Origin: Niabella ginsenosidivorans
Lineage (GTDB): Bacteria > Bacteroidota > Bacteroidia > Chitinophagales > Chitinophagaceae
Reading direction: 5' to 3'
NCBI RefSeq assembly: GCF_001654455.1
Contig: NZ_CP015772.1
Coordinates: 1,860,001 to 1,924,000 of the forward strand
Length of the DNA: 64,000 nt
Positions 1 through 64,000 of the stretch are shown here, one piece after another. The position numbers and the translations under genes are program-made. Numbering within the stretch: position 1 is the first letter of the stretch; each line of letters opens with the position of its first letter. The notes under the pieces were generated by a model that ran no database searches, was not told the origin of the DNA, and saw only the letters and a list, made by a program, of their open reading frames with translations.

Positions 1-100
1 TGCTTTTGGCATCAGCGGCGTATAACTCCGAATAAATAGTTTGGGAATCATGCTTTGAATCCAGTTCGTAAAAGCGATCGGCAATTTGTTGTGTTGTCAT
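1..100 (-). CDS. SnoaL/NTF2-like protein, N-terminal part (cut by window edge)
   Basis: Only the first 33 codons lie in the window, reading from an ATG at 100 towards base 1 without a stop. The start reads MTTQQIADRFYELDSK and goes on with an acidic, aromatic helix, which resembles the first helix of SnoaL-like/NTF2-fold proteins. These are small cone-shaped domains used as isomerases, hydrolases or ligand pockets. The assignment is by resemblance of the N-terminus only, and no catalytic residue is visible. A good -7 promoter box lies 30 bases upstream. Confidence 0.5.
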   Translation of the reverse strand, partial: MTTQQIADRFYELDSKHDSQTIYSELYAADAKS

Positions 101-129
101 TGTAATATGTTTTAAACTGTTTTATAGTT

Positions 130-137
130 CAAAATTA
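130..137 (-). promoter_or_regulatory. Bacteroidota-type -7 box for the SnoaL-like gene
   Basis: The minus strand reads TAATTTTG, an exact match to the Bacteroidota -7 consensus TAnnTTTG, 30 bases before the ATG at 100. No convincing -33 TTTG was found at the usual spacing, so the call rests on one box and its position. Confidence 0.45.
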
Positions 138-763
138 GCAGTGCATGGTGACAACGGTGTGTCAGGAGCCATAAGCAGGTTCGTTTGTAAAAAACAAGCA
201 GCTTTCAATCCGGAAACCGTTTGTGCCTCAGCCGGGAACTATAAGTATTCTTGAAAAATAATTGTTTATAGAGGTCGTGCGCCCAATAAGTGTATTTTTA
301 AAGGCAGTCCCATTCCCCGTGCTTTTTTACAGGGAATACAAATCTGAATGGATTTTCCGGGCTTTTGATGGCATATAAATGGTGGATAGTGCTTTGGACT
401 GAATAATAATATGCAAGTGAAATTTATTATAGACCTATACAAAGCGTTACGGCTAAGTTGCCGGGCATTAAAAATTCCTAAAAGCGGATTGGATCTATTT
501 TAGGATATAGCATTCCTGATACCCCCGGATTTCCAGGCAGCACCAAAAAGAAAGGGCCCGTGCCATTCAATGCTTCCGCAGAATTCGCAGAACAGCGCAG
601 GCACCGTCCATCTGTGCTTCCGCCAATGGCGGAAGTCTGCGTTCCGAAGGTTCGGAACAGCGGGACGTAACACGACCAACAAAAAATCGTTGGTCTTCGG
701 GAAACTTTTCGGTCTGATTAAAATGTCATTTCCGTATAAGATGGCGCTTTATTAAAAAATGGG
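138..763. other. Gene-free stretch with two perfect palindromes
   Basis: No convincing gene is seen. Overlapping ORFs on both strands near 500-755 have no recognisable protein character. Positions 617-635 form a 9+1+9 palindrome (CTTCCGCCA/TGGCGGAAG) and 641-658 an 8+2+8 palindrome (GTTCCGAA/TTCGGAAC). A related GC-rich palindromic sequence occurs near 6870-6900, so this is probably a REP-like intergenic repeat rather than coding sequence. Confidence 0.5.
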
Positions 764-1588
764 TCAAAACAACGTCAGCTGTCCCAGCGTGAGCGGAACG
801 CTGGAATGAGGCGCCTTATTACCTGAAACCCTGTACACCGGTGTTTCTTCGTACCGCGAGGCAATTACAATATGGGTAGTTGTTGCCTGCTTATGAAAAA
901 GGTCATGAACCAGATCCGGGTGGTTATTGTCCGCAGAAAGATGGGAGAGGAACAGGTGGCTCATATGCGCCGGTCTGCAGGAAAGAAAAAGATCCAGTGC
1001 TTCTTTATTGGATAAATGCCCCAGGCCGCCGCGGATTCTTTTTTTAAGGTAATAGGGATACCGGCCCTTCTCAAGCATCTCCTCATCATAGTTGGCTTCC
1101 AGGAAAGCCGCATGACATCTTTTGAAATGAGCACTGATCTTTTCGCAAACTTTCCCGATATCTGTAAAAATGCCGATACAGGTATGATGATCCTCTACCG
1201 TAAAGCTGTGCGGGTCTGCGGCATCATGATATTTCAGGAAGGCACTGACCACGAGCGCGCCGATGTGGACGGGTGTTCCTGCGCACAGTGGCCGTACCAG
1301 GTCCGGGTCCAGCTGCAAGCCTGCCTGACGCAGCGTTCCCGGAGAAATGTATACGGGGAGCTGGTGCTTACGGGATAGCACTTCCAGGCCCCTGATATGG
1401 TCGCTGTGCTCGTGCGATATGAATATCGCTTTTACTTTTTTCATCGCCAGCCCCAGCCGGTACATTCTTTTCTCTGTTTCCCGGCAGGATAAGCCGGCAT
1501 CAATCAATACCGCCTCCTCATCGTTACCAATATAATAACAGTTGCCATTGCTGCCGGAATTAAGCGCCGTAATATAAAGGCTGGTCAT
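764..1588 (-). CDS. MBL-fold metallo-hydrolase (YycJ/WalJ-like)
   Basis: A 274-residue protein of the metallo-beta-lactamase superfamily. The metal-binding HxHxDH motif is at H59-E-H61-S-D63-H64, followed by further histidines of the fold (around 117-127) and an FTDIG strand near 140. The N-terminus, with SGSNGNCYYI and a downstream IDAG, is typical of the YycJ/VicX branch, putative cytoplasmic phosphodiesterases or exonucleases linked to cell-wall and DNA-repair functions in Firmicutes. The substrate here is unknown. Length fits the family. It is monocistronic, and its promoter was not identified. The fold is secure and the precise role is inferred. Confidence 0.85.
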   Translation of the reverse strand: MTSLYITALNSGSNGNCYYIGNDEEAVLIDAGLSCRETEKRMYRLGLAMKKVKAIFISHEHSDHIRGLEVLSRKHQLPVYISPGTLRQAGLQLDPDLVRPLCAGTPVHIGALVVSAFLKYHDAADPHSFTVEDHHTCIGIFTDIGKVCEKISAHFKRCHAAFLEANYDEEMLEKGRYPYYLKKRIRGGLGHLSNKEALDLFLSCRPAHMSHLFLSHLSADNNHPDLVHDLFHKQATTTHIVIASRYEETPVYRVSGNKAPHSSVPLTLGQLTLF

Positions 1589-1713
1589 GCTGCAAAATAC
1601 GCTGTTTTAGTTAAACAGCTGCAACCTTGCCTGACCCAATAATACCATTCAGACTTTTAAATGGCGCCAGGTGAAGGCATGTCAGGCTGAGATACTCAAA
1701 AGAGCGTTGGGGC

Positions 1714-1876
1714 GACAATTTTTTCAATCGTCATCCCGGGCGTAGCCCGCGATAACGGGAGAAGCCGGTGGAATCTCTGTATTACCAGAGAGATTCCACC
1801 GTTCCATCCGGCCGGAATAACGTTCCTTATGTAGAGTCATTTCCAACAACTTCCAATACTTGTCATTAACAGCCTG
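1714..1876 (+). repeat. Dispersed intergenic repeat, uninterrupted copy
   Basis: This segment matches, in inverted orientation, the sequence at 12886-13013 joined to 14591-14618. Shared blocks include the 'gtcatcccg' core, the 'atctctgtatt...cagagagattcc' hairpin, 'acgttccttatgtag' and 'cttgtcattaacag'. The hairpin (AATCTCT/AGAGATT) gives it a structured, MITE- or REP-like look, and no ORF is carried. It serves as the uninterrupted comparison site for the IS110 insertion at 13.0-14.6 kb. The rest of 1589-2200 shows no gene. Confidence 0.75.
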
Positions 1877-2200
1877 ACGAAGCCTGATCACCCTTCGTCA
1901 ATCCCGATAGATCCGGGACCGGGTAACCGTGTTCTTTTAATGTCGAAATAGTATAACATTTCAATTAAACAAAAAAAAGATGGCGATACCTCTTTTTAAT
2001 AAGGCCAAGGCTGCAAATGCCGGCCTCCCGCACTTATCCACCCATTCACATGGGAAGTAAAAAAAGTAAACCCGGAATAGATTCCTCATAATGAGAACCT
2101 GTTGTTCATAAAATGCACGGCTACCAGCTTTTGCAGAAAAGTTGCATTGCTGCGAAGACCGGAATGCTGTCGGGGCACATTACCGGATGAATGTTGCTGC

Positions 2201-2587
2201 TTAATGATCCGGATACTTTTGCTTCCATTCGCTCAGGAGTTGTTCTGCTTTTTCCGGCTCCAGTTTGCGAATAATATAATCCAGCTTTTCTTCTTTGCGC
2301 TCATCTCCTTCTTTCGATTGCGGCGACCCGCAATACCATAAAAATGAGAGCCCTGCTACCTGCCAGATCAGTTGCAGAAACTCTGATTGCCAGTTTTCCA
2401 TGGTATCTCTTATCATTTCAACAACGTATCCGCTTATCTCCGGCTGCCGGCCATGCTCCATCTGGTCACTTATATACGCTTTCCAGCCAAATCCCCAATG
2501 AAGGGCTAATGAAAGAATAAATAGTGCAAGCGTTACCCACAGGTAACCTTTGCGTTTCAGGACCGGATATCTTTTATTTGTTACCAT
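2201..2587 (-). CDS. Small membrane protein, DUF6766-like
   Basis: A 128-residue protein with two predicted membrane segments (about 15-34 and 70-87). The NWQSEFLQ motif at 65-72 is followed by a tryptophan/glycine-rich helix and a GSPQSKEGDERKEE tail. That combination is characteristic of DUF6766 proteins, which have no established function. It is shorter than many family members (which reach about 200 residues), the difference being a shorter central loop. It stands alone between the metallo-hydrolase and an SDR. The call rests on the motif, and the function is unknown. Confidence 0.65.
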   Translation of the reverse strand: MVTNKRYPVLKRKGYLWVTLALFILSLALHWGFGWKAYISDQMEHGRQPEISGYVVEMIRDTMENWQSEFLQLIWQVAGLSFLWYCGSPQSKEGDERKEEKLDYIIRKLEPEKAEQLLSEWKQKYPDH

Positions 2588-2654
2588 ATTTGTTTATTGA
2601 TTCGTTTTAAAAGCTTTGACGACGGTCCGATATCAAATCGGCATCAGGAAACAG

Positions 2655-3677
2655 CTACCGGCGGCCTGGTATTTTCTGGGCCTTTTCCTTCTTCATTCTT
2701 TCCCGGATATCTGTTTCGACCTGCGTTGGTGGCAGGGATTGAAACAGATTTCCGGGTGAAGGCGGCATTGCAGGCGCTTCCTTCATTTGGTATTTGTATA
2801 CAATATTGGCCGAAATTCTGTGAGCAAGCGCCGGGAATAATTGATGAACAGCATAAGCAACCTTTGTTTTCCACCCCACGGCTATATCCCGGCTTCGGGA
2901 TGATACGGCAGCCTGCAGTACCACATTTACCACTTTGGGAACCCTGTCCAGTAAACCCATACGGGGCGCATGCCCGCTATAGCTGGCTGCATGATCCCAG
3001 ATGGGTGTGTTCAATGCCCAGGGATCTATAGATAGTACCTGAATCTTTTGCAACCCGGCCAGGCGCAACTCCTGGCGCAGACCAATGTCCATGTTTTTTA
3101 TGCCTGCCTTTGCAGCAACGTATGCCGCCTGGTAAGGCGTTGGCAATACACTTTCTGCTGATGCTATATTTATCAGCTTTCCATAGCCCTGCAGCCGGAA
3201 TTGCTGTATAGCTTCATAACTGCAGTACAGCGTGCCTTTCAGATTTACATCGATGATGCGGCTATGGTCCTTTAGGGGAACATCCCAGAGGCACCCGATG
3301 GCTGTAACGCCAGCATTGTTTACCCAAACATCGATCTTTTTCCAACGGGCAACGGTGCCGGCCCGTAACTGCCTGACGGCTGTGGTATCACTGATATCTG
3401 TTGGCGCTACCCATGCCTCACCGCCATAACTCCTGATCTGCGTGGCCACCGCTTCCAGATCTTCCCGGCTGCGGGCGGCAAGTACCACCCGCGCTTTATA
3501 TTTAGCTGCTTCCACGGCTATTCCCCGCCCCAGGCCGCCTGAAGCTCCAGTAATTACCCATACCTGATTGTCAACCCTGCGTTGTTTAGAACGGCTTAAA
3601 CGATGCGTCATACAACCTGTTGAAAGGGAATACGCAAAAAAGAGCATTATTAAGATATGGTATCTGTTAAGTGGCAT
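2655..3677 (-). CDS. SDR-family oxidoreductase with N-terminal membrane anchor
   Basis: A classical short-chain dehydrogenase/reductase of 340 residues. It has the cofactor motif TGASGGLG (43-50), NNAG (120-123), catalytic Ser about 173 and Y186-x3-K190. The basic/aromatic pattern after the first strand (AARSRED) favours NADP(H). Residues 8-22 are a hydrophobic segment ending in STGC, a weak lipobox, so the enzyme may be membrane-tethered, which is unusual for this family. About 80 extra C-terminal residues follow the Rossmann core, including a PALAHRISANIVYKY segment and a proline-rich tail. The substrate is unknown. The next gene on the strand starts 68 bases beyond its stop. Confidence 0.8.
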   Translation of the reverse strand: MPLNRYHILIMLFFAYSLSTGCMTHRLSRSKQRRVDNQVWVITGASGGLGRGIAVEAAKYKARVVLAARSREDLEAVATQIRSYGGEAWVAPTDISDTTAVRQLRAGTVARWKKIDVWVNNAGVTAIGCLWDVPLKDHSRIIDVNLKGTLYCSYEAIQQFRLQGYGKLINIASAESVLPTPYQAAYVAAKAGIKNMDIGLRQELRLAGLQKIQVLSIDPWALNTPIWDHAASYSGHAPRMGLLDRVPKVVNVVLQAAVSSRSRDIAVGWKTKVAYAVHQLFPALAHRISANIVYKYQMKEAPAMPPSPGNLFQSLPPTQVETDIRERMKKEKAQKIPGRR

Positions 3678-3799
3678 ATATCAACCTGCAGGCGAGCCTT
3701 TGCAGAAGATTTAAATGAAACATCTAAATAACTGGCTGATGAGTAACATCTCTGCTGCTTTTGCTGATACTCTGTATAGTTAAGTAAAGCCTGAAATTG

Positions 3800-5314
3800 T
3801 CATCTGTTTAACTGCCGTAATTTTTTTTGAGACGGTCCGTTCAATACCGCGCCTGTACTATCAAAACGGGATCCGTGGCAGGGACAATCCCAGCTCCGCT
3901 CTGCATTGTTCCACTGCACCAGGCAGCCGGCATGTGGACATACAGGGTCCAATGCAAAGATGTTGCCTTCTTCATTTTTGTAAACGGCGATCGGTTGACC
4001 TCCCTGTTTGACCACACGCCCTTCCCCGATGCCAAGCCCTGCAAATGCTTCCGGTACTTCCACAGATAAGCGGTCTCCTATAAAATGCCGCACCACGTCC
4101 GCGTTTTCTTTAATAAAATTGCTGAAGCCCGCCACTGGCTTAATGCGGGATGGAGCCAGCAAGGTCTTATAAGGGTTGTCATTGCCGGTAATAAGATTGC
4201 AAAGAATGCGGCCGGCCAGCGTGCCAAAGATCATCCCGTTCCCGCTATAGCCGGTTGCTGTATACAGGTGATCGTTGTTCCCGGGCAACCGGCCGATATA
4301 AGGCAACCCGTCGGCAGGTTCATAATACTGTGACGACCACCGGTAGGGGATAGATGCTATCCGGAAAAACTTTGCAGCATAGGCTTCCAGTTCACGAAAG
4401 AGCTGTCCGGTATTGTCCGCATGCCCGGTTTTATGGTCGCAGCCGCCCACAATCAACAGCGGCGCTCCCTGGTGCCGGGCCGTTCTGAAATAATGATAGG
4501 GATCTTCTATATCATAGACCAGCGCATCGGGGTAGGAATGATCTGCAAGCCGGATTCCCAGAACATAGGAGCGGTAAGGGGCACACCGGAAATGCAGCAG
4601 GTTGATGCCCGGAGGAATATGGGTAGCGTATACGACGTCTGCCGCGCTATACCTGCCGTTCGCAGAATATACTTCCTGGATTCCTTCCTTTTGCACAACT
4701 TTCTGAACCGGGGCTCCCGTTCTTATTGCTCCTCCCGCCTCCAGGAATTGATGCAATAAGGCCTTTAAATATTTTAAAGGATGCAACTGCGCCTGCCCCG
4801 GAAATTGTATAGCTGTTGTAAAAGGTACCGGTAACGGGATTGAAGAGCCGGGCGCTGCTTCGATCCCTGCCGTGCGCATCCCTTCCAGCATTTTTCCCAG
4901 CTCATCATCTTCCTTTTCGTTTTGCGCATATAAATAACCCTTTTTTTCTTCAAAATCACAATCGATCTCGTATGCTTTTATATGTTCTTTAATCAGGCCA
5001 ATAGCCTCTTTAGCGCCTTGTGCCACCAGCCGGGAGCTCGCTGTTCCGAATTTTTTAATAAGCTCCGGATAGGAGGTGTCCAGAACGGTATTCAGATGTG
5101 CTGTGGTAGCGGAAGAAGTGCCAAAGCAAACCGTATGCGCTTCAAGGATCAGGCATTTTTTTCCGGCCTGTTGTAAGAATAAACCCGTTGTAATGCCCGT
5201 GATCCCTGCGCCAGCAATAATGACGTCGAATGGCGCTTTTGTATCCGGGCTTTGAGGAATACGGATCTCGAAATTGTCCTGCCAGGGGGTGGTGGTAAAA
5301 GCGTCTCTGTCCAT
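3800..5314 (-). CDS. FAD-dependent oxidoreductase with C-terminal Rieske [2Fe-2S] domain
   Basis: A 504-residue two-domain protein. The N-terminal DAO-type FAD domain carries GAGITG (35-40) and an acidic residue after the second strand (LEAH). The C-terminal 90 residues are a Rieske domain with ligands C459-P-H461 and C477-P-C-H480, the spacing expected for a [2Fe-2S] cluster. This fusion is widespread in soil bacteria and Bacteroidota and is thought to oxidise a small amine- or glycine-like substrate and hand electrons to the cluster, but the substrate has not been established. No signal peptide is seen, so it is probably cytoplasmic. It lies 122 bases upstream of the SDR on the same strand. 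Confidence 0.88.
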   Translation of the reverse strand: MDRDAFTTTPWQDNFEIRIPQSPDTKAPFDVIIAGAGITGITTGLFLQQAGKKCLILEAHTVCFGTSSATTAHLNTVLDTSYPELIKKFGTASSRLVAQGAKEAIGLIKEHIKAYEIDCDFEEKKGYLYAQNEKEDDELGKMLEGMRTAGIEAAPGSSIPLPVPFTTAIQFPGQAQLHPLKYLKALLHQFLEAGGAIRTGAPVQKVVQKEGIQEVYSANGRYSAADVVYATHIPPGINLLHFRCAPYRSYVLGIRLADHSYPDALVYDIEDPYHYFRTARHQGAPLLIVGGCDHKTGHADNTGQLFRELEAYAAKFFRIASIPYRWSSQYYEPADGLPYIGRLPGNNDHLYTATGYSGNGMIFGTLAGRILCNLITGNDNPYKTLLAPSRIKPVAGFSNFIKENADVVRHFIGDRLSVEVPEAFAGLGIGEGRVVKQGGQPIAVYKNEEGNIFALDPVCPHAGCLVQWNNAERSWDCPCHGSRFDSTGAVLNGPSQKKLRQLNR

Positions 5315-5657
5315 AACATAATGATTAAAGGATTAGAGGAAAAAAGCAGTTCAGGAAAGCATCCCTGCTGTCAGAGAACGGCCGGTAAAATACCTCTAAT
5401 AGTAATGTCCGGGTTCATTAAAATTTTTCAAACATTATACCATAACTGAACCGGCCGGCGATGTGCCTGTAATGGACAGAAACAAACGGCGCTGATTCAC
5501 GTATTGTAGAAAACGTTTCCCATTTATTGGCTTTACCGGCCCCAATGATCCGCAGGTTCCGTTAAAACCTGCTGTAAACAGCCTTGAATAATCCGGGTAT
5601 GGTAATTGCCTGTACCGTTATGTATTCCGGGGTTAAAAATCATTCAACAAAAAAGAT
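5315..5657. other. Intergenic stretch between divergent genes
   Basis: This stretch separates the minus-strand FAD/Rieske gene from plus-strand genes. The minus strand around 5425 reads TATAATGTTTG, close to but one base longer than the TAnnTTTG consensus, so it may hold the promoter of the oxidoreductase. Nothing else was recognised. Confidence 0.3.
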
Positions 5658-5903
5658 ATGAAAATTGTCATAAAGTCGCTGGTCACGGACCCAGGAGTAA
5701 AAGCGTTCGGTAAAATGATGGGAACAGACCATTCAGAGCCCAATAACGAATTGAACAGGATTGCAGCAGGTCTTTCTTCAAAGAGCGGAGCCGGTTTGGG
5801 CAGGCCCTGTATAAAACAAATGGCCGGAAGTCATGAAAAAAAGGTCCGGCTTTTGAAAATGCCCGACAGCAGGTACAGGATAGCGCTGCCGGGGCATTTG
5901 TAA
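5658..5903 (+). CDS. Hypothetical small protein
   Basis: An 81-codon ORF beginning ATGAAAATTG just after an A-rich stretch (caaaaaagat), a normal Bacteroidota start context. The product is basic with a glycine/serine-rich middle. It has no membrane segment, cysteine pair or recognisable domain. It is on the same strand as, and 108 bases before, the DJ-1/PfpI gene. It could equally be a chance ORF; the start context is the main argument for it. Confidence 0.35.
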   Translation: MKIVIKSLVTDPGVKAFGKMMGTDHSEPNNELNRIAAGLSSKSGAGLGRPCIKQMAGSHEKKVRLLKMPDSRYRIALPGHL

Positions 5904-6011
5904 TAAATACACTGCCCGTATTACGATCTCATTGTAACATGCCCGGGGCTGCAAAAGGCAAAGTAATTCCGGGTGTTGAACCTTTTATTTTATTGTGTAA
6001 AACCTGTTCTG

Positions 6012-6722
6012 ATGAAGCGGATACTAATGGTAGTAACCTCTCATGCCAAAATGGAAAATACAAAAAGCACCACCGGCGTTTGGCTGGGGGAATTTACTGA
6101 CCCGTATTACGAATTTACCGATGCGGGGTGGGAGGTAAGGCTGTGCAGCCCGGCAGGCGGACGCCCGCCGGTTGACCCGCTCAGTACACTGACCGGAAAT
6201 ATTACAGCGTCTAACCGGCGCTTCAGTGATGATCCGGAGGCAAGGCTTGCCTTTGAAAATACTTATATGCTCGATGAAATTGACCCTACACAATATGACG
6301 CCGTTTTTTATCCGGGCGGCCATGGCCCGCTGTGGGACCTGGCATCTAATGAACTCAGCGGGCGTTTGATTTTATCTTACCTGAAAGCAGGTAAACCTGT
6401 GGCCGCTGTTTGTCATGGCCCTGCGGCTTTGATTATGGCTGCGGAATTACAACCCGGACTGTTAAAAGGAAAAAAAATCGCAGCTTTTACCAATGAAGAG
6501 GAGGTGCTGACATTCCGGGTAAATCACATACCTTATAAATTGGAAAACAGGCTTAGAGAGCTGGGTGCTGATTTTAGCAGTGCTGCTTTGCCGTTTGCCG
6601 GTCATGTGGTGATGGATGGGTTATTGATCACCGGCCAGAACCCGCTTTCAGCAGCGCCCGCTGCCCGCCGGCTCATCAACCTGATGAGCGACCGGGCTGC
6701 ATATGTGCAGCATCAGGTATAA
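6012..6722 (+). CDS. DJ-1/PfpI (type 1 glutamine amidotransferase-like) protein
   Basis: A 236-residue member of the DJ-1/PfpI superfamily, close to the Hsp31/YajL-type group annotated as type 1 glutamine amidotransferase domain proteins. The nucleophile elbow AAVCHGPAAL places Cys134 and His135. Glu27 in WLGEFTDPY is the conserved acidic residue that tunes the cysteine. FYPGGHGPLWDL (99-110) is the family's glycine-rich loop. Members act as glyoxalase III/deglycases or chaperones, and which applies here cannot be told. The ORF is open 13 codons further upstream, but the internal ATG is preferred because homology starts exactly at MKRILMVVTSH. Confidence 0.85.
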   Translation: MKRILMVVTSHAKMENTKSTTGVWLGEFTDPYYEFTDAGWEVRLCSPAGGRPPVDPLSTLTGNITASNRRFSDDPEARLAFENTYMLDEIDPTQYDAVFYPGGHGPLWDLASNELSGRLILSYLKAGKPVAAVCHGPAALIMAAELQPGLLKGKKIAAFTNEEEVLTFRVNHIPYKLENRLRELGADFSSAALPFAGHVVMDGLLITGQNPLSAAPAARRLINLMSDRAAYVQHQV

Positions 6723-7167
6723 ATACAACTTTCGTTCTGTATCAGAATAAGTAATAGTTGTTCCCGGATCCGGCCGGCGAAGTGAGGGCTGCAGGTTGGT
6801 GGCGTATCAGTAATGAGGGCTTCAGCAGGCGCGCCTGCTACAGGCCGGTTGCGCTGGCACATACGGTTTATCTGCGCTTCCGCCAGAGGCGGGAGAGCTG
6901 CATTGTCAGCGGGCTGTTCGTGATCATGGTATTAACAGTGCCCGCATTACTGGTGCAGCGGCCATCGTTCTTTTTGAGCGCACGTTAATAGATAAACAGA
7001 TCTTTTGTGTTTTCACAGCTGACTGACCGCATAATTACTGCAACGACCGGGCACCTGAGCTGCAAAAACGCTTGCAGCTATTTATCAGTGCCTGCACATT
7101 CTATGTTGCAAAATGCAGTGCCGGAGGCACATTTGTGAATTAGCGGCAGTTAAACAGCAAGCCCGGA
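6723..7167. other. Intergenic stretch, palindromic remnants
   Basis: No gene is supported. A GC-rich palindromic sequence near 6870-6900 (gcttccgccagaggcggga) resembles the palindrome at 617-635. Positions 7058-7065 and 7072-7079 form a perfect 8-bp stem (AGCTGCAA/TTGCAGCT) just beyond the NRAMP stop codon, but without a T-tract, so it is only a weak terminator candidate. Confidence 0.35.
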
Positions 7168-8442
7168 TTAAGAGCTCAGTTGAAAATAAAGCAGCGCAAT
7201 GATTGCCAGGGTCATTATAATGAATGTAAGAATACCCATCACATTAGAGAACGTGCCGTTGGTATATGCTTTCATAATCTTCCTGTTGTTGCAGATATGC
7301 ACAATCACTGCAATCATAACCGGCGCTGTGATCCCGTATAGCACGGCAGTATATACCAGCATTTTTAAGGGGCTTATTCCTGTCAGGTCAATGGCCAGGC
7401 CAACAAGGAGTGAAAAAATCACCACCAGGTAAAACCCCGGGGCCTGATAAAACTTTTTATCCAGCCCTTGCTTCCAACCAAAGGTTTCTGCCACAATATA
7501 AGACAGGGAGCCGGAGAGTATGGGTATTGCAAGGAAACCGGTGCCGATAACGCCAACCGCAAATATGATATAGGACATGCTCCCTGCCAGTGGCTCCAGG
7601 GCTTTGGCAGCCTGTTCTACTGTATCAATTTGTTTAATATGACCGTGCAGCACCATGCCCGTTGTAAGTATAATAAAGAACATGACCAGGTTGGAGGCAA
7701 ACATACCGGTTCTTACGTCCTGCTTCATATCGCTGATTACCTGTTTGTTAACGAAGATTTTTGATGCCGTTTTTTTCTTGTCTTCTGCCTCCATAGTGGC
7801 CTGCCAGAAAAATAAATAGGGTGAGATCGTGGTGCCCAGAATGGCAACAAATATTTCCAGGAAGTCTTTATCAAACCGGATGGCCGGTACAAAAGTGTGT
7901 TTTATTACGTCCATCCAGTCAGGTTTTAGCAGGAAAGGAACAATAATATACAGCAGCATACTCAGGCAGAGCCATTTCAGGATATTTGCTATTCTTTGAT
8001 ACGAAAATTTTACAATGGCGAATAATAATAAAGCCGTAAACAGAATACAGAATACAAAGGAAGGGATAAAAGGAAACAATAAATGGCTTACTGCGCCCAT
8101 GCCTGCAATATCGGAACCAATATTCAATACCGTAGCCGGCACACTGAATATGAGCATCATGTACAGAATAAATTTTGGGTAATGCTTCTTCAGGGTGGTG
8201 GTTAGCCCGGCAGAGGTAACGATCCCGATTTTTGCGCACATTGCCTGTACTGATGCCATGAGCGGGAACGTGATTAACGCTGTCCAAAGCGTTTGAAACC
8301 CGAAAAGCGTACCAGCCTGGGAATAGGTTGCAATTCCTGACGGGTCATCGTCTCCGGCGCCGGTTACAAGGCCCGGGCCTAAAATTTTAATAAAATGCCT
8401 GAAACGCGATTTTTTTTCCTGATCCTTTTTTTTCTGCTGCAT
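7168..8442 (-). CDS. NRAMP-related divalent metal transporter (divergent)
   Basis: A 424-residue polytopic membrane protein with about 11 hydrophobic segments and the NRAMP opening GPGLVTGAGDDDPSGIATYSQAG. In canonical manganese/iron NRAMPs, TM1 carries DPGN and TM6 carries A-x-x-M-P-H, which coordinate the ion. Here TM1 reads D33-P-S-G and TM6 reads TTISPY (204-209), so the coordinating Asn and the soft Met ligand are both missing. This places it in a divergent branch and argues against ordinary Mn/Fe selectivity. Related divergent groups have been linked to magnesium, which is possible here but not shown. It is transcribed alone, with a terminator-like hairpin directly upstream. Confidence 0.85.
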   Translation of the reverse strand: MQQKKKDQEKKSRFRHFIKILGPGLVTGAGDDDPSGIATYSQAGTLFGFQTLWTALITFPLMASVQAMCAKIGIVTSAGLTTTLKKHYPKFILYMMLIFSVPATVLNIGSDIAGMGAVSHLLFPFIPSFVFCILFTALLLFAIVKFSYQRIANILKWLCLSMLLYIIVPFLLKPDWMDVIKHTFVPAIRFDKDFLEIFVAILGTTISPYLFFWQATMEAEDKKKTASKIFVNKQVISDMKQDVRTGMFASNLVMFFIILTTGMVLHGHIKQIDTVEQAAKALEPLAGSMSYIIFAVGVIGTGFLAIPILSGSLSYIVAETFGWKQGLDKKFYQAPGFYLVVIFSLLVGLAIDLTGISPLKMLVYTAVLYGITAPVMIAVIVHICNNRKIMKAYTNGTFSNVMGILTFIIMTLAIIALLYFQLSS

Positions 8443-8473
8443 ATTTAAATAGTTGACATGATAACGCCTACTA

Positions 8474-8503
8474 AAAAAGCACCCTGTTTCAAAGGTGCTT
8501 TTT
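8474..8503 (-). terminator. Bidirectional hairpin terminator
   Basis: A 10-bp perfect stem (AAAAAGCACC/GGTGCTTTTT) with a 10-base loop carries A- and T-tracts on both sides. It lies downstream of the DUF1328 gene on the minus strand and just upstream of the NRAMP gene, so it most likely ends the DUF1328 transcript. Confidence 0.7.
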
Positions 8504-8706
8504 AACGAACCGGTACCTGATTTCAGCTGTTCATTTTTGTTTTAATTATTTCTGCTCTCACCTGTTTGGGTAATGATCAGTTTGGGAAAAAGCCGGTCAG
8601 TTACTCCCGGAATGCGCTTTGGTTTTTTAGTTTTTCCTGTAATAATTATTCCGGATCAAAGCGGCTGATCCCGCCTTTCAATTCATGAGCCGGCAGGCAC
8701 CGGATC

Positions 8707-8877
8707 CTATTCCCCGGCTTTACTGTTGCGGCCCATAAAAAAGGAAATAAGCAGGAGAACAATAAATATATAAAATACGATTTTTGCAATACCCGCAAAA
8801 GCGCTGGCAATTCCGGTAAAACCCAGAACGGCTGCAATAAGCGCAATAATGAGGAAGGTAATTGTCCAGCGTAGCAT
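8707..8877 (-). CDS. DUF1328 (YtjA-like) small membrane protein
   Basis: A 56-residue ORF reading [20 protein letters not shown] and then an alanine-rich middle ([13 protein letters not shown]), a second hydrophobic helix and the tail MGRNSKAGE. This is the full signature of the DUF1328/YtjA family: two transmembrane helices, about 55 residues, an alanine/glycine-rich hinge. Members are stress-responsive inner-membrane proteins of unknown function. A longer overlapping ORF on the same strand in another frame (8646-8927) is a shadow of this gene. The nearby DUF6496 remnant fits a cluster of small stress-type genes. Confidence 0.88.
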
Positions 8878-9032
8878 AAGGAATCATTTAAGGTAAAAGA
8901 ATTTGCTGTTATAAGATCAACAATCATACCATTATATAATCATTTAAGTATAGATGCCGGCTTCCGTTTGCCTGATTGATGCTGGCAGCATTTTTGTTTT
9001 TCTGTTCAACAAAACAGGTTAAAATTTTTACT

Positions 9033-9177
9033 GTGGCCGGGTATTCAAAAAAAGCAGGCGATGAGGTAGAGAAAGCGATGCATGAAAAAAAGAAGGAAAG
9101 TTACCAGCCGTAAACAGGCCATCGCAATGGAATGGCCCGAAGCCAGAAAAGCAGGTGCCCAAAAATCAAAAGAATGA
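9033..9177 (+). pseudogene. DUF6496 protein remnant
   Basis: The first part, from a GTG at 9033, reads VAGYSKKAGDEVEKAMHEKK, matching the N-terminus of the small lysine-rich DUF6496 family. It then runs into a stop. The following frame, from about 9094, continues RKVTSRKQAIAMEWPEARKA to a TGA at 9175-9177, matching the family's C-terminus. The central glycine/lysine-rich stretch is missing and the frame is shifted. The usual ATG is GTG, and the conserved IAIGLSEARKKG has become IAMEWPEARKAG. The gene therefore seems dead. The function of the family is unknown. Confidence 0.7.
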
Positions 9178-9397
9178 TAAACCGGCAATACCTGGTTCAA
9201 TTCAGGAGATCTTTTCTTATTATTTCAAACAACCATAATTTGAACAATCTGTCTCCGGTTTTCCCAATAGTGTCATAAGTTATTGGCGTAAACAATCTAC
9301 AATCGGGGAAATAATTCCTCATTTTAGAAATGTTTTTAAATAAAGGCCGGGCGTAATATTTTAAGTAAACTCTAAATTAGCCTGCTCTAAACACAAA

Positions 9398-9434
9398 AGA
9401 GGTTATCCGTTTTCTGGATGACCTCTGCTTTTTA
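9398..9434 (+). terminator. Hairpin terminator
   Basis: An 11-bp stem (AGAGGTTATCC/GGATGACCTCT, one G-T pair) with a short loop is followed by GCTTTTTAA. This is a typical Bacteroidota intrinsic terminator. It lies between the converging DUF6496 and SDR remnants. Confidence 0.65.
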
Positions 9435-9443
9435 ACTTTTAAA

Positions 9444-9720
9444 TTAACCAGGCCGGTACCCCTCTGTATTTAAGCATACACCCTTAACCACTTCACCACC
9501 ATTTACATGGATCACCTTGCCGGTGATAAAGAAGCGTCATCTGATGCCAGGAAAACACAGGCGGGGCCTAATTCTGAAGGTTGGCCGGCACGTTTCATGG
9601 CCGTTTCACTTCCAGATTCCTTTATCTTTTTGCTGTCGAATGATGAAACGATGAGCGGTGCCCACACCGGCCCCGGCGCCACTCCGTTTACCCTTATTTT
9701 CTTTTGGCTCAGATTGTTGC
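9444..9720 (-). pseudogene. SDR oxidoreductase C-terminal remnant
   Basis: The minus strand encodes the C-terminal third of a classical SDR: NNLSQKKIRVNGVAPGPVW, then the MKRAGQPSELGPACVFLASDDAS block typical of this family's end. The frame then breaks, and the next frame supplies FITGKVIHVNGGEVVKG before a stop at 9444-9446. The Rossmann part and active site are absent; homology stops abruptly near 9720. A single missing base accounts for the shift. This is a non-functional fragment of a gluconate/3-ketoacyl-type SDR. Confidence 0.75.
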
Positions 9721-10194
9721 CAATGAGCGGGTAAACTATGCTAAGGCGGACAGGGAGCAAGGCTTCCCGCTGCAGGAAAAGATCAGCTGTTTACGTGCAA
9801 CGGTTTCTGTTTTACTGCATTTGTGCGTAGTATTTTTCACCTTTCTTTCTTCATATGGTCCCTGTTTTCCGGGGCAATGGGATTGATAAGGGGCTTTAAA
9901 AATATTTTCAGTGAAAGGCCCCCGCAAAATTCTGTAAAGTATAACCTTTTTTATAAGGAATCCCTAAACCTGGATTTTCATAAAAACAGCCAAAGGGGCA
10001 GCGGAGAGCTCTGCAGTAACCAGTGCAGGAAAAATTTGCAGATTTAAATAGGGGCGCTATTTTTAATGAGGCGCTGACAGCACGTGGAATATTTTTTGCG
10101 CCAAATATCAGCGTAGGTAAGAATAGCTTCGTCGGTTTGGATATCCGTTGCAGGTTATGCGCAGGCCTCCGGCTGTCATATAGATTTTTATAAA
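9721..10194. other. Intergenic stretch upstream of the histidine kinase
   Basis: ORFs of 60-74 codons exist on both strands but show no protein-like features. No promoter box matching TAnnTTTG exactly was found upstream of the kinase. I see nothing further here. Confidence 0.3.
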
Positions 10195-11304
10195 ATGCAT
10201 ATTCAAAATTCTGTTTTATTGGCTGAAGAAAAGCAGGCCCTCCTGGCGGCGATTGTATCCTCGTCTCAGGACGCCATCATAAGCAAAACGCTGAAAGGCA
10301 TTGTTACCAGCTGGAATCCTGCTGCTGAACGCCTGTTCGGCTATCAGGAATATGAAGCGCTGGGAAAGCATATCTCACTGATTATACCGGAAGACCACAT
10401 ACATGAAGAAGATTTTATTCTGCAGCAAATATCCAAAGGGTTGCGTATAGAGCATTTTGAAACAATACGGATAACAAAGGATGGTAAGCGCATCCCCATC
10501 TCGTTAACTGTATCGCCGGTACTTAACCAGCGCGGGGAAATTACCGGGGCGTCTAAAATTGCGCGCGATATCTCCGGGGATATTGCTGCCAAACAGGAAA
10601 AAGAGCAGCTTTATGAGGAGATTAAAATGCTCAATAAAAAGAAAGATGAATTTATTGCATTGGCCACTCATGAGTTAAAAACGCCTATAACCTCTTTGCG
10701 CGGATTTTTGGAACTGTTGCAGCTAAACGTTGCCCGGAACAGTACCACCGCAGGTTTGCTTGAAAGATGTGCACGGCAGGTAAATAAATTAAACATATTG
10801 CTGAATGATCTGTTAGATGTTTCCCGGCTCCAGCTCGGGAAATTGCAGCTTCGGTATGAATATTTTGATATTGTTGCAATGGCAGGGGAAGTGCTTTCCG
10901 GCTTCCATCATTTTAACAAACATACATTCAGCTTTAAGAGCCAAAAGCTGGTAATTGTTTATGCGGACCGGATCCGACTGGAACAGGTGCTTACCAACCT
11001 ACTTGGTAATGCAGTAAAATATGCCCCGAAGGGAGGGAAAGTTCAGGTAAAAATATGGGAATCGGGCAGTAATGTTTATGTATCAGTCAGCGACGAAGGA
11101 ATTGGTATTGACCGTGAGCATTTGGCTGGGATTTTTGACCGGTTTTACCGCGCTGTTAATTCCCGTTCCAATATTTCCGGGTTAGGTATCGGCTTATACA
11201 TCAGCAGAGAAATCGTGGTGCGGCATGGGGGAACTATAGAAGTAGAAAGTCAAAAAGGCATTGGATCTGTTTTTACTTTTTCGATTCCTCAAAAACGCCG
11301 TTAA
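10195..11304 (+). CDS. PAS-domain sensor histidine kinase
   Basis: A 369-residue soluble kinase. A PAS domain (about 15-125, containing TSWNPAAERLFGY and the closing GASKIARDI) precedes a HisKA dimerisation domain with phospho-acceptor His159 in ALATHELKTPITSLRG. The HATPase domain has an N-box (NLLGNAVKYAP, 268-278), G1 (DEGIGI, 300-305), an F-box (IFDRFYR) and G2 (GLGIGL, 329-334). No membrane segment is present, so the signal is probably cytoplasmic (redox, ligand or light through PAS). It is followed 28 bases later by a receiver-only protein, its likely partner. Confidence 0.93.
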   Translation: MHIQNSVLLAEEKQALLAAIVSSSQDAIISKTLKGIVTSWNPAAERLFGYQEYEALGKHISLIIPEDHIHEEDFILQQISKGLRIEHFETIRITKDGKRIPISLTVSPVLNQRGEITGASKIARDISGDIAAKQEKEQLYEEIKMLNKKKDEFIALATHELKTPITSLRGFLELLQLNVARNSTTAGLLERCARQVNKLNILLNDLLDVSRLQLGKLQLRYEYFDIVAMAGEVLSGFHHFNKHTFSFKSQKLVIVYADRIRLEQVLTNLLGNAVKYAPKGGKVQVKIWESGSNVYVSVSDEGIGIDREHLAGIFDRFYRAVNSRSNISGLGIGLYISREIVVRHGGTIEVESQKGIGSVFTFSIPQKRR

Positions 11305-11332
11305 AAGTAGTTTCAGCAAATAATTTATACGT

Positions 11333-11683
11333 GTGAAAAAAGATGTTTTAATTATAGAGGACGATAATGATACAGGCTATCTGGTAGCGTATGTCCTGAA
11401 AGGTGCACACTACGAGGTCAGGAGGGGGGCTTCTGCCAGTGACCTGGAGTTTGAACTTTCTGCAAAGCTCCCTGATGTTATTCTGCTGGACATCATGCTT
11501 CCGGACGGCAATGGTATTGATCTGTGCAGGAAGATAAAAAAGAGCAAATTAACCAGCCATATACCGGTGATCATCATGTCGGCACACCAGTCCGGTAATT
11601 TGGAAGCGGCCCGGGCCGACGGGTTTATTAATAAGACGTTTCGTATCATGGAAGTTATCGCATCTGTTAAAAGGGTTTGTTAA
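11333..11683 (+). CDS. Stand-alone response-regulator receiver domain
   Basis: A 116-residue receiver with no output domain. It has the acidic pocket E9-D10-D11, phospho-acceptor Asp53 in LLDIMLPDG, Ser83 at the switch position and Lys101. The usual KPF after the lysine is KTF here. It starts with GTG, 28 bases after the histidine kinase stop, and is clearly co-transcribed. Without a DNA-binding domain it must act by protein contact or as an intermediate in a phosphorelay. Confidence 0.9.
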   Translation: MKKDVLIIEDDNDTGYLVAYVLKGAHYEVRRGASASDLEFELSAKLPDVILLDIMLPDGNGIDLCRKIKKSKLTSHIPVIIMSAHQSGNLEAARADGFINKTFRIMEVIASVKRVC

Positions 11684-11919
11684 GGAAGGATGCACTTTAT
11701 GTGTGCCTATGGCGGTAAAGGGTTTATAGCAGCGTTGAATGCCACGGCAATGGTTGCAGCAAGTGACGCACCTGCATCCTGCGCCCTCCCGCTATAGTAG
11801 CAAAGCCGGGCTAAAGTAAACTTGTATGCCTCTGTTGATTTTTGTATTTTTAATTTTACGGAAGTATAAGAAATTCCGTTTCATCCCCTGGCGATGAGAA
11901 GATTTATAGATATTGATCA

Positions 11920-12702
11920 ATGATACAACAGGAATTTGCAACTAAGGCGAAGACAATTTTAGAGAAGGATGCCACTGTTCTTGGTTTGGCTGTTGGCGGC
12001 TCCTGGCTGACAAATGAAATGGATGCGTTCTCTGACCTGGACCTGATTCTTGTAACCCGTGAGAACGTTTCAGGCAATAAGGAGCTAATGCTTGATTATG
12101 CAAAAAGATTAGGGAGCTTTTTGTCTGGGTTTACCGGTGAACATGTGGGGGAACCCGGCCTTTTAATTTGCCTTTACGACCAGCCCCTTTTGCACGTTGA
12201 CCTGAAATTTGTAACACCTGAAGCCTTTCGGACACGTATTGAGACGCCGGCCCTGCTATTGGACAAGGAGGGGCAACTTAAAAAGGCGATTAACCATTCA
12301 CGCGCAACGTTTCCATATCCGGACTATCAATGGATTGAAGACAGGTTTTGGATCTGGATCCACTATGCCTTACTAAAAATCGGGCGCGGCGAGTATCTTG
12401 AAGCATATGACTTTTTGGGATTTCTGCGGAGAGTGGTTTTCGGGCCTTTGCTTCATATAAAAAATAAAAACCTGCCCCGTGGTGTCAGAAAAGTGGAAAC
12501 AGGGTTAAGTACCGGGGATTTAGCCAAACTAAAGCGCACCCTTCCTATATACGACAGGCAATCCCTGTTAAACAGTTTCCGGAACGCTGTGTCCTTATAC
12601 AGGCAATTAAGAATTGCGCTCTATGACAACAGTATAAATTTACAGGACAATACAGACAAAAAAGTGATGGAATATTTTGAAGCCATTGAAAACCGGAAAT
12701 AG
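11920..12702 (+). CDS. Nucleotidyltransferase-fold protein
   Basis: A 260-residue protein with the Pol-beta-type nucleotidyltransferase signature: GGSW at 26-29, then SDLDL with Asp39 and Asp41, and a third carboxylate at Asp94 (LLHVDLKF). This matches the hG[GS]-x(9-13)-Dh[DE]h pattern of the minimal nucleotidyltransferase/aminoglycoside adenylyltransferase superfamily. The C-terminal half is helical (WIWIHYALLKIGRGEYLEAYDFLGF), as in proteins that bind a small-molecule acceptor. It could adenylylate an antibiotic or metabolite, but the substrate cannot be deduced. Monocistronic. Confidence 0.75.
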   Translation: MIQQEFATKAKTILEKDATVLGLAVGGSWLTNEMDAFSDLDLILVTRENVSGNKELMLDYAKRLGSFLSGFTGEHVGEPGLLICLYDQPLLHVDLKFVTPEAFRTRIETPALLLDKEGQLKKAINHSRATFPYPDYQWIEDRFWIWIHYALLKIGRGEYLEAYDFLGFLRRVVFGPLLHIKNKNLPRGVRKVETGLSTGDLAKLKRTLPIYDRQSLLNSFRNAVSLYRQLRIALYDNSINLQDNTDKKVMEYFEAIENRK

Positions 12703-12885
12703 ACAAAGTGCGCCGGTTATTGGAATCCGGCTTTATTGAATGGCTGAGTGAAGGATAAAGGCAACTGCGGCCCACAATGACCTGAACCTGGCAAAGCCTG
12801 TTTATTCTGAGCAGGAACACTGATTAATTGATATATGAAGTGTTGTTACTTAAAATTATACCGTTTAGGCTTTTAAATGGTTCAA

Positions 12886-13013
12886 CAAGCTGTTAATGAC
12901 AAGTGTTGTAAGTTATTGGAAATGAATCTACATAAGGAACGTCATTCCGAATGGAGCAGAGCGGAATGAGCGGAGGAATCTCTCTGAGAATACAGAGATC
13001 CCTCGGCTGCGCT
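12886..13013 (-). repeat. Dispersed intergenic repeat, copy split by an IS110 element
   Basis: This is the main part of the second copy of the repeat at 1714-1876, in opposite orientation. Its remaining 28 bases continue at 14591-14618 on the other side of the IS110 element. Rejoining 13013 to 14592 restores the 'cgtcatcccg-ag-cgcagcc' block corresponding to 'cgtcatcccg-gg-cgtagcc' in the intact copy. A short motif shared with 1645-1667 (cttttaaatgg) lies just outside at 12860-12882. Confidence 0.75.
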
Positions 13014-13034
13014 GCCAATGACATATTATTTAAT

Positions 13035-14348
13035 TCATTGTATTTCAATGATCTTTAATCCGTGTTTTAAAGCCAGTTTTTGTAAATAGTTTTGTTCACG
13101 CTGTTTTAATTGCTGTTCATATTTTGCAATACCCTGTTCCACGTATTGCGTTCCCTTTGTTAGCAGGTTATAAAAGGCTTCCGCTATTTTTCTGGCACCT
13201 GCTTTGATCGCTATTCGTGCATTCTTTCTGCTCTTAAGTTTTCTGATAAAAGCTCCTATTGCCACATACTTACTATTGAGTAATGCCTGGGCTATTTCCC
13301 GGAAGGTCTGACCGGCATTAGAATGATTGTTCATTTTCGATTTTCTGCTTTTTAAACCACTTTGGTTATGGCCCGGACAAAGGCCACACCAACTTACAAA
13401 ATGTTTTGCCGTTGGGAATCGGCTCATGTCTGCTCCCACTTCTCCCAACAATTTCAGCAGTGTATAATCGGTGATACCAGGAATACAATTGGCATCTGCA
13501 CCATAAATATTTAGTAATTTCTGATGCAGGCCGGTTATCATGGGCTTGTGATGCCGTATTGGCTTGGCTTTGTGTTCACTTGTAATGAACTGTTTGCCAT
13601 GCTCAAGATTACACAACAAGCCTTCGATATGTTTATCAATAAGCAACAGTTGTTGCTGATGAACCTTCCAAAGATTTAAGCTTTGTTCTAATAGAAACAA
13701 CCAGCTTTCATTATAATGGCCTTCCAGCGCATTGATTACCTGCTGTGCTTTCTTTTCACGGATGCTTACGTGACACAGAGACAGCAGCTTTTCTTTATTG
13801 CGTTCTCCGTTTAAGATGGCTTCGATCATCCGGATCCCGCTTGTCCCATTTATCTGACAAATCACTTCTGTGAGTTTTATATTCATTAACTCCAATGCTT
13901 TTTGCATCTTATTTACATAGGTACTTCCCATACTAATAAGATCTTCCCGCTCCCGGATCATCATGCGCAACTCCTTTAACTTTCCTGAGGGTATATAGCT
14001 TTGCCGTACCAGGCCTGCACTAAACATTTTTTGCATCCAGCACGCATCTTTTACATCGGTTTTTCTACCCTTTACCTGTTTTACTTCTTTAGGATTTACA
14101 AGGCAGACTTCCATGCCTGCTTCCTCCAGCATCTGGTGTAAGGCTATCCAGTAAATACCCGTTGCTTCCATACAAACCCGTTTTATTTTCTGTTGCAGGA
14201 GCGCTTCAATGCATTGCCGATAGCCAGTCGTAAATGTATCATAGCTTTTTACCGTAACCCCGTCAGTGGAAACGAAAATCTTTTTGGAGCCGATATCTAT
14301 GGCTGCTGCATCTGGATTTTGTTGCTCAAACTCAATTACCTTTGACAT
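13035..14348 (-). CDS. IS110-family transposase/recombinase
   Basis: A 437-residue DEDD recombinase with the N-terminal RuvC-like domain (Asp18 in AAIDIG, Glu61 in CMEATGIYWIA, and Asp98 and Asp101 in GRKTDVKDA), a long coiled-coil middle, and the C-terminal Transposase_20/serine domain (IPGITDYTLLKLLGEVG ... FVSWCGLCPGH). Length and motifs are complete, so it is probably active. IS110 enzymes work with an element-encoded bridge RNA that pairs with donor and target DNA. The matching candidate RNA lies immediately upstream. It is only distantly similar to the second IS110 transposase in this window. Confidence 0.95.
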   Translation of the reverse strand: MSKVIEFEQQNPDAAAIDIGSKKIFVSTDGVTVKSYDTFTTGYRQCIEALLQQKIKRVCMEATGIYWIALHQMLEEAGMEVCLVNPKEVKQVKGRKTDVKDACWMQKMFSAGLVRQSYIPSGKLKELRMMIREREDLISMGSTYVNKMQKALELMNIKLTEVICQINGTSGIRMIEAILNGERNKEKLLSLCHVSIREKKAQQVINALEGHYNESWLFLLEQSLNLWKVHQQQLLLIDKHIEGLLCNLEHGKQFITSEHKAKPIRHHKPMITGLHQKLLNIYGADANCIPGITDYTLLKLLGEVGADMSRFPTAKHFVSWCGLCPGHNQSGLKSRKSKMNNHSNAGQTFREIAQALLNSKYVAIGAFIRKLKSRKNARIAIKAGARKIAEAFYNLLTKGTQYVEQGIAKYEQQLKQREQNYLQKLALKHGLKIIEIQ

Positions 14349-14372
14349 AACAACTTTTTAAGAGTTAATAAA

Positions 14373-14536
14373 AAGCAGGCTACAGCCCAAAGAGGTTCTT
14401 AAAAAGGCAAGCTGCCAAACGGGAATACTGCCTGATACAGTATCACCAAACATTGATGGACCATTCTTTGAAGCAATGCTCAGGGTCAGGTACTAAGACA
14501 CTAAGTTTATTACTGCTACACTGCTGTAGCCTGCTT
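14373..14536 (-). ncRNA. Candidate bridge RNA of the IS110 element
   Basis: This 164-nt segment in the left end is closed by a perfect 14-bp inverted repeat (14373-14386 and 14523-14536, AAGCAGGCTACAGC with its complement). Inside are smaller hairpins, for example ATACTG/CAGTAT. Read in transposase orientation, the 5' half has CCCTGAGC (plus 14478-14485), like the target CCCGAGC. The 3' half has GGCAGTA (14426-14432), identical to the right-end/core/left-end junction GGC-AG-TA. Known bridge RNAs place the target loop 5' and the donor loop 3'. The stem is observed; the function is inferred. Confidence 0.6.
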
Positions 14537-14738
14537 CTTCAAAGTTATTACATGTCATCGCCTCATTGATTTGGGCCACCAATAGTTTACTCGGGATGAC
14601 GATTAAAAAAAATTTGTCATCCGAATGAACTTAAATGCAATGTTTTTATGGTTGCCTCATCACGACATTGCTTATTGAACGGATTTTAATCTAAAGGTAT
14701 TAATTCCGGGCTGCCGGATCAACTATTGCATACAAGCC

Positions 14739-14761
14739 AAAAAACCGGCAATAGCACCGGT
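14739..14761 (-). terminator. Terminator after the peroxidase gene
   Basis: On the minus strand ACCGG...CCGGT closes a short hairpin followed by TTTTTT, about 40 bases after the stop of the di-heme peroxidase gene. It probably ends the phosphoesterase-peroxidase operon. Confidence 0.6.
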
Positions 14762-14799
14762 CTGATACGTTTTTTCTGTCTATATACAACAGATAAATT

Positions 14800-16731
14800 T
14801 TAATGTTTACTTTCCAAACTCCTGATAAAAGCAATAATCTCCTTTTTTTCTTTTTCAGTGAGCCGAAGCTTTTCATCAGGAAGTGTCTGGTTCGGAAGAT
14901 TGAGCCCCAGGCCCGCGCCTCCTCCATTATTATAGAATTCCATAACCTGATCCAGGGTCTGATATACGCCATTATGCATATAAGGGGCTGTTTTATCAAT
15001 ATTCCGGACAGTAGGGACCTTAAAGGCATATTTATAGGCATCAACACCAATAATATCATAATAGCCCCTATCCGGATCCGGCGTGGTGTCTGTCAGGGAC
15101 CTGGGAACACCTAATACTTCCGTTTCGCTTGCAACATACTTGGGTGGAGTGGCTCCGTTAAACAAAGGTATAAAATGGCAGGTGGCACATTTTGCTTTTC
15201 CCATAAACAGATTAAATCCTTTCAGTTCCTGTGTTGACAGGGCCTGCTCATTGCCCTGCATATATTCATCAAACCGGCTGTTGAGCCGGGTCAGGCTGCG
15301 GATATAGGCAGCAAGGGCATTTGTGACTTCATCTGCACGAATGCTATTTTCAGTCTTTTCAGGAAAAGACTTTGACGGATAAGTACTCGGAGAAAAACTA
15401 TCCGGTGAATAAGTATTTGCAGAAAAAGTATTTGCCGGAATACCTTCCGGAAACGCTTTGGCGAATAAGGACTGATACGTTTTATCTGCCGAAACATATT
15501 TTATGATTGCCTCCATCGAACCATCCATCTCGGCTTTGTTACTGATCACATCCCACACCTGCTCCTCCAGCGTTAACGCCCGCATATCGTAAAAATAATT
15601 AGACTGTAAAGCCGCATTGAGCAACGTGGGCACATTCCGCTTTAATAATTTTGCCGGATCATGGATCTCCGTAGGTTTAGCCAGCCCGTCCGTAAATGCT
15701 AACTCGGGGCGGTGGCAGGAGGCACAGCTTCTTGTACCGGTACCGGATAGCGCTGCATCATAAAAAAGTTTTTCCCCTAATGCCACTTTAGCGGCTGTAA
15801 TATGAAATTCAGGGCCTGGTGAAAATGCATCCACATTGAATGCATCCGGATCAAACAGGGTCTTTGCTTCCTGTTTCAGCATCCGGTTGTACCTGATTTT
15901 TGGGCCGGGTATATTTTGCTCCAATTGCGCTATACCCGTGCTGATCTTATTGGCAAAACGGGTAATAAATACCGCTCTGTCAAAGGTGGCAAAGTCCGGA
16001 TGTACATGCAGGTACCTGATGGCTGTATCCAGCTCCTGCAATAAGGGAGTTTGCCGGTTTTTACCGGTATAGTAACTGAGCACCTTCCGCAGGCTTTTTA
16101 AAGACGCAGCCGATTCCTCCATACTGTTCAGCGAAAGCGCATTGTCGAACCCGGTAATACCCAACGTAATGATCCTGAAAACCTCCAATTTGGCAGCGTC
16201 CAGGATCCGCCAGTCGGCAAGCTGATGATCAGCAAAATAAGCCATCAGGTACTCCGTATTTTTTATTAGGTGGGCCACTTCACGGATCAGTTCCTTTTTA
16301 CCGGCAGTATCATATTTTGGGTAGATCAGCGGCTCAATCACCTGCAGGCCCATTGGGTCAATGGCCCGGACCAGGGAGGAGTCCTGTAAGTCTGCATTCT
16401 CAACTTCCTGAACAGGAGGGCCATTTAACCGCTCCGTCAGCTCCGAATCAAAATATGCGGCAGCCCATTCAAATTCCTTAAACAGCAACCTGGATCTTAG
16501 AAAGGCCTGCCGGACCCTTTGTGTGTCTATATTTCCATTACGGATATCTGAAAAAAAGGAGTCCTTTACATAGTCATGAAAGGTTACGATCTGGCTGAAG
16601 ACCTTTTTCTGAATGCTTAGTTCCCGTTTACGGGATTTCGTTTGCGCTCCATGATCCGTATAAAAGGGAGTAAAGCTTGCAATAAATAGCCCCGTAAACA
16701 AAATGGCCACTATCCACATCTTCTTATGCAT
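14800..16731 (-). CDS. Di-heme cytochrome-c peroxidase family protein
   Basis: A 643-residue secreted or anchored protein with one N-terminal hydrophobic segment (5-22). The C-terminal half is a bacterial cytochrome-c peroxidase/MauG-type domain with two covalent heme motifs, CASCH (336-340) and CATCH (514-518). The N-terminal 300 residues are helical, heme-free and not recognised. Between the hemes lies a degenerate pentapeptide repeat (about 431-457, phenylalanine/tyrosine every fifth residue). Enzymes of this type reduce peroxide or oxidise a protein partner in the periplasm. It is co-transcribed with the upstream phosphoesterase (28-base gap). Confidence 0.88.
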   Translation of the reverse strand: MHKKMWIVAILFTGLFIASFTPFYTDHGAQTKSRKRELSIQKKVFSQIVTFHDYVKDSFFSDIRNGNIDTQRVRQAFLRSRLLFKEFEWAAAYFDSELTERLNGPPVQEVENADLQDSSLVRAIDPMGLQVIEPLIYPKYDTAGKKELIREVAHLIKNTEYLMAYFADHQLADWRILDAAKLEVFRIITLGITGFDNALSLNSMEESAASLKSLRKVLSYYTGKNRQTPLLQELDTAIRYLHVHPDFATFDRAVFITRFANKISTGIAQLEQNIPGPKIRYNRMLKQEAKTLFDPDAFNVDAFSPGPEFHITAAKVALGEKLFYDAALSGTGTRSCASCHRPELAFTDGLAKPTEIHDPAKLLKRNVPTLLNAALQSNYFYDMRALTLEEQVWDVISNKAEMDGSMEAIIKYVSADKTYQSLFAKAFPEGIPANTFSANTYSPDSFSPSTYPSKSFPEKTENSIRADEVTNALAAYIRSLTRLNSRFDEYMQGNEQALSTQELKGFNLFMGKAKCATCHFIPLFNGATPPKYVASETEVLGVPRSLTDTTPDPDRGYYDIIGVDAYKYAFKVPTVRNIDKTAPYMHNGVYQTLDQVMEFYNNGGGAGLGLNLPNQTLPDEKLRLTEKEKKEIIAFIRSLESKH

Positions 16732-16759
16732 AACACATCTCCCTGCTGTTCAACAGCAA

Positions 16760-18106
16760 TTATTTAAATATCAGCGCATTCCGGAAGGGGCTTGCATTTT
16801 TATCCCTTTCAGCCAGTGGTTTTATTCCCCACCGGTGCTCTATAAACGAAAGAATACTCACTGTTTCATATTGGGTATGATCAACATATCCCTTTTTTGC
16901 AAACGGCCCGATAACAATGGCAGGAATACGGCTGCCCGGCCCCCATCTGTCAATAACCGGTGGGGGCACATGATCAAAAAAGCCACCAAATTCATCATAG
17001 GTCAGAACAACCAGTGCATCTTTTGCATTGGGCCCTTCCAGCACTGCATTAATCAGGCTCACTGCCAGTTGTTCAGAAGAATACACTGCAGATGCGCCCG
17101 GATGCTCATCATTTCCTCCGCCGGGTTTTACAAAGGACACACTGGGCAGCGTACCTTCCTTTGCTGCTTTAATAAAATCATTTTGGTCTTTCATATGTTC
17201 CCTGCCAGGTGTTCCTTCCTGGTATTGGGTAAAATACAAAAAGGGCTCATGGTTATAGGCAAAATTATTTTTTCTTCCCGCCACTGCATCGTCCCAGCCT
17301 TCAGAATACCAGGCCCAGGATATATTTTTTTCACTCAGCCGGTCGCCGATGGTTGGCATTGTCTGCGAGGGCAATAATCCGGAGGTATCCGATTTTGCAG
17401 GGTATGGTTTATTCCGGGAAAGAACATGGTTCACGGCATAGCCGTCAGGAGTAACGATGCCATCTTTTATCATTCTGCCATTATCATCCAGCTTTGCGAT
17501 CAGTGATTGCGGGGCATCCGGCCAGACAGGCACGGCAGCAGATATCAGAAAAACGTGGTTAAAATAAGAACCGCCAAAAACGCTTTGAAAAAAGTTGTCG
17601 CATAAAGTGTATTTTGCGGCAAACGGATACAAAGGAAGCTTTTGAGTAGTGTAATAGCCCATTGCCAGCCCTTTAGACTCATTATATGCCGCAAATTTGT
17701 CCATTTTTCCCCCGTTAATCTGTAGCTGGTTGTGAAAAAAACGGTGTGTGACATCAGGCGTTCTTTTATCAGATGTAACATATTGGTCTATGTTAAAAAG
17801 TTGATTCGGCAGGTTAGCAGGGAAAGAGTTGTTCCTCGGGATCTCCGGCAGGTACTTATAGGGCGTTCCTTTTTCGTCAACCTGTATAAAGTTTCCTTTC
17901 CGGGCGTTTTTAATCCCGTTCGCTCCCTTGAACGCTCCATAGAGGTTGTCAAAACTGCGGTTTTCCATGTAAATAACCACCAGGTGCTTGATCCGGTGGA
18001 TGCCCTCATCAAACGCTACTTCCTGCCGCTGTGCCTTTTTACCGGTTCCACAACTGCTGGCCACCAGACTAATAAGAAGGATAAAAAAAAGTCGCTGCAC
18101 AATCAT
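16760..18106 (-). CDS. Secreted phosphoesterase (phospholipase C/acid phosphatase family), lipoprotein
   Basis: This protein of the phosphoesterase family PF04185 starts at an internal ATG (18106), which gives the lipoprotein signal MIVQRLFFILLISLVASSC with lipobox VASSC; the longer ORF start is unlikely. The mature domain begins IKHLVVIYMENRSFDNLYG, the metal/nucleophile motif of this alkaline-phosphatase-like fold. VVLTYDEFGGFFDHVPPP is the second metal motif, and RIPAIVIGPFAKKGYVDH is typical of the family's end. It probably hydrolyses phosphodiesters or phosphomonoesters outside the inner membrane. It is the first gene of an operon with the di-heme peroxidase. Confidence 0.9.
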   Translation of the reverse strand: MIVQRLFFILLISLVASSCGTGKKAQRQEVAFDEGIHRIKHLVVIYMENRSFDNLYGAFKGANGIKNARKGNFIQVDEKGTPYKYLPEIPRNNSFPANLPNQLFNIDQYVTSDKRTPDVTHRFFHNQLQINGGKMDKFAAYNESKGLAMGYYTTQKLPLYPFAAKYTLCDNFFQSVFGGSYFNHVFLISAAVPVWPDAPQSLIAKLDDNGRMIKDGIVTPDGYAVNHVLSRNKPYPAKSDTSGLLPSQTMPTIGDRLSEKNISWAWYSEGWDDAVAGRKNNFAYNHEPFLYFTQYQEGTPGREHMKDQNDFIKAAKEGTLPSVSFVKPGGGNDEHPGASAVYSSEQLAVSLINAVLEGPNAKDALVVLTYDEFGGFFDHVPPPVIDRWGPGSRIPAIVIGPFAKKGYVDHTQYETVSILSFIEHRWGIKPLAERDKNASPFRNALIFK

Positions 18107-18451
18107 TCTGTATTTTTTAAATTCAATTATAAATAAAACCGTTAACCAGGAGGGGCTTATCAAAACCGGGTTCATTAAAAACGGGTATTCAGGCATTGAC
18201 AGGCAGTATTGCAATACCCTCTTATTAAGGTTCTTGCTACATCACTTAAATTTCTGAATATTTCATAATCGCTCTTCCAACCGCAGTCTCCGCTATCCGT
18301 TACAAACTTACCATATTTTGTTATAAACAACCGTTAGTAATCAATCGAATCAGCGTATCAGTAAAAAATTTTTAATTGAGAAGCATACAGGAGGTAAAGA
18401 AAAGGAATCGTATATCCGTATACAGGTACAAAATATTTTAAAGCCCTGTAA
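18107..18451. other. Intergenic stretch
   Basis: This region lies between two minus-strand genes and should hold the promoter of the phosphoesterase operon. The nearest match to the -7 consensus on the minus strand is TATAATTG near 18124, which is imperfect. No gene or repeat was recognised. Confidence 0.3.
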
Positions 18452-20690
18452 TTATGACATCAGCCCAGCCGATTTTAATTTTTCAAGCAAAGCATTGAAA
18501 TCTGTCTGCAATGTGGCTATATCAGTAGCTGTACTATTTGCCTGTGAAGTGGTCCTGTAATCAACCCATGCGGAACCGTTCCAGAATACATGCTTGTCTA
18601 TAGTTGTATCATAATACAATGCTCCAAACTGTGTACTTGTTAGGGTAGTAGGACGTTGAGCGGTAGTGCCTGTTTTAAGATAATTAACCAGCTCATATTC
18701 AGCGGCAATAAACGTAACTGTCGCCGTAGTAGGGCTGGTAATTAAGTTAGTTTGTACATTTATTGTCAAAGCTGTAGTGTCCATGGATTTAATCTTGTAG
18801 ACAGTACTATCTCCAGCTATAGTGAACTCCGCACCTTCAATAAATTTTGTCATATCACCAGCATTAACAGTAAGTGTTGATGTACCACTTGTACCTGTAA
18901 CTGTTAGGCCTGAATATTGTAATCCAACGCCTGATTTTGTAATTCTATATAGCTGGTCTGTGCTTGTTATATAATATTTATCCTCTTTTTCCCAGTTAGT
19001 AACTATAGTATTAGGTAACCCACTAAAATACCAATAGGCATCGTTAGGCCTTACTCTGCCTTTAAAAGATATTTTATGCATTTTCTTAAATGACAGCCTT
19101 TGTACCTGTATTTTTATTGCATTATCAGGATCAATAGTATTATGGCAGAAAAATATATATTTAGCGGTTGGTATGGTTAATATATTTACCTGTTGATAGC
19201 TTGTTGCTGCATCCCCACCTGATCTGATTAAACAGTTATTAATGACTGTAAATGTGATTCCAGTGCGTACTATATTATCTATTTGCGATGTAAGTAATCC
19301 ATCATTATTGGTAATAATATTCATGTTCTCATCGCAAATTCCAAAAAAGATCCTGCCATTTGCATATACACGTATTGAGACCTGTTCATCTAATTTATAA
19401 AGATGCATTGGGAAATAGGAACTAAAACTGGTAGTGCTGTTAAATAGCCCTGTATTACTTCTATAATGAAATGAATCCATATTTTTAATAAGATATATAG
19501 CGCCTGCTTTTTTTAGATTATTAGCAATGGAGCCGGTATCTAATAGAAAAGCATCGGCAGCGGTATTAATATTCTTACAACCATTGGTGAATGTCAGTGT
19601 GTTACTATTAACATCACCAATTGCGAACATAAAATCTACCTGGACATCAGCATAAGAATCGGATGTATTGCATAGGATACCAAGCCTCATAGTGTTATCA
19701 TGAGCTTCATATCTTATATCTCTAAATCTCCATCCCCGGATTAATGAATTGGAACAGTTAATACATTCAATATGGGAATTATTAGCTAAACTGCCGCCTT
19801 CAAACTGGCAACCATAAAATGTCCATGCATTAGAATGATATTTTCCGTCACTTATGGCTTTCACAAAAGACATTATATTGCTGTTCAGTCCTGTTATATC
19901 ATTGGAAGAATAGCCAAATGATCCACCATATACAAGATTGGCGTTTGGCCAGCCATTATTTACCGAACTTACAACGAAATAATCGATAGCTCCCCACATT
20001 TGGTTTAACCAGATATTATTCCATGCAAAGGATTGACTTAATTGCCCATCTGCCTCACAAACGATTAACGTTTTAAATCGTGCAGCTATATTGATTTTAA
20101 TATTGGACCACATAACAGACCGGAATATTATACCGGTGACTGGTGTCAGTTGAAGCATTTACTGCTGAATTACCAATAACAGAAATGGTAAAATCAGAGT
20201 TGCTGTAATTTTCAAAAACGATACAGGGCCGATCTTTTACGCCATTGTAAAAAAGCTGACTGGTGTTGTTAAAACAAATAGACCTGCCACCTACAGGAGG
20301 TTTAAAATATATAGTATCGGTAATTACGTATCCGTGCGCACTGCAGGCATTTAATTTTGGTACTGCGTGGGAGTGTATAAATCCGGGCGATGGTATTGTT
20401 TGCAAAAACGATGCAGCCGCCTGAAATGCTGTAGTATCATCAGTAACACCATCTCCTTTAGCGCCAAACCAGCTTACTTCAAATGCGCCTGAAATTATTC
20501 TTTTCCACCGACCTGTAGCTGTTCCTGTTTTCTGAAATATCGTTCCTCCATTTTCGTTGTCAGTTGATGTGGAATCCCAGTAAAATTCTCCACCACCACC
20601 ATCTCCTGTAGAATGATATCCTAATACATTTGCGTAATTTTCGGTTGGCAGGGCAGCTGATTTTAAATCAGCTATTGTATTTACTATCAT
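18452..20690 (-). pseudogene. Tail-spike-like pectate-lyase-fold protein, split by a frameshift
   Basis: Two overlapping minus-strand frames make one protein. The first, 20690-20097, has the N-terminus of Pectate_lyase_3 tail-spike proteins (LGYHSTGDGGGGEFYWD, then VSWFGAKGDGVTDDTTAFQAA). The second, 20158-18452, carries the beta-helix body and a C-terminal stretch GALYYDTTIDKHVFWNGSAW followed by a short coiled coil. The 568-codon part has no proper start of its own: a stop precedes its first ATG. A one-base indel between 20097 and 20158 explains the split, and no slippery heptamer was seen. Intact, it would be a roughly 745-residue secreted or phage-derived carbohydrate-binding protein. No phage structural genes are adjacent. 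Confidence 0.75.
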
Positions 20691-21163
20691 AGGATTATTT
20701 TTGTATAGATAAAGATAGATTATTTATAAAGGTCTTTATTGGGTGAAGTATCCTTTCCTGCCTTCCGGAAATTTTCAGTTAAAGTATTAATCAGATTTCC
20801 TGTTTTTCTTCCGCCGGGCATATAATATCCTCATTATAGCAGTCAATTTAAGATAGGAAGTACAATTTTAGCATTCAGTAACATCAAAAGGCCATAGAAA
20901 ATACCAATCGATATAATTCCGTATCCGGTCAGGGACGGAAGTAAGAGAACGTTGTGTAAAAACAATTAATATAATAAGCCCGTCCTGGAAAAGACAGGCT
21001 GTTGCTAACCTATGAAAAACACCATTGCTAATTTACAATATTTATTGCGCATCATAAAATATATGTTTTGGCAGAAAAACAAGGCAGGAGTACTGGTCGG
21101 TTTATGATTGTTTTAGATCACAATCTTAAATAAATTTACCTTTATGTTTAAAACACAATATCT
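20691..21163. other. Intergenic stretch with a small hairpin
   Basis: No gene is seen. A hairpin near 20977-21000 (AGCCCGTC...GACAGGCT) lies between the divergent genes. On the plus strand TACCTTTA around 21138 is one base off the -7 consensus and could serve the frameshifted gene that starts at 21164. Confidence 0.3.
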
Positions 21164-21648
21164 GTGACTATAGATGATTTGATAAATAATGCATTAAAGG
21201 GTAAGGGCGGAGCTCTTGATGCTTCGGGGTTATATGCTTTGGTGGCAATATTTTTACGCAGGAACTGTTTGTACTGAACCTGCAGGATTTTTTTGTTGAT
21301 AATTTAGGATATTTCCGGGATGGAGAAAAAAGCGAAGTTATTTTAATCGGGGTTTACCAAACAGAAGAGGCCGCACAGGACGCAGCAAACTATGTGATGG
21401 AAGATAATAACCTTGGCCCTGAGCTGGTAGTAGCGCCGGAATGGCATATTCTCCTAGGTAACACCACTGAAAACCGGTTATTTGTTTTGCCTTTATCGGA
21501 ATATTATGTTGGGTATCTTGGCTTTTTCCGGTATAAAGTCAACTCCGGTAATGTGGTATTAAGTATTTTTAATAGTATGGATGCAGCGGAAGAAGCCATT
21601 GATATTATCCGGTATAGGGTTAAAGATGAAAAAGGAAATATCCTTTAA
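21164..21648 (+). pseudogene. Hypothetical protein with one-base frameshift
   Basis: From a GTG at 21164 the frame reads VTIDDLINNALKGKGGALDA and on to ALV, then stops. From about 21245 the next frame reads GNIFTQELFVLNLQDFF and stays open through an acidic, aromatic domain to the stop at 21648. Adding one G in 'ggtggcaat' would join them into a single protein of about 161 residues. The shorter ORF from 21394 is only the C-terminal half. The family was not recognised; the composition suggests a small cytoplasmic alpha/beta protein. Single-base loss or an assembly error are both possible. Confidence 0.6.
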
Positions 21649-21782
21649 GAATGATATAGAATAGGCCATTCACGAAACAATCCACAACATAAAATGGTTA
21701 ATAATCTTTCCAGGGTGGGCGTAAAACTTTTGTTGATTGTATGCACAACGTGTAGTATGCAATACCAACGAATGAGGGACTG

Positions 21783-23693
21783 TCATCGCCATTGGCTTTT
21801 TCTGATCAAAGAGGGATACTGTTTAATTTTTAATAAGGTATTACCAGACGACTGGGTGGCTTCCTCACGAAACCATTCTCCAGGAAATTGGCTTACCCAT
21901 GAGTCTCCGTTACCATTTTCGGCCGCTGTAATTATATACTTGCCATCTAATGTATTTGTTATAGAATTAAAAAAGCGATAATAATGATATGCAATGGGCG
22001 TTTGGCTATTCGTAAAATCAAGCACTTCAACATACCCGTTCCACGATCTGAATCCAACTATTTTATTTTTTTGACCATAATCAAAATCAAAACGCGCTGC
22101 ATCAAGCGCATCCAATGTTGCATTTGTGTTTGAGCCCGTTTCAATATTTACAACAGACTGATAGTATACCTGCTGAAAATAAACATTTGCATCTTTCCTG
22201 GAAGCTACAGTAATATCACCCTGATTCCATGTGTTTTTACTATATACTTTATTGAAAGCCATTGTTTTAGAATCGAATACAGTGAAGTATTGTAAGCTAT
22301 AATTTGTGAAAATAATTTTAGACTGATCATAGTTCACATCCATAGTATAGGGATACCATTCCATTTCCTCTGCATTTGTATACCATGTTTTATGCCCATG
22401 AGCCGCATCAATAAACCAAAAACGGGAATTACCAACGTCTCCGTTATAGGATAAAGATAAAAGACCAATACCAGACTTTGTAAAAACTAAATTTACAGGA
22501 TATAATTCCGGGGTTAGTTCTTCGTATTGGTTGTATTTTAACCTTGTTGAATCTAGTTTTATAGGAATAGTTTTATAAGTGAAATCCGGATTCAAAATAT
22601 ATAATGCTGCTACTCCCGAATATCCGATGTAAATCTTATCATTATAAGGGTTAACAGTAATCATTCGGGCATTAGTGAATAATGGATACTCTTTTATTAT
22701 TTTCAAGCTGCGCATATCAATCTTATAAAGAATATCCGGATTTTCCATTAATAGCCAAAAACTATTATCCTTGTCATTCACAAAATGAGTAACTATATTT
22801 CCTTTAAAGTGAAGTTGTTGTAAATAAAAGCCCACATTAATTGTTTCTGCAAAAGTATCTCCAATTGTATTCTTTACAGAGATGCTGAAAGGATATTCTC
22901 CCCCTAGTTCGCCACAACTATAGTTAAATGATAATATATTACTGTCAACCACAGGTTGTAATGGTGTGCCACTTATACAGTAATAGTACAGAGACTGAAG
23001 ATTATTTAAAATAACCGGCTGATTAAACTCAATTTTTATTGAACTGGGGGTTTGGGTCATTACATTGCCTGGTATTCCTATAGTTTTTTTTATACGGATG
23101 GGTGGGTATTGAGTAATAACTACTTGCTGCTCATGATCTCCTGCCAATATTTTAATAGTTGAACTCCGGATGGAATCGGACAGGTTTGCCTTTGTCTGAA
23201 CGTAAAATTCATCATCACCAAATGCTTCCGCTTTTGAAATTTCAATCCAATCAGATGTGTCTTTGGTAATCCATTTGGTATTACTTTGTATTTTTACAAT
23301 ACTGGATAATGAAGAGGATGGAAGCCTTAAAATTGAATCAGAGTTGAGTTTTAAATAAGCCTCACCGGCTTTTAGCACTATCTGCATTTCTTTAAGTTCA
23401 TCTGCATTTAACTGAATTTTTTCTGTAAAATCAATGAAGCCGGTTTTATTTATCGTTAATGTATAGCCCCCCGCTTCATAAGAGGCCGTATAAATATCGC
23501 TTTCGCTAACTTTCGATATTGATCGCGATCCGGTTTTTAACGATATCGTAAATCCTGAAACAGGTTGTTTGTATTGATTAGTAACAGTAACTTTCAGTTT
23601 ACTATATTGCTTAACTTCAGCTACCTCTCCTTTTTTACAGGAATAAAAAGCAAATAGGATTGTTGGTAAAGTAATATAAAGTAGCAGTTTCAT
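21783..23693 (-). CDS. Lipoprotein with carboxypeptidase-like, BACON-like and propeller domains
   Basis: A 636-residue lipoprotein (lipobox around FAFYSC, Cys19). Residues 30-110 look like a carboxypeptidase-regulatory/PEGA-type beta-sandwich (TVTNQYKQPVSGFTISLKTG). Residues 110-195 resemble a BACON domain (SNTKWITKDTSDWIEISKAE ... VVITQYPP). The remainder has repeated WFIDAAHG- and ITVNPYNDKIYIGYSG-type strands of a beta-propeller. Such proteins sit on the outer surface of Bacteroidota and bind glycans or protein partners. It follows the FN3/propeller lipoprotein gene by 71 bases, so the two probably form an operon. Confidence 0.75.
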   Translation of the reverse strand: MKLLLYITLPTILFAFYSCKKGEVAEVKQYSKLKVTVTNQYKQPVSGFTISLKTGSRSISKVSESDIYTASYEAGGYTLTINKTGFIDFTEKIQLNADELKEMQIVLKAGEAYLKLNSDSILRLPSSSLSSIVKIQSNTKWITKDTSDWIEISKAEAFGDDEFYVQTKANLSDSIRSSTIKILAGDHEQQVVITQYPPIRIKKTIGIPGNVMTQTPSSIKIEFNQPVILNNLQSLYYYCISGTPLQPVVDSNILSFNYSCGELGGEYPFSISVKNTIGDTFAETINVGFYLQQLHFKGNIVTHFVNDKDNSFWLLMENPDILYKIDMRSLKIIKEYPLFTNARMITVNPYNDKIYIGYSGVAALYILNPDFTYKTIPIKLDSTRLKYNQYEELTPELYPVNLVFTKSGIGLLSLSYNGDVGNSRFWFIDAAHGHKTWYTNAEEMEWYPYTMDVNYDQSKIIFTNYSLQYFTVFDSKTMAFNKVYSKNTWNQGDITVASRKDANVYFQQVYYQSVVNIETGSNTNATLDALDAARFDFDYGQKNKIVGFRSWNGYVEVLDFTNSQTPIAYHYYRFFNSITNTLDGKYIITAAENGNGDSWVSQFPGEWFREEATQSSGNTLLKIKQYPSLIRKSQWR

Positions 23694-23764
23694 AAGTGAT
23701 TTTGGTTTAAGTTGATTCTTTGAAAAACTTTTTTTAATAGAATTGTATTCTTATTGTGTATTTC

Positions 23765-25222
23765 TTAAAATGAGCCTTCAGGATCGGTTTTTATAATAAC
23801 TATTTGAGGATTATTACCAACAATACCTACAGCGCTGTTTCCTGCCACCATAAAACCACCATCATTTTGCGATAAAATGGCATTTGTTCTTAAAAAAGTA
23901 GCAACTTTATTGTAAGATTTCTGCCACAAAAGACTTCCATTTCTATCGAGCTTTGATAAACCCCAATAATCAAATGTCGTTTTAACGTCAATACTGCCTG
24001 TTGCCATAAAACCGGAATCCTTCGTTTCACAAATTGAAGTAATAGATAGCTCAGGTACATCTTCACTCCAGATTTCATTGCCATTCGCAGGATTAATTTT
24101 AAAAACCCTTCCATCACTATGATCTCTGTATCCCCAGCTGTAACCTGCAAATAGCAGATTTCCATCGCTTGTTGGAATTATTTGCCTGGCAAAATCATAT
24201 CTTTCATCTCCATACCTCTTATTCCAAATTTCATTGCCATCCCCATTTGTCTTCAAGAGCCAAAAGTCATCTCTTTGGTTAATTTCAATCGTGCCCAGAA
24301 TAAAAAGAGTATTGTTTTTGTCAATATACAAATCATTGAAGAAGCTGCGATAAGAATATTTGAATACTTTTTCCCAGATAATATTGCCACTTTTATCGAG
24401 CATCGTTAATGCCGACTCCTGTGCTATATCAGGATCGGGCGAACCTCTTCCGCCAACCAAATAAATATTACCTTTTGAATCTTCCCGGATCGATTTTATT
24501 TCTGACGATGCATCTCCATTATCATAGTTGACTATCGTTTTGTACCAAATGATGCTGCCATTTTGGTCCAGTTTTAATACATGATGACTACCCACTAATA
24601 ATAACCCGTCTTTAGACGCTGTTATCTTAAAATTCCATGAGTCTCCCAATTGGTAGCCATAGGCTCTTTTCCAAAGTTCTTTCCCTGTAGAATCGACCTT
24701 TAAAACAACAAATTGATATCCATCTCCATTAAAGCTTGTAGAACCTGCAATAGCATAATTATTATCTGCCGTTTTTATCATTGAATAAATACTTCCTGCA
24801 GGATACGAGGATGGCGGAAAATTATAGCCTTTGATATATTTCAGATAATATTTTGGTGTAGTAACAGAAAGCGTCGCTATTTTTTCATTTTGCTTACTAT
24901 CTCTTGCTATTACTTTAACACTATATGTGGTTTGTTCTTGAAGACTTGTAAGCTCATATTTTTGACCAGGCACATTTTCTTTAATAAGAAGGGTGTCAAT
25001 ATATACAGAATAAGTAACAGAATCTCCGTCGGGATCTTTTGCTGCGGACCAGGAAATAATTACTTCATTACTTAAAAGTTGTTCGATAGAGATTACAAAA
25101 TCTTCAGGTGGATGATTGATTTCAGTTTCAGGCGTTTTTTCCTGATTTTGCGGGTCCTTTTTTCTGCAGCTAATAAGCAGGATTATGCAGGTTATGGTTA
25201 GTATAAAACAGTTGGTTTTCAT
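23765..25222 (-). CDS. FN3-propeller lipoprotein
   Basis: The chosen start at 25222 (the fifth codon of the longer ORF) gives MKTNCFILTITCIILLISC, a clean lipoprotein signal with lipobox LISC. A fibronectin type III-like domain follows (about 35-125: PPEDFVISIEQLLSNEVIISW ... YSVKVIARDSKQNEK), then a propeller of about six repeats of the ASKDGLLLVGSHHVLKLDQNG type, each ending in a KLD/KID strand. It is probably a surface-exposed binding or adhesion protein. A good promoter lies directly upstream, and the next gene in the operon is the larger propeller lipoprotein. Confidence 0.78.
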   Translation of the reverse strand: MKTNCFILTITCIILLISCRKKDPQNQEKTPETEINHPPEDFVISIEQLLSNEVIISWSAAKDPDGDSVTYSVYIDTLLIKENVPGQKYELTSLQEQTTYSVKVIARDSKQNEKIATLSVTTPKYYLKYIKGYNFPPSSYPAGSIYSMIKTADNNYAIAGSTSFNGDGYQFVVLKVDSTGKELWKRAYGYQLGDSWNFKITASKDGLLLVGSHHVLKLDQNGSIIWYKTIVNYDNGDASSEIKSIREDSKGNIYLVGGRGSPDPDIAQESALTMLDKSGNIIWEKVFKYSYRSFFNDLYIDKNNTLFILGTIEINQRDDFWLLKTNGDGNEIWNKRYGDERYDFARQIIPTSDGNLLFAGYSWGYRDHSDGRVFKINPANGNEIWSEDVPELSITSICETKDSGFMATGSIDVKTTFDYWGLSKLDRNGSLLWQKSYNKVATFLRTNAILSQNDGGFMVAGNSAVGIVGNNPQIVIIKTDPEGSF

Positions 25223-25255
25223 ACAGTTGATCATTTAAGGAAATGATTTGTTCAG

Positions 25256-25285
25256 CAAAAATAGTAACAAAAAAGATTGTACAAA
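25256..25285 (-). promoter_or_regulatory. Bacteroidota promoter for the lipoprotein operon
   Basis: On the minus strand TTTG (25282-25285), an 18-base spacer and TATTTTTG (25256-25263) match the Bacteroidota consensus TTTG-N(17-23)-TAnnTTTG. The start codon of the FN3-propeller gene lies 34 bases further on. Confidence 0.7.
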
Positions 25286-25524
25286 CACCTTTCACATGAA
25301 AAAGAAAAATATTCCTTTTCATAGATTCCTCTATCCTTAAAAGTTTTCTGCCACTTTTGGTGTTTTCTCCTGTAGGTAACCCAATGCGGTATTATATGTA
25401 TGCTGGATCAGACCATGGCCATTTTCCGGCAAAAGCATCTGATAAAATAAAAACAGCTTTTTATTGTTTTTATGGTTTCCCGTAAAGACAATTTTTTCAG
25501 ATGTTTATTTTTACGCAAAAAACC

Positions 25525-25636
25525 TCAAGTAAATTTATTAATCTTTTTATATATTTATTGCACCAAACAAATTTAACGATGCAACCCATAACTGCATATA
25601 ACCCATTAGTCAATATTTTTATCTTATATAGAAATT
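25525..25636 (+). promoter_or_regulatory. Leader sequence A, homologous to the leader at 26310-26404
   Basis: This leader aligns along its whole length with the one at 26310-26404: 'taatctttttatatattt', 'aaataaatgta/aaatttaacga', 'cccataa', 'aaccc/aacctgctaatg' and the bases around the start codon. The -7-like element here is less perfect than in the second copy. The two downstream genes are not obviously related, which suggests that leader and gene moved as a cassette. Confidence 0.5.
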
Positions 25637-26182
25637 ATGAATGATAATAAGATTACGGATTTTCTACATAAGCTTCAAAATGATTATATAAATCTTGAGC
25701 TTCCTTACAAATTAAATATTCTTTGGTCACACATTCATTGGAGTAGATTTTATTGGAGTCTAAATGAGGAAAAATATGCTATTTTGAACAAAGGCCTGAT
25801 AAATTGTGCTTTGTTGGAATCATCTATTTTATTTGGACGACTGTTATTAGAATTCATAGGAATAAAGCATAACAAACATGGTTTTGTTACGATGAGCAAA
25901 AAATATAAAGATGATATTTTGATTAATGATGTTTTTCCAACAATAAATTTATGTAGTACCGAAGAAGTCTCGCTTTTAAATAATAGAGGTCATATCCTTT
26001 ATCTGTTAATGATTTCAAGCAAACGTGTTGCTCACAATACTTTTAATGATTTTGGAAAAACCGAAATTGATCGAATTCATAGTGCACAAGAATTAATTCA
26101 CCAAATTATTGAAAAAATGTTACCTGATATTTCAAGAGAAAATTTATTGAAATATAATGAACTTGCAAATATGACAACTTGA
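25637..26182 (+). CDS. Hypothetical all-helical protein
   Basis: A 181-residue AT-rich gene starting MNDNKITDFLHKLQNDY. The product is predicted mostly helical, rich in aromatic and charged residues, without signal peptide or membrane segment. SSKRVAHNTFNDFG near residue 140 is reminiscent of the basic/His motif in HEPN-type domains, but the R-x(4-6)-H spacing is not met, so the link is weak. It has its own leader and terminator, so it forms a one-gene unit next to a HEPN-like gene, a layout common in defence or toxin islands. Function unknown. Confidence 0.6.
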   Translation: MNDNKITDFLHKLQNDYINLELPYKLNILWSHIHWSRFYWSLNEEKYAILNKGLINCALLESSILFGRLLLEFIGIKHNKHGFVTMSKKYKDDILINDVFPTINLCSTEEVSLLNNRGHILYLLMISSKRVAHNTFNDFGKTEIDRIHSAQELIHQIIEKMLPDISRENLLKYNELANMTT

Positions 26183-26260
26183 TGGATTATTTCATTAATA
26201 TATTTCGCCAATTATTACTGCATAAGTACAATATAAAAATATAAGCGAAGAAGCAGAGGC

Positions 26261-26286
26261 AAAAAATCCTATCAATGGATTTTTTT
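26261..26286 (+). terminator. Intrinsic terminator
   Basis: AAAAAATCC and GGATTTTTT pair perfectly over 9 bases around a 7-base loop, 79 bases after the stop of the preceding gene. Confidence 0.7.
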
Positions 26287-26309
26287 GCAGTAGAAAAAGC
26301 TTCTGTGAA

Positions 26310-26404
26310 ATTCCTAATCTTTTATATATTTGTTCACTACAAAATAAATGTACCCATAATTACTTACAACCTGCTAATGAATTGTTTTGTAACATATAGG
26401 AAAT
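26310..26404 (+). promoter_or_regulatory. Leader sequence B with -7 box TATATTTG
   Basis: TATATTTG (26325-26332) matches TAnnTTTG exactly. The rest of the leader aligns with leader A at 25525-25636. The ATG corresponding to the gene start in copy A is at 26405 but opens only a 13-codon frame; the real gene seems to start at 26469. Confidence 0.55.
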
Positions 26405-26468
26405 ATGATAGTGCTGTTCAAAAAGTTAAAGTTTTGCAGAAACTAAGCCATTAAATAAAAAATTGTCA

Positions 26469-27260
26469 ATGATGAATCCTTATAAGAAATGTCTTGATAA
26501 GTACTTTGAAACAATTACGGATTTCAAACATTCATTAAACCGGTTAAATCAAGTTCTATTAAACGATGTTGCGAAATATACAGAAGTGGACGCAACGTAT
26601 TTTTTGGGAACAGCTCTCATAATTGGCGATTGGACAGGCCCAACAGATAATGGCTGGAAAACTAATTTTCATACAGGTGTTCGGAAAACAACACTTAAAG
26701 AAAATTACACTAATTAAATTGAAAAAGTGCTTTCTATAGAGTTTGGGTTAGCATATTCTCAATGTTATAAGGCGCTTGAAACGTTATTAAAAGATTTAAT
26801 ACATTTAAAAATTGAATCTGATAAAACTTTTAAATGCTTATGGCTTGATGATAAAGAATATTCAAGGGAACATTTGAAAGGGGGTGAGGAAATATTTAAA
26901 TTAGTTAAAAAGGCTGGTGGAGATAGATTTAAAAAGTACTCAAAGGAAAATGCCCCTAATTTTAGATTTAAAGAAATGTTTAAAGTCTTCTCGGAAGTAC
27001 GGCACTCTATTATTCACTCAAAAGGCGTTTTCAAAACCTCTAGACTCCCCGGAAATGAATATTACAAGATGCTTTTTGAATTCTTGCTGCCACTAAATAA
27101 GTTTGAAGGAGAATTTATTCCGTTAAAATTTGAATATAAAGTTGTCGATCGTATCTTAATGTATCTAGCAGAATTTGGATATCAAATATTTAAAATACTT
27201 AGTGAAGAAGATAATTATGAATGGAATTATAAAAAGCTTCAACCAAAATTCGAAATTTGA
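26469..27260 (+). pseudogene. HEPN-like protein interrupted by an in-frame stop
   Basis: Two ORFs in the same frame are separated only by a TAA at 26715-26717 and three sense codons, so one gene of about 263 codons carries a single nonsense codon (TAA for, for example, GAA). The C-terminal half contains EVRHSIIHSKG, an R-x4-H motif as in HEPN RNase domains, within a helical region. HEPN proteins are typical toxins or abortive-infection effectors that cleave RNA. The N-terminal part (WTGPTDNGWKTNF) was not recognised. The leader upstream matches that of the preceding gene. IS256 lies directly downstream. Confidence 0.65.
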
Positions 27261-27301
27261 GAGTGTAAAATAAGTTGTGTAAACAAATGTAGTAACTGTC
27301 T

Positions 27302-28507
27302 TTAGAGCCGGCATCTGTTGTCAAAGATAGTTAAGAACTGATGGAGTATGAACCCCCAATTTTGGATGGGCATACTCCGTTTTTTTTCGATATTGGTAAT
27401 AGCCATATAAACTGCTTTCAATGCGGCCTGATCATCGGGGAACTGTACTTTTGTTTTTGTATATTTTCGGATGCCCCGGTTCAGGTTTTCGATGGTATTG
27501 GTGGTATAAATGATTTTGCGGATTTCCAGCGGAAAGTCAAAATAGCTGGTAAGGCAGTCCCAATTGTTGCGCCAGGACTCAATGGCGTGGCGGTACTTAT
27601 GCCCCCATTTTTCGGATAATTTTTCCAAAGCAGCTTCTGCCGCATCCCGGTTTACAGCCCCATAAACGTCCTTTAAATCAGCGCAGAAGGGCTTTCTGTC
27701 TTTCCATACCACATACTTGCAGGAGTTACGGATCTGGTGTACCACACAGAGCTGGGTTACCGTATCAGGGAATACCCCTTTGATGGCATCTGTAAAACCT
27801 TTAAGATTATCAGTGCAGGCGATCAGGATATCTTCCACGCCCCGGGCTTTTAAATCGGTCAGTACGCTCATCCAGAAAGAAGCTGATTCTGTTTCAGCCA
27901 TCCACATGCCTAAAACTTCTTTCAGTCCATCGTTTTTCAGGCCAATAACCAGGTAAATGCACTTGTTGATATACTTGCCATTCTGCTTTACTTTCAGTAC
28001 AATACCGTCCATCCAGACCGTATAATACACCACTTCCAGTGGCCGTTGCTGCCATTCTTTGATGTGCTCTATGATACGATTGGTGACATTAGAAATGGTG
28101 CCTTCACTAACATCCACACCATATACCTGCTTTACCTGTTCAACGATATCGGAAGTTGTCATTCCCCGGCTATACATGCCGATAATGGACTCTTCAAGCT
28201 TATCGCTCATGCGCTGACCTTTGGGGATCAACTGCGGCTCAAACTCGCTGTTACGGTCTCTGGGAATGTTGAGCACCATGTCACCCAGAGACTGGGTTTT
28301 TACCTTTTTGGGGTAGGTACCGTTACGGCTATTGCCGGTATTGTTGCCATCTTTGGCATGCTTCTCATAACCGAGGTGGCTATCAAGTTCGGCTTGTAAC
28401 ATCTGCTCTACGCCCTGTTTGTAGAGCTCGCTAAAAAATGATTGGAAATCTTCTTTACTGGTAAATTGCTTGAAGAAATCTTTGGGTAATTTGTTGTCCT
28501 GTTCCAT
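27302..28507 (-). CDS. IS256-family (mutator) transposase
   Basis: A 401-residue DDE transposase. The start at 28507 (MEQDNKLPKDFFKQF) is preferred to the longer ORF because upstream codons run through the hairpin repeat. Family landmarks are the N-terminal LQAELDSHLGYEKH block, the first Asp in VWMDGIVLKV, the second in ACTDNLKGF followed by LCVVHQIRNS (the CxxH-like insertion region of mutator transposases), and the Glu in TTNTIENLNRGIRKYTK. Length and motifs are intact, so it is probably functional. Confidence 0.95.
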   Translation of the reverse strand: MEQDNKLPKDFFKQFTSKEDFQSFFSELYKQGVEQMLQAELDSHLGYEKHAKDGNNTGNSRNGTYPKKVKTQSLGDMVLNIPRDRNSEFEPQLIPKGQRMSDKLEESIIGMYSRGMTTSDIVEQVKQVYGVDVSEGTISNVTNRIIEHIKEWQQRPLEVVYYTVWMDGIVLKVKQNGKYINKCIYLVIGLKNDGLKEVLGMWMAETESASFWMSVLTDLKARGVEDILIACTDNLKGFTDAIKGVFPDTVTQLCVVHQIRNSCKYVVWKDRKPFCADLKDVYGAVNRDAAEAALEKLSEKWGHKYRHAIESWRNNWDCLTSYFDFPLEIRKIIYTTNTIENLNRGIRKYTKTKVQFPDDQAALKAVYMAITNIEKKRSMPIQNWGFILHQFLTIFDNRCRL

Positions 28508-28555
28508 AAAACTGTATTTAAAGTTAAAAAATCCGGGCCAAAGCGCCGGCCGCAA

Positions 28556-28619
28556 CCCGGGCAGGTTCGCTTCGTTCGGCTCCGCTACGCTCCGCCTCAC
28601 TTCGCTTCACCTGCCCGGG
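28556..28619. repeat. GC-rich hairpin inside the IS256 element
   Basis: CCCGGGCAGGT (28556-28566) and ACCTGCCCGGG (28609-28619) form a perfect 11-bp stem around a 42-base loop made of ttcg/ctccgc-type repeats. It lies upstream of the transposase start. It could be a secondary insertion of a REP-like element or a structure blocking read-through transcription into the transposase. Confidence 0.55.
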
Positions 28620-28668
28620 GGTTAACTCTCGAATACAGTTACTTAATATTTATTTACACAAAAAAATA

Positions 28669-28876
28669 GTATAAGCAATCTTTTGTTTCGTGTTATATAA
28701 CTTAGAGACCGCTTCTTGCAGCTAAGGCCTTCTTAGTTCATTGAACATTAGTTCATCACAAAGTCTGGTTCCGTAGCCAATTATGTTTCAAATTGGGACA
28801 ATTTATTGAGCCCGCATAGTAGAGTAAATATAGACAGGCGATCGGGCAAGGAGCTTTCATTAAATAAACAAAAATT
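28669..28876 (+). other. Non-coding left end of the second IS110 element, possible bridge RNA
   Basis: This 208-base segment between the IS256 end and the transposase start has no ORF. It contains several small inverted repeats: GTTCA/TGAAC near 28735-28750, AAATT/AATTT near 28790-28805 and GCCCG/CGGGC at about 28810-28846. IS110-group elements carry their bridge RNA in this position, so such an RNA is expected here, but no single enclosing stem like that of the first element was found. Confidence 0.3.
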
Positions 28877-30250
28877 ATGAACAAACAAGACAAAAAGAAA
28901 GCAAAGAAAAAATTAACCCCATCTGATATGGTCCGTATGCCAATAGTCAATAGCGATGCAGCAGGCATTGATATATCGGCAACCATTCATGCGGTAGCTG
29001 TTCCTATAGATCGGGATGAGGAGAGTGTAAGATTGTTTGGAGGATTTACGGAAGACTTGAAGGCTATTGCCGAGTGGTTAAGACAATGTAGTATCACAAG
29101 TGTTGCTATGGAAAGTACAGGCGTTTATTGGAAACCTTTGTATATGATTTTAATAGAGAATGGATTTGAGGTATTACTGGTAAATGCTAAACATGTAAAA
29201 AACGTAACGGGTCGCAAAACAGATGAAGAAGACGCTCGCTGGATACAAAAACTACATTCTTGTGGGTTGTTAAAAAGTAGCTTTATACCTGATAATGCTA
29301 CAGAGCAGCTACGTACGTTGGTTCGACATAGGAAGAGACTTTTAGAAGATAGCAGCAAATATGTGCAGAGAATGCAAAAGGCCCTAGAATTAATGAATAT
29401 TAAAATACACTGTGTCATTAGCGATTTGATGGGAAAGACCGGTACAGCGATTATAGAAGCCATACTTGCAGGGGAACGAATGCCTAAAAATTTTTTAATT
29501 CATGTTGACGGCAGAATAAAGGCTGACTCAGAAAAAATTACCCAATCCCTAACTGGTAACTGGCGAGAAGAACAATTGTTTTTACTGGAAGAAAATTATA
29601 GTCTTTATCAGTATATCCAACAACGAATAATATCATGCGAATCAAAAATAGAAAAATATTTTAAAAGCGTTATCACCAACAGTGAGGGCATACACCAGAA
29701 ACAAATTTCTACTGAACGACAGACTAGGAAAAGCAGACAAAAAAAGAAAAATGATCCCCTATTCGACGTTAGGGGGTATTTATATAGAATACATGGTGTG
29801 GATGTGACTGAGATATTTGGAATAAGCGAAACGTCCGCGTTAGAAATACTGGCAGAGACTGGGACCGATTTATCAAAATGGGAAGATGAGAAGAAGTTTG
29901 TCAGTTGGCTCAATCTTTGTCCAAATAATAAAATATCTGGGGGAAAATTGATTAGCAGCATGGTAATGAGTAAAAAATCAGGTTATGTAGCACAATCCTT
30001 TCGAGCTGCAGCCAATGGTTTACAAAGAAGCGACCATTGGTTAGGAGATTATTTTAGGCGTATGAAGACTAAAGGCGGCAACAAATATGCAATTATAGCA
30101 ACTGCCAGGAAATTGGCCATCATTTATTATAAAATGGTTCGTTACAAACAAGAGTTTAACCCCATTGATGCGGAAACATACCGTCAAAAATATAAGGCCG
30201 TCAAAATCGCTTGGCTAGAAAAGCAATTATCCAGATTAAAGGTAGCTTAA
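28877..30250 (+). CDS. IS110-family transposase/recombinase (second type)
   Basis: A 457-residue DEDD recombinase with VNSDAAGIDISATIHAVAVP (catalytic Asp), VAMESTGVYWKPLY (Glu), GRKTDEEDARWIQKL (two Asp) and a C-terminal Transposase_20 domain (IHGVDVTEIFGISETSALEILAETG ... FVSWLNLCPNN). A lysine/arginine-rich linker (TRKSRQKKKND) joins the halves. It differs widely from the 13-kb transposase, so it represents another IS110 lineage. All motifs are intact. It abuts the IS256 element, one IS having landed beside or within the end of the other. Its right boundary was not determined. Confidence 0.93.
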   Translation: MNKQDKKKAKKKLTPSDMVRMPIVNSDAAGIDISATIHAVAVPIDRDEESVRLFGGFTEDLKAIAEWLRQCSITSVAMESTGVYWKPLYMILIENGFEVLLVNAKHVKNVTGRKTDEEDARWIQKLHSCGLLKSSFIPDNATEQLRTLVRHRKRLLEDSSKYVQRMQKALELMNIKIHCVISDLMGKTGTAIIEAILAGERMPKNFLIHVDGRIKADSEKITQSLTGNWREEQLFLLEENYSLYQYIQQRIISCESKIEKYFKSVITNSEGIHQKQISTERQTRKSRQKKKNDPLFDVRGYLYRIHGVDVTEIFGISETSALEILAETGTDLSKWEDEKKFVSWLNLCPNNKISGGKLISSMVMSKKSGYVAQSFRAAANGLQRSDHWLGDYFRRMKTKGGNKYAIIATARKLAIIYYKMVRYKQEFNPIDAETYRQKYKAVKIAWLEKQLSRLKVA

Positions 30251-30781
30251 GTGAAAGTTATATAGTAGAACTAAACACTACCCGAAATTTCGAATAGCTT
30301 ATAAGCTTAATTTTCCCCAAGTTCCTGGTAACGGAATATACCTGAATTCACTGTTTATGAATGTAACACAAGTTTTAGCCTACTGGGGAGCTGGTTTATC
30401 AACGATAACTGCTATTATTAACGGATCATTATTTCGATACTGTAGATTCTAATGACGACATAATTGTTGTAACGGGTATTTCATTGGCTTCAATAAAGTA
30501 CCCTGGTTCAAGCTTACCTGTTTGATGAAGATTTAGTGCTTTTCCTGTTTACCGCATCTCCCTTTTAGTGCTACTTCTGCAATCTTACTTTGCAAGATAT
30601 ACTGGCGGCTGGGTGCGTCTGAACCAATACTGTTTTTACAGAGCAGTAAAAATAAGCATAACCTATTGTCTAAGATTTTTAGGGATTTTATAACACCTGT
30701 TTCGTATCAGATTTGACTATTATGGGGAATTTAGAATAGTAAAACTAATATACAATGAATTCACTATTAATTAAGAACACT
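30251..30781. other. Gene-free stretch after the IS110 element
   Basis: The first part is presumably the right end of the IS. On the minus strand two short frames (around 30420-30620: SDAPSRQYILQSKIAEVAL, then TGKALNLHQTGKLEPGYFI) look faintly protein-like and may be a decayed gene, but no family was recognised. An 11-bp inverted match (attcgaaattt) links 27248-27258 with 30285-30295, the two sides of the IS cluster. Confidence 0.3.
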
Positions 30782-30925
30782 ATGCAGGAATTGAGAACGC
30801 TTTCTGCAAGTGAAATCAACAACTTAAAAAACAACGTATACACGGGAATACTTCTTCTTGGCTATTATCAAAAAGGTGATACCCCCTTAGCTATTCAGAA
30901 AAACAGCACTGCCGCTCCCGGATAA
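30782..30925 (+). pseudogene. Tail-fibre-like N-terminal fragment
   Basis: A 47-residue ORF reads MQELRTLSASEINNLKNN and then GILLLGYYQKGDTP. This resembles the N-terminal cap of Bacteroidota tail-spike/pectate-lyase-like proteins, where a GYYxKGD motif precedes the beta-helix (compare LGYHSTGDGG in the 18-20 kb protein). The rest of the protein is missing; the frame ends in NSTAAPG. It is probably a truncated tail-fibre gene belonging to the phage-like cassette that follows. Confidence 0.5.
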
Positions 30926-31105
30926 AACATAACCTGTATCTGCCAGCCTTTATTTTCAGTCAAAACCCGATGCTATGCTACATGTTCAAAAACGCTTCTG
31001 CCTGGTACTGTATAGCCCCCATAACGCCGGTACAACTGCTATAACCTGTCTGATGCTTTAACAATACCGGGCAGATGCGGGTAACCTGCGCAAAACACTG
31101 TGACA

Positions 31106-31143
31106 ATTTTTTAGTGACAAAAAAAAACGGGCACCTAAAAAAT
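31106..31143. promoter_or_regulatory. Possible operator upstream of the XRE regulator
   Basis: ATTTTTTAGTG (31106-31116) and CACCTAAAAAAT (31132-31143) form an imperfect inverted repeat with repeated TGACA boxes nearby. It lies 40 bases before the HTH gene and next to a -7-like TATTTTTT, so it could be the regulator's own operator. This is inferred from position and symmetry only. Confidence 0.3.
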
Positions 31144-31183
31144 GACACCAACCTATTTTTTCTGCATACCAAAATGTAATCAT

Positions 31184-31783
31184 ATGAAGAAGATCAGAAA
31201 AGCCCTCAACCTGAGCCAGCAGGAGCTGGCCCTGCTGCTGAATGTATCGCGCAGCACCATTGCCATGTATGAAAAAGGCCTGCGCAGCCTGCCTTCCAAA
31301 GCCTCGGAAATATGGTGCCGCGTGCAGCTGCTCTGGCAGCAAAGCCTTATTCGAACAGTGCCGGCAGCTGCCATGGCAAACAGCCATCACCTCCAGCAAC
31401 AGCAGCAGGCCCTTTCACAGCTGAACGCCCGTGTACAAAGGGCTGCAGCCCGCAGGGTACGGCTTACGCAACAGCTGACCTATATGGAAGAGCAGCACCA
31501 GCGCCTGGGTTTTAAGCTCTATGTGCTGCGCCACCTGATGGAGGATGCCCTGCCCGGCAGCCGGCAGTTGCAGTTGCTGAAAAACCGGGAGCTGATGACC
31601 CTTATCCGCCTGGCGGGATGCTGCTCCTCCCGCCGGCAGTTGCTGGCCTTTCAACTACAGGTATTAGCTACTGAACAAAAGGCGGCGCTCTCCGGCATTA
31701 TTACCCTCGGGCAGGAGGGAGCTTTGTTAAAGATTCCGGAAACTGCGGCTCCCGCCTTGCAAACAGGGGGTACGGGGGGCTAA
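31184..31783 (+). CDS. XRE-type helix-turn-helix protein
   Basis: A 199-residue protein starting at the internal ATG 31184 (MKKIRKALNLSQQELALLLN). Residues 1-45 are a Cro/C1-type HTH (LSQQELALLLNVSRSTIAMYEKGLR). The remainder is glutamine/leucine/arginine-rich and probably a coiled coil (ARVQRAAARRVRLTQQLTYM). The gene is visibly GC-richer than the AT-rich DNA before it. As first gene of the unit that holds holin and endolysin genes, it is the likely regulator of the lysis cassette. It is not a typical phage repressor because it lacks a protease-like C-terminus. Confidence 0.75.
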   Translation: MKKIRKALNLSQQELALLLNVSRSTIAMYEKGLRSLPSKASEIWCRVQLLWQQSLIRTVPAAAMANSHHLQQQQQALSQLNARVQRAAARRVRLTQQLTYMEEQHQRLGFKLYVLRHLMEDALPGSRQLQLLKNRELMTLIRLAGCCSSRRQLLAFQLQVLATEQKAALSGIITLGQEGALLKIPETAAPALQTGGTGG

Positions 31784-31818
31784 GTTTGGCCTATTGTTTC
31801 ACTTTTAAAATTTTAATT

Positions 31819-32232
31819 ATGCCAAATTATTCAGTAGACAAGCTCACAACCACATTTGATTGTGATGCCGTATTAACCATTGCTGCCAGCGAGCAAAAAA
31901 ACCTGGAATGGAAAAAACTGTCCCTGGAACGCCAGGAAGAACAGTATGAAAAAAACGCGGTGGGCATCGCCGCGGAGCTGGTGGGCAAGCAGGCGGAAAA
32001 GGCCGCTTTGGACACGGTGATTGACAACCTGCCGGACGGCCCCACCAAAAATGACAACATCATAAAACGCACCAAGGTGGAGTACAGCATTTTCCTGCTG
32101 GAAAACCGTAAGGCCAATTATGGTGATGTGGCCCTCCTGGAAAAGGAGCTGGAGCTGCAGCGCGCCGGCAAGGAGCTGGAGGAAATAGCCACCTTCATTG
32201 CTGAAGTGGAAGCCCGCAAAGCAGCCATCTGA
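31819..32232 (+). CDS. Hypothetical coiled-coil protein of the lysis cassette
   Basis: A 137-residue acidic/basic helical protein (MPNYSVDKLTTTFDCDAVLT...). The start is the ATG at 31819 after a good A/T-rich leader. Heptad-like stretches (LEWKKLSLERQEEQYEKNAV and LLEKELELQRAGKELEEIA) predict coiled coils; there is no membrane segment and no known domain. The gene lies 35 bases after the HTH gene and is followed by a strong terminator, so these two genes form their own transcript, separable from the holin. A spanin, antiholin or structural role are all guesses. Confidence 0.65.
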   Translation: MPNYSVDKLTTTFDCDAVLTIAASEQKNLEWKKLSLERQEEQYEKNAVGIAAELVGKQAEKAALDTVIDNLPDGPTKNDNIIKRTKVEYSIFLLENRKANYGDVALLEKELELQRAGKELEEIATFIAEVEARKAAI

Positions 32233-32245
32233 GCCTGCCTCTTAA

Positions 32246-32277
32246 CCCCTGCTGTCATATGGAGGCAGGGGTTTTTT
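32246..32277 (+). terminator. Strong intrinsic terminator
   Basis: CCCCTGC (32246-32252) pairs with GCAGGGG (32265-32271), directly followed by TTTTTT. It separates the HTH/coiled-coil pair from the holin gene. Confidence 0.85.
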
Positions 32278-32434
32278 CCGGAAGAGAAAGGATAGCAGCC
32301 GGTGAACGGTGAGCAATAACAAACAGGGAAGATTTTCACCCAACCCCCGGGTGCCCGTGCCGGCCCCAATATTCCCTTTCTTATTCCTTATTTCTAATTT
32401 TTTATTTTCTCTTTCTTATTTAAAATTTCATAAA

Positions 32435-32920
32435 ATGAACCACTTTATTCAATACCGGCCCAATGCGCCTTTGCTGGTATGGCTGTTGGTGGTTTTTATA
32501 CTGGATTTTATTTTCGGCCTTTCCAAAGCCATCTTCAGCAAACTGCCCCGTACCTCCAACAACCTGCGTAAAAGCATTACCAAGTTCCTCCAATACGGAG
32601 GCTGTATCATCGTATCCATGGTGATCCTTAATATTGTGTCTGCCTCTAATGAAACATTTGGCCGCTCCTTTGCCTGGTTTTTTGGCGATGTAATGTTATA
32701 TATCATGATCTATACAGAGGTGGTTTCGGTATTTGAGAACATGGAAGCCATGGCGCCTGGCAGCACTTTTGTAAAAGTTTTTGTTCGGCCGGTGCGGAAG
32801 GTAATCACTTTTCAGCTGAAGCAGCTGTTCCGGGAAGACCGGGCGGCCCCGGATGGTACGGGTGGAACCGATAATGAAATAAGCAGCAGCTGTTCTGCCA
32901 GGGATCAGTGCCGGAATTAA
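32435..32920 (+). CDS. Phage holin-family membrane protein
   Basis: A 161-residue protein from the ATG at 32435 (MNHFIQYRPNAPLLVW). Three or four hydrophobic helices occupy residues 10-100, including LVVFILDFIFGLSKAIF and YGGCIIVSMVILNI, followed by a charged amphipathic tail. This topology and the DFxxG-like motif fit the TcdE/Cph1 phage holin family, which makes inner-membrane lesions that let endolysin reach the peptidoglycan. The endolysin gene lies 705 bases downstream, after a repeat-filled gap. Confidence 0.75.
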   Translation: MNHFIQYRPNAPLLVWLLVVFILDFIFGLSKAIFSKLPRTSNNLRKSITKFLQYGGCIIVSMVILNIVSASNETFGRSFAWFFGDVMLYIMIYTEVVSVFENMEAMAPGSTFVKVFVRPVRKVITFQLKQLFREDRAAPDGTGGTDNEISSSCSARDQCRN

Positions 32921-33197
32921 AGTTTGAGCATTGAGATCTCAGGCAGTCCGGTAGTAAGTTATCAGTGCATTATGACTTCGGTCTCCCGTCTTTCACTTCC
33001 CGGCTATTGAACATCTGTCTTCTCCTTTCTTATTCCTTATTTAAAATTTCTTATTTTTTATTCCCTGTTTCCAAAGATCAGTCGCGATAGATCGGATCAG
33101 TCTCCGGTCTTTCAACTCCCGACTTCCAGCTCTTTTCTCCCGACTTCCCAACTATTAAACATCCGTCAGGACATCCGCAACAAAACATTGCCCCGTA

Positions 33198-33609
33198 TCA
33201 TTCCGGACTTGTTCCGTGTCATCCCGGACTTGTTCCGGGATCTATTAGCAGTATTCATTCCAACAGATGCTGAAACAAGCAGATGCTGAAACAAGCAGAT
33301 GCTGAAACAGGCAGATGCTGAAACAAGTTCAGCAGGACATTGTAAAAATAGCAAAATACTCTTTACACAAAATGTCACCTTTTCCCAATCATGCTGGAAT
33401 GTTGCTAAGAATGTCACTCTGCCCCGAATGTTCGGGGTGTTTCGGGGTCTGGTCTTATCCAGAAGCCTTGTGTCTATAGATGCTGAAACAAGCAGATGCT
33501 GATCCGCCAGCCGGCGGACAGCACGACATCCGTAACGAAATGTCATCCCGGACTTGTTCCGTATCATCCCGGACTTGTTCCGTGTCATCCCGGACTTGTT
33601 CCGGGATCT
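33198..33609 (+). repeat. Cluster of 16-bp and 21-bp tandem repeats
   Basis: The unit 'tcatcccggacttgttccgtg' (21 bp) occurs twice at 33198-33243 and three times at 33543-33609, the last copy of each run ending gggatct. Between them 'agatgctgaaacaagc' (16 bp) is repeated four times in tandem at 33265-33328 and again near 33478-33505. ORFs running through the cluster are repeat artefacts. The units resemble REP-like sequences of Chitinophagaceae. The rest of 32921-33625 holds only pyrimidine-rich low-complexity DNA. Confidence 0.8.
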
Positions 33610-33625
33610 AAAAATTCAAATCACC

Positions 33626-34051
33626 ATGCCCATATTCAGCACAAGAAGCAGCAATAACCTTAAGGGAATCCATCCCCGCCTGGTAAGGGTATTGAATGCC
33701 GCCATAAAAACCACACCTGTTGATTTTATCATTGTTGAGGGCGTACGATCGCTGAGCCGCCAGCAGCAACTTTATGCGCAGGGAAGAACAAAGCCCGGCC
33801 CGGTGGTGACCTATGCAGATGGTATTAAAAGCAGATCCAATCACCAGGTGCATAAGGATGGTTACGGCTATGCCGTGGATCTATACCCGTTTATAAACGG
33901 CAGGGTGGAACTAAACGCCGATAAGGAACTGAAAATAATAGCCGCTCATATAAAACAAACGGCTGCGGGAATGGATATTAAAATTACCTGGGGCGGCGAC
34001 TGGAAACGCCCCTTTGACCCACCCCACTTTGAGCTTATGGAAGAGGGCTGA
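33626..34051 (+). CDS. M15-family peptidase, phage-type endolysin (L-alanyl-D-glutamate peptidase)
   Basis: A 141-residue enzyme from the ATG at 33626 (MPIFSTRSSNNLKGIHPRLV); the longer ORF runs through the repeats and is rejected. The zinc motif SNHQVHKDGYGYAVDLYP holds the SxHxxGxAxD-type His and Asp ligands (with a short insertion), and the last histidine lies in WGGDWKRPFDPPHFEL. Phage endolysins of this group cut the L-Ala-D-Glu bond in peptidoglycan stems. No signal peptide is present, so export depends on the holin encoded upstream. Confidence 0.85.
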   Translation: MPIFSTRSSNNLKGIHPRLVRVLNAAIKTTPVDFIIVEGVRSLSRQQQLYAQGRTKPGPVVTYADGIKSRSNHQVHKDGYGYAVDLYPFINGRVELNADKELKIIAAHIKQTAAGMDIKITWGGDWKRPFDPPHFELMEEG

Positions 34052-34071
34052 TAGTGTTCTGTGAGAGTATC

Positions 34072-34150
34072 TTGCACCTTTATTGGTGTTGCGCAGGGAC
34101 TTCGCAACGATGGCGGAACACCAACAAACACTGCTATGTCGTTAGTGCCC
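34072..34150 (+). repeat. Structured 79-bp repeat, copy 1
   Basis: This segment recurs at 36039-36117 in the same orientation. Nested inverted repeats fold it into stacked stems: GCAC/GTGC outside, TTGGTGTT/AACACCAA in the middle and TTGCG/CGCAA inside. The remainder of 34052-34388 shows no gene. Confidence 0.65.
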
Positions 34151-34388
34151 TCCCGTATAACTGTGCACAACACCAACAGTGGCAGTGAGATTCTGAAAAC
34201 TAACAACTGAAAACTGATATCTTAATCCTGACGTCTCGGACCTGCAGGGCTGAACGCAACACTAACAACAGCGAGGGCGGCGAAAAAATTTGCGGGCCGC
34301 TTGGCCTTTTAATTTATATTGTGATAAACCGATTACAGGAATTACTCTTTTAATCGAGCATTGTTGCATTGAAACTGGATACAACCAT

Positions 34389-35846
34389 ATGTCTGGACAG
34401 AAATACCTGGTGTTGCATGAAAAAGGATGGAAGCGGATCGTTGCCATTGCTGTTTTTGGAATCTTCGTCATGTTTGCCGGTTTTTCTTTTTGGTGTCACC
34501 CGCAGGCGGATGATTTTATAGGCGCTGTTTTAAACAGGAAATATGATTTCCGGGGTTTTCAAAGCTATGTTTACCAAACAAATTCCGGGCGGTATGTGGC
34601 CAGCTTCCTGGCGGATTTTTTTTTTCGTAACGGATTTCTTTTCAGGCATTATTACCTGTCTCCGCTTTTATTCATTGCGGGCACAATAGCCGCGCTTTGC
34701 TATCTTTTAAAAACCATCGCTTATACGTTATCTTTTCAAAAGATTCCCTTTCTTCAATTGTTATTTGCTGCTTTCTGTATTGGGGTAGTGGTATTGTCTG
34801 TAATGCCTGAGCCGGTCAGTGCCTTTTTCTGGTTTTCAGGCGCAGCTACCTATCAGACAGGCAATATCCTGTTCCTGGTTTTCCTGTCGCAATTATTACG
34901 AACAGCACCGCCCGGCAGGAAACAGCTTTGGAACAAAGAGGTACTGCTATTGATGGTCATAACGGTTTTACTATGCGGCTGTAATGAGCCGGTCGCGCTT
35001 TTGGCGTTTTGTTGTACACTGATCATCATCAGCCCCTTACTTTTTAAATCCGGCTATCCTCCATTATTTGTTGGAGTATTATCAGGTGTATTTATACTTG
35101 CAATCATTATTTTGCTGGGAGCGCCCGGTGTCAGGAACCGCGCAGGAGCATTGCATTTCAATTTTTTCCATATTTTAAAGGCCGGAGCCTATACCATTTA
35201 CTGGATGGCCCGGGCACTGTGGTACCTGTTTAAAACGCCCCTGTTCTGGTTTTTTGAATTGGGCGTATTTATTTTTGCCGGCAGCATTGGCAGTAATACC
35301 GCCTTATGGCAATGGTTCAAAAAAGTATCTGTTGCCCGTCTTTTTTGGAGTCTGCTGCTGGTGAACATCGTTGCGCTGTATCCTGTTCTGTTCGCCTCCA
35401 ATGGCAGCTTCCCGTACCGGGCATTAAATACGGTGGTCTTTGTAAATTTTATACTGCTTTCTTTTTTTACCGGCAGAGTAGGGGTGGAATACCCGGGCAT
35501 AGTAAAGCTGTCTTTTTATGAGCATATCCGTTACCCTGTTTTTTTCCTCCTGATCTTTTGCAATGGGTTTATGACCGGGCTGCTGCAGACGGCTTTGTCT
35601 GGTTATTTTTACAACAGTGTAATGAAGCAGCAGGAAACAGCACTTCAACGGGCTGCAACAACGGGTGTGCGGCAGCTTAACATGGATAGTTATGAACAGG
35701 AGCGTGTAACAGTAAGGCAGCTGCTGTTGCAGCAACCTGAATTCCTCTATTTTAAACCTCTTGAGGATGATAAAACCTATCAATACATGCTGGAATATTA
35801 TCATATGGATACGCTCAGGGAGGGGAACAGGTTGTATTATAAATAG
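34389..35846 (+). CDS. Multi-TM protein of the DUF6056/GT-C-like type
   Basis: A 485-residue polytopic membrane protein, starting at the internal ATG 34389 (MSGQKYLVLHEKGWKR). About 10-12 hydrophobic helices follow. The first periplasmic loop carries HPQADDFIGAVL, with an acidic pair at the position typical of GT-C glycosyltransferases and DUF6056 proteins, then YVYQTNSGRYVASFLADF. The C-terminal 90 residues form a soluble periplasmic tail. It probably transfers or modifies a lipid-linked sugar. It lies between two copies of a 79-bp repeat, close to a flippase-like gene. Confidence 0.7.
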   Translation: MSGQKYLVLHEKGWKRIVAIAVFGIFVMFAGFSFWCHPQADDFIGAVLNRKYDFRGFQSYVYQTNSGRYVASFLADFFFRNGFLFRHYYLSPLLFIAGTIAALCYLLKTIAYTLSFQKIPFLQLLFAAFCIGVVVLSVMPEPVSAFFWFSGAATYQTGNILFLVFLSQLLRTAPPGRKQLWNKEVLLLMVITVLLCGCNEPVALLAFCCTLIIISPLLFKSGYPPLFVGVLSGVFILAIIILLGAPGVRNRAGALHFNFFHILKAGAYTIYWMARALWYLFKTPLFWFFELGVFIFAGSIGSNTALWQWFKKVSVARLFWSLLLVNIVALYPVLFASNGSFPYRALNTVVFVNFILLSFFTGRVGVEYPGIVKLSFYEHIRYPVFFLLIFCNGFMTGLLQTALSGYFYNSVMKQQETALQRAATTGVRQLNMDSYEQERVTVRQLLLQQPEFLYFKPLEDDKTYQYMLEYYHMDTLREGNRLYYK

Positions 35847-36038
35847 CTGCCAATGACAGATTACATTATATGTTGAGACCAATCCTGCTTTAGTCATGGT
35901 GTCCCGATAGCTATTAAACTTTTTGTAAGCCTGGTTGATTTTACACAGCATATTGAATCTTAAATGTAAAAGGAGGGCAAGCGGGAAGAATCGGATTATC
36001 TCAATTCTCAACCCTCAACTCTCAAATCTCTCTTCAAA

Positions 36039-36117
36039 TTGCACCTTGTTAGGTGTTGCGCAGGGGCTTCGCAGCGATGGCGGAATACCAACAAACACTT
36101 CTATGCCGTTGGTGCTT
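36039..36117 (+). repeat. Structured 79-bp repeat, copy 2
   Basis: Same unit as 34072-34150. Several differences between copies keep the stems paired, using G-U wobble (GGUGUU/AAUACC and UUGCG/CGCAG). Low-complexity 'tcaattctcaac' sequence flanks it on both sides (35996-36034 and 36128-36179). The whole gap 35847-36175 is otherwise empty. Confidence 0.65.
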
Positions 36118-36175
36118 TTACCTCGCGCATAGTTTTCGGTTTTCAATTTTCAGTCTTCAGTTCTCAATTCTCAAT

Positions 36176-37468
36176 TCAACCCATAACCAGGAAGCACAAC
36201 AGTAAGATCCATTGTAAGCCGATTGTATACTTATAATAAATGCCTTTTCTTTTCAAAACAGAGCACTGTGCAAGCGTTGCCGCACCTATAAAGAGCGCAT
36301 TGATCCATGTGATCTGCTGCATGGACAAGGGGTATAGCAGATGGACGGTCCAAAACGTTGCGGCCATCAGCAGTACGATCATTGCCAGCACTTTTACATA
36401 AGCGCCCAAAAGATTCTCCCGGTACAGGACCAGGTCCATCAATGCAAAGCCGGTCCAGAGCACTGCCTGGAAAAGTACGGTATGCCATAACGCACGGTTG
36501 TGCAAAATGGTTACTATTAGCGGGTAACGGGCTCCTTTTAATAACTCCGGCAAAAAATAGCCTGCCGCTGCAAAAAACAGCACTGCTGCCAATACGATGG
36601 CAAAGAGCCGGTCCAATCGCTGATGGGGGCTGGTGTAAATATGGGTATAGAAAAGCGTCTGGATCACCCGGTGAAAAATAATAATGACAGAAGCAATACG
36701 GATCAGGTAAGAGTATACACCGATCTGTTCCAGGCTGGTAAAAAATTCCGCGAAAATGCGGGTGCTGGTGGTGAGCAGGGAAACCAGTAACAGCACCACG
36801 GTGGAATAAACCCCGTACCGGAACACCGGCTTCCAGTCCTGCCGCGTTAACCGGCGAACGCCTTTTATTTGGCGGAAATGAAAACGGAAATTCATTAACA
36901 GCAGGTAGGCTAATACGAAGACGGTCCACCGGCTGTACCGGTAATCCAGGATACCCGAATAGATCAATGCCGTAAAAAGGAACAGGAGCAGGTAAATGCC
37001 GGTATCGGCAATGGTAGCTTTAATATTCTGATGCTGCAGTTTATAAAAGGTTACGGCAAACAATTGCTGCGCAAAAGCAAAGCCGATGATGATACTGCCG
37101 GTAAAGGTATTTTCCAGCAGTGCCGGTACTGCCAGTACCAGCAGTAATAACAGCAGCGGCGGCACCAGGTATACCAGGTGCAGCAGGGGTTTCAGCTGCT
37201 GTTTTTTTTGTTTGTATATAAAAAAAGTGTAGGCCCCGTGCATGCCCAGGCCCGCCACCGTGGCAAGGGTCTGCCCTAAATTGAGCGAATATTCAAAAGC
37301 GCCAAAAGCAGCGGTATCCTTAAGCGTGCTATATAAAAAAAGCGGGGCAAAATAAATGATGGATTTGGTAACGCCATAAATGAAAAACAGTCCTATATAG
37401 GCCCTTATATAGGAGCGATACCGGTTGGCCGGTAGTTGTTTTATTTTTGCAATCCATTTCAATGTCAC
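36176..37468 (-). CDS. Polysaccharide flippase-like membrane protein
   Basis: A 430-residue protein with about 12 predicted membrane helices and the N-terminal layout of MOP-superfamily polysaccharide exporters (IYFAPLFLYSTLKDTAAFGAFEYSLNLGQTLATVAGLG). These proteins flip lipid-linked oligosaccharides across the inner membrane. It is separate from the Wzx of the main locus and lies next to a glycosyltransferase gene read in the same direction (346-base gap), so the two may add a side structure or belong to another glycan. Medium certainty on the family, none on the substrate. Confidence 0.7.
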   Translation of the reverse strand: MTLKWIAKIKQLPANRYRSYIRAYIGLFFIYGVTKSIIYFAPLFLYSTLKDTAAFGAFEYSLNLGQTLATVAGLGMHGAYTFFIYKQKKQQLKPLLHLVYLVPPLLLLLLVLAVPALLENTFTGSIIIGFAFAQQLFAVTFYKLQHQNIKATIADTGIYLLLFLFTALIYSGILDYRYSRWTVFVLAYLLLMNFRFHFRQIKGVRRLTRQDWKPVFRYGVYSTVVLLLVSLLTTSTRIFAEFFTSLEQIGVYSYLIRIASVIIIFHRVIQTLFYTHIYTSPHQRLDRLFAIVLAAVLFFAAAGYFLPELLKGARYPLIVTILHNRALWHTVLFQAVLWTGFALMDLVLYRENLLGAYVKVLAMIVLLMAATFWTVHLLYPLSMQQITWINALFIGAATLAQCSVLKRKGIYYKYTIGLQWILLLCFLVMG

Positions 37469-37814
37469 GGATACACGAATCCTGTTTTGCCGGACGGTTT
37501 TAAAATTTGTGAAATGATTATCTCAACGGAATTGAAAATACAAATTCTATGGGATCCTGCAAGCTTTTTAAATACTACCTATATTGATATCATTAAACGG
37601 GCTCTACTACTTTTTTAGATAAATGAAGCTTAGAGGTTTTTCATTATCTCATAAACTGAACTGCTTTTCCGGAACATAACTGCAAGTGCTATATCCAGCC
37701 GACTTCGTAGCGCCTCTTTTGGTAGCTCCCGGCGGGCAGGCTCGAATAATGTCTGTAACTTATTGCATCAACATGCGCTGTACAGCTGAATCCGGAAAAA
37801 TGGCCGGCAGCGGA
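37469..37814. other. Intergenic stretch
   Basis: A gap between two minus-strand genes. Short ORFs at both ends are shadows. No promoter, terminator or repeat was recognised. Confidence 0.3.
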
Positions 37815-38954
37815 TCAAATGGTCAATACCTGCTCCAGGGTTTCTTTCCAGATCTGTTCCTGGTGAAAATATTCCTGTACAAAACGCCTTCCTTCCTGCC
37901 CGTGCTGCACGCGAAGATGGTGATTTTTATAGTAAAAGTCCATTTTAGCCGCTATTTCTTCAGGGGCTGTTGTTGTAAAAATGCCCGTTTTGTTTTCAAG
38001 GATAGCATCCACACAACCGGTAGCCCGGGTAGTAATAACGGGCAGCTCCATTGCTGCGGCTTCCAGTAATACCGTGGGCAGGCCCTCCCGGTGAGAGGGG
38101 AGAATAAACACATCCAGCAGTGAATAGTAGGAAACCATATCTTCCAGCTCGCCCAGTAGGGTTACAGAAGGCTCCTTTTCGAGGTACCGCCGCGTAGCCT
38201 GGGGAAGCGCATCCCGTTGCTCATAGCTGCCAGCCACCAGGAGCCTTGCTTTTTTACCGTCTTTTATAAACAGCTGCCAGGCTGCGGCCAGTTCATTTAA
38301 ACCCTTATCATTCACCAGCCGGCCGGCAAAGCCAAAAATCACTTCGGGGTCTTTTATACGGGCACGTTCCCTTAAGGCGCTGACTGCTTCCGGGATCTGT
38401 TTTGACCGGTCAAACTTTATAGCGTTGATACCATTAAAAGATCCTCTCGGGCCGATCAGTTTATTTTTTCCGGGCCGGTTCAGCCGGTAACGGATGCTTT
38501 GCTCCAGCACCGAAGGGCTGATGCAAATAACTTCTGTAGCACAGGCTGCCGTTAATTTTTCAATAGCGATCAGTAATTTCCTTTTCAATCCTTTTGCCGT
38601 TTCAAAGAGCAGCCCATGGCGGTAATATACCCGCTTGGGCACACCAGCCAGGCGGGCGGCGATCATGCCGATCATGCCACCCTTGGGGGTGTGAGCAATA
38701 GCGATATCAAAATGTTTATTGCGCATAGCCTTTATAAGTCTTACAATAGCAGCCAGGTCCTTCAGGGGCGTTATTTTTCGCAGGATATCAACCGGCAGGG
38801 GTATATAACCAGATTTTGCGGCATCATTCAACAATCGTTCATCCTGGGTACAGGCCATGGTCCAGTATACGTTTTTTTTTCTAAAATAAAGCAATTGCTC
38901 TTCTAAGAAGTCTCTTAAAAATTTGCTGGTGGAGAATATTTGTATGATTTGCAT
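37815..38954 (-). CDS. Glycosyltransferase family 4
   Basis: A 379-residue GT-B enzyme. The C-terminal nucleotide-sugar site is clear: FGFAGRLVNDKGLNELAAAW followed by the E-x7-E motif in PSHREGLPTVLLEAAAM. The N-terminal domain starts QIIQIFSTSKFLRDFL and carries the IAHTPKGGMIGMIAARLAG acceptor-side motif found in capsular GT4 enzymes. It acts at the cytoplasmic face and transfers a sugar to a lipid-linked intermediate. It lies outside the main capsule operon but in the same orientation and may be a detached member of it. Confidence 0.88.
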   Translation of the reverse strand: MQIIQIFSTSKFLRDFLEEQLLYFRKKNVYWTMACTQDERLLNDAAKSGYIPLPVDILRKITPLKDLAAIVRLIKAMRNKHFDIAIAHTPKGGMIGMIAARLAGVPKRVYYRHGLLFETAKGLKRKLLIAIEKLTAACATEVICISPSVLEQSIRYRLNRPGKNKLIGPRGSFNGINAIKFDRSKQIPEAVSALRERARIKDPEVIFGFAGRLVNDKGLNELAAAWQLFIKDGKKARLLVAGSYEQRDALPQATRRYLEKEPSVTLLGELEDMVSYYSLLDVFILPSHREGLPTVLLEAAAMELPVITTRATGCVDAILENKTGIFTTTAPEEIAAKMDFYYKNHHLRVQHGQEGRRFVQEYFHQEQIWKETLEQVLTI

Positions 38955-39182
38955 CTGGAGGCAAAGTATTCATGTTTAATATTTAAATCCTGCTAAAATA
39001 ACACAAATAATATATAGTGAAGCTAATTTCTACATGTTAAGAAATATTCACCTTATATTCTTAACATCTAACAGTAACAATACTTCGGCATTTTTATAGT
39101 CCGGAAAAATGTGGATAAAGTAAAATTTTCTTGATTTTGTAGGGATTTATTCACAGGCGGTGAAAGAGAAGAAAAAAGACGG

Positions 39183-39540
39183 TTGAATATTTATTGTGTG
39201 AAGAATAAGACCACCGTCCTTAATAAAGCGATAAGCTTTATTAGTGCAAGAATAAATCAAGTTTGTGAATTGACCAAGCCTTATAAGAAGTTTCTGTGTT
39301 GGGTCTTTGAAAAATGGATCATGTTGCCTGTACGGCATAATTTTCTGAACTGTTTCGGGTATTCGGGTGGTCAATATGCTGAGAAAAGCATTGGAATCAG
39401 TTTAGTCGGAAGATGAATTTTCAGTCTTTGTTTGATGTTTCTTTCGAGAATCCTAGACGAAAAGTGTGTGATCTTAAAACGAGCAAAAGTGGTATACCGT
39501 AGAAACAAACAGGGAACTGGGCATACCGTATTCTTAAGTA
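39183..39540 (+). pseudogene. Transposase N-terminal remnant (IS4-like)
   Basis: The first frame reads AISFISARINQVCELTKPYK and then LCWVFEKWIMLPVRHNFLNC, the N-terminus of an IS4-type DDE transposase of Bacteroidota. After a one-base shift near 39385 the next frame continues RNQFSRKMNFQSLFDVSFEN before a stop. No catalytic residues remain. This is an old, truncated insertion. Confidence 0.55.
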
Positions 39541-39668
39541 CAGACACAAATATTGTATCTACAACAAAGCGTATATAAAATATTGAATATCAATTTATAA
39601 AAAATAAATGTATCTAATCTAGAAATTTATTTATAATTTACAAATTATTTAACACAAAATCTATTACC

Positions 39669-40682
39669 ATGAAAAATCTACTTCGCTCTAATGTTTTGCT
39701 GTTGCTTCTTCTTTTGATAGCTTGCCAAAAAGAACATCAAAATCAGTCGTACAATACAGTCAATAATAGCCAAAAGAATATGGTTACGCTCAGTGTTTTT
39801 AATGATAAGAAGAACCACCTTTCAAGTGATTCTCTGAAACAATTTTTAAGTTTAATTGGCTTATATATAAAGCCTCTTTCTGCTTCTAATAATTATTATC
39901 CATACCAATACCAAGACAGTAATTCTGCAAATTTTGGAACATTTACTGATTCTCTTCCGGAGGGAACCTATAAAGCCTATTTCTATGCGTTTGGTCGTGA
40001 CGCAAAATTGTATCCGGCATTCCTCAATCCAGATGCAGGGTACCAATTGCTTGATTACTTGCCAAATATAAATTTCCTTTTAAGGTATTCCTTAGATTAT
40101 TATGATATTTCTAACTCTGATTGTTTTGTGGGCGATAGTGTTATTTTTACAGTAGGCAGCTCTGGAGAGCAGGTATGTAAACAAACAAATATGCGAAGAA
40201 TTGTGGGGCTTTTGAAAGTTAAAATTCAGGATGCGGATCCTAGTACAAAATTTAGGGTAAAAACTTCAAGAGGATTAGTGGCAGGGACATACACTTATTC
40301 TCTTGATCAATATGATACTATTCATGTAGACGAATCTATTCCCTATTATCTTGGGGGAGGGTTTCAGAATTTAGGGAATGGAGAATTTCAGTTATACATG
40401 CCATATGTTGCGGGAAATTTTCCAATAATAATTGAGCAGCTTGCTGCAGATAGCGCTACAGTTCTAAGTTCAAAAACAATAAATAATGTTTTCTGTCAAA
40501 GAAATAAAATCACCTTGGTTTCAGGGAACTTCTTTGGAAAAGGCTCTTCTGCTAACACTTCCCATAGTTTGTCCACTGTAAATTCAAAAAATACGAAGAG
40601 CCTTAGTTCAAATATCAATACGTCACTTTCCTTAAACTTCAATCCTCAATGGAATGCTGATACTATCCGGATTAACTTTTAG
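39669..40682 (+). CDS. Surface lipoprotein, possibly Mfa2/FimB-like
   Basis: A 337-residue lipoprotein with signal MKNLLRSNVLLLLLLLIAC and lipobox LIAC followed by QKE. The mature protein is a beta-rich sequence with tyrosine-rich strands (GTYKAYFYAFGRDAKLYPAF), a central VGLLKVKIQDADPSTKFRV block and a serine/asparagine-rich C-terminus. Domain order and composition resemble the Mfa2/FimB group of fimbrial anchor proteins, but no fimbrillin genes are nearby and the assignment is tentative. It is the only plus-strand gene between the glycosyltransferase gene and the capsule operon. Confidence 0.6.
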   Translation: MKNLLRSNVLLLLLLLIACQKEHQNQSYNTVNNSQKNMVTLSVFNDKKNHLSSDSLKQFLSLIGLYIKPLSASNNYYPYQYQDSNSANFGTFTDSLPEGTYKAYFYAFGRDAKLYPAFLNPDAGYQLLDYLPNINFLLRYSLDYYDISNSDCFVGDSVIFTVGSSGEQVCKQTNMRRIVGLLKVKIQDADPSTKFRVKTSRGLVAGTYTYSLDQYDTIHVDESIPYYLGGGFQNLGNGEFQLYMPYVAGNFPIIIEQLAADSATVLSSKTINNVFCQRNKITLVSGNFFGKGSSANTSHSLSTVNSKNTKSLSSNINTSLSLNFNPQWNADTIRINF

Positions 40683-41055
40683 AAATCTTTGTATATCTGA
40701 GATATTGAGGTATAAAAGAGTTACGAAATTTGCTTAAAACCTGTTCTAAAAATGTGTGGGTAGAGATTTTGAGAAAATCAGTATAGGCGAATATTAGGTA
40801 TACATTCCATTATTTAAATACTGAATTTCACATGACTATCGAAGATGTGGCAGGCTATAGTTCGGGCTTAATCTGGACCAAACCTGAGATACAGATATAA
40901 TTAGAATAAATTTTTAGGTACTATTGCACAAGTATGCTTCATTTTGATGTATAGCCAAAAAGTCAGGCATATTGGTTTTTATTTTCAGGATTTCCTGAAA
41001 CCTGTTTTTTCAAAGAGCATTTAAATGTTCTTACAGTTTAAATGTAATGAAATGT
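40683..41055. other. Intergenic stretch at the downstream end of the capsule locus
   Basis: An AT-rich gap between convergent genes. No terminator hairpin with a clear T-tract, no ORF and no known repeat was recognised. Confidence 0.3.
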
Positions 41056-41727
41056 TTATATATCAGACAAATCCTTCTGTGGTAATCCGTTAAAAACTTT
41101 GTGTGGTAGTTTTGTATCCGGATTAATGATCGACCAGGCCGTCAAGAAAATGATCCAGAAATCTACCCGGAGGCTTTTATTTTTATTGTACCACATTTCC
41201 AGCTCGCCTTTATAAGGCGCGATCACTTTTTCATAGTATTCTGTCCGGTCCATTTTTGTATTGGTAAGCAGGTCTTCTTCATCCCTGAAAATAATGGAAC
41301 CGATCCCTGTAATTCCCGGAACTGAATCATATATCTTGTTTCTGATTGCTTCAGGATAGGCATTAAAGGTCTTGTCTACCAACGGGCGGGGCCCCACAAT
41401 GCTCATGTCTCCTTTAATAACATTTAAAATCTGTGGCAGTTCATTGATCTTGGTCATTCGTAAAAAACCGCCAATAGGCAGCAGGCGCGGATCCTTCCGT
41501 ATCGTGATCAGCCCTGTGCCCATATTGGGGCTGTTCTTGAGCATGGTGGCAAACTTGATGATATTGAAATACCGGTTCTTGTAGCCGATCCTTTTCTGCA
41601 GATAAAATACATAATGTTCCCCTGTTAATAATAATATGATTACAATGGGAAGCATAAAAGGCAACAGGATACAAAGGACGATCAATGACACAAAAAGATC
41701 GATGAGGCGTTTGAAAAATGGATACAC
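41056..41727 (-). CDS. Small phosphoglycosyl transferase (initiating sugar transferase)
   Basis: A 223-residue monotopic phosphoglycosyl transferase of the PglC/WcaJ C-terminal type. It has one re-entrant hydrophobic helix (8-33), then KFATML, and the core block NELPQILNVIKGDMSIVGPRPL (95-116). It transfers a phospho-sugar from a UDP-sugar to undecaprenyl phosphate, starting repeat-unit synthesis. The catalytic Asp-Glu pair is Asn95-Glu96 here. It is the last gene of the locus. Its neighbours, a CapD-like dehydratase and a reductase, probably supply its UDP-sugar, as in WbpK/L/M systems. Confidence 0.9.
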   Translation of the reverse strand: MYPFFKRLIDLFVSLIVLCILLPFMLPIVIILLLTGEHYVFYLQKRIGYKNRYFNIIKFATMLKNSPNMGTGLITIRKDPRLLPIGGFLRMTKINELPQILNVIKGDMSIVGPRPLVDKTFNAYPEAIRNKIYDSVPGITGIGSIIFRDEEDLLTNTKMDRTEYYEKVIAPYKGELEMWYNKNKSLRVDFWIIFLTAWSIINPDTKLPHKVFNGLPQKDLSDI

Positions 41728-41779
41728 GGTTTTAGAATTGAGATTTGAGTATTGAGATTTGAGTATTGAGAACAGCCAA

Positions 41780-42991
41780 CTACATCTTCTGATCCAGGTT
41801 CATGCCGGTTTCAATGTGCTCAAAGCCCGGGATCATGGTGTTTAGCACTGACACAATGTCCTTCTTGGTGGCCTGATGGTTTGTAAATACCTGTTTGAGG
41901 CCGTCGATCACTTTATCCAGTTCATCCAGTGATCTCCGTTCTGCATTTTTTACAATACCAAAGGATTGATAACTTTCGAGGTCCAGATCCTCCGCCTCCG
42001 TATAGAACTCTTCGTATAATTTTTCCCCGCTGGTATTACTGCTGAAAAAGTATACCGGGTATTTGCCACCGGGTATACCAGTAACTGCAGCTCTCGCCTC
42101 ATCTTCTGAAGCACAGGTATTTACTTCGTAGCCCATTTCCTTTAAAAAGGGGGCTACCACATCTGCAAATTTTACCATGGTTTCTTCTGCGAGTTTCGGA
42201 AAGAAGATATCGCCGGAAGTTCCCAGGATGCATGCGGATAGACAGATCTGTCCGGATTCATCCGGCGATACAAAGAAGCGTTTTACATCAGAAGGGCAGG
42301 AGAGCGGCTGCTGTTTGATCAGGCGCTCAATAAAGCCCGCCAGCAAACTGCCATTAGAGAAGGCCACGTTGGCAAAACGGGCAGTGGTGATCTTTATTTT
42401 CTGGGAATAAGCCAGGATCACCTCCTCCATCAGTTTTTTGCTGGCTCCCATTACATTTACCGGGTTGGCAGCCTTATCTGTAGAAACACAGAAAAAATGC
42501 CTGGGCGAATGCTCCAGCAACAGGTCCAGTAATTTCTTGGCGCGGATCACGTTATTGTCAATCATCGCTTCAATCGAAAAGATATCTTTTTCTGAGCGTA
42601 CATGCTTATGCGCGGCAAAATTGGCTACGATATCAAAAGGGCCTTCCTGTTTAAGGATCTTTTCAAAGACGGCATCATTAAAATTAATAGGGTAGGTCTT
42701 AAAATCAGCCGGCAGTTTCAGATCGCTCCGGCTCCGGCAGTCGCGTACTAATTCAGTTAATCCGTTCTCGTTAATATCCACTACGATCAGTTTTGCCGGC
42801 TGGTATCTGACCAATGCGCGGATAAAAGAAGATCCGATGGTTCCTGCTCCGCCAATTACCAATGCGGTTTTACCCTTTATTTCCTGCTCAAAGAGTTGGC
42901 TATGCTTTTCCATATCCGGCAGGAACAAACTTTGCCGGCGGTGGGTAATGTGCTCCCCTATAAATTTTTCAATATTAAAGTTTAATGACAT
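41780..42991 (-). CDS. CapD-like nucleotide-sugar 4,6-dehydratase
   Basis: A 403-residue soluble short-form member of the polysaccharide-biosynthesis SDR family (Polysacc_synt_2). The NAD motif GGAGTIG follows TALVI near residue 45. CVSTDKAANPVNVMGASKK holds the Ser-Thr-Asp-Lys and Met-x-x-x-Lys residues that replace the Tyr of classical SDRs in UDP-GlcNAc 4,6-dehydratases. The product would be a 4-keto-6-deoxy sugar, to be reduced by the enzyme encoded upstream (42996-43907). Long members of the family are membrane proteins; this one lacks the N-terminal helices. Confidence 0.82.
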   Translation of the reverse strand: MSLNFNIEKFIGEHITHRRQSLFLPDMEKHSQLFEQEIKGKTALVIGGAGTIGSSFIRALVRYQPAKLIVVDINENGLTELVRDCRSRSDLKLPADFKTYPINFNDAVFEKILKQEGPFDIVANFAAHKHVRSEKDIFSIEAMIDNNVIRAKKLLDLLLEHSPRHFFCVSTDKAANPVNVMGASKKLMEEVILAYSQKIKITTARFANVAFSNGSLLAGFIERLIKQQPLSCPSDVKRFFVSPDESGQICLSACILGTSGDIFFPKLAEETMVKFADVVAPFLKEMGYEVNTCASEDEARAAVTGIPGGKYPVYFFSSNTSGEKLYEEFYTEAEDLDLESYQSFGIVKNAERRSLDELDKVIDGLKQVFTNHQATKKDIVSVLNTMIPGFEHIETGMNLDQKM

Positions 42992-42995
42992 AGTT

Positions 42996-43907
42996 TTACT
43001 TATTTTGAAAGCTTTTAATTGTTTTTTGAAGACCTTCCACAGAACTAACCGGAAGCCTTTCTATATTGAGCTCTTTTTTGATTTTTTGATTGGATACAAC
43101 ATAGCTCTCTGTTAATTTTTTTAAGCGCTCTGAATTCAGTGGCATAAACCGAAGCGTATCTCCAATTTTTGCCAGACCATTTATAAGACCAGGAGGAATG
43201 GCCCAAAGACGAGGCCGCTTGTCCTCAAGTTTAGCGATCAGCGTGATTAACTCATTTGTTGATAACGGTATATCATCTGCAAGATTATATATCCCGGACC
43301 TGATTTCAGGATTATTGAGCATCTGTATAACCAAATAGCATAGATTATCAATACTCAGAAATGACCTTTTATTTTCAAAAGCGGCTAAGGGCCACGGTAC
43401 CCCTTTTTTTGCAAGTTTATAAAGTAGATTCAGATTACCTTTATTTCCTGGCCCGTGGATCATACAAGGGCGAAGAATAAAAAGTCGCTTATCTTTAGGG
43501 AGATTTTGTGCTGTTAAATAGTTTTCAGCGGCTAGTTTCGATTTCCCATACGGAGTAAGAGGACTCGGTATGTTTTCTTCTGAAAGGGATTGATCTACCG
43601 TATCTGCCACAGCTTTAACAGAGCTAAAAAAAAAGAAATCTGTAATATTTGAATCAAGGAATTGCTTAAAAATCCTGATTGTAAGATCACGATTAACATG
43701 AAAATATTCTTCTTCTTTATGCGACCTGTTAGTAGTATCGTGTGCCTTCCCTGCAAGATGGATTATAGCGTCTCCATCTTTTGGAATTTGATTTTTCCAG
43801 TCAACATTGCGTAAAGATACTGGTTTAACAGCTTTACCTGAGCGCTGTAAAGACTGCACAAGATTATTGCCTACAAATCCAGAAGCCCCTGTTATTATTA
43901 TTGTCAT
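42996..43907 (-). CDS. NAD(P)-dependent sugar reductase/epimerase (WbpK/WcaG-like)
   Basis: A 303-residue extended SDR. TGASGFVGNNLV is at the N-terminus and SPLTPYGKSKLAAE supplies the Tyr-x3-Lys pair. The family contains 4-keto-reductases that turn UDP-4-keto-6-deoxy-GlcNAc into UDP-QuiNAc or UDP-FucNAc. Position between the GT4 gene and the CapD-like dehydratase, directly before the initiating transferase, supports that role. The start codon follows the previous stop without a gap (TAA-ATG). Confidence 0.82.
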   Translation of the reverse strand: MTIIITGASGFVGNNLVQSLQRSGKAVKPVSLRNVDWKNQIPKDGDAIIHLAGKAHDTTNRSHKEEEYFHVNRDLTIRIFKQFLDSNITDFFFFSSVKAVADTVDQSLSEENIPSPLTPYGKSKLAAENYLTAQNLPKDKRLFILRPCMIHGPGNKGNLNLLYKLAKKGVPWPLAAFENKRSFLSIDNLCYLVIQMLNNPEIRSGIYNLADDIPLSTNELITLIAKLEDKRPRLWAIPPGLINGLAKIGDTLRFMPLNSERLKKLTESYVVSNQKIKKELNIERLPVSSVEGLQKTIKSFQNK

Positions 43908-45157
43908 TTAATTTAGAAGTTGCTGTACAAGTTGAATATATTGTTGAGAGACAGCTTCTTTTGAATAATTTTTTTGAACTTCATTAAAACCATTTTCTCC
44001 CATTTTTTTTAGCTCATCTTTAGATATAGTTTTTAAAAAAGATGTTATCTCATTAATCTTGTTATTATTATCATTTGTAGTAATAAGCTTTGCACAGGTG
44101 AATTGACTCAGAAAATTTACGATCGGAGTTTGTTCTCCTGAACAAACGAGTAAAGGCTTTGCGCTGGCCATTATAGTATATACCTTTGAGGGAAACCCAT
44201 GGTTTTCCATCTCCTTGGACATAAAGATAAATTGAATATCAGAAAAAGCAAGCAGATGAGGCATTAGTTCCCTAGGCTGGTAGGGAAGAACATGTACTTT
44301 ATTCAGGCTCTTTGTCTTGACCTGGCTGGAAAGATATTCTTTCATTACGCCTTCTCCAATAACATAAAATTCAATCGGATCATCTTTAAGATATAGGGCT
44401 GCTTGTATAAGAGGATCCCAATCTTGGGCATGCCCTATATTTCCGGCGTACATTACTTTTAGAGCATTACTATTTTTAAATACGTCCCTGCAGAGTTTAA
44501 TGGTTTCTTTGGAAAGGGGACGGTAAAGTGCAGTGTCTACAAAGTTTGGAATAATGTGTAACTTTTTTGGGCATACAAATCTGGGAGATATAATATTGTA
44601 AAATATTTGGTCAATTGTAGTAACAGCATCCGACTTATTGTAAACAAAGCGCTCCAGCCATTTTAGAAAACGTATAATTATGCCAGATTTGAGATTTCCC
44701 TGCTCTATAAGAAAATCCGGGTAAATTTCCTGAACATTATATATTACTTTTGCCTTCTTTAATCGACCAATGATCAAGTTAATAAACCCAATTGATAAAG
44801 GAGGGGATGGAGATAAAATAAGATCTATACGTTTTTCTTTTAACCCAAGTATTAATGAAAGTGTATGCCAATAGACAAAACCTAGCATTCGAAGAATTGT
44901 AGATTTAAACTTCTTCTGTGTTACGTGCAATACTTTAATACCATTGTACTCACTAGTATAGTATAGTCCTAAAAGATGTTTCGATAACGGTTGCTTCTTA
45001 ATTACCGCTGGTACTATATTGTAGTGGGGGGTTGTTGTTAATACCACCACTTCATATCCTGCGTTTTTTAATGCTATTGCAATATCATTATAAAGATAGG
45101 CGGTTGATACACCGTCGGGACTAAAAGCAATACTATGAATTAATATTTTTTTTTCAT
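43908..45157 (-). CDS. Glycosyltransferase family 4, start codon out of frame by one base
   Basis: A GT4 enzyme of about 415 residues with KVMYAGNIGHAQDWDPLI and FMSKEMENHGFPSKVYTIMASAKP forming the donor site. The N-terminal domain begins KKILIHSIAFSPDGVSTAYL and runs into GYEVVVLTTTPHYNI, clearly homologous from the first strand. Yet the only suitable ATG (45155-45157) is followed by nine A's, which puts it in the wrong frame (stop after five codons). Ten or seven A's would restore it. The first in-frame GTG (45050) would remove strand one. The gene is therefore either phase-OFF, damaged or misassembled. The WbuB-like family adds FucNAc or a similar sugar. Confidence 0.75.
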
Positions 45158-45160
45158 TGA

Positions 45161-46300
45161 TTAAATGGCTTCAGACCACACTATCCGTTTTACATAATCA
45201 GTGTAACTTAATATAATCCTTACTACTTTTTCTGAAACATTAGGCATACAATAATCCGCTACTTGCCGAAAATTACGATTGATACCTGTTTCCTGTTGTT
45301 GCAATTGTACCAGGCCTTGAAGGATACGTTCTGTATTTAACCCTACCATCATTACAGCTGCCTCTTCCATAGCTTCCGGACGTTCATGCGCTTCCCGGAT
45401 ATTCAGTGCCCGGAAATTTAATATGGAAGACTCTTCCGAAATGGTACCGGAATCAGATAGCGTGGCAAAAGAATGTATTTGTAAAGCATTATAATCATGA
45501 AAACCGAGCGGTTTCAGAAACTGTATTTCGGGCCGTACCTGAACTTGTTTTTTCTCAATCATGTTTCGCGTGCGGGGATGGGTAGATATAATAACAGGAT
45601 AGTGGTATTGTTCTGCAATTGCATTCAGCGAATTGATAAGCCCTGAAAAATTCTTGTCCGAATTAATATTCTCTTCTCTATGGGATGATACTACAAAGTA
45701 CTTATCTGCTTCAAGTCCCAGTTTTGTTAAAATGTTAGATTTTTTAATGTCTGGCAAGTAATGATTCAATACTTCAAACATAGGAGAACCCGTTTTAATG
45801 ATTCGATCTGCAGGTAATCCTTCACGCAAAAGGTACTCCCTGGCAATATCACTGTAGGTAAGATTAATATCAGATGTATGGTCCACAATACGGCGGTTGG
45901 TTTCCTCAGGCACCCGCTGATCAAAACATCGGTTTCCGGCCTCCATATGGAATATAGGGATATGCCGCTTTTTAGCAGGAATAGCACAAAGACAAGAGTT
46001 GGTATCTCCTAAAACTAAAAAGGCATCTGGTTTTAATGATTCTAACAGTGGGTCTATTTTTATAAGAATATTACCAACTGTTTCCGTAGCGGTTTTCCCA
46101 GCCGCTTCCAAAAAGTGATCAGGCTTGCGAATGCCTAGGTCTTCAAAAAATATTTGATTTAACTCATAGTCGTAATTCTGACCAGTATGAACTAATATGT
46201 GATCAATAGCTTGGGAAGCATCCAATGCCACCAAAACTCTGGACAACCGTATTATTTCTGGACGGGTTCCAACAACCGTCATTACTTTTAGTTTCTTCAT
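45161..46300 (-). CDS. wecB: UDP-N-acetylglucosamine 2-epimerase (CapG/WecB family)
   Basis: A 379-residue non-hydrolysing UDP-HexNAc 2-epimerase. It starts KKLKVMTVVGTRPEIIRLS, with HTGQNYD and LVLGDTNSC. The substrate-binding HMEAGNRCFDQRVPEETNR block is closest to the CapG/WbjD/FnlC subgroup. VSSHREENI and SDSGTISEESSILN complete the active site. With CapE and CapF upstream it completes UDP-N-acetyl-L-fucosamine synthesis from UDP-GlcNAc, by C2 epimerisation. The gap to capF is only 8 bases. Confidence 0.92.
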   Translation of the reverse strand: MKKLKVMTVVGTRPEIIRLSRVLVALDASQAIDHILVHTGQNYDYELNQIFFEDLGIRKPDHFLEAAGKTATETVGNILIKIDPLLESLKPDAFLVLGDTNSCLCAIPAKKRHIPIFHMEAGNRCFDQRVPEETNRRIVDHTSDINLTYSDIAREYLLREGLPADRIIKTGSPMFEVLNHYLPDIKKSNILTKLGLEADKYFVVSSHREENINSDKNFSGLINSLNAIAEQYHYPVIISTHPRTRNMIEKKQVQVRPEIQFLKPLGFHDYNALQIHSFATLSDSGTISEESSILNFRALNIREAHERPEAMEEAAVMMVGLNTERILQGLVQLQQQETGINRNFRQVADYCMPNVSEKVVRIILSYTDYVKRIVWSEAI

Positions 46301-46308
46301 TTCTTCTG

Positions 46309-47427
46309 TTAAACTGTTTCAAAATAAGTGTCTGCATCTTTAGGATTATAAGGCTCATTGATCCAAAAGATGGTATATAATTCCTGGTCACCAATGTTTT
46401 TAATATTATGCGTATACCAGATCGGCATGTCCACATAAGCGGGCTCGTTGCCATCTAATTGAAAATTCAATACTTCATCTGTACCGATCTTTCTTAGTTG
46501 GATCAAGGCTTTTCCCCTGATGACTGCAAATCGCTCAATTTTCCGGGTATGGAAATGATTACCCCTGGTAATGCCGGGCATAGTGGTGGAAAAAGAACAC
46601 TGCCCACCAATACCTAACCGGATCACCTCTACAAAGGCGCCTCTTGGATCCGTATGTTGTACAAGTTTTACGGGGTAATGATTTTTTATGTCGAAATAGC
46701 TACGAAAGGTATTAAAGAGATTCAGTTCAAAACGATCAGTAATAATAGGTATCTCGCCTTTTAAAAAATACAGGTCCTTATATGCGTTCAGCAATTTCAA
46801 TACGTCCGAAACTTTGCGAGTGGTTGTATAGGGTACTATAAACTCCGGTTGGGTTTCATCTTTCCGGATTTGGTCAATGATAATTTCAGTCAGCTCATCT
46901 ACATAAATCAGGTTTACATCGGCATCCTGTCTGACTTCAGGAGTTTCACCATGTGTCAATTTATGACAAAAAGTGGCAATAAAGGAGTTATAATTGGGTT
47001 TACCAAAGGGACCAAAAACATTTGGAATAAGCAAACCTGTAAACTTTCCACCGGATCGTTCTGCCCATGCATTCAGCAACTCTCGGCCTTCTTTCTTTGA
47101 TTGCCCATATATATTGTTCAACTGTTCCTGGGAAGAGGATGAAAATAATACATGTGCTTTGGAATTGACAGCTTCTAATGCACCAATTAATTTCTTAACC
47201 AGGGATACATTGGTTTCGTATACTACATTAAGATCGGGATGCCGGTTCATGGCTGCCAGATGTACAATAACATCACATTGAGCAACAAATTTTTTTAACT
47301 TTTCGATATTCTCAAAATAATTGCGTTCAAATGGAACTAACTCAAACTCTTCCTTATACAAAGCAAGTGTATTAAACAAGTTGGAGCCGGTAAAGCCATT
47401 TTGACCAGTAATTCCAATCCTTATCAT
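46309..47427 (-). CDS. capF: CapF-type UDP-sugar reductase with cupin domain
   Basis: A 372-residue bifunctional enzyme. The N-terminal SDR domain (IGITGQNGFTGSNLF at residues 4-18) reduces a 4-keto sugar. The C-terminal cupin (about 245-365) with RGNHFHTRKIERFAVIRGKA carries the metal histidines. CapF/WbjC/FnlB converts the CapE product to UDP-2-acetamido-2,6-dideoxy-L-talose, en route to UDP-L-FucNAc. Gene order capE - small cupin - capF - wecB/capG is that of the FucNAc pathway. Confidence 0.92.
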   Translation of the reverse strand: MIRIGITGQNGFTGSNLFNTLALYKEEFELVPFERNYFENIEKLKKFVAQCDVIVHLAAMNRHPDLNVVYETNVSLVKKLIGALEAVNSKAHVLFSSSSQEQLNNIYGQSKKEGRELLNAWAERSGGKFTGLLIPNVFGPFGKPNYNSFIATFCHKLTHGETPEVRQDADVNLIYVDELTEIIIDQIRKDETQPEFIVPYTTTRKVSDVLKLLNAYKDLYFLKGEIPIITDRFELNLFNTFRSYFDIKNHYPVKLVQHTDPRGAFVEVIRLGIGGQCSFSTTMPGITRGNHFHTRKIERFAVIRGKALIQLRKIGTDEVLNFQLDGNEPAYVDMPIWYTHNIKNIGDQELYTIFWINEPYNPKDADTYFETV

Positions 47428-47468
47428 AAATCGTAAAATATATTTTTAAAGTACTCTAAGTCAAACCC

Positions 47469-47857
47469 TTATTCGTCTTTTAATCCCCTGAGTAAATAAT
47501 TGCTCATGACCAACTACTACTTGGTATTAAAGAATGAATACCCGTAATATGGCCCGAAGGTATATGTAATACATCCAATTTTTCCTGTTCTAAGCGAAAT
47601 TGTTGATGTGCCAGGCTGGGCGGTGGATGTGCCCAGTCGTCAATTGTTATAATATCAATATCAAATGATCCGCTTATTGTAATAAACCATCTTTGCTCTA
47701 TTTTGTGCTCCTGCCAGCCACGGATGGAATTGCTTTCACTATTTTGAATAGTGTGGATACGTTTTACTGGAGTTGTATCGAAATCATTATTATAGTTTAA
47801 TATACCTCCACCACCTTTATAACAGGTACCCTCAATAATATTTGGACTTTTGAACAT
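47469..47857 (-). CDS. FdtA/WxcM-like sugar 3,4-ketoisomerase cupin, 3' end frameshifted
   Basis: A small cupin of the FdtA/WxcM-C type (SIRGWQEHKIEQRWFITISG, then VLHIPSGHITGIHSL). The annotated frame ends at 47504 after IPSSSWS, but one extra T would continue as LVMSNYLLRGLKDE, the usual family ending, to a stop at 47469. The gene has thus lost its last strand in this sequence, by mutation or base-call error. It overlaps the capE stop by one base (TAATG). In FucNAc loci such cupins are common companions of unproven function. Confidence 0.7.
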
Positions 47858-48900
47858 TATACAGGATAATGGATAACATCGATTTCTCCTAAAATATCTT
47901 CTCTTATTACAGGTAACTTTTTAAGCAGTTCTTTCATACCTTCCACGTCCAGGCGATGCGTATTATGTGAATGATATTCTTCTATTTGAGCCTCTTCTTT
48001 ATTACCTTCAGAAAAATACTGTTCATAATTTAGATCCCGGGTATCTGCTGGTATACGATAGTAATTGCCCATATCTTCGGCCTTTAACATATCTTCCCGG
48101 TTTACCAGCGTTTCATATACTTTTTCTCCATGCCGGGTACCAATAATTTTTATTTGGCTATCAGATTGGTACATTTCAATCAGTGCTTTTGCGAGGGTTT
48201 CAATAGTAGCTCCGGGCGCCTTTTGTACGAATAAATCACCCTGTTTGGCATTTTCAAAAGCATACAGTACCAGATCCACCGCATCTTCCAGCGTCATCAT
48301 AAAACGGGTCATACCCGGATCTGTAATGGTTAGTGGCTTTCCTGCTTTGATCTGATCAATAAACAGGGGAATAACGGAACCTCGGGAAGCCATCACATTC
48401 CCATAACGGGTAGCGCAGAAAATGGTTTTTGAATCATCCAGGTTACGGGATCGAGCTACAGTAACTTTCTCCATCAATGCCTTACTCATGCCCATTGCAT
48501 TAATCGGATAGGCCGCTTTGTCTGTACTTAATACCACAACCTTTTTCACGCCGAATTTCTCGGCTGCATTCAGCACATTATCGGTACCCAATACATTGGT
48601 TTTAACTGCTTCCAGCGGAAAGAATTCGCAGGAGGGCACTTGCTTTAAAGCTGCGGCATGAAAAATGTAATCCACACCATTTACAACAGTTTCAACACTT
48701 GAATAGTCGCGCACATCACCAAGATAAAATTTGATCTTGGCATTGTTATAACGTTTCCGCATATCATCCTGTTTTTTCTCATCACGGCTGAAGATACGGA
48801 TCTCTTTAAAGTGATCTGTATTTAAGAATCGGTTCATAACGGCATTGCCAAATGAACCTGTACCACCTGTGATTAATAGGGCTTTACCTTGTATACGCAT
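47857..48900 (-). CDS. capE: CapE-type UDP-GlcNAc 4,6-dehydratase/5-epimerase
   Basis: A 347-residue inverting dehydratase with TGGTGSFG (11-18), STDKAAYPINAMGMSK (125-140; Met136 and Lys140 replacing the SDR Tyr-Lys) and CATRYGNVMASRGSVIPLF. The C-terminal tail (about 300-347) is the CapE/WbjB/FnlA-specific extension. It catalyses the first step to UDP-L-FucNAc. A 243-base AT-rich gap separates it from the preceding glycosyltransferase gene, the only sizeable gap inside the locus, so an internal promoter may lie there. Confidence 0.93.
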   Translation of the reverse strand: MRIQGKALLITGGTGSFGNAVMNRFLNTDHFKEIRIFSRDEKKQDDMRKRYNNAKIKFYLGDVRDYSSVETVVNGVDYIFHAAALKQVPSCEFFPLEAVKTNVLGTDNVLNAAEKFGVKKVVVLSTDKAAYPINAMGMSKALMEKVTVARSRNLDDSKTIFCATRYGNVMASRGSVIPLFIDQIKAGKPLTITDPGMTRFMMTLEDAVDLVLYAFENAKQGDLFVQKAPGATIETLAKALIEMYQSDSQIKIIGTRHGEKVYETLVNREDMLKAEDMGNYYRIPADTRDLNYEQYFSEGNKEEAQIEEYHSHNTHRLDVEGMKELLKKLPVIREDILGEIDVIHYPV

Positions 48901-49143
48901 AAGATTGTCAATATTTATATTTTTTATTTATTAAGCTGCAATTATCGGAAATGAGTATAAATTGTTAAAAATGGTTAAAAATTATCGCTTTTTATAAGAT
49001 ACATGTTATTCATTACTTTTGTTATTTTTATTAATACTATTAAAGATTTATATTAATATCCGGATTATCGAAGTTTTTAAATCTGCACTAGTCTTATCTG
49101 TTGAATAGCCTAATAATAGGAATAAAAGCATAGAAAGGTAAAG

Positions 49144-50052
49144 TTACCTGACAAACGATTTATACAGTTTAATATTTTTGCTTCTTAACCTAAATGCGAT
49201 AATCCGTTCTTGTATAAATGGGATACACCAAAATACTTTCCCAAAAAATTCTAAGGTACTTTCTTTTGTTTTAAAAGATTTCTTTAAAGAATTCAATATT
49301 GTATTGCCGATAACATACTGTTTATAGATGAATAATATACTGGTTGGTACATTTTTATATTGTCCTTTTTTAATTTTCGAATAAATAATTGATTTAGCAT
49401 TAAAACGTACCACTGCACGTGAAGCTGCATTTGTTCCACGTTGCCTAACTTTCACTAGAGGTTCTTTCAGAAGTGCTAATGGGTAATAATAAGCAATCCT
49501 GGACCATAACGCGGCGTCCTGTGCATATCTCATATCTTCATAAAATGTGAGCTCAGGATGAGCATCAAAACAACGTTTATCAATTACTAAAGAAGGTGTA
49601 TTAATCCGTAATGAAATAAAACTTTGAAGGTATACATTCCCATAATCCGTTTCATTTTTTGTTAAAACGAATTTATCTAAACTCGGATACCAATTATAGC
49701 AGCAAGTGTGAGACCACATGGCGCCAGTTGTTTCCATAAAAGATATCTGCTTTTCTGACTTAAGAGGGAGCCATACGTCATCAGAATCAAGAAACGCTAT
49801 ATAATCTCCTGTTGCACATTTAAGTGCTAAATTACGAGCACTTGCTGGCCCTCCATTTTCTTTGAACTTATAAATTATGTGTCTTTCATATTTTGAGAGA
49901 AAAGATGCTATATTTTCTGGAGAACCATCATTGACAACAATTATTTCATGATCGTAATGCGTTTGATCTAACACACTTTGAACAGCTTCTTCTAGCCAAT
50001 CTACTCCACTATAAAAAGGTATTATGACGCTTATCTTCTTTTTAACTGCCAC
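49144..50052 (-). CDS. Glycosyltransferase family 2
   Basis: A 302-residue GT-A enzyme: KKISVIIPFYSGVDWLEEAV at the start, EIIVVNDGSPEN, GGPASARNLAL and the DxD-type FLDSDDVW near residue 94. C-terminal helices may sit on the membrane. The inverting transferase presumably adds one sugar of the repeat unit. It follows the beta-helix gene by 5 bases. Confidence 0.88.
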   Translation of the reverse strand: MAVKKKISVIIPFYSGVDWLEEAVQSVLDQTHYDHEIIVVNDGSPENIASFLSKYERHIIYKFKENGGPASARNLALKCATGDYIAFLDSDDVWLPLKSEKQISFMETTGAMWSHTCCYNWYPSLDKFVLTKNETDYGNVYLQSFISLRINTPSLVIDKRCFDAHPELTFYEDMRYAQDAALWSRIAYYYPLALLKEPLVKVRQRGTNAASRAVVRFNAKSIIYSKIKKGQYKNVPTSILFIYKQYVIGNTILNSLKKSFKTKESTLEFFGKVFWCIPFIQERIIAFRLRSKNIKLYKSFVR

Positions 50053-50057
50053 AATTT

Positions 50058-51194
50058 TTATTTTATTCGTATTTCTTTTCCACTTTTAAAATCTTTACTC
50101 AAACTATTTGTAATAGCAGAGGAAATAAATTGTTTATTGCTGTTTATGTTGGATACTCTAAGCTCAATATTGTTTTTTTTGCTTACCCCGCTTAAAAAAC
50201 CTGCCTTTTTATTATAGTAATACTCTGTTTTGCTTATTGAAATATACCCGGAATTCTGATTGGGTAATTTGTTTCCGTTTCCTCTATCAGAATATATTTC
50301 TAACCCCGTTGGTGAATAATAATCTTTATGATTATTGATGTCTATTGATATTGCTTTTTTGTTAACACCATTTAGGTAGTCCAGTGCTACTAATATTCCT
50401 CGAGAGCCATTGTTATAAGTTGTAATGTTTGTTAATTCAATATTTTTAAGTTCATTGTTATTAGCATTTGGCTCAATATCAATCCCTCCTGAGGGGCTAA
50501 CCCCATTGGTATTTGAAATAAAACAATTCTTGACATAAATTCCATTCCCAGATACTATTGATATTCCGTTTCTTCTATTATCATCCAAAAAGGCATTAGA
50601 GATTGTTATATTAGTTGATATCTTATTTTGTTGTTGTCCAATGTAAATGGCATCTCCCCACATTTTCGAAATTATGGGATTATAAATGTTTATGTTATTA
50701 CTACTCGTAATAAATAATCCCATTCCCCATTGACCTTTCGAAGACAAATGATTGTATTTATCTCCAATCAGTTTAGGGTAATAAATGTCAACATTTTCAA
50801 TATTATCTATCCATATCACGCCATATTGAGCCAGGTTAGTGGGCTTTAAATTAATCTGAGAATTGGTTTGAAATAAAATACTCGAATTTGATTTTAGTTT
50901 TATGCCTTTTGCATTTATTAAAATGGGGAAGTTTGGCATTATCACTTTGCGATTTTCGTCTAACCCTTTCTGAATATATGAGGTATAATCAACATTACCG
51001 CTTTTTGAATAATTTGGAGGTAAATATTTAGTTAAATCAACGGCAGTTTTAAAAGTGGTACTTTTAAGTGAATTAATTTTTGACGCATTACTTGTATAAT
51101 TTGATTTGGTCTCTTGGTTAATATTCTTATATAAAAATTGAGCGTATGTACTGCTACTGCATATTAGAAAGAAGTATAAAAGTCCTTTTTTCAT
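50058..51194 (-). CDS. Secreted parallel beta-helix protein within the capsule locus
   Basis: The start at 51194 gives signal peptide MKKGLLYFFLICSSSTYA, cleaved before QFLYKN. The body contains pectate-lyase-type beta-helix rungs rich in asparagine: NVDIYYPKLIGDKY, NINIYNPIISKMWGDAIYIG, NGISIVSGNGIYVKN. Such periplasmic proteins in polysaccharide loci act as lyases, epimerases or glycosidases that trim the polymer. No catalytic residues can be assigned by eye. It probably works on the locus's own product, which contains uronic acid if TviB/WbpP make UDP-GalNAcA. Confidence 0.78.
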   Translation of the reverse strand: MKKGLLYFFLICSSSTYAQFLYKNINQETKSNYTSNASKINSLKSTTFKTAVDLTKYLPPNYSKSGNVDYTSYIQKGLDENRKVIMPNFPILINAKGIKLKSNSSILFQTNSQINLKPTNLAQYGVIWIDNIENVDIYYPKLIGDKYNHLSSKGQWGMGLFITSSNNINIYNPIISKMWGDAIYIGQQQNKISTNITISNAFLDDNRRNGISIVSGNGIYVKNCFISNTNGVSPSGGIDIEPNANNNELKNIELTNITTYNNGSRGILVALDYLNGVNKKAISIDINNHKDYYSPTGLEIYSDRGNGNKLPNQNSGYISISKTEYYYNKKAGFLSGVSKKNNIELRVSNINSNKQFISSAITNSLSKDFKSGKEIRIK

Positions 51195-51206
51195 AAATTC
51201 CAAAAT

Positions 51207-51794
51207 TTATTTATTAACAGTTATATATTTAATTATTCTCGCTGGATTGCCCGCAACTACTGCATAATCAGGTACATCTTTTGTTACAATTGCTCCAGTG
51301 CCAATGACCGCCTTTTTCCCTATTACAGAAACATTGTGAAGAATACAAGAATCTGAACCAATAAACGCGCCTTCTCCAATTTCTAAACTTTTGCCCACCG
51401 GCGGATTTTTATAATCATAACCATGGTCGTGAGTAGATATAGAAACTCTATGTGCGATATGAGCATCCTTTTTAATGATTATTCCTCCTGAAAAATCAAT
51501 GTGGCAGTAGCCTCCAATGCTGACCCCATCTTGGATTAATAAACCTTTGCTCGGAATATTTTCTGCAAAAAATGATGTGTTTTTTCCTATGGTAATATTG
51601 CTTTCCATTTCTATATTTTTGGGAAATCTATATGAAATTCCTCTTATGATAGACACATTTTCCCCTGCTTTTTTGATATTTGAGATAAATAAAATTGTTG
51701 AAATTTTGTTAAATATTTTTCCAAGAATTATTTCAACTAAAACTAATAGTGTACTAATTAATCCTGATAATTTTCCATTCCAAATCTTATCCAT
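51207..51794 (-). CDS. Hexapeptide-repeat acyltransferase
   Basis: A 195-residue left-handed beta-helix acetyltransferase of the WbbJ/LacA type. Repeated [LIV]-G-x4 turns run from residue 60 to 190 (IGKNTSFFAE, IGEGAFIGSDSCILHNVSVIG, IGTGAIVTKDVPDYAVVAGN). Catalytic His is in STHDHGYDY. It probably O-acetylates a sugar of the repeat unit using acetyl-CoA. Start and previous stop overlap by one base (TAATG). Confidence 0.85.
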   Translation of the reverse strand: MDKIWNGKLSGLISTLLVLVEIILGKIFNKISTILFISNIKKAGENVSIIRGISYRFPKNIEMESNITIGKNTSFFAENIPSKGLLIQDGVSIGGYCHIDFSGGIIIKKDAHIAHRVSISTHDHGYDYKNPPVGKSLEIGEGAFIGSDSCILHNVSVIGKKAVIGTGAIVTKDVPDYAVVAGNPARIIKYITVNK

Positions 51795-52894
51795 TAGTTA
51801 ATTCTTTTATTTAATGCCTGAGCATGGGTTAATTTATTTGTGTCTAAAATTCGTTCAATAGTTGTTGTCGCATTTTTTGTATAACCAATAACCTGAGAGT
51901 AATTGGTTATTAATCTTTTTACAACATCAACGATGGACTTTGCCGATTGCGGTATTATTTCCAAACAATTAAATTCATTTTTCATTATGGACGGAATTCC
52001 TCCCACAAATGTAGTAACAATAGGTGTACCATATACCATTGCTTCATAAAGTGTTCGTGGAAAACCCTCGCTATATGTTGGAAGTATGTAGATATCAGCA
52101 TTCAAATAATATTTTACGATTAGACGTTGGTCATAACATGGGCCTTCAAATGACACAGTATCCAGCAGATTTAATTGTCGACATGTTTTTTTTAAGCTAT
52201 TAATTTCATCTCCATCCCCTACAATTTTTAACTGTAAATTAATTCCATCCGATTTTAACTCATTAATGGCCTCTAAAAGCTCATAAAGTCCTTTTTCTTT
52301 CGTTATTCGTCCCAGATATAGTAATTTATACTGATGTTTTGCATTATAAACCCTATCCCTAATAATGTCTTTATTGGTTAGAGCTATCATAGGTCTAATT
52401 GTTTCTGCTATATTTTTTCCAACTACTTTATTAACATAAGCTGTAAAAAAATTGGAAACTGTAAAAACAGCGTCTGAATTTTTGTATAAAATTCTTGAAA
52501 ACTTTCCTTTTAAATGGTTCATGCCCCTAATGTATAATCCGTATCTTTTTCTGAGCAGAATTGCTTCTAATCCGGTGAATTTTAATGCATTAGGGTAGAA
52601 TATGTATATATAATCAGCAGAAAATATGGGTTTTAAGCTTTTTATATATAAACATATATAATTTAATAGTTTATTTTTTTTTCTATCTAAAGAAATAACT
52701 TCTATTCCGTTTTCTTTTAGTTTAAATGTATGAATAATTGTATCCACTTTTACTGCTTGCCCAAAAAAAATTACTTTATTTCCTAAATTTTGGAGTTCCA
52801 AAGCAAATTTTCCAGTTCTTTCATCTACATAAAAATCTTCCTTAATCTTAGTAAGACCTGAATTAGGAATGATTAATACTTTTTTTTTCTTCAT
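51794..52894 (-). CDS. Glycosyltransferase family 4
   Basis: A 366-residue GT-B enzyme. LLYLGRITKEKGLYELLEAI opens the donor domain and PTYSEGFPRTLYEAMVYGTP carries the E-x7-E motif. The N-terminal domain (KKVLIIPNSGLTKIKEDFYV) binds the acceptor. The gene overlaps both neighbours by 1-4 bases, so it is part of a tightly coupled transcript. The sequence is strikingly AT-rich. Confidence 0.88.
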   Translation of the reverse strand: MKKKKVLIIPNSGLTKIKEDFYVDERTGKFALELQNLGNKVIFFGQAVKVDTIIHTFKLKENGIEVISLDRKKNKLLNYICLYIKSLKPIFSADYIYIFYPNALKFTGLEAILLRKRYGLYIRGMNHLKGKFSRILYKNSDAVFTVSNFFTAYVNKVVGKNIAETIRPMIALTNKDIIRDRVYNAKHQYKLLYLGRITKEKGLYELLEAINELKSDGINLQLKIVGDGDEINSLKKTCRQLNLLDTVSFEGPCYDQRLIVKYYLNADIYILPTYSEGFPRTLYEAMVYGTPIVTTFVGGIPSIMKNEFNCLEIIPQSAKSIVDVVKRLITNYSQVIGYTKNATTTIERILDTNKLTHAQALNKRIN

Positions 52895-54051
52895 TTCATT
52901 TCTTTTAAAGAAATAATAAATTTAACTAATGCATCCGTGTATGTTGCTGCATTAAACTTCTCTTTGGCAGTCCGCATTCCATTTTTTCCTATTATGTTTG
53001 CTTCTTTAGGATGCTGGTGCACAAATAAGATATTCTTAGCAACATCATCCAGATCTCCTACCTTGGATAATAGAATATCATAGCCATTTGTAACATAGTC
53101 TGATATTTCTCCCGCGTTTGTTGCTACTACAGGAACACTTGAAAGTAGGTATTCTCCTAGTTTAGTTGGAAAACCACCGGACGAAAATTTAGCAGGGGTT
53201 GTTAATAGGCAATTTGCGGAGATTAAAATTGTTGGTACTGTATCTATGGGTTGTTTTCCTAATATTTGAACATAATTATCAAGACCATTTTCATGAATAT
53301 ATGTTCTTATTCCCAAACAAGCTGGAAATTTTTCACAGAGTTTCTCAAAATCACCTACTAAGTATAATAAGAATGGGCTATCTTGTATAAGTTTGCAATA
53401 GCTGTTATATGCAATTACACTTTCAAACAATCCATCTCTATTATGAGTTCCGAATGTTAAAGCTATATATGGGTAAGGGCTAGGAGTTTTACTAATACCT
53501 TGAAATCGATCAGGCGCGATTGTCATGGGTAATAAAAATATACTACTAGAAAACCTTGAATAGAATGTTTTTAACTCTTTGGTGATGACAATAATTCCAC
53601 TAAATAACCGCAAATTAAAATCGATTATTTTTTTTTGAAGCCATGATTTATTGAAATATCCATATGGATATTCTGTTTTATCAATTATATATGGAACAGA
53701 CGTAAATGACACAAAGAATTTCAGAAAACAGTTTGTGAGAATATTATCATGATAAGATAAGATGGCGTCAATTTTATTTTTCCTAGTAAATTTTCGAATA
53801 AAAAGCAATCCAGATAACCTATAAAAAAATTTGTAAAGTATATTTCTTGTATAATAGCTTTTGGGAGAAATATAATGATAATTGACTCCTTCGAAATTTC
53901 CTGATTTTGGTATGTCAGTTAGAGAAGGATAGACAATTAAAACACTGACTTGATGACCAGCCTCTGCCAGTGATTTACAATAGCTATGAATCCTTAGAGA
54001 AGATGCATCTCTTATAGGAACATAATGGGATGCTATCATTGCGAATTTCAT
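52891..54051 (-). CDS. Glycosyltransferase family 4-like
   Basis: A 386-residue GT-B protein starting KFAMIASHYVPIRDASSLRI, with SSGGFPTKLGEYLLSSVPVV as the donor-site motif and CLLTTPAKFSSGG before it. The acidic residue of the GT4 E-x7-E pattern is partly replaced (GFPTKLGEYL), as in several capsule transferases. It overlaps the wzy-like gene by four bases (ATGA). Confidence 0.8.
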   Translation of the reverse strand: MKFAMIASHYVPIRDASSLRIHSYCKSLAEAGHQVSVLIVYPSLTDIPKSGNFEGVNYHYISPKSYYTRNILYKFFYRLSGLLFIRKFTRKNKIDAILSYHDNILTNCFLKFFVSFTSVPYIIDKTEYPYGYFNKSWLQKKIIDFNLRLFSGIIVITKELKTFYSRFSSSIFLLPMTIAPDRFQGISKTPSPYPYIALTFGTHNRDGLFESVIAYNSYCKLIQDSPFLLYLVGDFEKLCEKFPACLGIRTYIHENGLDNYVQILGKQPIDTVPTILISANCLLTTPAKFSSGGFPTKLGEYLLSSVPVVATNAGEISDYVTNGYDILLSKVGDLDDVAKNILFVHQHPKEANIIGKNGMRTAKEKFNAATYTDALVKFIISLKEMK

Positions 54052-55106
54052 ATATCGCTATAAATTAAATTCGAATTGATTAAAGGGTAATAGGTATAAT
54101 CAAGTGTGCTATAAGAGAATTGATATATAATAATTAGATAAACAGCAACCAGTATCGTTACTAACATAGATCTATAATTCCGTCTTTGATAAAAGAAAAT
54201 TAGATATAGAATATAAAATAGATTTATTACAAACAACACCTTAAAGAACCTACTGAAATTAGGAAGAAAAAAGTACAGTGGAATATAGATTAAGGAAATT
54301 ATGTTAACTTTTGTAAACAAAGTTGTATTTTCTTGAACTTTAGCAGGTAGGGATGATAGATATTTTTTTGAATATGAAATGAAGAATGCTAGTGATGATA
54401 CGATTAATAAATGCCCTATAGCTGGCCCGATGGGGCTTGCATCAGTATAATAATAAGCTATTTTTGAATTAATGGTGGTGCTACTAATAAAAGAAAGAAA
54501 GAAAGTTAGAGAAGTAAAAAGAACCAACACAACGGAAGCGACAATATAAAAGAGCTTTCTGGGCTTAATCTTATCAATAAATACTATCAAAAAAGCAAAA
54601 TAAACGATAGCAGTGTTATGAAACAGTAATGCTAAACCTAAAAGGAAAAAAGATTTAATTTTTTTCTGTTTTGCCGAACCCATCACAACTCCTAAGAATA
54701 ATAAAAAGAAAGTATCAGCCATATAGTTGCGCATAAATACGAATTCCATAATAAAAATAAGGAAATAGAGCATTGCGAGAATTGCAGGATATGGCGATCT
54801 GGAAATAAATAGATATGTTAATCCCAAAACTATAAAAGAAAAAACACCCATAAAGTTTTGAAAAGACAGCCCAAGATTATAACTTATTTTATTCATGAAT
54901 GCATAACCTACTTCTATATCACTGCTGGAAATTCCGAACCTTCCAATTGTCTCATAAAGTAGTCTATAGCTATTATAATCACCATTCCAACTATTCCATC
55001 CCCAAAGCTGCCACATAAATAAGAAAGCAATAAATGCAATGAATTTGGATTTTGGAAACAAAATACACAAAATAAATAGCGTTATTATTATAAAATTTAT
55101 AATCAT
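54048..55106 (-). CDS. EpsG-family polysaccharide polymerase (Wzy-like)
   Basis: A 352-residue protein with about 10-11 membrane helices. The opening FLFMWQLWGWNSWNGDYNSY with its W-x-G-D-Y/N motif in the first long loop is the hallmark of EpsG-type Wzy polymerases, followed by EVGYAFMNKISYNLGLSFQNF. It joins lipid-linked repeat units at the periplasmic face. Overlaps of four bases with both neighbours (wzx and GT4). Confidence 0.85.
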   Translation of the reverse strand: MIINFIIITLFILCILFPKSKFIAFIAFLFMWQLWGWNSWNGDYNSYRLLYETIGRFGISSSDIEVGYAFMNKISYNLGLSFQNFMGVFSFIVLGLTYLFISRSPYPAILAMLYFLIFIMEFVFMRNYMADTFFLLFLGVVMGSAKQKKIKSFFLLGLALLFHNTAIVYFAFLIVFIDKIKPRKLFYIVASVVLVLFTSLTFFLSFISSTTINSKIAYYYTDASPIGPAIGHLLIVSSLAFFISYSKKYLSSLPAKVQENTTLFTKVNIISLIYIPLYFFLPNFSRFFKVLFVINLFYILYLIFFYQRRNYRSMLVTILVAVYLIIIYQFSYSTLDYTYYPLINSNLIYSDI

Positions 55107-56356
55107 GTATTTGTTTCTCGTTTATAATAGTATAGAATTACGAAAGTATACATTAATCCCGAGACAATTCTTGCAATTGCCGCCCCCTGCCCACCAAATA
55201 GTTTAATGAAGGCAACATTTGCAATTAACAAGGTGATTCCTACATAAAATGATGCATTTCTTAATTCTTTTCCTTTTCCTTTTGCTAATAAGAACCTATT
55301 ATAGTAGTCGCCAATGCCATATAGTACGTAGCCAATTGATAAATATTTTAATATGTCAATTGCATTAATAAAATCTTTTCCAAATACTAATAGGATAACA
55401 AATTTTGCTGAGAGGACTATTGCAATAAAAAGAGATAAACTGATACCTAACATTGTTAATGTTAAATTCCTACTAATCTTATTGCTTTTTGAAAAGCTTT
55501 TAAATTGCACGGTAGCTATTATATTGGGAACTAATGTTAAAGGCGATGACAAAAAGGTGGCTAATGTATAATAGCCTACCTCAATATTATTAACTCCAAA
55601 TTGACTTATCAGAATCCCAGATAAGCTTCCACTTCCAGATGCTACTAAAGCGCCAAAATAAATATCAAAACCGAATCGTTTGGTTGCCGAAAAAATTTCT
55701 AATAGCCTCCTTTTGAAATTGCTTTTCGTGGGCTTTGTCTTAATAAAAATATAAGCATATGCTAATATAAAAGTAAAATAATTTATTAAGATCATTGAAA
55801 TTAAGTCAGCCCGCAAGGAACAAAAATAAACAATAGCTAAAGTAAGAGTAAAATAAACCTTTGGAAGAAATCTAGACATTGACAATAAGTTGATTTTATT
55901 GTCTCCTTGAAGAAAGCTTTCATTAAGATTTGTTAAAAGATATACCCACGAAAGTGGAATAGAGATCAACAAAATTCCAGTTAAATTACTTTTAGCAATA
56001 CTTTTTGAGAAATACGCATAAAAAATTAGTGCTATCGACATAATAACAAAAAGTAATAGCACTAAAAAACACCCTGCTAAATAATACCCACGAACTTTCT
56101 TGGGATCATTTGTAATTGCAACTAATCGGGATATTGAATGAAATACTCCAAAACTAAAAATTATCTGGCAAAAACTAAAAATATTGAAAATTAGTGCATA
56201 ATTTCCATATTGTTCCTTTCCTAGAACCCGAGTCAGTAAAGAGGTCGAGATTACTCCTAAAATAATACCCAGTACTGTTGAAATCAGTAAATAAGAGGTC
56301 TGAGCAAAAGCTCTGTCCTTAATGTTCTTGCGAAAAGAATATACAGTTTTAATCAT
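55103..56356 (-). CDS. wzx: Oligosaccharide flippase (Wzx-like)
   Basis: A 417-residue MOP-family exporter with about 12 helices and the N-terminal Polysacc_synt motif SYLLISTVLGIILGVISTSL, then TRVLGKEQYGNYALIFNIFS. It flips the undecaprenyl-linked repeat unit to the periplasm for the EpsG-like polymerase encoded next. Very AT-rich, like the other central genes. Confidence 0.88.
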   Translation of the reverse strand: MIKTVYSFRKNIKDRAFAQTSYLLISTVLGIILGVISTSLLTRVLGKEQYGNYALIFNIFSFCQIIFSFGVFHSISRLVAITNDPKKVRGYYLAGCFLVLLLFVIMSIALIFYAYFSKSIAKSNLTGILLISIPLSWVYLLTNLNESFLQGDNKINLLSMSRFLPKVYFTLTLAIVYFCSLRADLISMILINYFTFILAYAYIFIKTKPTKSNFKRRLLEIFSATKRFGFDIYFGALVASGSGSLSGILISQFGVNNIEVGYYTLATFLSSPLTLVPNIIATVQFKSFSKSNKISRNLTLTMLGISLSLFIAIVLSAKFVILLVFGKDFINAIDILKYLSIGYVLYGIGDYYNRFLLAKGKGKELRNASFYVGITLLIANVAFIKLFGGQGAAIARIVSGLMYTFVILYYYKRETNT

Positions 56357-56398
56357 TAATAGTCGAATGCTTATTTTAATTTATTTGTAATTACTTTA

Positions 56399-57682
56399 TT
56401 ATAGTTTCATATCAACGCTTGCATTCTTTAATTGTCCTTTTACATCATAAATTATTCCATTTTTCTTTTTCAATTTTTCTATGTCCATGGTTAAGAACTC
56501 TTGATGAGCAACTCCCAGAACAACCGCATCAAAGGATTTCTTAGGTAATTCACTTAAACAATCAATATTATATTCGTGCTTAACTTCTGTAATATTGGCC
56601 CAAGGGTCGTGAATTTCCACGTTTATTCCATAGTTGATTAAGGCTTTTATAACATCTACAATTTTTGTATTTCTTACATCCGGGCAGTTTTCTTTAAAAG
56701 TAATTCCCAGCATCAAAACGTCTGACCCATTAACGTTAATTCCTTTTTTAATCATCGCTTTTACTACTTGTGAGGCTATATATTCTCCCATAGAATCATT
56801 CAAACGACGACCTGCCAGAATAATTTCTGGATGATAACCTTGTTCCTGCGCTTTTTGTGCTAAATAGTAAGGGTCAACCCCTATACAGTGTCCTCCAACG
56901 AGCCCAGGTCTGAACGCCAAAAAGTTCCATTTGGTTCCAGCTGCTTCTAATACAGCATGAGTGTCGATATTAAGGAGATTAAAAATTTTTGCTAATTCAT
57001 TTACAAATGCAATGTTAATATCCCGTTGGGAATTCTCAATTACCTTTGCAGCTTCTGCAACTTTAATCGTGGGAGCAAGGTGTGTTCCGGCGGTAATCAC
57101 TGATTTATATAGATCATTAACTATAACCCCAATTTCAGGGGTGCTACCAGATGTCACTTTCATTATTTTTTCCACTGTATGTTCTTTATCACCAGGATTG
57201 ATACGTTCGGGAGAGTAACCTGCGTAGAAATCTTTATTGAATTTTAGACCAGATACTTTTTCCAGCACCGGCACACATTCCTCCTCTGTTACTCCTGGAT
57301 ATACTGTAGATTCATAGATGACTATGTCTCCTTTTTTTAAGACCTTTCCTACTGTTTCACTGGCTTTATAAAGAGGGGTGAGGTCCGGCCGGTTATTTTT
57401 ATCTACCGGGGTTGGCACAGTGACAATGTAAATATTGGCATCCATAATATCATTCAAGTCAGTAGAGCAATAGAGCCCGGTCTGTTTAAAAGAAGGACTA
57501 CTCTTTAATACCGATTTTAAAACTGAATCTTCTACCTCTAGGGTATGATCATGGCCATTGTTAAGTTCGCTTATCCGGTTCTTATTGATATCGAATCCCA
57601 CAACTGGATATTTTGTAGCAAATAAACGAGCTAGAGGGAGACCAACGTATCCTAATCCTATTACTGCAATATTTTTTTTCAT
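56399..57682 (-). CDS. tviB: UDP-N-acetylglucosamine/galactosamine 6-dehydrogenase (TviB/WbpO type)
   Basis: A 427-residue UDP-sugar dehydrogenase with NAD motif GLGYVGLP (9-16), [25 protein letters not shown] and the catalytic Cys266 in [32 protein letters not shown] marks the C-terminal UDP-binding domain. TviB/WbpO oxidises UDP-HexNAc to the uronic acid. Together with the WbpP-like epimerase two genes upstream it should make UDP-N-acetylgalactosaminuronic acid. Confidence 0.9.
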
Positions 57683-57688
57683 ATTAAA

Positions 57689-59521
57689 CTATTTTGATTG
57701 TATTTGTCTCAACTTATTCATAAAATCCTTTCCAATTCTTTGTGATAGAATTTTAGTACCAAAAAGATTTAAATGATCTCTATCATAATACATTACTGTA
57801 TCATTTACAAAAGGAATATCATCTCTAAACGCATTATAGTCTAAATCTAAAAAATAGATATTTTTATACTTATTTTTTAAATTTTCAAGCCAGGCCGGAG
57901 CCATATTAATCTTTACGTCATAAATATTCTTTTTTCTACTATCCTTTAAATAATTCCTGTTAACTCTAATAGGATCTTTATCTAAAACAGGAAAATCACT
58001 TAAAATAATAACTTTTTGATCTTTCCTAAGATTAGTAACTAAAGATTCGAATGAGCCGGGTAAAGAATGTATACGTTCCAGCCATATAGATGCTATTATT
58101 ATTAAATGCGCATTTTTTAATTCAATTGAAGTTGGTTGGATCAACTTAAGATACTGGTTATAATAACGTACATCAGGAAAATCCTTTTTTTCAATTCCAG
58201 GTATATTGGGGTAGGTATTATTCGTTACTGTGCGAAAATTAAATTTATAAAGTTCCCCTATATTATTTAACACACTTTTATATACTAAAGCATGACTATC
58301 TCCAATTAATAAAAGAGAGTCGTACGGTTTAGAAGTGTCTCCTAAAAAATCAACCTTCTCAAAATTCTGTGCGTGAGATTTCAAACCGAAGATAGGTCTG
58401 GAAAAATTATCAGGGATCTTGATTACCCTTTTATTAATTGGTGGAATAATAAAAAATAAGCCACATAAAAGGGCTGCATTACATGAAACTAGGGTTAAGA
58501 ATTTTTTTGTTGATGATTTCCTATATGGCTTTTCTATAAAAAGATAGGATAAATAGGATAGGATATAAGTAAGCGATATTATAATTAGGATTTCAAACAG
58601 TGTAAAAGTGGTATCATAGTTGTAATACCGAAAGTATGCCATTATAGGCCAATGCCATAAATATATAGAATAGGAAAGTTCTCCAATATGAACAAAAAAT
58701 TTAGAACTTAATATTTTCTGATTGATAAAACTATTTTGAGATAATAATAATAAAGATGTGGCTATGCATGGTGCTAATACAAGGATTCCAGGAAAATTGC
58801 TTTCTTCATTAAATGTAATAGCACAAAAAAGTAAAACTACTATACTTAACAAAGAAGTTAAATTTGAGTTTTTTATTTTTAAACGTAAATATTTTTCATT
58901 TACCACAATCAAAGTGCCAATTAAGAATTCAGGTATCCTGGCCAATAAAGAATAATACATTCCATCCTTATTGTTTAAGTATGTGCTATTGTAATATGAA
59001 TATGCAGTTAAGCTAACTATAAGAAGGAGTACGAATAGTTGAAGATTTGATTTCCTTTTAATTAACATTAAACCCAATGGCAATATAAAATAAAACTGCA
59101 TTTCAACTGCCAGTGTCCATGTATGTAATAGTGGATTTTCACTACTTGTAGCGCCAAAATAAGTATCTAAAGTCGATAGATAATAGTTAGAATTGAAAAT
59201 AGCAGCCCAAAAAACATTAAGTCGTAGAGACTGCATATCTCGGTTGAGATATATAATGGCTCCAACACTAAAAATAATCAATAAAAAACAGTAAAATACA
59301 GGAACAATCCGCTTAAACCGGCTTAAATAAAAGTCTAAATATTTGAAAGAATGTTTTTGTTTTTTATGTAATATTATCCCTGATATAAGATAACCGGATA
59401 TAACAAAAAAAATGTCTACACCAATAAACCCCCCAGACAGGAGATGAGGACTAATATGAAACAGAAATACTAAAAGGACTGCGAAAGCTCTAATACCTTG
59501 GATATCTTCCCTAAATTTCAT
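57689..59521 (-). CDS. Acyltransferase 3 with C-terminal SGNH domain (OafA/YrhL type)
   Basis: A 610-residue membrane protein. The first 350 residues are the acyltransferase-3 domain with about ten helices and the family start MKFREDIQGIRAFAVLLVFL and FFVISGYLISGIIL. The C-terminal part is a periplasmic SGNH hydrolase-like domain (LLLIGDSHALVY; DRDHLNLFGTK holds the Asp-x2-His). Such fusions O-acetylate surface polysaccharides in the periplasm. Its neighbours on either side make the UDP-sugar. Confidence 0.92.
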   Translation of the reverse strand: MKFREDIQGIRAFAVLLVFLFHISPHLLSGGFIGVDIFFVISGYLISGIILHKKQKHSFKYLDFYLSRFKRIVPVFYCFLLIIFSVGAIIYLNRDMQSLRLNVFWAAIFNSNYYLSTLDTYFGATSSENPLLHTWTLAVEMQFYFILPLGLMLIKRKSNLQLFVLLLIVSLTAYSYYNSTYLNNKDGMYYSLLARIPEFLIGTLIVVNEKYLRLKIKNSNLTSLLSIVVLLFCAITFNEESNFPGILVLAPCIATSLLLLSQNSFINQKILSSKFFVHIGELSYSIYLWHWPIMAYFRYYNYDTTFTLFEILIIISLTYILSYLSYLFIEKPYRKSSTKKFLTLVSCNAALLCGLFFIIPPINKRVIKIPDNFSRPIFGLKSHAQNFEKVDFLGDTSKPYDSLLLIGDSHALVYKSVLNNIGELYKFNFRTVTNNTYPNIPGIEKKDFPDVRYYNQYLKLIQPTSIELKNAHLIIIASIWLERIHSLPGSFESLVTNLRKDQKVIILSDFPVLDKDPIRVNRNYLKDSRKKNIYDVKINMAPAWLENLKNKYKNIYFLDLDYNAFRDDIPFVNDTVMYYDRDHLNLFGTKILSQRIGKDFMNKLRQIQSK

Positions 59522-59541
59522 TACACATTACATATATGGAA

Positions 59542-60516
59542 TTAAAGATTGTTCCAATACCATTCTACTGCTAATTTTAAACCATCTGCAAAATGGTGAG
59601 AAGGTGCATAACTTAATAAAGATTTAGCTTTTTCAATGCTAGCTTGCGAATGAGGAATATCGCCTGCCCGCTCCGGGCCGCGGATGACGGCTACCTGGCT
59701 GATGGCTGGATCATAGGCTGACAGGTATTCTTTTAAAAGCGCTACCAGTTGATTCAATGTGGTACGGTCGCCCACGGCAGTATTATATATGGTATTTACT
59801 GCTTCCGGGCTCTCAGTCAGCATGGCCCGTTCATTCATCTGGATCACATTGTCGATATAAGTGAAATCCCTTGAGTAATCGCCGGTACCATTGATCACCG
59901 GGCTTTCATGATTCATCAGTTTCTTTACAAAAAGCGGGATCACCGCGGCATAGGCCCCGTTAGGGTCCTGCCGGCGGCCAAATACATTAAAATAGCGCAG
60001 GCCAATGGTGGGCAGCCCATAGGTACGGCTGAAAATATCGGCATAAAGCTCGTTTACATACTTGGTTATGGCATAGGGAGAAAGCGGCTTCCCGATTTTG
60101 TCCTCTACCTTGGGGAGAGATGCCGAATCGCCATAGGTAGAAGAACTGGCGGCGTATACAAAACGCTGCACGCCCGCATCCCGGGCCGCTACCAGCATAT
60201 TCAGGAACCCGGAAATATTGACCTCATTGGTAGTGATCGGGTCTTTGATGGAACGAGGTACGGAGCCCAGGGCGGCCTGGTGCAGCACATAATGACAGCC
60301 CTTTACCGCCTGCTGGCAGGTATCCGGGTTCCGGATATCACCTTCCAGCAATTCAAAATCGGGGTTGGTTAAAAAAGGCTCAATATTGAGACGGTGACCG
60401 GTGGAAAAATTATCCAATACCCGTACGGTATACCCCCTCTTATTTAAGAAATACTCGGTTAGATTAGAGCCAATAAATCCAGCGCCACCGGTGACTAAAA
60501 TTTGTTTTTTACTCAT
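59542..60516 (-). CDS. wbpP: UDP-N-acetylglucosamine 4-epimerase (WbpP/TviC type)
   Basis: A 324-residue extended SDR with GGAGFIG (10-16), VYAASSSTYGDSASLPKVE and Y148-x3-K152. The block GLRYFNVFGRRQDPNGAYAAVIP is typical of GlcNAc/GalNAc-specific epimerases such as WbpP and TviC. It interconverts UDP-GlcNAc (or its uronate) with the galacto-form and pairs with TviB. It is GC-richer than the genes downstream and follows the tyrosine kinase gene by 16 bases. Confidence 0.9.
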   Translation of the reverse strand: MSKKQILVTGGAGFIGSNLTEYFLNKRGYTVRVLDNFSTGHRLNIEPFLTNPDFELLEGDIRNPDTCQQAVKGCHYVLHQAALGSVPRSIKDPITTNEVNISGFLNMLVAARDAGVQRFVYAASSSTYGDSASLPKVEDKIGKPLSPYAITKYVNELYADIFSRTYGLPTIGLRYFNVFGRRQDPNGAYAAVIPLFVKKLMNHESPVINGTGDYSRDFTYIDNVIQMNERAMLTESPEAVNTIYNTAVGDRTTLNQLVALLKEYLSAYDPAISQVAVIRGPERAGDIPHSQASIEKAKSLLSYAPSHHFADGLKLAVEWYWNNL

Positions 60517-60532
60517 ACTTGTTCTGCCTTAT

Positions 60533-62923
60533 TTATTGCTTAAATAGCTTTTTAATTCTTTGTTTCAAGGTTCTCTTTTTGAGACTATCACTAGCGTATC
60601 CATATCCATATCCGTATCCATACCCATACCCGTAAGAATTTTTAGGCTTAGCATCATTGAGCACGATCATGAGGTTATTGAGTTTTTTGTTGGTATAAAT
60701 ATCCTGCACAATATTCAACTGCTCTTTAAAGGTATAATTATAACGCACTACATAAGCGCTGATATCAGCAAAGGCGCCCAGGGTAAAGGCATCTGACACC
60801 TGGCCCACAGGAGGACAGTCTATAATAATATGATCATATTCCTGTTTAAGGCTGTTGATCAGTTCCCCGATCCGGTCGCTTAACAGCAATTCGGAAGGAT
60901 TGGGAGGAATAGGTCCGGCACCGATGACATACATACCATTAAGCTCCTTTACCGGCTGCACCAGGTCTGCAGGTCTCAGATTTTTGTCAATTACGAAGTT
61001 CGAAATGCCCTTAGCAGCGGTGATATGCAAACCTTTTAATAATTTTGGTTTGCGGAGATCAAATTCCAGCAGCACTACTTTTTTACCGCTCAAAACTAAG
61101 CTAGCCCCCAGGTTGGTACAGAAAAAGGTCTTGCCCTCGCCGCTCATACTGGAAGTGGTCAGAATGACTTTATCCTCCTTACCTGATGTGGCAAATTTGA
61201 GATTGCTGCGGATCAGCCGGAACATTTCAGAAATCGGAGTGCGGGTGTTCTCTTTTACCACCAGTTCCTCATCGGACTGAGCATGCATAATTTCACCCAG
61301 TATGGGGATATTGGTACGGGAAAGAATATCTTTTTGTAAGCGAACTTTATCATTTAGTAAGTCTATTATATACATAATACCAAAGGGAATCAGTAGTCCA
61401 GCAACCAGGGCTCCCAAGTATACCAGCATTCTTTTAGGTGATACCGGTTTATCATCAGCAGCAGTATCATCAATAATCCGGGAATTGGATACCGTAGCAG
61501 CCAGGGAGATCAGTGATTCCTCTTTTTTCTGCAACAGATACTGGTAAATGGTTTGCTTGATGCCCTGTTCCCGCTGTATCTCCAGCAATTGCCGTTCCAC
61601 CGCCGGAACGGTTTTGATCTTTGACTGGAACTGCCCATAATCCTGGTTGATCAGCCCCTGGGTCACATTCACCCCCTTTTGCAGGTTGCGGATATTCTCG
61701 GAAATGCTTTTGCGCACGGTATTGATGCTTTTGTCAATATTCTGCACCAGGATATTATCCGGCTCCACCGTGGCCAGGGTTTGCTGGCGTTTTAACTGCA
61801 GGTCGTTAAAACTCTGGATGAGTCCATTCAGAGTTGGGTCCTGGATGCCGAGGGAGGTAGGTACCAAGGTATGCTCATTGCCAGGCTTGCTGATATAGGT
61901 CTGCAGGGAGCTGAGTATATTGGCCTGCAGCTTGGCGTCTTCCAGTTTCTGGTAGAGCCCCTGGGTCTGGGTCATATAGGCGTTGATATCTGAAGTAACA
62001 TCGGTGATTTGGTTCTTTTCTTTAAACTCCGATACTTTTTTTTCCACTCCGGAAAGTTCGCCCACGAGCGTACGCAACCGGTCATCGATAAAGGCTACCG
62101 TATTTCGTGAAACAATATTTTTATCATCAATGGCATCCTGGTTATACACCTCGATCAACTTGTTAATAATATCAATAGCCTTCTGTGAAACGGGATCTTT
62201 GACAGTGATAATAATGGTACTGGTTTGTTGATCACTTACATCGATAGACATATTTTTAGCATAATCTGCCGCATATTCCTTAATATTATTGAAGCGGAGT
62301 AGGATCTCGTCCCCAGAAAACCGGAACCGTGGATTAGGATTGATGCTAAAACTGCCAAAAAGTGTTTGTATTTTTTGCCCGAATCGGAAATATTGGGTCT
62401 TATTATCGATTTCTTGCGTTAATGTAAATCCTGTATGCTCTTTATTTACAGAAATAGTATAGTTTCCAACTCCTTTTTTTAAAAGTGAATCTTCATATAA
62501 TGTATCGATCTGGATTATAAAAGGCCTATTTTCTCCATAAGCCTCAGAAGTACGTATATTCCCTTGAACCAGCTGGGTAGGTTGTAAACCTGGTAATTGC
62601 CGCATTGCTCTTTGCAACAGGCTTTTACTTTTTAAGACCCGTACTTCATTATCCACGCTCTTGGTAGTATTAAAAATATCCAGGTCCTGGAACATCTGCA
62701 TGGCATCCGCAGCACCACCACCTCCTTTTTTATCATCTTTGACCAGCAACTCGGCACTTGTCTGGTATACCGGAGTCGTATAACGCAAATATAAAAAAGC
62801 CAGGATAAGGCAAATCAGTACCCCTAGTGCAAACCAGTACCAGTTGCGGGTATAACGGGTGAGCTCTGCCCGTAAATTTAATTCCTTCGGTTGTTCATTA
62901 GAGATAATCGATTCTTCGTTCAT
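60533..62923 (-). CDS. wzc: Wzc-type polysaccharide co-polymerase and tyrosine autokinase
   Basis: The start at 62923 (MNEESIISNEQPKELNLRAE) gives 796 residues. The Wzz domain has membrane helices near 30 and 500 around a long periplasmic coiled coil. The cytoplasmic BY-kinase carries Walker A SSMSGEGKTFFCTNLG, Walker A' VVLLEFDLRKPKL and Walker B HIIIDCPPVG. The tail has seven tyrosines alternating with glycine, then a basic end. The protein controls chain length and export through Wza, driven by cycles of tyrosine phosphorylation in the tail. No Wzb-type phosphatase gene is seen in the window. Confidence 0.94.
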   Translation of the reverse strand: MNEESIISNEQPKELNLRAELTRYTRNWYWFALGVLICLILAFLYLRYTTPVYQTSAELLVKDDKKGGGGAADAMQMFQDLDIFNTTKSVDNEVRVLKSKSLLQRAMRQLPGLQPTQLVQGNIRTSEAYGENRPFIIQIDTLYEDSLLKKGVGNYTISVNKEHTGFTLTQEIDNKTQYFRFGQKIQTLFGSFSINPNPRFRFSGDEILLRFNNIKEYAADYAKNMSIDVSDQQTSTIIITVKDPVSQKAIDIINKLIEVYNQDAIDDKNIVSRNTVAFIDDRLRTLVGELSGVEKKVSEFKEKNQITDVTSDINAYMTQTQGLYQKLEDAKLQANILSSLQTYISKPGNEHTLVPTSLGIQDPTLNGLIQSFNDLQLKRQQTLATVEPDNILVQNIDKSINTVRKSISENIRNLQKGVNVTQGLINQDYGQFQSKIKTVPAVERQLLEIQREQGIKQTIYQYLLQKKEESLISLAATVSNSRIIDDTAADDKPVSPKRMLVYLGALVAGLLIPFGIMYIIDLLNDKVRLQKDILSRTNIPILGEIMHAQSDEELVVKENTRTPISEMFRLIRSNLKFATSGKEDKVILTTSSMSGEGKTFFCTNLGASLVLSGKKVVLLEFDLRKPKLLKGLHITAAKGISNFVIDKNLRPADLVQPVKELNGMYVIGAGPIPPNPSELLLSDRIGELINSLKQEYDHIIIDCPPVGQVSDAFTLGAFADISAYVVRYNYTFKEQLNIVQDIYTNKKLNNLMIVLNDAKPKNSYGYGYGYGYGYGYASDSLKKRTLKQRIKKLFKQ
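60596..60634 (-). repeat. Hexanucleotide repeat encoding the tyrosine-glycine tail of Wzc
   Basis: Thirteen codons alternate TAT/TAC and GGA/GGG, giving seven Tyr separated by Gly. The 6-bp period (with third-base variation) could change copy number by slippage and so alter the number of phosphorylatable tyrosines without breaking the frame. Confidence 0.8.
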
Positions 62924-63014
62924 TATAAAGCTCAATTTAATGTTTATGGTTTGTTGCTCGTAATTACTTATTTATCGTTGTAACTACTTAAGTGCGATCT
63001 GAAGTTATATAAAT

Positions 63015-63869
63015 TTAATTTCGAAGCAAGGCGGCCAAAAGCACAGCAACTGCTGAAATACCGGCCGTTGCAATCGGAATCCAGCGGTAATTACTGGCGT
63101 CTGCCTGGCGGGCTTTTAGTTTGTTTTCGGGCTGTACATAGACCACATCATTCTGCTGAAGGTAGAAATACGGAGATTGAAATACGTTCTTATCCGTGAG
63201 GTTTAAACGTTCCATAGTACGGGCGCCGTTTTTTTCCCGGATGACCAGCACATTTTCCCGGATGGCATAAGGAGTCATATCGCCCGCCATGCCCAGGGCT
63301 TCCAGCACATTCACCCGGTCGTCCGGTATGGTAAAGGAGCCGGGGCGGGCTACTTCCCCGATCACGGTTACTTTATAGTTGAGGAATTTTACATTGACAA
63401 TAGGTTCTTTGGCGGTTTTGGCTACTTCCGCAGTGATCTTGTCCTGTGCTTCCTTACGGGTAAGCCCTGCCACATCCACCTTGCCCAATATGGGCAGGTT
63501 TACCTGGCCGTTCTCATCTACGGGGTAGCCATTACGGGTAGCGTCAAAATTGGCATTATTAAACGTGTTTACCGTATTAGGAGTGGTGCCCTGAACGGTG
63601 GCCAGGTTCTGGTTTACGGCGCCGGAGCTGAACAATTGATTGTATTCCGGGTTTAAGGTCGTAATGGAAATACCCAGGATATCGCCTTTTTCAATTCTGG
63701 GCGTCATTTTATTAACGATCTCGCTGGTATCGCCATCCTTTGGCAGGTTGCTGAAATAGACCAGGTTTCGCGGCGTACTACAGGAGGCCATTAATAAAAT
63801 GGCAAAAAGAAAGGGCGCAAAAACCCCTTTCTGGAAGGCCCGGATGGGGACGGACGTATGTATTTTCAT
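63015..63869 (-). CDS. wza: Polysaccharide export lipoprotein (Wza/BexD family)
   Basis: A 284-residue outer-membrane export protein, starting at the ATG 63869. The signal ends in LLMASC, with Cys acylated. The Poly_export domain (IEKGDILGISITTLNPEYN ... NGQVNLPILGKVDVAGLTRKEA) is followed by an SLBB domain (VTVIGEVARPGSFTIPDDR), and a C-terminal hydrophobic helix (PIATAGISAVAVLLAALL) precedes the end. It is the first gene of the locus, 91 bases before wzc, with a good promoter upstream. Confidence 0.92.
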   Translation of the reverse strand: MKIHTSVPIRAFQKGVFAPFLFAILLMASCSTPRNLVYFSNLPKDGDTSEIVNKMTPRIEKGDILGISITTLNPEYNQLFSSGAVNQNLATVQGTTPNTVNTFNNANFDATRNGYPVDENGQVNLPILGKVDVAGLTRKEAQDKITAEVAKTAKEPIVNVKFLNYKVTVIGEVARPGSFTIPDDRVNVLEALGMAGDMTPYAIRENVLVIREKNGARTMERLNLTDKNVFQSPYFYLQQNDVVYVQPENKLKARQADASNYRWIPIATAGISAVAVLLAALLRN

Positions 63870-63900
63870 AAAAATCAATGGTTTCGAGAATAAATGTCTG

Positions 63901-63908
63901 CAAAGATA
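63901..63908 (-). promoter_or_regulatory. -7 box of the capsule-locus promoter
   Basis: The minus strand reads TATCTTTG, an exact TAnnTTTG, 31 bases before the wza start codon. A -33 TTTG at standard spacing is not evident. This is the only strong promoter found for the 23-kb locus. Confidence 0.65.
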
Positions 63909-64000
63909 CGCTGCAAGATTAAGAAAAGATTTTGAATTTATTAAAAGGCTACTATTTTATTTATCCTGATTACAACAGATCCCGGGCTAAAGGCCAATGA
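63909..64000. other. Window end, upstream of the capsule promoter
   Basis: AT-rich sequence with no ORF. No UpxY/NusG-like antiterminator gene is seen before the locus within the window. Confidence 0.3.

What the first reader, a model, noticed from the sequence alone, without database searches (positions are those of the whole stretch)
14373..14536. Candidate bridge RNA with guide-like matches to both target and donor
A 164-nt non-coding segment upstream of the transposase is enclosed by a perfect 14-bp stem. In its 5' half CCCTGAGC resembles the target CCCGAGC. In its 3' half GGCAGTA equals the right-end/core/left-end junction of the circularised element. This order (target loop first, donor loop second) is that described for IS110-group bridge RNAs. 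The matches are short (7-8 nt), so chance is possible, but they fall where they should.
Basis: partly seen in the sequence, partly recalled or inferred. Interest (0 to 1): 0.72.

Follow-up and report, generated by a model that had tools for sequence, protein, structure and literature searches.

The report
Jumping gene's bridge guide RNA
This bacterial jumping gene carries a folded guide RNA whose two short guide stretches match the DNA it jumps into and its own end, and related elements suggest a variant layout with only one readable guide per loop.

Summary
The segment is a bridge-type guide RNA of an IS110-family element (window 13012-14589, minus strand). Stem and coordinates are right. In an alignment of 14 related RNAs, 29 of 39 pairs change on both sides and 94.8% of cells pair. 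Across 18 element groups an unbiased scan finds two guides. Target guide ACCCUGAG (14479-14486) pairs with left target plus core: 292 of 329 positions over 47 left flanks. Donor guide UUUGGCAG (14412-14419) pairs with right end plus core: 121 of 126 positions over 18 groups. In a sister element of the same genome both guides follow a core change from AG to AC. Differences from IS621: an outer stem encloses both loops; both guides lie on the 3' side of their loops; subterminal inverted repeats reach 7-9 bp in 14 of 18 groups; no right-target or right-donor guide was found. One RNA stands beside four different right flanks. Verdict: new variant of a known kind. Transcription and transposition are inferred.

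The parts
13012..14589 (-). IS110-family element (1578 bp, one copy of the AG core counted)
   Evidence: Ends from copies in the same genome and from the empty site in L009: joined flanks align at 96.8% over 154 bases without a gap, AG present once
13035..14348 (-). IS110 transposase, 437 aa
   Evidence: Pfam PF01548 and PF02371; NCBIfam NF033542 above its cut-off; IS621 and ISCro4 chains by phmmer
14370..14539 (-). Bridge RNA gene; with a -7 box at 14540-14547 the predicted start is about 14535 and the end a U run at 14370-14374
   Evidence: Covariance; model R1 match 14372-14537 (it is a training row). Start and end are inferred
14540..14547 (-). TAACTTTG, matches the TAnnTTTG -7 box
   Evidence: Exact box within 32 nt upstream of P1 in 7 of 18 groups, shuffles mean 0.31, maximum 4; consensus from PMC9723704 passages
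14523..14539 (-). P1 outer stem, 5' strand (partner 14370-14386)
   Evidence: 9 of 11 counted P1 pairs change on both sides somewhere, 91.7% of cells paired
14370..14386 (-). P1 outer stem, 3' strand, ending in five U
14513..14517 (-). AGCAG, 5' strand of the stem closing the target loop (partner UUGCU 14472-14476)
   Evidence: Helix 2: 95.7% of cells paired, 3 of 5 pairs change on both sides
14488..14503 (-). Cap hairpin of the target loop, UAGUGU..GUACCU
   Evidence: Helix 3: 98.2% of cells paired, 3 of 4 pairs change on both sides
14479..14486 (-). [quoted passage not shown]
   Evidence: Best target diagonal; 280 Watson-Crick + 12 G-U of 329 positions over 47 left flanks
14472..14476 (-). 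UUGCU, 3' strand of the stem closing the target loop
14465..14471 (-). P2, 5' strand of the donor arm (partner 14387-14393)
   Evidence: Helix 4: 7 of 7 pairs change on both sides somewhere, 92.9% of cells paired
14422..14447 (-).
   Evidence: Helix 5: 6 of 8 pairs change on both sides, 97.3% of cells paired
14412..14419 (-). [quoted passage not shown]
   Evidence: Best same-sense donor diagonal; 120 Watson-Crick + 1 G-U of 126 positions over 18 groups
14387..14393 (-). P2, 3' strand
14590..14600 (-). Left target GTCATCCCGAG in the flank, core AG included
13018..13024 (-). Subterminal inverted repeat ATGTCAT in the right end
14552..14558 (-). Subterminal inverted repeat ATGACAT in the left end

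Best explanation
The segment is the bridge RNA of this IS110-family element. A -7 promoter box just upstream starts a transcript of about 165 nt that folds as one outer stem (P1) from which a target arm and a donor arm branch. [quoted passage not shown] In the donor arm the 3' side of the loop (UUUGGCAG) pairs in the same way with the right end of the circular element. The transposase brings the two together and recombines at the shared AG core, so the element lands precisely in REP-like repeats without duplication beyond AG. Shown by sequence: ends, core, empty site, fold, and tracking of both guides with target and donor. Inferred: transcription, circle, protein binding, strand exchange.
For: 29 of 39 pairs change on both sides; 94.8% of cells paired against 74.2% shuffled and 38-48% slid; 0 of 500 shuffles reach any of five measures. 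Over the whole left end and both DNAs the strongest diagonals are the target guide (5.48 of 6, z 6.7) and, in the same sense, the donor guide (5.92 of 6, z 6.6) (repeating with one flank letter corrected). Region test with gaps: z 6.4 and 5.7, next best 2.6 of 64 combinations. Natural switches: core AG to AC in group B in both guides, target and right end; M UUGCGAG with TTGCGAG; S AUGGUAG with ATGGTAG; C UUUCGAG with TTTCGAG. Loci outside the model: target guide p 0.0008 (13 loci), donor guide p 0.028 (8 loci). Empty site.
Against: No transcript data. The 18 groups are related and many share one repeat type, so z values are upper bounds; diagonals that are no guide reach z 4.6 with at most 2.83 of 6 paired. 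The window's own target guide has a mismatch and a G-U in seven positions; groups D, E and N have two of seven not Watson-Crick. Group C ends in AA at the right and AG at the left; group H's right end has TG where its guide has AG. Three outside loci (L131, L132, L138) matched their own flank less well than the mean of the others, and in L140 the best match is not at the presumed junction.
Confidence: 0.9

Rival explanations
1. An ordinary four-guide bridge RNA as in IS621: right-target and right-donor guides exist but are too short (core plus about two bases) or too bulged to be seen here.
For: IS621 itself has a right-target guide of four nucleotides and a discontiguous right-donor guide (PMC11208160 passages; PMC11208158 passages). 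Right target is CG in most groups, which limits power. Some left-end comparisons exceed permutations (z 4.2 with 2.03 of 4 paired in the donor hairpin region).
Against: Right target against 5' side, cap loop or following bases: z -0.3, 1.2, -0.3; left end against three donor regions: z 1.0, -0.6, 0.0. No column that I looked at carries the core complement in AG groups and changes with group B's AC core (table, by eye). Group R has one RNA and right flanks GAAC, CTCG, TGCA, CCTG.
Confidence: 0.35
2. One reading: donor guide is GGCAGTA at 14426-14432.
For: Exact 7-nt match in the window copy.
Against: It is one strand of covarying hairpin P5; group B has AGCAGCA there while its donor reads GGCACTT; P5 against right end z 1.5, p 0.08.
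Confidence: 0.02
3. The structure is only a 5' leader that regulates transposase translation or transcription, and the guide matches are chance.
For: It lies directly upstream of the gene, and such regulation is reported for ISPpu9 (PMC8450116, start of abstract in the listing).
Against: Does not explain why two loop segments follow target and donor across 18 groups and in outside loci. A leader role in addition is not excluded.
Confidence: 0.03

Closest known systems
IS621 bridge RNA (IS110 group; PMC11208160, PMC11208158)
   Same: RNA in the left end upstream of a DEDD recombinase; target loop first, donor loop second; each loop is stem, strand, cap stem-loop, strand; guide includes the core dinucleotide; REP-type targets
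   Different: [quoted passage not shown] Here the bottom-strand guide is on the 3' side, no top-strand guide was found, and an outer stem encloses both arms
IS1111-type seekRNA/bridge RNA (PMC11187229, PMC11208160)
   Same: Guide order reversed relative to IS110 type; long subterminal inverted repeats (7-17 bp by the papers; 7-9 bp in 14 of 18 groups here)
   Different: IS1111 RNA is normally in the right end downstream of the gene; here it is upstream
ISEc21 seekRNA (IS110 type; PMC11187229 section 12)
   Same: Upstream non-coding region that determines the target
   Different: ISEc21 has matches to both strands, the top-strand match 3' of the bottom-strand match; here one match, to the bottom strand, on the 3' side

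Membership tests
IS110 family (recombinase) | DEDD (RuvC) N-terminal domain and Transposase_20 C-terminal domain | tested here: met
IS110 family (recombinase) | Precise insertion at a shared core without larger target duplication | tested here: met
   Window element, one empty site. One group B site (L009) carries four extra bases relative to another copy of the repeat, unexplained
IS110 group | Long non-coding left end holding the RNA, short right end | tested here: met
   Left end 241 nt to the start codon, right end 23 nt after the ORF
IS110 group | Short subterminal inverted repeats (2-3 bp) | tested here: not met
   7 bp in the window element, 7-9 bp in 14 of 18 groups, 5 bp in D, H, T and U; own pairs longer than permuted, p 0.0002
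IS1111 group | RNA in the right end, downstream of the transposase | tested here: not met
   RNA is upstream
Bridge RNA | Two loops, one tracking target and one tracking donor, target loop first | tested here: met
[quoted passage not shown]
   Both lie on the 3' side, between cap hairpin and closing stem
Bridge RNA as in IS621 | Second guide in each loop (right target, right donor) | tested here: inconclusive
   No signal; guides of one or two bases beyond the core cannot be excluded
Bridge RNA | Transcribed RNA bound by the recombinase; circular intermediate | not testable with these tools
   No transcript or protein data

The most novel reading that the evidence does not exclude
A lineage of bridge RNAs that reads only half of each site: one guide of about seven nucleotides per loop, both on the 3' side and both for the left half plus core, while the right halves of target and donor are not read by the RNA at all. 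Seven nucleotides per loop would then set target and donor.
Probability: 0.5. Interest if true: 0.7.

Novelty: new variant of a known kind. Interest (0 to 1): 0.55.

Why it matters
Bridge RNAs matter because target and donor can be reprogrammed. The papers read describe matches to both strands of the target (IS621, ISEc21 and the IS1111 elements tested). A natural family with one detectable guide per loop, and with sister elements that have already switched guide and target, would show the minimum that is needed and offers ready test pairs (A and B in one genome; M against H, K and N). It also joins IS110 and IS1111 traits: an upstream RNA with long subterminal repeats and an IS1111-like side for the guide.

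Tried and rejected
Right guides. I tested the 5' side of the target loop, the cap loop, the bases after the target guide, and three donor regions against right target and left end, ungapped and with gaps; none stood out with high pairing. Two tempting matches were dropped: UUGCU after the guide pairs AGCGA with one G-U, but it is the stem that closes the loop; in group Q the stretch CUUCGUGC is the reverse complement of one of four right flanks, but it is the cap hairpin with a UUCG loop, and the other groups have no such match there (table).

Other dead ends. Rfam: no match at gathering for the whole window, none at E up to 1 for 14340-14600. Sigma-70 promoter and terminator scan of 12900-14700: 3 and 2 sites against 4.2 and 1.7 in shuffles. 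Plasmid collection: 159 records with relatives, all under 60% identity, not used. Genome contigs protein scan: 3 loci, of which L027 is the contig of L017, L028 matches L035, and L029 is distant. Group S targets GTCAATGGTAG, the same letters as the right ends of groups K, M, N and P; I suspected insertion beside other IS110 copies, but no IS110 gene was found in 1267 bases upstream of any of its three copies.

Rows left out. Not in the 18 groups: loci whose ends I could not fix (L013, L014, L018-L021, L023, L026, L029, L031-L034, L040, L049), L074 (left end missing), L015 (part of L010), and repeats of a place already held (L027, L028, L052, L053, L057, L058, L063, L068, L072, L077). L032, L034 and L049 came back only in the outside-model test, under other locus numbers, and I had looked at them before it. 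K, M, N and P were left out of the 14-row structure alignment because a simple stem scan found their outer stem short, offset or misplaced; row I is one column out of register in P1 and was kept.

Full report
WHAT IS THERE. The open reading frame 13035-14348 (minus) is an IS110-family transposase; IS621 and ISCro4 are its only matches among solved structures at E up to 0.1. The genome holds 15 matches to it: group A (ours; three copies with identical protein, three broken or partial), group B (73-74% identical protein), and distant or partial copies. Comparing copies gives the ends: left flank CGTCATCCCGAG, then TAAACTATTGG; at the other end GTCATTGGCAG, then CGCAGCC. An unoccupied version of the region lies in L009: the joined flanks align at 96.8% over 154 bases without a gap, and AG occurs once. 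The element is therefore 13012-14589 with core AG. Its target is one end of a REP-like palindrome; GTCAYYYYGAGCG occurs 11 times in the genome against 0 for the reversed control. REP targeting by insertion sequences is known (PMC1525189, abstract).

THE RNA. Alone it folds better than shuffles (z -3.74). Searches with the transposase found matches in 7 of 17 genomes of the genus at E up to 0.001; at 1e-100 or below in 8 of 394 of the family, 3 of 396 of the order, 4 of 395 of the class; and in 5 of 201, 2 of 64 and 8 of 330 in three further sets (cut-offs 1e-90, 1e-90, 1e-100; one search used the transposase of L048 as query). Sets overlap. From these I took 18 element groups with ends. An alignment of 14 of the 18 RNAs gives 39 pairs by RNAalifold, 29 of which change on both sides in at least one row. 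Counted directly, 94.8% of 534 cells form standard pairs against 74.2% after shuffling, with 0 of 500 shuffles reaching any of five measures; slid by one to three columns the figure is 38.2-48.2%. The structure was derived from these rows, so the slid control leans in its favour. Helices: P1, the outer stem; a stem AGCAG/UUGCU closing the target loop; a cap hairpin UAGUGU..GUACCU; P2, closing the donor arm; P5, a hairpin in the donor arm; P6, a small hairpin at the donor guide (only 1 of 4 pairs changes on both sides). Covariance model R1 finds the RNA at 11 places in this genome, and in 12 of 17 genomes chosen mostly because they had the transposase; in a phylum sample, 11 of 168 genomes match at E up to 0.001, counting the own genome and G716, and one of the 11 (G861, E 6.7e-4) has no transposase match beside it and is probably false.

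THE GUIDES. For the 18 groups I listed 47 left and 46 right target flanks and both element ends. A scan of every RNA position against target and donor positions, in both senses (7424 diagonals each), with labels permuted 2000 times, gives as strongest target diagonal the segment CCUGAG of the guide against positions -6 to -1 (5.48 of 6 paired, z 6.7) and as strongest same-sense donor diagonal UGGCAG against the last six bases of the right end (5.92 of 6, z 6.6) (one search is the same scan with one wrong flank letter). Diagonals that are neither guide nor inverted repeat reach z 4.6, but with at most 2.83 of 6 paired. The other strong signal is a DNA inverted repeat: left-end TGACAT against right-end ATGTCA (5.78 of 6, z 5.2), 7-9 bp in 14 of 18 groups. 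Copy by copy, 280 Watson-Crick and 12 G-U pairs of 329 positions over 47 left flanks; donor guide 120 and 1 of 126. Informative cases: B has core AC in target, right end and both guides; M has UUGCGAG with TTGCGAG; S has AUGGUAG with ATGGTAG; C has UUUCGAG with TTTCGAG. Weak cases: D, E and N have two of seven positions not Watson-Crick; some single copies of A, Q and R also have two mismatches; C's right end reads AA where its left flank has AG; H's right end reads TG where its guide has AG. GTCA stands at -11 to -8 in 43 of 47 left flanks, outside the guide; whether the protein reads it or it is just part of the repeat I cannot tell.

LOCI OUTSIDE THE MODEL. Thirteen loci not used to build R1 were aligned to it. 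The eight-base target guide matched its own 150-base upstream flank better than other loci's flanks (6.81 against 6.24 of 8, p 0.0008; 0.0016 without L139). The donor guide could be tested on 8 loci whose gene end is held (6.44 against 6.06, p 0.028). Misses: L131, L132 and L138 score below the mean of the others; L139 scores above it but has no transposase; in L140 the best target match is not at the presumed junction, and for L130, L135 and L140 the best donor match is not convincing. L134 and L136, from two genomes of one genus, start alike after the junction; their guides differ at -6 (U against C) and so do their targets (T against C), while at -7 the L134 target is a mismatch.

GGCAGTA (14426-14432) is one strand of hairpin P5, which covaries with its partner strand, and it does not follow the donor. 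The donor guide lies 14 bases further along the RNA. The target guide reads without a gap.

WHAT DIFFERS FROM IS621. [quoted passage not shown] PMC11208158 passages). Here the bottom-strand guides are on the 3' side of both loops. The seekRNA paper reports a reversed order between IS1111 and IS110 types (PMC11187229: abstract, sections 6, 12, 13), so this element has the IS110 place for its RNA but an IS1111-like side for its guide, and repeats of IS1111-like length (definition from PMC11208160 section 12). I found no right guide. In group R, one RNA stands beside right flanks GAAC, CTCG, TGCA and CCTG. Of 8 groups with at least three right flanks, the right side is less conserved than the left in most; in Q it is about as conserved, and repeats confound this. 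Very short right guides cannot be excluded. Whether one of the six structures drawn in PMC11208160 has this layout I could not see, as figures are not held.

EXPRESSION. TAACTTTG (14540-14547) fits TAnnTTTG, the -7 box of flavobacterial sigma-A promoters, which spans -12 to -5 (PMC9723704 passages); transcription would then begin at about 14535, within the first bases of P1. The exact box is found in 7 of 18 groups against 0.31 expected; the other 11 are one mismatch away, which I did not test against chance. P1 ends in a U run in the window copy. Neither start nor end has been measured.

LITERATURE. Searches of the held library gave the two Nature papers and the seekRNA paper as primary sources on these RNAs in the lists shown; for the six guide and architecture phrases only the two Nature papers came up. 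Preprints and most subscription papers are not held, so novelty is claimed only against these. PMC12859917 and PMC13174815 were seen as passages and added nothing.

Noticed in passing
window 28705-30268: A second, distant IS110 transposase (38% identical, genome place of L014, window 28937-30226 plus) has a weak R1 match just upstream (28705-28860, E 0.026). Its GCATAGTAG stretch matches TATAGTAG after the gene (30257-30268), where a right end might lie.
   Followed up: partly
L009 1319-1472 and 3056-3117: Groups A and B, with different cores, use opposite ends of copies of the same palindrome. The B insertion in L009 has TCGG on both sides relative to the window's copy of the repeat; duplication or repeat variant, unresolved.
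   Followed up: partly
L001, right flank: Between the right end of this A copy and the expected CGAATGCC flank lie 40 extra bases that end in a second copy of the target half GTCACCTTGAG.
   Followed up: no
L055, L061, L066: Group S targets GTCAATGGTAG, the same letters as the right ends of groups K, M, N and P, and its target guide equals their donor guide; no IS110 gene lies in the 1267 bases upstream.
   Followed up: partly
L039 and L041 (G716): Two group G copies stand in tandem, sharing the flank between them.
   Followed up: no
window 14800-16731, minus: Neighbouring open reading frame with two CxxCH motifs, resembling a di-haem cytochrome c peroxidase (recalled; no family search was run).
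   Followed up: no
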